IMG/VR virus record: IMGVR_UViG_3300045806_000301
Span: 1-24,119 of that record
From: a virus
Length of the DNA stretch: 24,119 bases
Direction: 5' to 3' (one strand)
This document shows, in pieces, positions 1 to 24,119 of the stretch. The notes under the pieces are model-generated. The model was not told where the DNA came from and searched no databases. It saw only the letters and a program-made list of their open reading frames with translations. The position numbers were made by a program, and so were the translations under genes. The first letter of the stretch is position 1. Every line of letters starts with the position of its first letter.

Positions 1-2070
1 TCAAAGACGCTCGGCCATCCGGAAGCTCCGCGACCACGCTGCCGGGCTGTCGCGTGTCGCTACCGCGTCCTCGCTGGGCGCGGCAGCGCCACCCCACACC
101 GCCCGGGCATTCATCTCGGCCTGCGCCAAACCCACATCCGGCACCCACAGCGCCTCGGCAGCGGCACCCAGCGCCCGCAGCATGCGGCGGTGTTCGCCGC
201 GGACCTCGGCGCTGGACAACAGCGGCAGGGTGAACCGGACCACGCGCGGGTTGGCGAGCGCCGGGACCGGGAATTCCGCGCCAGTGAGGGCATTGCGGTC
301 TCGGCGGTCCAGCATTTCGCGCCCTTCCTGCAGGCCGTAGGCGGGTCCGTGCGCGACGCGCCAGAGCGGGCCGGCGACGAGGCGGCCGATGTCCACCACG
401 TCCATGCCGGGTGCGGTCACGTCCACCTGGAGATAGCGCCCCGTGGCCGCGTCCGAGCGGAGCAGCACGACATTGCCGGCCGCAGCGTCGCCCGTCTGCG
501 CCAACAGCACACCACTGTCGTGCGCGAGCAGTGCCGGCACCAGGCTGGAGCCGGTCAGCGCCAGCGCGGTGCACTGGGCATCGGACAGCCGCTTGGTCCA
601 GAAGGCGACGTGGCGGACGTGCATGATGCCGGTGGCGGCGCCGTAAGGCGGTCCGCCCCAGGGGGAACCGCCGAAATAGAGCCCGTCATTGGTAGCGGGA
701 TAGGTCACCGAGGTGATGTGGCGGGAGAGGACGCCGTCAAGGCCGGCGGAGGACGCACCGGCGCCGTCCATGGCGAGCACGATGCGCCCGCCGGTGCCCG
801 GCGGGTAGGTCACGGTGCCGCCGACGATGGAACCGCCGCCGACGTCGTCGTTGAGGGTGGTGAGACCGGCGGTGGTGTCGCCCGGGCTGCGGACGAAGTA
901 GGGCGCCTTGGGGAAGCCCCAGACGCCATCGGTGCGGCCGAGGCCGAGCGGCAGGGTGGTGCCGGTTCTGGCTTCGGTGCCGCTGTCGACCAGGAAGGTG
1001 AAGGGCAGCGCCGCCGGCGACGGCAGGCGGATGACGGCGCAGTCCGACGCGCGGGTGGTCACCGCGGGGGCGCCGGGGGCCGGCAGGATCACTGAGGACG
1101 GCGTTGCACCCTTCTCCATCTGCGGCGCGCCGACCCGGATGGTGAGGTCGACGGCGCCGGTGAAGTCGAGGCGGAGCGATCCCTTCACGGCCGAAACACC
1201 GGTGCCGGCGGTGGCGGGGGCGCTGGCCCAGCGCTGGGTGGCGAGCGCGGCGGCGGTCGGGGTGACGGCGCCCTGGGAGTTGGTGCCGCCGCCAGAGTAA
1301 TAGACTCGGGTGGTGAAGCCGGTGACGTTGGTGAGGCTGCCGGCGACCAGCCGGATGAAGGCGCTGGTGATCCAGACATCGCCGGGGGCGGCGGTGAACC
1401 AGTTCTCGCAGTCCAGGCCGATATTGCCAGTGGCGGTGCCGCTGAAGCGGAGGTCACAGTACGGGATGCCGGATTCCGTGCCGGTGCCGACGACCGTGAC
1501 GGTGATGCCGGCCAAGGTGCCGGCGCTCCAATAGGTCGGCGCCGCGCCGCCGGAGCCGATGACGCCGGCGGTGGCGCCCTCGGCGCGCGGGTTGCGGACG
1601 TAGTTGGCGCGGCTTTCTTCCAGCAGCAGGCCGCGGGGCTGGCGGGTGGCCGGGTCCCAATCGAAGCGGGGCATGTCGGTGCCGGATTGCACCAGCTGGC
1701 CGGTGGCGTCGAAGCACCAGGCGGAGCCGGCGCGGGCGAACACCCAACCGGGTGGCGGCACGAAGGGAACGGCGGTGAAGTCGGCATCCACCGCGCGCGG
1801 TTCTTCCACCAGCGCCTCGGCCGGGCCGACCCGCCAGCGCACGGTGGCGGTGTCCGGCAGGGTGGTGGAGATGAGTGCGAGGGCCTCGACCGGGGTGTCG
1901 GTGCCGAAGTCGACCAGGACGCCGGCAGTACCGCCGAGCCAGCGGGCGCGCAGGCGTGGCTGCGGGTCGAGCAGGTTGGAGACCGGCAGCGATGCCACTG
2001 GCGTCCCGGCGGCGGAAGTGAGCGCGATGGAGGTGCGGACGCGGTCGTCCCAGAGGAAGGCTCCGGCCAT
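1..2070 (-). CDS. Prophage tail protein with inserted fibre/spike domain
   Basis: Predicted 689-aa phage virion protein, probably part of the tail tip or fibre that contacts the host surface. The reading frame stays open upstream, but the Arg/Pro-rich extension is out-of-frame shadow of the neighbouring gene. I chose the ATG at 2070 because it lies 2 nt past the upstream gene's stop and begins a normal protein sequence (MAGAFLWDDRVRTS). Residues 1-105 look like a conserved tail domain. Residues about 105-165 carry the pattern FDATGQLVQ...MPRFDWDP...PRGLLLEESR, which is typical of phage head-spike/fibre proteins, followed by a Gly/Thr/Ser-rich beta region to about 560. The C-terminal part (LQVDVTAPGMDVVDIGRL...GPLWR) returns to a tail-like pattern. 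The stop is at the window edge but complete. The phage structural role is fairly sure from these patterns; the exact position in the virion is inference. Confidence 0.7.
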   Translation of the reverse strand: MAGAFLWDDRVRTSIALTSAAGTPVASLPVSNLLDPQPRLRARWLGGTAGVLVDFGTDTPVEALALISTTLPDTATVRWRVGPAEALVEEPRAVDADFTAVPFVPPPGWVFARAGSAWCFDATGQLVQSGTDMPRFDWDPATRQPRGLLLEESRANYVRNPRAEGATAGVIGSGGAAPTYWSAGTLAGITVTVVGTGTESGIPYCDLRFSGTATGNIGLDCENWFTAAPGDVWITSAFIRLVAGSLTNVTGFTTRVYYSGGGTNSQGAVTPTAAALATQRWASAPATAGTGVSAVKGSLRLDFTGAVDLTIRVGAPQMEKGATPSSVILPAPGAPAVTTRASDCAVIRLPSPAALPFTFLVDSGTEARTGTTLPLGLGRTDGVWGFPKAPYFVRSPGDTTAGLTTLNDDVGGGSIVGGTVTYPPGTGGRIVLAMDGAGASSAGLDGVLSRHITSVTYPATNDGLYFGGSPWGGPPYGAATGIMHVRHVAFWTKRLSDAQCTALALTGSSLVPALLAHDSGVLLAQTGDAAAGNVVLLRSDAATGRYLQVDVTAPGMDVVDIGRLVAGPLWRVAHGPAYGLQEGREMLDRRDRNALTGAEFPVPALANPRVVRFTLPLLSSAEVRGEHRRMLRALGAAAEALWVPDVGLAQAEMNARAVWGGAAAPSEDAVATRDSPAAWSRSFRMAERL

Positions 2071-2072
2071 GG

Positions 2073-2939
2073 TCAGGGCTCCGGCAGGGTGGACAGTGTA
2101 ATGGTGAGGCGGCGGGCGCCGAGGGCTTCGCGCCAGGCGACCACGCCCCGCACGCCGCGGTCGAGACCGTAGGCGGGATAGGTGACGCGGCCGATGTCGC
2201 CGCATTCGATCTGGCCGAGGTAGCGGTCGGTCTGGATTTCGAACAGGCGGGGTCCGGCCTCGACCCAGCGGCGCCATTTGTCGGCGCGGGCCAGGGCGTC
2301 GGCTTCGGTGGCGTAGAGGCCGGCCAGCCGCAGGTCGCGCTGCTGGGCGACGCGGCTGGTGACCAGGGCGCTCTCGGCGCGGGCCGGACCGGAGGCGGTG
2401 CCGGCAAGGCGCTGGCGCTCGGTGCCGTCGACGCTGCCGGCCAGGTCGGAGAGCGGCGTCCAGTTGCGCTGCCACTCGACCGCGACGGCGCGCGGCAGCG
2501 GGCGGAGGCCCACCGGCAGGGCGAGCGGTTGCAGGTCGATGATCCAGGGCGCTGGGAGGTCGAACTGCGGCAGATCGTCGGCGAGCGGGTCGAACAGGCG
2601 CAGCAGGCCGGCACGGCCGCCGGCGAGCACGGCGCCGCAGCTGGCCAGGATGTCCTGGGCGGCGTCGGCGGTGCTGATCTCGTCGGGGCCGCGGAACCAG
2701 CCGATCTCGCCGGCGAGGTCGACCTGGGCGAAGGACCAGGCATCGGTTTGCAAATCGGTGTCGGAGAGCTGCGGCCCGAGCGCCTGCACGAGCCGCCGCA
2801 GCACGTCGGGGATGGCGTTGGCGTAGCCGCCGGTGCTGTCGCCGCGGACATCGGCGGTGACGGTGCCGTCCGGGGTGCTGCCGAGTTGGAACACGCCGAG
2901 CGTCGGCCAGTCGCGGTATTGCCCGACCGTGGGCGCCGT
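2073..2939 (-). pseudogene. Phage tail protein, 5'-truncated
   Basis: C-terminal part (about 289 codons) of a phage tail structural protein. Recognisable stretches include GQYRDWPTLGVFQLG, TADVRGDSTGGYANAIPDVLRRL, then GPRLFEIQTDRYLGQIECGDIG and VRGVVAWREALGARRLTITLSTLPEP at the end. The stop sits 2 nt before the start of the fibre gene, as expected in a tail operon. No credible start codon or N-terminus is present: the frame runs on to about 3221, but the codons beyond about 2940 are antisense to a response-regulator remnant and then a repeat, and they read as Arg/Cys-rich nonsense. I therefore read this as a gene that lost its 5' end by recombination or deletion. If it is expressed at all, a GTG at 2996 could serve. 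The tail assignment comes from pattern and context, not from a named family. Confidence 0.6.
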
Positions 2940-3080
2940 GCCGACCTTGGCATCAGCCAGCGGGCCGTCGAGAACCACCGCGGCGAAATCATGCACAAGA
3001 CTGGAGCGAAGTCGCTGCCGGCATTGGCGTGTCTGGCGGTTTTCGCCGTACGGCCGGAGGGTAAGCCGAAGCCCGGCTGA
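2940..3080 (+). pseudogene. LuxR/FixJ-type response regulator, C-terminal remnant
   Basis: The plus-strand frame ending in TGA at 3078-3080 encodes ADLGISQRAVENHRGEIM followed by HKTGAKSLPALACLAVFA. This is the recognition helix and last helix of a LuxR-type HTH (known pattern LGIS.RTVE.HR..IM.KTGA.SLP.L..LA). Only about 46 residues survive; the receiver domain and first HTH helices are absent. The upstream frame is antisense to the truncated tail gene and not regulator-like. A separate gene was therefore cut at about 2935-2945 and joined to the phage DNA. It cannot work as a regulator. The family call rests on motif recognition. Confidence 0.55.
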
Positions 3081-3113
3081 GTAATGTCCGATTCTGGCGC
3101 AGCAACGCCGCCG

Positions 3114-3151
3114 ACCGGTAGTCTGCGCCAGAACCGGTAGTCTGCGCCAGA
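3114..3151. repeat. Tandem 19-bp repeat, two copies, with upstream inverted partial copy
   Basis: Two perfect adjacent copies of accggtagtctgcgccaga (3114-3132 and 3133-3151). An 11-bp piece in inverted orientation (ttctggcgcag) lies at 3092-3102. It sits right after the response-regulator remnant and near the phage breakpoint. Multiple short direct and inverted repeats of this kind are found at ends of IS21-family elements, but no transposase is present here, so an insertion-sequence scar is only a guess. Confidence 0.75.
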
Positions 3152-3308
3152 CTCGCCGGTGAATACATCCGGCCGCCGCAAGGCGACGAGGATCGCGTCG
3201 ATACCGATCCGTCCACAGCACAAATTAACTGAACGCCGGGCGCCGGTCGCATGCATCGCGCGTGCCCGAACCTATGCCGACGGGCGCCGGCTTCCGATGG
3301 AGACCAAT

Positions 3309-3482
3309 ATGCGAACGGCATTGGTCGCGCTGACGCTGATACTTGTCCTCGGCGGATGCGTCTACGACCCCGGTGGCGGTTACGGCAACCGCGGCCGCGG
3401 CTACGGGTATGGCGGCGGCGAGCACAACAATTACGAGCAGGGCCAGCAGCAACACGGACACGACGGCGGCTGGGCCCGTTGA
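3309..3482 (+). CDS. Small glycine-rich lipoprotein
   Basis: 57-aa predicted lipoprotein. MRTALVALTLILVLGGC is a compact signal peptide ending in an LGGC lipobox, so after lipidation and cleavage the mature protein would start at Cys17. The mature part is very short and rich in Gly, Tyr, Asn, Gln and His, with no recognised domain. The start at 3309 is chosen because GGAG (3299-3302) lies 6 nt upstream; an ATG at 3297 would add METN in front. The gene lies between the repeat scar and the SOS promoter of imuA. No function can be assigned; small Gly-rich envelope lipoproteins are common and poorly studied. Confidence 0.6.
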   Translation: MRTALVALTLILVLGGCVYDPGGGYGNRGRGYGYGGGEHNNYEQGQQQHGHDGGWAR

Positions 3483-3615
3483 CGCGGCGGATATCCGCCA
3501 CCGGCTGCCCGTCTTCGATACCCAGTTGAGCGAATCATTCCAACCACCTGATGGGCCACGGAACCGCCTGCTCCCTCCGCGATAGGACCGAATTCCCCTT
3601 CATCACGCCGCCTGT

Positions 3616-3630
3616 GTTCCTTATACGTTC
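3616..3630 (+). promoter_or_regulatory. LexA-binding SOS box of the imuA operon
   Basis: The sequence gttccttatacgttc matches exactly the alphaproteobacterial LexA operator GTTC-N7-GTTC. It lies 21 nt upstream of the imuA ATG and overlaps a TATAC that could be part of the -10 element, so LexA bound here would block transcription. This is the expected position and type of control for imuA-imuB-dnaE2 cassettes. Confidence 0.88.
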
Positions 3631-3651
3631 TCTCCGTCGCACGGAGAGGAC

Positions 3652-4434
3652 ATGCAGACCGCCCCCCACAACCCGGCCCTGGACGCGCTGCGCGAGAAGA
3701 TCGCCCGGATGGAGCGCCGGCTGCCCGGTGGGTTCGAGGCCCCTTCCATGGCCTTCGGCATCGCCGCGATCGACGGGGCGCTGCCCGGTGGCGGGCTGGC
3801 ACGCGGCGCCCTGCACGAGGTCGCCGGCAGCGGCGCCCAGGGTGAGCACGCCACCGCCGCCGCCCTGTTGGTGGCCTTTCTGCTCGCCCGCGCCCACGGC
3901 CCGGTGCTGTGGGTGCTGGAACGGCGGGACCTGTTCGCCCCGGCGCTGGCCGCCGCCGGGCTGGGGCCGGAGCGGGTGGTCTATGTCGAGGCCGGCCGCC
4001 CGGTATCGGTGCTGCTGGTCATGGAGGAGGCGCTGCGCCAGCGCGGCCTGGCCGGCGTGGCCGGGGAACTCAGCGGCCGCCTGACGCTGACCGCCTCCCG
4101 CCGCCTGCAACTGGCCGCCGAGGCGTCCGGCGTGCCCGCCATCGCGCTGCGCCGCAGCCGCCGCTTCGACGACCCGGCACTGGCCGAACCCACCGCCGCG
4201 GTCACGCGCTGGCGGGTCATCGCCCTGCCCTCCGCCCCGCCGCTGCCGCAGGCGCCGGACACGCCCGGCCTGGGCCGGCCGCGCTGGCGCCTGGACCTCA
4301 CGCGCTGTCGCGGCGGCGCACCGCATGGCTGGATCGTGGAGGCGTTCGATGCGACGGGTGGTCTCGCTCTGGTTGCCGACCTGGGCCACGGACCGGCGGC
4401 GCCGGAGGCCGCAACCGGACGCACCGCCGCCTGA
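3652..4434 (+). CDS. imuA: ImuA, RecA/SulA-like accessory mutasome protein
   Basis: 260-aa protein, the first gene of the SOS mutagenesis operon. ImuA proteins are RecA-fold relatives that work with ImuB and DnaE2 in error-prone translesion synthesis. The sequence shows the ImuA hallmarks: an N-terminal LREKIARMERRL helix, then FGIAAIDGALPGGGLARGALHEV (residues about 35-57, RecA-core-like), VLWVLERRDLFAPALAAAGLGPERVVYVE, and a late TRCRGGAPHGWIVEAFDATGGLALVADL. The Walker A region is degenerate (no GKT), as is usual for the family. The ATG at 3652 has AGAGGA just upstream and follows the SOS box. The 3' end overlaps the imuB start by 86 nt in another frame, so translation of the two is probably coupled. 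Confidence 0.9.
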   Translation: MQTAPHNPALDALREKIARMERRLPGGFEAPSMAFGIAAIDGALPGGGLARGALHEVAGSGAQGEHATAAALLVAFLLARAHGPVLWVLERRDLFAPALAAAGLGPERVVYVEAGRPVSVLLVMEEALRQRGLAGVAGELSGRLTLTASRRLQLAAEASGVPAIALRRSRRFDDPALAEPTAAVTRWRVIALPSAPPLPQAPDTPGLGRPRWRLDLTRCRGGAPHGWIVEAFDATGGLALVADLGHGPAAPEAATGRTAA

Positions 4435-5869
4435 TGCGCCACTGGTGACGGTCGTGAGCGACGGGCGGCGGATGACGCTCGCCGCCGTGGATGCCGCCGC
4501 CAGCCGCCTCGGCCTGCGTCCCGGCCAGCCACTCGCCCAGGCCCGCGCCCTGGTGCCCGGCCTGGCGGTCGTGCCGGCCGATCCCGAGGGCGACGCCGCC
4601 GCCCTGGCGCGGCTGGCCACCTGGTGCCTGCGCTACACCCCGCTGACCGCCGCCGACCCGCCGGACGGGGTGTGGCTGGACATCACCGGCTGCGCGCATC
4701 TGCACGGCGGCGAGACGGCGTTGCTGACCGACCTGCTGCACCTTCTGGGCCGCGGCGGGACGCGCGGGCGGGCGGCGGCGGCCGATACGACCGGCGCCGC
4801 CCATGCGCTGGCCCGCCACGGTCCGCACGCCATCGGCATCGTTCCGTCCGGCGCCACCGCCGGGGCGCTGGCGGCGCTGCCGGTGGGCGCCCTGCGCCTG
4901 CCGGCGGAAACCGTGGAGCGGCTGCACCGGCTTGGCGTCGAGCGCATCGGCCAGCTTGCCGGTCTGCCGCGGGCGCCGCTGGTCCGCCGCTTCGGCACCG
5001 AAATCGTCCAACGTCTCGACCAGGCGCTCGGCCGGGTCGCCGAACCGATCCGCCCGGTGCTGCCCGACGAGGCGCTCGCCCGCCGCCAGGGTTTCGTCGA
5101 GCCGCTGCTGACCGCCGACGCCTTCGGCCAGGCGATCGATGCCCTGCTCGATGCGGTCTGCGCCGCGCTGGCGGCGGCTGGACAGGGCGCCCGCCGGCTC
5201 GACCTGCTGTTCGAGCGGGTGGACGGCACGGTGCAGGCGGTGCGCATCGGCACCGCCGCGCCCTGCCGCGAGCCCGGCCACCTCGCCCGCCTGCTCAAGG
5301 AGCGGCTGGAAACGGTGGACCCCGGGCTGGGCGTCGAGGCGATGCAGCTGGTGGTAGCGCTGGCCGAACCCCTCGGCGCCCGACAGCTGCGCGCCGCCCT
5401 GGCCGGCGCGGAGGAAAAACCCGACCTGGGCGCGCTGGTGGACCGCATCGCGAACCGGCTCGGTCCCGGCCGTATCTACCGCGCCGCGCCGGTGGAGAGC
5501 GACGTGCCGGAGCGCTCGGTGGCGGTGGTGCCGGCGCTCGCTCCGGCCGTCCCGGCGTCCTGGCCGGCGCTGCTGCCCCGGCCGGTGCGCCTGCTCGATC
5601 CGCCGCAGGAGGTGGAGGCGCTGGCGCTGCTGCCCGACCAGCCGCCGGTGGCCTTTATCTGGCGGCGCCGGCGCCACCGGGTGCGCCGCGCCGACGGACC
5701 CGAACGTATCTTCGGCGAGTGGTGGCGCCGCGCCGCCGAGGAGGAAGCGGTGCGCGATTATTTCGCCGTCGAGGACGAGGACGGGCGCCGATTCTGGCTG
5801 TTCCGCCGCGGCGACGGCACCGACCCCGCCAGCGGCGATTTGCGCTGGTTCCTGCACGGCCTGTTCTGA
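4349..5869 (+). CDS. imuB: ImuB, Y-family polymerase-like mutasome scaffold
   Basis: 506-aa catalytically inactive Y-family polymerase homologue that is thought to link DnaE2 to the sliding clamp and ImuA. Residues 6-16 (SLWLPTWATDR) are the ImuB replacement for the polymerase motif that normally holds the first catalytic Asp. The second motif, SIDE-x-FLDxTG in active enzymes, reads PPDGVWLDITG (104-114): the catalytic Glu is Gly, confirming a non-catalytic role. The C-terminus carries the ImuB-specific pattern ERIFGEWWRR...VRDYFAVEDEDGRRFWLFRRG...WFLHGLF. I prefer ATG 4349 to ATG 4325 because GGAGG (4338-4342) is 6 nt before it and the family motif follows directly. A possible clamp-binding peptide was not identified with certainty. 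Confidence 0.92.
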   Translation: MRRVVSLWLPTWATDRRRRRPQPDAPPPDAPLVTVVSDGRRMTLAAVDAAASRLGLRPGQPLAQARALVPGLAVVPADPEGDAAALARLATWCLRYTPLTAADPPDGVWLDITGCAHLHGGETALLTDLLHLLGRGGTRGRAAAADTTGAAHALARHGPHAIGIVPSGATAGALAALPVGALRLPAETVERLHRLGVERIGQLAGLPRAPLVRRFGTEIVQRLDQALGRVAEPIRPVLPDEALARRQGFVEPLLTADAFGQAIDALLDAVCAALAAAGQGARRLDLLFERVDGTVQAVRIGTAAPCREPGHLARLLKERLETVDPGLGVEAMQLVVALAEPLGARQLRAALAGAEEKPDLGALVDRIANRLGPGRIYRAAPVESDVPERSVAVVPALAPAVPASWPALLPRPVRLLDPPQEVEALALLPDQPPVAFIWRRRRHRVRRADGPERIFGEWWRRAAEEEAVRDYFAVEDEDGRRFWLFRRGDGTDPASGDLRWFLHGLF

Positions 5870-5880
5870 GGAGGCAGACA

Positions 5881-6099
5881 ATGGACGACACCCTGCGCCC
5901 CGCCACCGCCGAGGAGATCGCCGAGAGCCTGTGTTTCGCCCTGCGCTATGACGGCCGCAAGCGGGTGCATCACGCCGACGAGGCGATGGCGCGCATCACC
6001 GCCGCGCGGCTGGTGTCGCATCTGGAGCGCAGCGGTTTCGTGCTGATGAAGCGCCCGGCGGCGGCGGCGCCCACCACCAGCCAGCACGGCCAGCCGTGA
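5881..6099 (+). CDS. Small protein encoded between imuB and dnaE2
   Basis: 72-aa soluble protein of unknown function. It has a strong AGGAGG (5869-5874), 6 nt before its ATG, that overlaps the imuB stop. Its own TGA overlaps the GTG start of dnaE2 (GTGA). This spacing argues for a genuine translated gene made with the mutasome. The sequence is mostly helical and charged: [18 protein letters not shown] (8-25), [20 protein letters not shown] and [16 protein letters not shown], then a low-complexity Ala/Thr tail. I know of similar small ORFs in alphaproteobacterial genomes but cannot name a family. A role in SOS mutagenesis is inferred only from position; it may simply couple translation of dnaE2. 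Confidence 0.75.
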
Positions 6100-9000
6100 C
6101 CGGCTACGCCGAACTTCAGGTCACATCGAACTACGCGTTCCTGCGCGGCGCCTCGCATGTCGAGGAGTTGTTTGCCCAGGCGGCGCGGCTCGGCCTGCCG
6201 GCGCTGGGCATCGTGGACCGCGGCTCGTTTGCCGGCATCGTGCGGGCGCACCGCTGCGCCGGGGAGACCGGGGTGCGGCTGGTGGTGGGCTGCCGCCTCG
6301 ATCTGGACGACGGCACCGCGCTGCTGGCCTACCCGACCGACCGGCCGGCCTATGCGCTGCTGTGCCGGCTGCTGACGCTGGGAAAACGCCGGGCCGGAAA
6401 GGGCGGGTGCAGCCTGGGCTGGGCCGATCTGGCGGCCCATGCCGGGGGCGTGCTGGCGGTGCTGCTGCCCGACCAGCCCGGCCCGGCGCTGGCCGGCCTG
6501 CTGGCGCGGTTGCGCGCGGTGTTCGGCGACCGCGCCTACCTGGCGCTGACCCTGCGCCGCCAGCCCGGCGATGCGGTGCGGCTGGCACGGCTGGCCGAAC
6601 TGGCGGCGAGTGCGCTTGTGCCGGTGGTCGCCACCGGCGACGTGCTGTACCATGTGCCGCGGCGGCGCATCCTGCAGGACGTGGTCACCTGCATCCGCGA
6701 GGGATGCACCATCGATGCGGCCGGGTTCCGCCGCACCCGTTTCGCCGACCGCCACCTGAAATCGCCGGCCGAAATGACACGGCTGTTCGCCCGCCATCCC
6801 GGGGCGGTGGAACGCGCGCTGGAGATCGCGGCGCGCTGCCGGTTCGACCTGAAGGAACTGCGCTACCAATACCCGACCGAAGTGGACGACCCCGCCGACA
6901 CGCCGCAGACAGCGCTCGAACGGCTGGTCTGGCAGGGCGCGCCCGGCCGCTACCCCGAGGGGATGCCGGAGGCGGTGGAGCGGCAACTCCACCACGAATT
7001 GCGCCTGATCGCCGAGCTGGACTACGCGCCCTATTTCCTCACCGTGCGCAACATCGTCGCCTATGCGCGCGGCAAGAACATTCTCTGCCAAGGGCGCGGC
7101 TCGGCGGCCAATTCGGCGGTCTGCTACGTGCTCGGCATCACCAGCATCGACCCGGTGCGCAGCGGTCTGCTGTTCGAGCGTTTCGTCTCGGCCGCGCGCA
7201 AGGAGCCGCCCGACATCGACGTGGATTTCGAGCACGAGCGGCGCGAGGAGGTGATCCAGTGGGTCTACGGCCATTACGGCCGCGACCGCGCCGCGCTGTG
7301 CGCCACCGTCCATCGCTACCGCGCCCGCGGGGCGGTGCGCGAGGTGGGCCGGGCAATGGGACTGCCCGAGGACGTCACCGGCGCGCTGGCGGCCCAGGTT
7401 TCCGGCTGGGACGCCGAGGGGGTCCGGGAAGAACATGCCGCCGAGCTCAACCTGAACACCGAAGACCGGCGGCTGCGCCTGACGCTGCACCTGGCGCGTG
7501 AACTGATCGGTTTTCCTCGCCACCTTGGCCAGCATCCCGGCGGCTTCGTGCTGACCAGCGACCGGCTCGACGAACTGGTGCCGGTCGAGCCGGCGACCAT
7601 GGCCGACCGCCAGGTGATCGAGTGGGACAAGGACGACATCGACGCGCTGCGCTTCATGAAGGTCGATGTGCTCGGCCTGGGCATGCTGGGCTGCCTGCGA
7701 CGCGCCTTCGACCTGCTGGAGGACCATCGCGGGCAACGGCTGGACATCGCCACGATTCCGCCGGAGGACCCGGCCACCTACGCAATGATCCGCCGGGCCG
7801 ACACGCTGGGCACGTTCCAGATCGAGAGCCGGGCGCAGATGGCGATGCTGCCGCGTCTGCAGCCGCGCACCTTCTACGATCTGGTAATCGAGGTGGCAAT
7901 CGTCCGCCCCGGGCCGATCCAGGGTGACATGGTGCATCCCTATCTGCGCCGGCGCGAGAAGCTCGACCCGGTGGACTACCCGTCGCCCGACCTGAAGCGG
8001 GTGCTCGGAAAAACGCTCGGCGTGCCGCTGTTCCAGGAGCAGGCGATGCAGGTGGCGATCGTCTGCGCCGGGTTTTCCCCCACCGAGGCCGACCAGTTGC
8101 GGCGATCCATGGCGACGTTCAAGGTCACCGGCGGGGTCAGCCATTTCAAGCAAAATCTGGTCGAGGGGATGGTGGCGCGCGGCTACACCCGCGACTTCGC
8201 CGAGCGCACCTTCCGCCAGATCGAAGGATTCGGCAGCTACGGCTTTCCGGAAAGCCACGCCGCTTCGTTCGCGCTGATCGCCTATGCCTCGGCCTGGCTG
8301 AAATGCCATCACCCCGACATCTTCTGCGCCGCCCTGCTGAACGCGCAGCCGATGGGGTTCTACGCGCCGGCGCAGATCGTGCGCGACGCGCGCGAACACG
8401 GGGTGGAGGTGCGGCCGGTCTGCGTGAACGCCTCGCGCTGGGACTGCACGTTGGAGCCGTCGGCGGGCCGCACCCTGGCGTTACGGCTCGGCCTGCGCGT
8501 GGTGCGGGGACTGGCCAATGAGCATGCCGCGGCGATCGTGGCGCATCGCGCCGATGCCCCCTACGACGGCATCGAGGCGTTGTGGCGCCGCGCCGGCGTG
8601 CCCGTTGTGGTATTGGAACGGCTGGCCGAGGCGGATGCGTTCGGCGCCATCGGGCTGAACCGGCGGCAGGCGCTGTGGGCGATCAGCGGCCTGGCCGATA
8701 CGGTGCTGCCGCTGTTCGTCGCCGCCGACCGCGGGCGCACGCCGGCACCGGAAATCATCGAGCCGCCGGTGGCGCTGGTGCCGATGACCGATGGCGGTGA
8801 GGTGGTGGAGGATTACCGCGCGGTGGGGCTCAGCCTGCGGCGTCACCCGGTCGCATTCCTGCGCGCGGAACTGCGGTCGCGGCGGATGATCGCCTGCGCC
8901 GACCTGCCGGATGCGCGCGACGGGCGGCGGGTGGCGGTGCCCGGCATCGTGCTGGTGCGCCAGCGCCCCGGCAGCGCGAAAGGGGTGACGTTCGTCACCA

Positions 9001-9347
9001 TCGAGGACGAGACCGGGGTGGCCAACCTGGTGATCTGGCCTGCCGTGTTCGAGCGGCAGCGGCCCGCTATCCTCGGTGCGGCGATGATCGCCTGCCACGG
9101 CCGGGTGCAGCGCGAAGGCGCGGTGATCCATGTCATCGCCGACCGGCTGGACGATCTTTCCGACCTGCTGCAGAGCGTCAGCACGCGGACGGCGCCGCTT
9201 CCGCTCCCCGCCGGGCGCGGCGACGAGGTTAAGGGCGATGGCGGGCCGGACCCGCTTGTCACCGGCGAATGCCGGCCGCGCGACGTTCTTGTCCCCACGC
9301 TGCCGACCACTCCCGGAATCCGCGTGCCCACGCGGGATTTTCGCTGA
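6096..9347 (+). CDS. dnaE2: Error-prone DNA polymerase III alpha subunit, DnaE2 (ImuC)
   Basis: 1083-aa C-family polymerase that performs SOS-induced translesion synthesis with ImuA and ImuB. The start [21 protein letters not shown] (GTG at 6096) is the typical DnaE2 beginning and opens the PHP domain (about 1-250). The polymerase core includes QGRGSAANS (332-340) and the catalytic PDIDVDF (372-378, Asp373 and Asp375), followed by [39 protein letters not shown] and [23 protein letters not shown]-terminal OB-fold (about 925-1020, [11 protein letters not shown]...[18 protein letters not shown]) and the tail PTRDFR complete the protein. Length and motifs are normal and no frameshift is seen. The start overlaps the preceding stop, so expression depends on upstream translation and the SOS box. 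Confidence 0.95.
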
Positions 9348-9365
9348 GCCGGCTTCACTTGGCGC

Positions 9366-9386
9366 GGCATGACGGTGCGTGATGCC
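9366..9386. terminator. Possible hairpin between convergent dnaE2 and capsid genes
   Basis: GGCAT-g-ACG-gtg-CGT-g-ATGCC can fold into a short stem with one G-G mismatch, in the 84-bp gap between the two convergent stops. There is no T-run on either side, so an intrinsic terminator is only a weak possibility. Confidence 0.25.
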
Positions 9387-9431
9387 TTCACCACCACCGC
9401 CCCGCCGCGCCCGCGAAGCCGTCCCGCTGCG

Positions 9432-10778
9432 TCAGGTCCCCGGATTGAACCACGCGCCGCGCCAGTCGACGGCACCCACGCCGAAGTCGAAGACGACGCT
9501 GATCTCGACACCATCAACGCCCTGCACCGGGCCAGTGGTGACGCGCGGCTGTGTGGCGCCGTCGAGATGACCGTAGACGTAGACGGGCGCCGTTTCAGGA
9601 TCGGCGAACACGTACCAGCGGTTTGCCGGGATCAGCGGCTCGACGACCGGGTCGATCAGGCCGGCAAAGATGTTCTCGCGGCCAATCTGGTCGGCGTCCA
9701 CCACAACGGTCAACTGGCGTGCCGGCAGTTCGAGGTTTGGCCCGACCAGCAGGCGCATGCGGTCGCCGATGGTGATGGGCATGCCATCCAAGCTGCGCTG
9801 CTGCATGATCGCCGCACGGCCTGCGGCCAGCGACGAGAGATCGAGCGCCGAGCCGGTGGCAGCCTTGTTGGCGCGGCTCGCACCCATGGCGAACACCGGT
9901 GCGTTGCCGGTGGCGAGTGTCGGCCCGTCGCCGGTGGCGGTGTTCAGCAGGGCGTAGGCGGTGGCGTTTTCGAAGTCGGCGATCCGCCGGCCGATCATGG
10001 CCGCGAAGTCCGTGAACGCACCGAGGTCATCGTTGACCAGCATCTGCCGTGTCACCCGCACACGGCGCGCGAAGGTCGAGAGCAGAATGCTCTCGCGGCT
10101 TTCGCTGATGGTGCCGACCTGGATTTCGCCGCCTTCGCGCAGCAGGGCGAGCGCCGGGAAGTCACCGAGGCGTAGATGGTGGTGCGGGCGGAAGTCCCGG
10201 AAGTCACGCCGGCGGAACACCGTGCGGTAGGTTGGTTCCGCCGGCGCGTAGCCGGCGAGCAGCATCTTGTTCGCCGCGGCTGCCAGCAGCGCGGGGAAGT
10301 CGGCGGTCGTGGTTAGCGCGCGTTCGGCGATGACCAGCGGATCGCGCGATGGGATCGGCTCGCCGCGCAGCTTGAGCAACGCCTCGGCCATCTGGATCGG
10401 ACGCAGGCCGAGGAACTCGACATGGCGCGGCGATGCCGGCGCGTAGCCATGCATGCCGCGCACGGCGATTGCGTCGGCCATGGCGTCACGGATGACCGCC
10501 GGGTCGTTCGGGTCCGGCTCAGAAGGCCGGGCGGGCGGCATCTGATGGACCAGGTCGGCGCCATCGCCGGTGGCAACCGACCACAAAGCCTCACGGAGCC
10601 GGTCGGGGGACCAGCCATCGGCAAAGGCGCGCTGCTGCAACCGATCGAGAATGCCGACTGGCAGGAAGCCGCGGCTGCGGGTCGTCACCTCGGTGATGGC
10701 GGCGACGCGGGCACGCTCGGCCTGGACCGGGTTGGCAACGCCGGCCGGAATGTTGGTGTCTGGCATGGGATGTTCCAT
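9432..10778 (-). CDS. Prophage major capsid-like protein
   Basis: 448-aa protein resembling the capsid portion of phage prohead-protease/major-capsid fusion proteins. The N-terminal AERARVAAI helix region (18-26) is like the linker that follows the protease in such fusions. The central part has VGTISESRESILLSTFARRVRVTRQMLVNDDLGAFTDFAAMIGRRIADFENATAYALLN, the typical transition to the HK97-like capsid core. Later parts read LVGPNLELPARQLTV, then DPETAPVYVYGHLDG and GVDGVEISVVFDFGVGAVDWRGAWFNPGT. No protease domain is attached or adjacent, and portal and large terminase are not visible, so this belongs to an incomplete prophage. The start may be 10778 (MEHP) or 10766 (MPDT); neither has a strong ribosome-binding site. 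The capsid assignment comes from motif and context recognition. Confidence 0.65.
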   Translation of the reverse strand: MEHPMPDTNIPAGVANPVQAERARVAAITEVTTRSRGFLPVGILDRLQQRAFADGWSPDRLREALWSVATGDGADLVHQMPPARPSEPDPNDPAVIRDAMADAIAVRGMHGYAPASPRHVEFLGLRPIQMAEALLKLRGEPIPSRDPLVIAERALTTTADFPALLAAAANKMLLAGYAPAEPTYRTVFRRRDFRDFRPHHHLRLGDFPALALLREGGEIQVGTISESRESILLSTFARRVRVTRQMLVNDDLGAFTDFAAMIGRRIADFENATAYALLNTATGDGPTLATGNAPVFAMGASRANKAATGSALDLSSLAAGRAAIMQQRSLDGMPITIGDRMRLLVGPNLELPARQLTVVVDADQIGRENIFAGLIDPVVEPLIPANRWYVFADPETAPVYVYGHLDGATQPRVTTGPVQGVDGVEISVVFDFGVGAVDWRGAWFNPGT

Positions 10779-10794
10779 GGAGGGTTGAAACGCA

Positions 10795-10830
10795 CTGCGC
10801 CGGCATCCCCTCCTGGCGATGCCGGCGCAG
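10795..10830 (-). terminator. Perfect 13-bp stem-loop upstream of the capsid gene
   Basis: CTGCGCCGGCATC (10795-10807) pairs perfectly with GATGCCGGCGCAG (10818-10830) around a 10-nt loop. It lies in the 79-bp gap between the DUF3489 stop and the capsid start. On the minus strand the loop reads gccaggaggg, which looks like a ribosome-binding site, but it is over 40 nt from the ATG. No clear T-run follows, so it may be a terminator, attenuator or mRNA-processing/stability hairpin. Confidence 0.5.
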
Positions 10831-10857
10831 GTGTTGGTCTGATGGTGCGGATGTGGG

Positions 10858-11628
10858 TCAGGCGTGGATTCTGTAGACGGAATAAGAACCTTTGGCGCCT
10901 TCGCGATTGGGGCCGACCATGCGGACCCTCTCCAGAGTCTCGATACGGATGCCTTTCTTCTTCAGGCCGGCCAGGAAACCGCGGACCGTGTTGTGGTTCC
11001 ATCCGGTGGCCTCAGCGATCTGCGGGCCGCTGGCGCCGTCGGCGCGGCGCAGCATGGCGAGGACCTGCTCCTGCTTGGTGCCCAGGCGCGGCGCCCGCTC
11101 GGTGCGCGGCGCCGGCGTCGCCAGGGTGGCGTCAAGCCGGGCGATGGCGGGGTTCATGGCTTCGGCAATTGCCACCGCGTCCAGGCTGGTGATGCCGCGC
11201 CATGCGTCGAGCACCGCCTGTGCGGCGTGGCGCAGGGTGTCGCGCCCGTTGGCCCCGGCGGGCGCCACCGGCGCGGCCTCAAGGGCGTCGGCGACAGCCG
11301 CGGCTTCCTGTGCCACCGCGTCGGGCGAAGCCGTGTGTGGCGCCGTGGGCGCGTCCGTGGGCGGCTCGGCGCCGATGGCGTGGAAACCAGCGTCGGTGAT
11401 GCGGAGCGTGGTCAGTAGCATGCCGTCGTCCTGCTCGGTGACGGGCGCGGCGCGGTAGGACCCGGCGGTCTCTGCCAGCAGGTCCTGCTTGAGCAGGCTG
11501 TCGATCACCTTGTTGCGGGCGGCGCTCGGCAGCTTCTTGTGAAAGGAGACGAGGCGCTCCGGGTGCTCTGCGGCGCGGGTCAGCACGATCCGAGCGGTGT
11601 CGGAACGCTTCGTGACGGTATCGGTCAT
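10858..11628 (-). CDS. DUF3489 domain protein (winged-helix-like)
   Basis: 256-aa protein with a C-terminal DUF3489 domain (about 180-256): KQEQVLAMLRRADGASGPQIAEATGWNHNTVRGFLAGLKKKGI ending in GSYSVYRI. This is a helix-turn-helix-like domain found in mobile DNA of proteobacteria. The N-terminal part (MTDTVTKRSDTARIVLTRAAEHPERLV...ARNKVIDSLLKQDLL) is also helical and may be a second winged helix; an Ala/Pro-rich linker joins them. The track of codons extends to a GTG at 11652, but ATG 11628 has GGAG at a good distance and begins the conserved sequence. A DNA-binding or regulatory role is plausible and not shown. It lies between the small protein and the capsid gene on the same strand. Confidence 0.8.
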   Translation of the reverse strand: MTDTVTKRSDTARIVLTRAAEHPERLVSFHKKLPSAARNKVIDSLLKQDLLAETAGSYRAAPVTEQDDGMLLTTLRITDAGFHAIGAEPPTDAPTAPHTASPDAVAQEAAAVADALEAAPVAPAGANGRDTLRHAAQAVLDAWRGITSLDAVAIAEAMNPAIARLDATLATPAPRTERAPRLGTKQEQVLAMLRRADGASGPQIAEATGWNHNTVRGFLAGLKKKGIRIETLERVRMVGPNREGAKGSYSVYRIHA

Positions 11629-11684
11629 CTTCGGGACTCCGTGAAGCGGCACCCGACCATCGGGCGCCTGCTACCACCCCAAGC

Positions 11685-11707
11685 CCCGCCGGGCGCACCC
11701 GGGCGGG
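11685..11707. other. GC-rich hairpin between phage genes
   Basis: CCCGCCGGG (11685-11693) pairs with CCCGGGCGGG (11698-11707), with one bulge and a cgca tetraloop. It lies between the 74-aa protein gene and the DUF3489 gene. No T-run follows on the minus strand, so a terminator or mRNA-stability element are both possible. Confidence 0.4.
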
Positions 11708-11729
11708 ACAGTGCGCGGAAAGCGTCGTG

Positions 11730-11954
11730 TCAGGCAGCGAATTCGCCCCGGCGGAAGTAGGCGTCCGTGATCTCGCGGAGCAGTTGGTTGCGGCGTTCCA
11801 GGTCTGCGGCTTCGCACCAGAGGACCCCCTCGGGGTCGGCGCCGAAATGGTCGACGCTCATCTGCTGAAGCTCGGCGACCATCCGGTCGAATTCGGCTTT
11901 GCGGGCCAGGAAGAGGCTCAGGCTCTGCTGCTGGTTGGCTTCGCGCTTCGTCAT
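11730..11954 (-). CDS. Small hypothetical protein of the prophage head region
   Basis: 74-aa soluble, charged, helical protein (MTKREANQQQSLSLFLARKAE...EFDRMVAELQQMSVDHFGADPEGVLWCEAADLERR...YFRRGEFAA). No domain is recognised. The ATG at 11954 is chosen because GGAGAG lies just upstream (the in-frame ATG at 11966 would add MEST), and the longer frame to 12098 is Arg/Pro-rich shadow. It is on the same strand as the terminase-like and DUF3489 genes. Codon use is like its neighbours. Confidence 0.65.
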   Translation of the reverse strand: MTKREANQQQSLSLFLARKAEFDRMVAELQQMSVDHFGADPEGVLWCEAADLERRNQLLREITDAYFRRGEFAA

Positions 11955-12063
11955 GGTGCTCTCCATCGCGTCCTTGCGTGATGGACCATTCGCGCTGCGG
12001 CGCGGCGGAGCCAACCGGTGAGAGCGATCGGATTGTTGCGTTCTTGGCGCCGGTTCGATCACA

Positions 12064-12582
12064 TCATGATCGCGTGCCCTGGTCCGCCGGGTCAGCATCG
12101 GTGTCCGGCGGGTCCAGGCGATTGGCTGTCTCCGCCAGCAACGCCTCGATGCGCGTCTGCAGCAACGTCTGCACGGTGTGCGGATCAGCGCCGAGTTCGG
12201 CGGCGATCAGGCCGGCAACCCGGGCTGGCCAGTTGAGCAGCGTGTCGCGCATGGCGCCGGCGATCTCGTCGATCCTGGCATCGACCACTGTGATGTCCAT
12301 CAGCCGCCCCTTGTCCTCGTCCAGCGCCAGCCGCTGTGCCTCCACGTGCAGGGCGAGGGAGGCCAGCTTCAGCCGCCCGAGCGGCGATTCTTGCTGCGCC
12401 GGGGCCAGCGGCGAGCGCACGGGATCGGCGGTTTCGATCAGCCGCCGCCGCGTCTTCTCGACATCCCAGCTACCGTCCGGCTCGCGCGGTATGCGTCCGG
12501 CCGCCTCTGCTTTCTGGATTGCCGTGTGCGACAGCCCGACGCGCCGGGCCAGTTCACGCCCGGAGGTGATGTGCTCGGACAT
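12064..12582 (-). CDS. Nu1-like terminase small subunit
   Basis: 172-aa protein with an N-terminal winged-helix/HTH region, SGRELARRVGLSHTAIQKAEAAGRIPREPDGSWDVEKTRRRL (about 6-47). This is the arrangement of phage Nu1-type terminase small subunits, which bind packaging sites on phage DNA. The following part is typical of such proteins in alphaproteobacterial prophages: LASLALHVEAQRLALDEDKGRLMDI, then AGAMRDTLLNWPARVAGLIAAELGADPHTVQTLLQTRIEALLAE. ATG 12582 is preferred over the longer frame to 12618 because GGAGAGG lies upstream and the HTH follows directly. The expected partner, the large terminase, is missing from the window. A stand-alone regulator of similar fold remains possible. Confidence 0.7.
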   Translation of the reverse strand: MSEHITSGRELARRVGLSHTAIQKAEAAGRIPREPDGSWDVEKTRRRLIETADPVRSPLAPAQQESPLGRLKLASLALHVEAQRLALDEDKGRLMDITVVDARIDEIAGAMRDTLLNWPARVAGLIAAELGADPHTVQTLLQTRIEALLAETANRLDPPDTDADPADQGTRS

Positions 12583-13307
12583 GGCGACGCGCCTCTCCCG
12601 AGCGCCGGTGGCGCGCATGCTGCCTGCCGGGTGCGAACCGGCAACCCGGCAACCTCGATTTTCTCCTGGCGCTAGCGCGGTGCTGCGCTGCCGCTCCCCG
12701 CATACAATATCGCCAGGAAGGACCCTAAATCAGAAAAGACCAAGCGATGCGAAGACTTCAGTCTTTACTTTTTCTTGTCTGTCACATTGGTTTTGGGCCG
12801 TTGCGACTCCCGCGGGGCAGGCGGCTCCGAACCCACCACTTCAACGTGGGTAAATTTTACAGACATCGATTCGCACTCGTCAATCACCTACCTGCGCTTT
12901 GGCGCAGCGGTGGCGCATGTCGTCCAGGCCGCCGTTCGCCGTCGTGAACCTCCTCCCCATGCCGCGCGACGGCATCTGGTGGCGGGCGCCGTTCCATGCT
13001 GTGCCGTGTCCGGACGAGCGTGCCTTCGCAACGCCGATGCGCGGACCATCTTGGCGGACGGCTCGATCTGCCCGCCCTGTCTGAGCGGCCCCACAGCGTG
13101 CCATTCGTCAGCCCGCCGTCGCGTGGCTCGATCCACTCCGTGCACCGGCCTGTAGCCTCACCACGGGCCGTTTGCGGGCATGGTTTGTCGGGGTGATGGC
13201 TCAGCAGGCTCCGGGGAACTACGGCGACCGAATCGCACCGATGCCCAATCCAGAGAGCCGTGCCGGCATCCCATCCCGGCCGTGCGCCGTCCGCCCCGGC
13301 TACAACG
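12583..13307. other. Gene-poor stretch between terminase-like gene and palindrome
   Basis: About 725 bp without a convincing gene. An AT-richer patch at about 12690-12880 may hold the promoter of the minus-strand terminase operon, but I could not fix -35 and -10 boxes. A plus-strand frame (12721-13155, no ATG, possible TTG at 12775) contains STWVNFTDIDSHSSITYLRF followed by GAAVAHVVQAAVRR, which looks protein-like; it could be a decayed or unstarted gene. A second plus-strand frame at 13195 (MAQQAPGNYGDRIAPMPNP...) of about 50 codons ends inside the palindrome and is weak. Confidence 0.4.
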
Positions 13308-13370
13308 GGAGGAGTGGGACATTCTGCTATTATGGATATCTCCTATAATAGCGAGATGTCCCACTCCTCC
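13308..13370. repeat. Imperfect palindrome, copy 1 (63 bp)
   Basis: A 15-bp perfect inverted repeat, ggaggagtgggacat (13308-13322) and its complement (13356-13370), encloses a second inverted pair (gctattat / ataatagc) around a central gatatc-like core. It lies 32 bp beyond the 3' end of the DUF6456-like gene. Aligned by eye it closely resembles a second copy at 15520-15579. It could act as a terminator here, but the similarity to the intragenic copy points to a dispersed palindromic element. Confidence 0.8.
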
Positions 13371-13402
13371 TCATGTAGCGCAGCCGCGCCTGCCGGCATT
13401 GG

Positions 13403-14011
13403 TCAGCCTGGCGCGCACTGCGCCGGCACCTGCGTCGGAGGCGCTACGACCAGCGCCGGAGGCGTGCCCCGCCGTGCCCGCGATCCCCGGTCGTAATGCA
13501 GCACCAGCGCGCCGAGCGTGCCGACCAGGATGCCCTGGCCGTGCGCCGGCAGGATCGGCGTGCCGTTCCAGCCATGGCGCATCGACCACTCGCGGATCGA
13601 GTGCTCCAACCCGACCACGTGCCACAGGCACGAGCCGCCGGGGCTGGTCATGCCGCCGACCGCCGCGATGGCGTCCGCGATCTGCTGCCGCGCGCCGACG
13701 TTGCGCTCGGTCAGCGTGGCTCCATGCCCGCGCGGCATGCGGATCAGCGGCATGGTGCGCATGCCGTCCAGCGCCGCGGCGCGGAACTGTGCGCGGAACT
13801 TCGCTGCGGCATCATGCATCTCGTCCGAGATCGCGCCGTTGCTCAGCAGCATGCCGAGCGTGTCCACGGTGCGGCGCTGCTGCACGCGGGCGCCCGTCTC
13901 CGGGTCGGCGGCGTGCTCCGGCGCGGCGATGCCGCCATGCTGGAGACGCCACTTCGAGGGCTTGGACAAGTCCTCGCGCGCAGTGCCGGCACGCTTGCGA
14001 CGGTTGGTCAT
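13403..14011 (-). CDS. DUF6456-like domain protein
   Basis: 202-aa protein. Residues about 47-175 match my memory of the DUF6456 family found in alphaproteobacteria and their mobile DNA: RTVDTLGMLLSNGAISDEMHDAAAKFRAQFRAA, then GARQQIADAIAAVGG, SPGGSCLWHVVGLEHSIREW and QGILVGTLGALVLHYD. A basic N-terminus (MTNRRKRAGTARED) precedes it. Family members are thought to be DNA-associated, but the function is not established. ATG 14011 is used, because the longer frame to 14152 is shadow of the next gene. It starts 13 nt after the stop of the upstream gene, so the two are probably co-transcribed. The palindrome follows the stop. Confidence 0.65.
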   Translation of the reverse strand: MTNRRKRAGTAREDLSKPSKWRLQHGGIAAPEHAADPETGARVQQRRTVDTLGMLLSNGAISDEMHDAAAKFRAQFRAAALDGMRTMPLIRMPRGHGATLTERNVGARQQIADAIAAVGGMTSPGGSCLWHVVGLEHSIREWSMRHGWNGTPILPAHGQGILVGTLGALVLHYDRGSRARRGTPPALVVAPPTQVPAQCAPG

Positions 14012-14024
14012 AGTGCAGTTCCCC

Positions 14025-14546
14025 TCAGTTTGGACGGTTATCGGTCGTGTTCGTGACGGTTGGTGTCGGGCGATTTCGCTTGCGGCGTTCCCAGTCCTCA
14101 CGCTGGTCGATGCGCGATTCGCCGGTGAGGCAGTCGATGTGTTTGCCGTCACCGTGCCGCGCCCAGGCGATCAGCGCGTTGGCAAGCCGGTCGATACGGT
14201 CGTTCTGCCGCATCGCCACGCGAGTGCGGAGGAACGGCTCGACATGCGCGGAATGGAACGGCAGCCAGTCGGCAGGGTCGGGAATCCAGACCTCAGCGTG
14301 GCAGCACTCGCCTGCCATCATGTCCACGAAATAGCCGCCAAGCGGTGTGCGGTAGGCGCTGACCTCCGCGTCCGTCCAGATGTCGTCGCCAATGCGGGTG
14401 TGAGCAATGCAGGCGCCGAGCACGCCGTCGAGCGCAACGTCCCAATCGCCGCCTGCATCGGCCGTTTGGTGCAGCAACGACATCCATGGCGGGCACGGCT
14501 CGCTGGTGAAAATACCGGCGCGATAGACAGTGATGGTCTCGCCCAT
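14025..14546 (-). CDS. Hypothetical protein, YRAG-motif paralogue A
   Basis: 173-aa protein without a recognised domain. It begins MGETITVYRAGIFTSEPCPPW and has a late RIDRLANALIAWARHGDGKHIDCLTGES. Both parts match the upstream neighbour (paralogue B: ITVYRAGHFT..., RLHRISNVLVAQARHGVGPHMDGFAG), so the pair arose by duplication. The middle part is acidic/aromatic and contains a GGYFVDMMAGECCHAEVWIP stretch. ATG 14546 has AGGAGAA upstream. The genes around it form an element replication module, so a phage or plasmid accessory role is likely, but no biochemical function can be proposed. Confidence 0.65.
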   Translation of the reverse strand: MGETITVYRAGIFTSEPCPPWMSLLHQTADAGGDWDVALDGVLGACIAHTRIGDDIWTDAEVSAYRTPLGGYFVDMMAGECCHAEVWIPDPADWLPFHSAHVEPFLRTRVAMRQNDRIDRLANALIAWARHGDGKHIDCLTGESRIDQREDWERRKRNRPTPTVTNTTDNRPN

Positions 14547-14620
14547 CTGTGGTTCTCCTGGGTCGGAATGGATTGCTGCATGAGCAGTGGCGCGCGTGCG
14601 AAACGCGATCAGTGGTCCGG

Positions 14621-15097
14621 TCAGGGCGCGATGCGGTCGCCCCGTCTTCGTGTGTCGAACGGGGAGGTTCCGGCGAAACCGTCCATGTGCGGGCCAACGC
14701 CGTGGCGGGCCTGGGCGACCAGCACGTTGCTGATTCGGTGCAGCCGGTCGGTGAGCGCCACGGTGGCGTGCGCCTGCAGGAACGGTCCGATGAAGGCGAC
14801 GTGGAACGCCAGCCAGTCCTCGCGACGTGGGACGAGGATGGTTTCGGTCCGGCAGCCGGCCACGCGGAACACCACGTAATGGGCACCGTCTGGAAGCGGC
14901 CAATACGAGACGCCTGCCTCGGACGGGTGGCTATGGCTGATCTCGATATCTTCGCCCTCGGTGCCGAGTTCCCGGATGATTGCATCGGCCCAGGGCAGGC
15001 GCGGCGGCGTCGGCTGCAGCCTTGCCCTGGTCAGCCATGCCGGCTCGCGCTCAGCCGTGAAATGGCCGGCGCGATAGACGGTGATCTTTTCAGTCAT
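14621..15097 (-). CDS. Hypothetical protein, YRAG-motif paralogue B
   Basis: 158-aa protein starting MTEKITVYRAGHFTAEREPAW, with EDIEISHSHPSEAGVSYWPL in the middle, then GAHYVVFRVAGCRTETILVP and RLHRISNVLVAQARHGVGPHMD. It is paralogous to the next gene on the same strand. ATG 15097 is preceded by aaggggaacc, which supplies a plausible ribosome-binding site. It lies 46 bp after the helicase-like gene and is probably part of its transcript. No known domain was recognised. Confidence 0.65.
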   Translation of the reverse strand: MTEKITVYRAGHFTAEREPAWLTRARLQPTPPRLPWADAIIRELGTEGEDIEISHSHPSEAGVSYWPLPDGAHYVVFRVAGCRTETILVPRREDWLAFHVAFIGPFLQAHATVALTDRLHRISNVLVAQARHGVGPHMDGFAGTSPFDTRRRGDRIAP

Positions 15098-15143
15098 ATG
15101 GTTCCCCTTGTTCGGCAGTGGCGCGCCGCGTCTGCGGCGCCGG

Positions 15144-17477
15144 TCAGGCCGCGGCCGTGGTTGGCCTGGCCGCTTCAAGTCGTGCCGACAGCGCGGCGAG
15201 ACGGCCGCGGTTGGCGGTGATGCGTTGCTGCATGGCGACACCAAGCCGCGTGCCCAGGTTTGTGAGCCGATCGCGGTCGTTGGCGGCGCGCTGCCGGATC
15301 ATGGCGTTGAGGCTTGCGCGGAGCCGGGCGCGCGCCTCGGCCAGATCGGTCGTCGCATGAGGCGCGGCGACCAGTACGTCGCCGCCGGTGATCTCGAAAT
15401 GCGCGAGCGGACCGAGCCGCGCTTCCAGCCAGGCGCGCGGGTCGGAGATCAGCGCGAGGTCGAACCGTGCCTCGCGATCCTTCTGCCCCGCCCCGGATGG
15501 CCGATATGTGACAACCGCCGAGGAGGGGGTCAAATCGCTATTATGGGTATCTCTATAATGGCAGTTTGTCCCCCTCCTCTGGTTCTGCTTCTTGGCTGCG
15601 TCCCGCGTCGCCCAAAGTTCGGGGAAAGCCTTGGCCATGTCTGCGGCGTTCTCCAGCACCACGCCCGCGGCGAGCATCGCGTCGTGCCTCGTCGGGCGGA
15701 TGTCGTCCCATTGCAGCACCTCGTGCACCGTGACTGGCAGCGCGACATCTGTGAGCAGGTCGACTTCCAGCGGGGTGTGGGCGGTGCGGTTGACACCGCG
15801 GCCGCGACCGATCGCCTGGATCAGTTCGCCCTCGCAGATCGTCCAGCGCACGGCCTCGGCGGTCGGGTCGGCATGCGCCTCACCGGAAACCGGGTGAACC
15901 CCATCATCGGCCAGGCCGATGCGCCGCTCGACGCAGCCATACCACCACGAGACCGCGCCGCGGCTTTCCAAGGGCGGCCGGTTGGTCACTGCCGCCGCGA
16001 TCGTCTCCACCGTCGCCGGCGTGGGCAGGGTGCGGCCGAGGATCATCAGCCCCGCCACGTCGCGCCAGCGGTCGATACCGCTCAGCGCATTGAAGTGCAC
16101 GGCCTCGGCGTTGCGTGGCAGGCCGATGGTGCGCAGCGCATCCACCGCCGCCTTCTGCGCGATGACCAGCAGGTCCGGCCGCGCTGCGCTGCGTCCCCGC
16201 AGGTCCATGGCGCGCAGCGCAATCAGCGTCGCCAGGTCCCGCAGATGTCCGGCCGCTGCGTCGCGCTCGCGTGCAGCAGCCTCAGGAAGCGGCGTCAGTG
16301 CCTTCGCACTGGTTGGGGCACCGAGTATCTGCCGCACCCGCACATGCGGCTCCATGGCCATCAGGGACTCCGCAAAAGCCATGTCCGGCACGAAGGGGAT
16401 GACGAGTTCGGGCCGCATCGTCGCATCGAGGTGAAGGATCGGTCCCTCGGAGCCCCAGCCCTGCCGCAGTTCGACGCGCCAGGCGAGGCGGAGCGATCGC
16501 ACCGTGCCGTTCTCGGTCATGTCGTCGAACACCACCGCTCCGGCGACATCGTGATCACTCTCCAGCGCGGCGGCGATCAGGTGCCACATCGCAGCGGCGC
16601 GCCCGGGCGGCACCCAGGGTTCGCCCTGCTTCGGCAGCACATGCTCAATACGCCGGCGCCGTTCCGCCAGGTCCATGCCGGGCAGGAGGCCGGGATTGCG
16701 CAGCCGCCGGTGTTCCAGTCCCGCCGCCGTGCGACACTGCTCCGGCGTGAGGCCGGTTGCCCGCAATGCGGCACTCGACAGCGGACCGTTCGGCGCCGTG
16801 TCGAGCATGTTCGAGAGTCGCTCACGCGCGGCGCCGAGATCGGCGGTGGCGTCCAACCAGGGCTGGTTGCGCGCGGTGTAGCATTGCACCGTGCCGAGCG
16901 TCGGCCGCAGCCCGTCCAGCGTCAGCACCGCCTTGCCATCCAGGCCGCGCAGCCCGGCCGCCCAGAACCCCTCGTCGAGCACCATCAGGCCGACGGCGCC
17001 GATCTCCCGCGGCGCCTCGTGAAACAGCGTGTCGTGCGCAGTGAGGATCACCTGCGCCGCCTCGGCCAGCGGCTTCTGCGCCTGGTAGCCGCACTGCGCG
17101 TGCAGCGGGCAGATATGCACGACTCCCTTGCGCGTGACCTTGCAGGCAGTCTGTTCGACGACACGCTCGACCTCCATCGCATCGAACGGCGCGGACGGAT
17201 CGAGGCACATCAGCCGTTCCGGGTCTGTGGGTGATGGATCGGGGGCGGTGCGGCCCTTCCAGACCATCGCGTCGATACCGAGTCCGTGCAGCGCGCGGCG
17301 CTGCTCCTCGGCGAGGTCGTGCCGCGGCACGCCGTAGATCACCTTGCGCCCGCCGAGCGCGTCGCGGCCCAGCAGGTCGGCGATGCCGCGGTGTGCCGCG
17401 CTCGACTTGCCGAGGCCGACGGCGACCGGCAGGGCGAGCCGCGGCGGTGCGGGATCAGCGTTGAAATCTAGCGGCAT
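15144..17477 (-). CDS. Helicase-like ATPase of the element replication module
   Basis: 777-aa P-loop protein with helicase signatures. They are a Walker A-like GLGKSS (21-26), a Walker B-like VLDEGFW (about 166-172), HLDATM (about 350), a segment VHFNALSGIDRWRDVAGLMILGR resembling motif V, and QAIGRGRGVNR (about 554) resembling motif VI, whose arginines contact ATP. Between Walker A and B four cysteines (Cys91, 112, 123, 129) precede VILTAHDTLFH, an arrangement reminiscent of iron-sulfur XPD/DinG helicases, though the spacing differs. It probably unwinds DNA for element replication with the overlapping Toprim protein; its ATG overlaps that gene's 3' end by 10 nt. The palindrome copy 2 lies in frame at about residues 633-653. 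The C-terminal ~125 residues are helical and basic. Confidence 0.75.
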   Translation of the reverse strand: MPLDFNADPAPPRLALPVAVGLGKSSAAHRGIADLLGRDALGGRKVIYGVPRHDLAEEQRRALHGLGIDAMVWKGRTAPDPSPTDPERLMCLDPSAPFDAMEVERVVEQTACKVTRKGVVHICPLHAQCGYQAQKPLAEAAQVILTAHDTLFHEAPREIGAVGLMVLDEGFWAAGLRGLDGKAVLTLDGLRPTLGTVQCYTARNQPWLDATADLGAARERLSNMLDTAPNGPLSSAALRATGLTPEQCRTAAGLEHRRLRNPGLLPGMDLAERRRRIEHVLPKQGEPWVPPGRAAAMWHLIAAALESDHDVAGAVVFDDMTENGTVRSLRLAWRVELRQGWGSEGPILHLDATMRPELVIPFVPDMAFAESLMAMEPHVRVRQILGAPTSAKALTPLPEAAARERDAAAGHLRDLATLIALRAMDLRGRSAARPDLLVIAQKAAVDALRTIGLPRNAEAVHFNALSGIDRWRDVAGLMILGRTLPTPATVETIAAAVTNRPPLESRGAVSWWYGCVERRIGLADDGVHPVSGEAHADPTAEAVRWTICEGELIQAIGRGRGVNRTAHTPLEVDLLTDVALPVTVHEVLQWDDIRPTRHDAMLAAGVVLENAADMAKAFPELWATRDAAKKQNQRRGTNCHYRDTHNSDLTPSSAVVTYRPSGAGQKDREARFDLALISDPRAWLEARLGPLAHFEITGGDVLVAAPHATTDLAEARARLRASLNAMIRQRAANDRDRLTNLGTRLGVAMQQRITANRGRLAALSARLEAARPTTAAA
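15520..15579. repeat. Imperfect palindrome, copy 2 (60 bp), inside the helicase gene
   Basis: gaggagggggtcaaa (15520-15534) and its near-complement tttgtccccctcctc (15565-15579) pair with one mismatch, enclosing cgctattatgggtatctctataatggc. It keeps the helicase frame open, adding the peptide RRGTNCHYRDTHNSDLTPSS. The same strand and frame of copy 1 would read IIGDIHNSRMSHSS, so both copies share an xDxHNS core. Sequence flanking the two copies is not clearly related. Confidence 0.8.
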
Positions 17478-18670
17478 GCGGGCACGTGCGTGGTGCTGTC
17501 GTCATCGAGAGTCATGGCAGCGAACCAGGGCGGCGGAGCGAGATCGGCAGCGGCGGCGATGTCATCAATGTTCAGCGTCTCGTTCCTCCAGTGCTGCGCA
17601 ACGTCAGCCATGAACACAGCGATCCCGGTTTCCAGCGCCAGGCGCGCGACAGGCGGGCTGAGCCGGGCCGGCGGGTAGGTTGGCGCCGGCGGTGGCAGCG
17701 GGGCCGCAGTGGCGACGCAGCTGCGGACGGCGCAGAGCCCGCGCTTTGCGGCCAGATCGTTGACGTCGCCGGGCTCCGGCGGAATGGCGATCCAGGCGCC
17801 GGTCGCACGGGCCGCTGCAGTGGCCGCTGCCACGCCCGGGTTGTCGATGCGGCCTGGCTTGTCATCGTTGTCGGCGATGATCACCAAGTGCGCTGCAGGG
17901 AAGCGTGCATGCACCAGCGGCGCGACAAGTTTCAGGTTGCCCGCGTCCATTGCCGCCACCACCGGCAGGCCGGACGCCTCATGCAGCGTGGCGCCGGTCG
18001 CCCAGCCTTCGCAGAACAGGATCGTCGCGGCGCCTTCGAGTTGTCCACCGATCAGAACGAAGTGATCGGCTTTGACGCCGCCGGCCAGGAATCGTTTGGT
18101 GCCGTTCTCGTCAATGTCCTGGAATGTGTGGATCGTGCCATCGAGGTCGACCAGCGGCAGGATCAGCCTCCCCCAGCCGTCCATCCGGATGCCGAAGGGC
18201 TGCACCCGCTTGCGCTGCAAATAGGCGTGGTCGGGGTCGACGGGATTGGCATGCTCCCAGATCAGTGCCGCCGCGCGGCGCGCGGCCTCACGACGCTCGG
18301 TCTCGATATGCGGAGCGGCGTCGTTGGCAGCAACCAGGATGATGGGCTCCACGGCTGCGCCGGCCGGGTGTGCATTGCACCGTGGTTCCCACCGCGGCAG
18401 GCCAAGCCAGGCGCGTGCCCAATCGGCGGCGTCGCGCCAGTCGCCGCCATGCACGCGGGCGATCAGTTCGAGCGGTCCGCCACCGCAGCCTGCCTCGTAG
18501 TCGAACCAGGTGCCGGCCTTCGGCCCGCTCATCACGGCCGAGAGGCTGCCACGGCGGTTCCAGCGCCACTGCCGTGCCGTGCGGCGCGACGGCTTGCCGA
18601 GCAGGTCCAGCAGCAGCGGTTGCCAGTTGCCGATCAGGTCGAGACGCAGCGCGCGCAGGTCGTTGCTCAT
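17468..18670 (-). CDS. Toprim-domain primase-like protein
   Basis: 400-aa protein typical of phage or plasmid primases. The N-terminal region has RQWRWNRRGSLSAVMSGPKAGTWFDYEAGCGGGPLELI (about 34-70), the part that precedes the catalytic core in such primases. The Toprim core follows: LFCEGWATGATLHEASG (218-234, Glu221), AMDAGNLKLVAPLV, and LVIIADNDDKPG (262-273, Asp267 and Asp269), which would coordinate Mg2+ for primer synthesis. The last third is Pro/Ala-rich. ATG 18670 has GGAGG at a good distance upstream. The 3' end overlaps the helicase ATG, so primase and helicase are probably made together for element replication. No zinc-finger cysteine set is evident. Confidence 0.8.
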   Translation of the reverse strand: MSNDLRALRLDLIGNWQPLLLDLLGKPSRRTARQWRWNRRGSLSAVMSGPKAGTWFDYEAGCGGGPLELIARVHGGDWRDAADWARAWLGLPRWEPRCNAHPAGAAVEPIILVAANDAAPHIETERREAARRAAALIWEHANPVDPDHAYLQRKRVQPFGIRMDGWGRLILPLVDLDGTIHTFQDIDENGTKRFLAGGVKADHFVLIGGQLEGAATILFCEGWATGATLHEASGLPVVAAMDAGNLKLVAPLVHARFPAAHLVIIADNDDKPGRIDNPGVAAATAAARATGAWIAIPPEPGDVNDLAAKRGLCAVRSCVATAAPLPPPAPTYPPARLSPPVARLALETGIAVFMADVAQHWRNETLNIDDIAAAADLAPPPWFAAMTLDDDSTTHVPACR

Positions 18671-19021
18671 GACGGGGCGGCCTCCGAAAAGGGGAATTCA
18701 GTCTTGTGTGTTGCGGTGGCGCTGGATCGGTGAAGTGGTGTGGGGCCGGGTGGTTCACATGCCGGGGTGCAAGTGTGTCACTTATAGCAAATCGCATTTA
18801 CCAATCAAGTGTGCAAAGCTTGCGTAGTGGAGAGTATGGTTTGCATTGTGCGAATGGTAGGCGAAAGAAGCTGGGAACTGAAATTCTCTGCTTTGAATGA
18901 CTGCGCCGGATTTCGCTTTTCTACTCGCTCCTACGCTCGGGACGCCAACGCCCGCCACGACCCTCGGAGCGGTGGGACGTTTCGCCGGGTCGGTGAGTAA
19001 GAGGGAGTAGGAGGACCACAC
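18671..19021. other. Divergent intergenic control region
   Basis: 351 bp between the minus-strand primase operon and the plus-strand recombinase operon. The centre (about 18770-18900) is clearly richer in A+T than its surroundings, as expected for promoters. It holds the minus-strand promoter candidate given separately. AGGAGGA at 19009-19015 is the ribosome-binding site of the first recombinase-operon gene. No plus-strand promoter could be fixed and no long inverted repeat was found. It could contain an operator or recombination site. Confidence 0.5.
18781..18808 (-). promoter_or_regulatory. Candidate sigma-70-type promoter for primase-helicase operon
   Basis: On the minus strand TTGATT (18803-18808) and TATAAG (18781-18786) are separated by 16 bp, 4/6 and 5/6 matches to the -35 and -10 consensus. 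They lie about 110 bp upstream of the primase ATG. No further support is available. Confidence 0.35.
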
Positions 19022-19270
19022 ATGCCGCTCATGGCCTGCCGAACGCCACCCGACATAGCGACGCGCCGGTTCCCGCACGAGCGCATCGTTGCGATGCTAC
19101 CGATGGGCATGGAGGTCGCGATCATTGGCGACGCCGTCAACGCCATGCGGCTCCAGAGCCGCGCTGCCGAGGAAGCCGCCCGCCAGACCGCGGACTGCGG
19201 AGAGCGTCGCCTCGACTTCCCGCCCACCCAACGCGGTCATGCAAAACCGAAACGTCGGAGAAGGGTATGA
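19022..19270 (+). CDS. Small hypothetical protein leading the recombinase operon
   Basis: 82-aa protein starting MPLMACRTPPDIATRRF and ending in a basic KPKRRRRV tail. Strong AGGAGGA (19009-19015) precedes its ATG by 6 nt. Its stop overlaps the next ATG as ATGA, which supports translation as the first gene of the unit. No domain is recognised; the middle (MEVAIIGDAVNAMRLQSRAAEEAARQTADCGERR) looks helical. It may be a DNA-binding cofactor, because such small basic proteins often accompany serine recombinases, but that is a guess. Confidence 0.55.
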   Translation: MPLMACRTPPDIATRRFPHERIVAMLPMGMEVAIIGDAVNAMRLQSRAAEEAARQTADCGERRLDFPPTQRGHAKPKRRRRV

Positions 19271-19773
19271 CCAGGACCAGGAAGACCCCCAGCGCGGCGC
19301 CGCCGGCGCCGGCGATCTCTGCCATCGCCGCGGACACCGTGCTGGCCCGTCTCGCCGCGCTGAAGACCGCCGCCACGCCGGACCTGAAGCAGCAATGGCG
19401 CGAATTGTTCGGCGCCGAGCCGCCGCCCTACAACCGCCGCTTCCTGGAGAGCCGGCTGGCCTATCGCATCCAGGAACTGGCCTATGGCGGGCTGAAGCCC
19501 GAGACGATCGCGCGTCTGGAAGCGCTGGGCGAGCAGGTGGACGGCGGCAACATCACGATCCGCCGCATCCGCCACGACGACAAGCCGATCGCCGGCACGC
19601 GGTTGATCCGCGAGTTCCAGGGCGTCGAGCACACCGTCACGGTCCTGCGCGACGGCTACGAGTGGGAAGGCCGGCCCTACAAATCGCTGTCCGCCATCGC
19701 GTGCGCGATTACCGGAACACGATGGAATGGCTGGCTGTTCTTCGGGATCAAGAACCAGCGGGGGCAGGCATAA
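19267..19773 (+). CDS. DUF2924 domain protein
   Basis: 168-aa protein of the DUF2924 family, whose genes very often precede serine recombinases in alphaproteobacteria. Diagnostic stretches are ALKTAATPDLKQQWRELFGAEPPPYNRRFLESRLAYRIQELAYGGL (about 31-76), TRLIREFQGVEHTVTVLRDGYEWEG and PYKSLSAIACAITGTRWNGWLFFG. The last resembles small DNA-binding motifs seen in restriction-enzyme-associated domains. Its biochemical role is not established; it could help the recombinase or bind DNA. ATG overlaps the previous stop (ATGA), and its TAA overlaps the recombinase ATG (TAATG), so this is a tightly coupled unit. Confidence 0.88.
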   Translation: MTRTRKTPSAAPPAPAISAIAADTVLARLAALKTAATPDLKQQWRELFGAEPPPYNRRFLESRLAYRIQELAYGGLKPETIARLEALGEQVDGGNITIRRIRHDDKPIAGTRLIREFQGVEHTVTVLRDGYEWEGRPYKSLSAIACAITGTRWNGWLFFGIKNQRGQA

Positions 19774-21119
19774 TGCGAAAATCCGCCACGCCCGCCGCCG
19801 GCGTCATGCCGGCCACGGTGCGCAAGCTGCGCTGCGCGGTCTACACCCGGAAATCCACCGAGGAGGGCCTGGAGAAGGAATTCAACAGCCTCGACGCCCA
19901 GCGCGAGTCCTGCGAGGCCTACGTCGCCAGCCAGCGCGCCGAGGGCTGGGTGCTGCTGCGCGACCGTTACGACGATGGCGGCTTCTCCGGCGGCACCCTG
20001 GAACGCCCGGCGCTGCGGCGCCTGCTGGCCGATATCGAGGACGGCCAGGTGGACGTGGTGGTCGTCTACAAGATCGATCGGCTGTCGCGCGCGCTCATGG
20101 ATTTTGCCAAGCTGGTCGAAGTGTTCGACCGCCACGGCGTGACCTTCGTCAGCGTCACCCAGGCGTTCAACACCACGACGTCGATGGGCCGGCTGACGCT
20201 GAACATCCTGCTGAGCTTCGCCCAGTTCGAGCGCGAGGTCATTGGCGAGCGCATCCGCGACAAGGTGGCGGCGTCGCGGGCCCGCGGCATGTGGATGGGA
20301 GGCCACGTTCCGCTCGGCTATGACGTGCGCGACCGCAAGCTGATGGCGAACGAAACCGAGGCGGCGACGGTGCGCCGCATCTTCGAGGGCTTCGCCGAAC
20401 TCGGCTCGGCGACCAAGCTGGTGCAGGTCCTGCGGTCCGAGGGCGTCACCACGAAACATGGCCGCCCGTTCACCACCGGCGAAATCTACAGGCTGATCGG
20501 CAACCGCATCTACCTGGGCGAGGCGGTCCACAAGGGTGTGTCGCACCCCGGCGAGCATGCCGCCATCGTGCCACTGGCGCTGTGGGATCGCGTCCACGCA
20601 GTCCTCCAGGAGAGCCCCCGCGTCCGCGCCAACCGCACGCGTAACCAGACGCCGGCGCTGCTCCGCGGCCTGATCTTCGGCCCGGACGGCCGGGCCATGT
20701 CGCCGACGCACACGTGCCAGCGCGGCCGCCAGTATAGGTACTACGTCAGCCAGGCCGTGCTGAAGGGAATGAAGCAGGACTGCCCGATCCGGCGCATCCC
20801 GGCCGGCGAGATCGAGGCGGCGGTGGTCGACCAGGTCCGCGCGCTGCTCCGGCAGCCGGAGGTGGTGGTCGGCACTTGGCGCGCCGCCCGGGTGGACGCC
20901 GGCGACCTGACCGAGGCAGAGACGCGCGCCGCCCTGGAGCGGTTGGACCCGCTGTGGGACGAGTTGTTCCCCGCCGAACAGGCCCGGATCGTGCAGTCGC
21001 TGGTGGAACGGGTGGACATCGGGGTGGACGGCGCCACAATTCGGCTCCGGATGGACGGGTTGGCCGGCTTGGCGCGTGACCTCGGCGGAATCAGCGCCGA
21101 GTCGCGGAGGGCGGCATGA
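19773..21119 (+). CDS. Serine recombinase (large resolvase/invertase family)
   Basis: 448-aa site-specific serine recombinase. The catalytic N-terminal resolvase domain (about 19-165) has CAVYTRKSTEEGLEKEFNSL with nucleophile Ser28, DDGGFSGGTLERPALRRLL, then VVYKIDRLSRAL and LNILLSFAQFEREVIGERI. A recombinase domain follows (about 190-290, GYDVRDRKLMANETEAATVRRIF...HGRPFTTGEIYRLI) and then a C-terminal DNA-binding part with LLRGLIFGPDGRAMSPTHT. In that part the usual zinc-ribbon CxxC pairs are largely missing, as is common in alphaproteobacterial members. ATG 19773 overlaps the DUF2924 stop; the longer frame from 19089 is shadow. It probably integrates or excises the element. No att core could be defined from the sequence. 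Confidence 0.92.
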   Translation: MRKSATPAAGVMPATVRKLRCAVYTRKSTEEGLEKEFNSLDAQRESCEAYVASQRAEGWVLLRDRYDDGGFSGGTLERPALRRLLADIEDGQVDVVVVYKIDRLSRALMDFAKLVEVFDRHGVTFVSVTQAFNTTTSMGRLTLNILLSFAQFEREVIGERIRDKVAASRARGMWMGGHVPLGYDVRDRKLMANETEAATVRRIFEGFAELGSATKLVQVLRSEGVTTKHGRPFTTGEIYRLIGNRIYLGEAVHKGVSHPGEHAAIVPLALWDRVHAVLQESPRVRANRTRNQTPALLRGLIFGPDGRAMSPTHTCQRGRQYRYYVSQAVLKGMKQDCPIRRIPAGEIEAAVVDQVRALLRQPEVVVGTWRAARVDAGDLTEAETRAALERLDPLWDELFPAEQARIVQSLVERVDIGVDGATIRLRMDGLAGLARDLGGISAESRRAA

Positions 21120-21499
21120 ACACCATGACCGTCACCGTGCCCCTGACCATCCACCGGCGCGGCGGGCGCAAGGTGATGATCGCGCCGGAGGGCGCCGCCT
21201 GGGCACCACCGCGGGCGCGGGTGGACAGCACGCTGGTGAAAGCGCTGGCTCGGGCATTCCGCTGGCGCCGGATGTTGGAGAGTGGGCGGTTCACCTCCTT
21301 GAATGAACTCGCCGCCGCCGAGAAGATCAACAGCGCCTACGTGAGCCGAGTGCTGCGGTTGACGCTGCTGGCACCGGGGATCGTCGAAGCAATCCTGGAC
21401 GGGAAGCAGGCGCCGGAACTATCGCTGCCCTATCTGCTAAAGCAGTTGCCGGCCGAGTGGGCAAAGCATCTCATAATCCTCAATCGTCCTTCGACATGA
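21116..21499 (+). CDS. Small HTH protein downstream of the serine recombinase
   Basis: 127-aa protein. Residues about 62-98 (FTSLNELAAAEKINSAYVSRVLRLTLLAPGIVEAILDG) form a helix-turn-helix like that of ParB/Spo0J-type DNA-binding domains, followed by LSLPYLLKQLPAEWAKH. Its ATG overlaps the recombinase stop (ATGA), so translation is coupled. The arrangement DUF2924, recombinase, small HTH recurs in alphaproteobacteria as I recall it. A role as partner or directionality factor is inference. It is convergent with the HEPN-like gene and their 3' ends overlap by 20 nt. Confidence 0.75.
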   Translation: MNTMTVTVPLTIHRRGGRKVMIAPEGAAWAPPRARVDSTLVKALARAFRWRRMLESGRFTSLNELAAAEKINSAYVSRVLRLTLLAPGIVEAILDGKQAPELSLPYLLKQLPAEWAKHLIILNRPST

Positions 21500-22445
21500 C
21501 GTAGGAGTGATAGCTGCACAAATTCTCAGATCCATAGCGATAGTCATCGATGCTGAGAGACGCGCCGCAAATCGCGCACTCCATGTCGGCAATGCTAAAA
21601 CCGCAACTCACGCATCTATTCTCCCTAGTAAGATACGTTTCGCCAGCGCACTCGGGACACTCGTCTACCAGTGGCCCATCTCCCTCCTTTGCTGCTTCGT
21701 GCTCGTCAGGCCCAAGCAGATCGGCAAGTGCAGACCCGAAGACCTTCTCTCTCTCCGATTCCGCGCCGCACTTGGAGCAGAAAAAATGAACATTATCGTA
21801 ACATGTTGCTGCGGCATTTTCATTGCGGATCAGTGCAGATGAGCATGCTGTGCATCGGAACTTACTCACGGCCGCTGCGAGGGCATCGCTCTGCCAGTCG
21901 ATATCGGCGAGGCTTGCACGGCATGCCTCAATCTCTTCTTTGTAGACGCGCTCCTCGTTTAGTAGCGAATTCCAAGCGGCATCGCCCAACAAGGCGCCCG
22001 GGTCTTCATTCAGTTCCTGCACGATCACGGCGCGGATGATCGGCATTGCGTCGGCAATCGCTTCCTGGATCAATGAGGCCTTGCCGCGCGCGTGGTGGTG
22101 CTCGATCTCGTTGCGGATTTCGCCGAACCGCCTCAGTGTCGACAGGTCAACCCTGATCTGAAGCTGCTTGAAGCGTTCCTCGATATCGTGCCGGTCAATC
22201 GTCTTATTGCCTTCGCCCATCAGAACAACTGTGGCGTTCGGCTGCCTGACCGCCCGCATCCTCGTCCGGATCAGCACGTCGTTGGAACCAGCGGGGGACA
22301 GGCGCCGCAAGACCTCCTTGCAGAGAAGCAAGACGCCGGCATATAGATTCCTGGCGGCGGAGATCGTTCGTCTGTCGTCGGCGTTTTCGTAGTCTTCAAG
22401 GCCGAGTTGGATTGAAATAACTGCATTGTCGAGAAGACTGTTCAC
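21480..22445 (-). CDS. HEPN-like protein with C-terminal zinc ribbons
   Basis: 321-aa soluble protein. The helical N-terminal half (MNSLLDNAVISIQLGLEDYE...SAARNLYAGVLLLCKEVLRR) is like HEPN/DUF4145-type domains. It contains RNEIEHHHARG (111-121), which fits the Rx4H motif (Arg111, His116) that forms the RNase site of active HEPN toxins. The C-terminal third has paired cysteines of three zinc-ribbon-like modules: Cys198/201 with 223/226, Cys263/266 with 278/281, and Cys290/293 with Cys310/His313. The gene is clearly less GC-rich than its neighbours, a sign of separate acquisition. It starts at GTG 22445 (an upstream ATG is closed by a stop) and lies 74 bp after the ImmA/IrrE gene. RNase or defence activity is inferred from the motif, not known for this protein. 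Confidence 0.72.
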   Translation of the reverse strand: MNSLLDNAVISIQLGLEDYENADDRRTISAARNLYAGVLLLCKEVLRRLSPAGSNDVLIRTRMRAVRQPNATVVLMGEGNKTIDRHDIEERFKQLQIRVDLSTLRRFGEIRNEIEHHHARGKASLIQEAIADAMPIIRAVIVQELNEDPGALLGDAAWNSLLNEERVYKEEIEACRASLADIDWQSDALAAAVSKFRCTACSSALIRNENAAATCYDNVHFFCSKCGAESEREKVFGSALADLLGPDEHEAAKEGDGPLVDECPECAGETYLTRENRCVSCGFSIADMECAICGASLSIDDYRYGSENLCSYHSYVMSKDD

Positions 22446-22519
22446 GCAGCCCCCATATTACAAAAGGCCAGCAGCCCGGTCGGAAGTTCGGTCAGTCTGG
22501 TTAGTTGCAGGTCATCCTC

Positions 22520-23731
22520 CTATGACCGCCCGCGCCGATTTGCGAAGTCAACCGCCACGACTTCTCCAGCAGAGACGGAACCTGCCGGCTGTCGCTCCCC
22601 CGTCGGCGTGAGACGCACGACCTCGCCGGTGGCGAACCAGTCGGGGTCGAGCCCGACAAGCGTTGCCACGTCGCGGCCCGGAATCGTGAAATCGCTCGCC
22701 AGTAGGTCAGCCTTCGACCGCGTACCCGTATCCACGATGAGAGCAAGCGCCTTCGCCAGCAGACGCGGTTGCGCGACTGGAACGGCGCGGTCCAGCGGCT
22801 CCTCTCGGTTCCAGCCCTTGGCACTGTAGTATTTGTACAACTGCACCATCTCGTCCTGGGCGATCAGGTCAAGATCGCGGCAGCGCCGGATCATCGCCTT
22901 CACCGAGACGCGCCATCGGTCCTTCAGCATCAGCAGACCGCTCAGGGTGGGTGAGCGCGCCGCCAGAGCGAAGCTCTCCGCGGGCATCAGGAAGGCGCTG
23001 GCCAGGCGGAAGGCCTGCCCTTCGATCACTTCAAAGTCCTGGCGGAGCTGAGTCTCGGTGACCCGCCTGTGCAGGACTGCGTGCCCCATCTCGTGTGCCG
23101 CGTCCATCTGACGTCGGAAGAAGGACATCTTGTCCTCGGCAAGCAGCAGATAGGGGCGCCCGTCGACGGCGGACCAGTTGCAGAGGCCGTCGAGGGCAGT
23201 GGTGCCCATTTCGTCCCGCCCCGCAACGAAACCAGCCCGCTCCACAACTTCAACCACGTCGCTGATCGGCTGGTTGCCGAGGCGCCAATGCGCGCGAAGA
23301 TCATCTGCGATGCCCTCGATGTCCTCATCGCGCAACTGGCGATAGTCGAGACCCGAGAGGCCCGCCGGCAGGTTCAACGGCGGAAGGCTCACGTAGTGTT
23401 GGATGACCTGCGCGGCCTCTTGCAGCCACCGCAGGCGGGCGCGCTGCCGAGCGAGGTCCCGCTTACGCGCGCTGGCCAAAGACCGGAGGAAGACCGGTGC
23501 GTCCCCGTGCTCAAAGTGCGGCCGGAAGAAATAGCTTGGCCGCACGTTCAGGGCTCGCGCGATCTCCAGAATTTTCTCGGCGGCGGGAAGGGTGGCTCCC
23601 GCCTCCCAGCGCGATACCGCGCTCGTGTCGACGCCAACAAGTGATGCAAGCGACGTCAGAGTGGGAATCCCTCTGGCGTCGCGCGCCTCGCGGAGGCGCG
23701 TCGCAATGAACCTGATCGTGCCCTCCCGCAT
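22520..23731 (-). CDS. XRE-family HTH / ImmA-IrrE metallopeptidase fusion
   Basis: 403-aa regulator with a fused protease. The N-terminal XRE helix-turn-helix (about 10-65) includes LREARDARGIPTLTSLASLVGVDTSAVSRWEAGATLP. The ImmA/IrrE domain (about 160-260) contains the zinc-binding HEMGH (213-217) within MDAAHEMGHAVLH, and a third ligand candidate Glu237 in EGQAFRLASAFLMP. Such proteins bind and cleave or inactivate repressors in response to stress, often in mobile DNA. The C-terminal ~140 residues (RRCRDLDLIAQDEMVQLYKYYSAKGWNREEP... and PGRDVATLVGLDPDWFATGEVVRL) are typical of the longer members. ATG 23731 has GGTGGAG 6 nt upstream; a TTG at 23749 is less likely. It is flanked on the same strand by an unidentified gene and the HEPN-like gene. 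Confidence 0.9.
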   Translation of the reverse strand: MREGTIRFIATRLREARDARGIPTLTSLASLVGVDTSAVSRWEAGATLPAAEKILEIARALNVRPSYFFRPHFEHGDAPVFLRSLASARKRDLARQRARLRWLQEAAQVIQHYVSLPPLNLPAGLSGLDYRQLRDEDIEGIADDLRAHWRLGNQPISDVVEVVERAGFVAGRDEMGTTALDGLCNWSAVDGRPYLLLAEDKMSFFRRQMDAAHEMGHAVLHRRVTETQLRQDFEVIEGQAFRLASAFLMPAESFALAARSPTLSGLLMLKDRWRVSVKAMIRRCRDLDLIAQDEMVQLYKYYSAKGWNREEPLDRAVPVAQPRLLAKALALIVDTGTRSKADLLASDFTIPGRDVATLVGLDPDWFATGEVVRLTPTGERQPAGSVSAGEVVAVDFANRRGRS

Positions 23732-23810
23732 CGTACTCCACCAGTGCAAGAATAAGGGCGACGCTTCCTACTTCACGCAAATCTACGAAGCAAGCCCTTT
23801 TGCCCTACGT

Positions 23811-24119
23811 CTAGCCGCTCTTATCCTCTGCGCGCGACCGTTCCCCTGCCACCCCGTGCTCACCGCCCTCGAACGGGGCCACGCCTGGCCGAAGCGCAAT
23901 GCCCATATCGCCTCCCTTCGGCGCCGGGCCAAGTGCCATAACGCCTGTGCCCTCTGCCTCGCGGTAGCCGGCGAGAAAGGCGTCTGCGTCCTGGTAGAGT
24001 GAGAAGCCACTGAAGTCTGACATGAGGACCGCGATGTCGATACCATCGTAGGCCCCGATATCCGCGGGGTCGCGGCGCGTCAGCAGCAGGACGAAGCAGT
24101 GCTCCGTGCCGCGCGACAA
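23811..24119 (-). CDS. Hypothetical protein, cut by window edge (partial)
   Basis: The last 102 codons of a minus-strand gene whose start lies beyond the window. The sequence reads ...HCFVLLLTRRDPADIGAYDGIDIAVLMSDFSGFSLYQDADAFLAGYREAEGTG and ends in a Gly/charged tail with stop at 23811. No domain is recognised. It ends 79 bp before the ImmA/IrrE start and could be co-transcribed with it. It may be a coding sequence or chance frame; the moderately normal composition favours coding. Confidence 0.4.
   Translation of the reverse strand: MSRGTEHCFVLLLTRRDPADIGAYDGIDIAVLMSDFSGFSLYQDADAFLAGYREAEGTGVMALGPAPKGGDMGIALRPGVAPFEGGEHGVAGERSRAEDKSG

Follow-up and report, generated by a model that had tools for sequence, protein, structure and literature searches.

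Among the closest described systems are the repABC plasmids, exemplified by p42d of Rhizobium etli, in which oriV lies inside repC; silent mutations in its AT-rich region abolish replication, and the place of that region is not conserved (PMC3155836). A passage of that paper also cites RepA of N15 as a cis-acting initiator (PMC3155836). The text of PMC3155836 mentions no palindrome, whereas the site described below is a palindrome that is fixed in place. The two cases are alike in having an origin (here a candidate one) within the coding sequence of an initiator, in having an AT-rich region and in occurring on alphaproteobacterial plasmids, but RepC has not been described as a helicase or primase. 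In N15 and PY54 the replication gene repA constitutes a minimal replicon carrying its own origin. The resemblance is to a phage-plasmid replication gene with an origin inside it (here a candidate one); however, these elements are gammaproteobacterial, their RepA is a single multidomain protein, and the comparison is one of description. At the ssi sites of RSF1010 and other IncQ plasmids, a primase encoded by the plasmid acts on DNA that forms hairpins, but these sites are shorter and lie outside the primase gene. Herpesvirus oriS and oriL are palindromic origins with an AT-rich centre, used by the SF2 helicase UL9, the origin-binding protein; they belong to a eukaryotic virus, lie outside the helicase gene and are again compared by description. 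Lastly, the RPEs of Rickettsia are palindromic DNA lying in frame in coding genes, as is the palindrome considered here, but they are dispersed over many genes, whereas the present one occupies a single site in a single gene family and is under covariation.

The window, i.e., the whole stretch of DNA analyzed, comprises 24,119 nucleotides of the predicted virus record IMGVR_UViG_3300045806_000301 (features in Table 1). The sequence-only reading had reported two related palindromes of about 60 bp, one of them in frame in a helicase gene, and both proved to lie where it had placed them. Read in one orientation, they are identical at 46 of 61 positions (75%) as counted on the alignment. They share one layout, running from a 12-bp outer arm through a 5-bp linker in which pairing is not needed and a 7-bp inner arm to an AT-rich centre. 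A long hairpin is predicted for both copies on either strand. The half-site pattern GGGNCANNNYGCYATTATRG, scanned with up to three mismatches, has four matches in the window, one for each arm of each copy, against a chance expectation of 0.59. The palindrome score of copy 2 is 16.2, and the maximum reached in 60 synonymous-codon shuffles of the helicase gene is 13.0.

Table 1. Coordinates of the palindromes and neighbouring genes in the window
Feature	Position	Strand	Remarks
Palindrome copy 1	13308..13370	.	Intergenic; same place in L003, L013, L086/L090, L087
DUF6456-like gene	13403..14026	-	Below Pfam cut-off; last gene before copy 1
Small conserved gene, same cluster	14025..14552	-	
Small conserved gene downstream of helicase	14621..15097	-	Apparent paralogue of the 14025..14552 gene
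Helicase gene	15144..17477	-	Walker A GLGKS, VLDE, LDAT, QAIGRGRG; four near-invariant Cys
Palindrome copy 2	15520..15579	.	In frame within the minus-strand helicase ORF 15144-17477
Copy 2 outer arms	15520-15531/15568-15579		
Copy 2 inner arms	15537-15543/15556-15562		
Copy 2 AT-rich centre	15544-15555		
Toprim primase gene	17468..18670	-	Toprim_3 1.5e-12; DNA primase PHROGs; overlaps helicase gene start

The protein encoded by the gene with copy 2 has SF2-like motifs and four near-invariant cysteines (C90, C111, C122 and C128); XPD/DinG Fe-S helicases are recognised by SF2 motifs plus four cysteines between Walker A and Walker B. XPD and DinG are the two top Foldseek hits of its predicted structure (E about 1e-3), and its profile hits to XPD/DinG are not significant (E 0.6-0.8); it is thus probably, but tentatively, an XPD/DinG-like Fe-S SF2 helicase. 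The predicted structure is of low overall confidence (mean pLDDT 55) but better in its C-terminal half. There, residues 635-650, encoded by the palindrome, form a low-confidence loop (residues 641-650 have a block mean pLDDT of 38), flanked by a helix and a strand predicted at a pLDDT of about 80. Although found in several alphaproteobacterial groups, the helicase matches no family in Pfam, NCBIfam or PHROGs. In several plasmid homologues it is fused to the Toprim primase.

Relatives were recovered by a pattern scan of viral contigs, which yielded a locus about 71% identical with both palindromes at corresponding places (L003), and then by helicase searches, which added loci from Acetobacteraceae (L005-L016) and Bradyrhizobium (L017-L019) and plasmids of Roseomonas, Methylorubrum, Methylobacterium, Bradyrhizobium, Agrobacterium and others (L022-L032). 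The palindrome is at the equivalent helicase site in the homologues among L003-L015, and nearly all close homologues that reach the palindrome region of the ORF have it at the equivalent position; the sequences of L014 and L016 end at or before that region. A further product of the pattern scan, L004, is a chance match that carries no palindrome. In 36 of 44 sampled helicases, no palindrome in the ORF scores higher than the one in the loop that aligns with residues ~630-645 of the window protein, as against roughly 4% expected for a random place in the ORF, and this placement holds down to ~23% helicase protein identity. Most of the 36 surpass every synonymous-codon shuffle of their own gene, but some of the weaker ones (e.g., those of L022, L028, L053 and L060) are not distinct from such shuffles by themselves. 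In many GC-rich genes the site does not stand out by sliding-window folding energy alone; it does by the palindrome score combined with synonymous shuffles. Once internal mismatches are allowed, L075, L092, L093 and L094 also have a palindrome at the homologous site, and L097, L099 and L100, from a phylum-wide sample, have one in the equivalent C-terminal region of the ORF. No clear palindrome is seen in the helicase relatives that are most distant (L057, L061, L062, L064 and L098). Two records call for separate mention. Rhodosalinus has a distant helicase-like ORF with a similar kind of palindrome, TTTGGGGACAAAACGCTATAATATATTATAGCG.., close to its end (L020, 2847-2892) and apparently outside the homologous helicase loop. 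A plasmid recorded for Bacillus safensis U14-5 (L026, NZ_CP015609.1) has the alphaproteobacterial replication gene together with the palindrome and resembles Roseomonas mucosa plasmids, which possibly reflects contamination or mislabelling of the Bacillus record.

The letters of the arms differ widely among these relatives and their self-complementarity is kept, as in GAGGAGTGTGACAGGCCCTTATAAAT.. of a Bradyrhizobium plasmid (L027), GAGCACCGTTACAGATCCC.. of the Methylorubrum extorquens plasmid pCMU02 (L024) and CGCTCACGAGCTATTTTACC.. of L059. Among the Acetobacteraceae copies, there are 15 two-sided compensatory changes vs 7.0 in shuffles (none of 500 reaches 15), with arm pairs such as GGGGGACA/TGTCCCCC and GTGTGACG/CGTCACAC; between the GGGGGACA and GTGTGACG arm types, the encoded peptide changes from RRGTN to ARSVT and the palindrome persists. 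Identity at four-fold-degenerate sites is 0.776 at the palindrome (mean 0.54, sd 0.08), the highest of the gene windows tested, whereas amino-acid identity there is 0.68 compared with 0.74 in the core, and GC3 is 0.59 compared with 0.83. Palindromicity and position are kept while the letters are replaced, and the locus offers a clear natural case of one sequence that serves at once as a flexible loop of a protein and as a DNA palindrome under strong constraint.

We consider the helicase-gene palindrome to be, somewhat probably, a cis-acting replication site operating at the level of DNA, most likely a candidate origin or a site at which the initiator or primase is loaded. The conservation of four-fold sites, the covariation and the fixed position are those of a cis element in a replication ORF constrained beyond the peptide, and an AT-rich, easily melted segment is present, in that the AT-richest 36 bp of the gene coincide with the palindrome loop in 37 of the 44 sampled helicases. 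Origin activity and the identity of the binding protein are what we infer from this pattern. The site would belong to a family of plasmids and phages from Alphaproteobacteria whose replication relies on a Toprim primase together with an XPD/DinG-like SF2 helicase. Replication proteins of the element itself would recognise the outer and inner inverted arms, either in the duplex, as half-sites, or after extrusion of a hairpin, with opening at the AT-rich centre. With the site placed in a permissive loop of the replication gene, that gene would carry both the protein and its own target, and arms and protein would co-diverge between lineages. The repABC oriV inside repC is a direct precedent from Alphaproteobacteria for such an arrangement.

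Some small plasmids carry the helicase gene together with a ParA-type gene. No other replication gene is annotated on p546-7, HV2 plasmid 4 or pCMU02, and a Pfam scan of 10 pCMU02 proteins found no known Rep domain. In three of four circular plasmids, the distance between the GC-skew minimum and the palindrome is within 9% of the plasmid length, which weakly favours an origin, but pCMU02 disagrees. Chromosomally located elements carry the palindrome too, which counts against an origin, as does the lack of a clear palindrome in the most distant helicase relatives. The wider proposal is one that we advance tentatively: these loci may represent a replicon class not described so far and common among the plasmids and phages of Alphaproteobacteria, in which a primase and an XPD/DinG-like Fe-S helicase would initiate replication at a hairpin-forming origin in a fixed loop of the helicase gene, the specificities of origin and protein co-diverging as one transferable unit. 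In the literature consulted, which was mainly open-access, no description of such a palindrome was found. If the origin reading is right, one gene would suffice as both origin and initiator in a large group of alphaproteobacterial plasmids and phages that is as yet untyped, and typing these elements, like building vectors from them, would become simple.

Copy 1 may serve replication as a second site, or it may be a hairpin recruited to a 3' end. In the window, about 30 bp separate its start from the stop codon of the DUF6456-like gene, and the distance is ~20-35 bp across the loci that share the position. Its presence in only some elements implies that gain or loss of the second site has occurred within the element. 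In BLAST searches of plasmids and phages, copy 1 had at most weak matches over part of its length. Separately, unrelated long imperfect inverted repeats follow the DUF6456-like gene at 6846-6912 in L005, 13406-13472 in L007 and 13407-13473 in L009. That copy 1 was recruited from the candidate origin and now acts mainly to terminate transcription or to stabilise the mRNA, and not as a second replication site, is a serious possibility short of being the probable one. Its short distance from the stop codon points that way, as does the unrelated inverted repeat found at that place in L005, L007, L008 and L009, which are without copy 1; however, its arms, linker and AT-rich core are the same as those of the helicase copy, and no T-run follows it. 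Such a role would concern copy 1 only and is compatible with an origin in the helicase gene.

The nested inverted-repeat dyad with free linkers resembles a protein-binding site, and several of the plasmids have ParA plus an integrase or recombinase gene. These features are what would be expected of an operator, a parS-like partition site or a site-specific recombination site of the element. We nevertheless regard these functions as unlikely: the site lies deep in the replication ORF regardless of the neighbouring genes, it is found in chromosomally located elements as well, and its half-site spacers of 8, 12 or 16 bp are unlike a recombinase core. Two further candidates were set aside. A packaging site is unlikely because plasmids without an annotated terminase carry the palindrome, and a telomere-resolvase target, suggested by the shape, is judged unlikely since a cut there would split the helicase gene.

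The confinement of copy 2 to one gene, the very stable RNA hairpin predicted for it, the rare tandem AGG codons and the A-rich internal loop on the sense strand of several copies might instead indicate action in the mRNA, as a hairpin that makes translation pause, serves as a substrate of RNase III or lets the helicase regulate its own synthesis by binding to it. RNA stems usually tolerate G-U pairs. Here, the arm pairs comprise 390 Watson-Crick, 2 G-T and 4 A-C pairs, and over all stem positions G-T and A-C are equally frequent (29 each), with most such mismatches in the linker and centre; the excess of G-U over A-C expected of a structured RNA is not seen. As G-T is not favoured over A-C, the pairing pattern fits a constraint acting on double-stranded DNA better than one acting on an RNA stem. 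One copy, moreover, lies outside any ORF, and the palindrome has no match in Rfam. An RNA-level element is therefore quite improbable, in contrast to the DNA-level replication site favoured above.

The sequence-only reading had leaned toward copies of a dispersed element, with copy 2 adding about 20 residues to the helicase. A covariance model built from the palindromes found matches in 9 of 13 host genomes, each at one place, the helicase copy; one genome has, in addition, a further copy at a distance of ~1.6 kb. Of 398 genomes searched in the family, 15 have matches, at one place or at two ~1.6-2.1 kb apart; where present in the host genomes, the second copy lies ~1.6-2.2 kb downstream of the helicase copy. 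A wider model, built from divergent palindromes for more distant genomes, matched in 9 of 17 of them, at the helicase site only. No copies elsewhere in the host genomes were found by these searches, and the many dispersed copies per genome that typify RPEs are absent. Nor is there a clean empty site, as every full-length homologue at 67-72% identity carries the same loop; homologues without the peptide, as an insertion would predict, did not turn up, those found have the palindrome at the same site, and the addition of about 20 residues is not confirmed. Conserved placement and the lack of copies elsewhere are the two outcomes that the sequence-only reading had itself named as refuting its main idea. 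That a selfish RPE-like palindromic element was inserted in frame and then spread to a second site is thus largely refuted, for all that the two copies are ~75% identical and copy 1 occurs in only some elements: there are one or two copies, at one locus or two close loci, per 4-6 Mb genome, the helicase copy stays in its loop down to about 23% protein identity with no empty site, and the covariation of the arms indicates selection rather than decay. What survives of the earlier interpretation is the relatedness of the copies and the alternative it offered, in which the palindrome is the element's own protein-binding site or hairpin, a view that the results support; the mobile insertion does not survive.

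Elsewhere in the window, positions 3652-9347 on the plus strand hold a mutagenesis cassette resembling imuA-imuB-dnaE2, with an IMS domain and DNA polymerase III alpha domains. It sits between the phage tail and head genes of the predicted virus record; the phage could carry it, or it could mark a boundary with host DNA.
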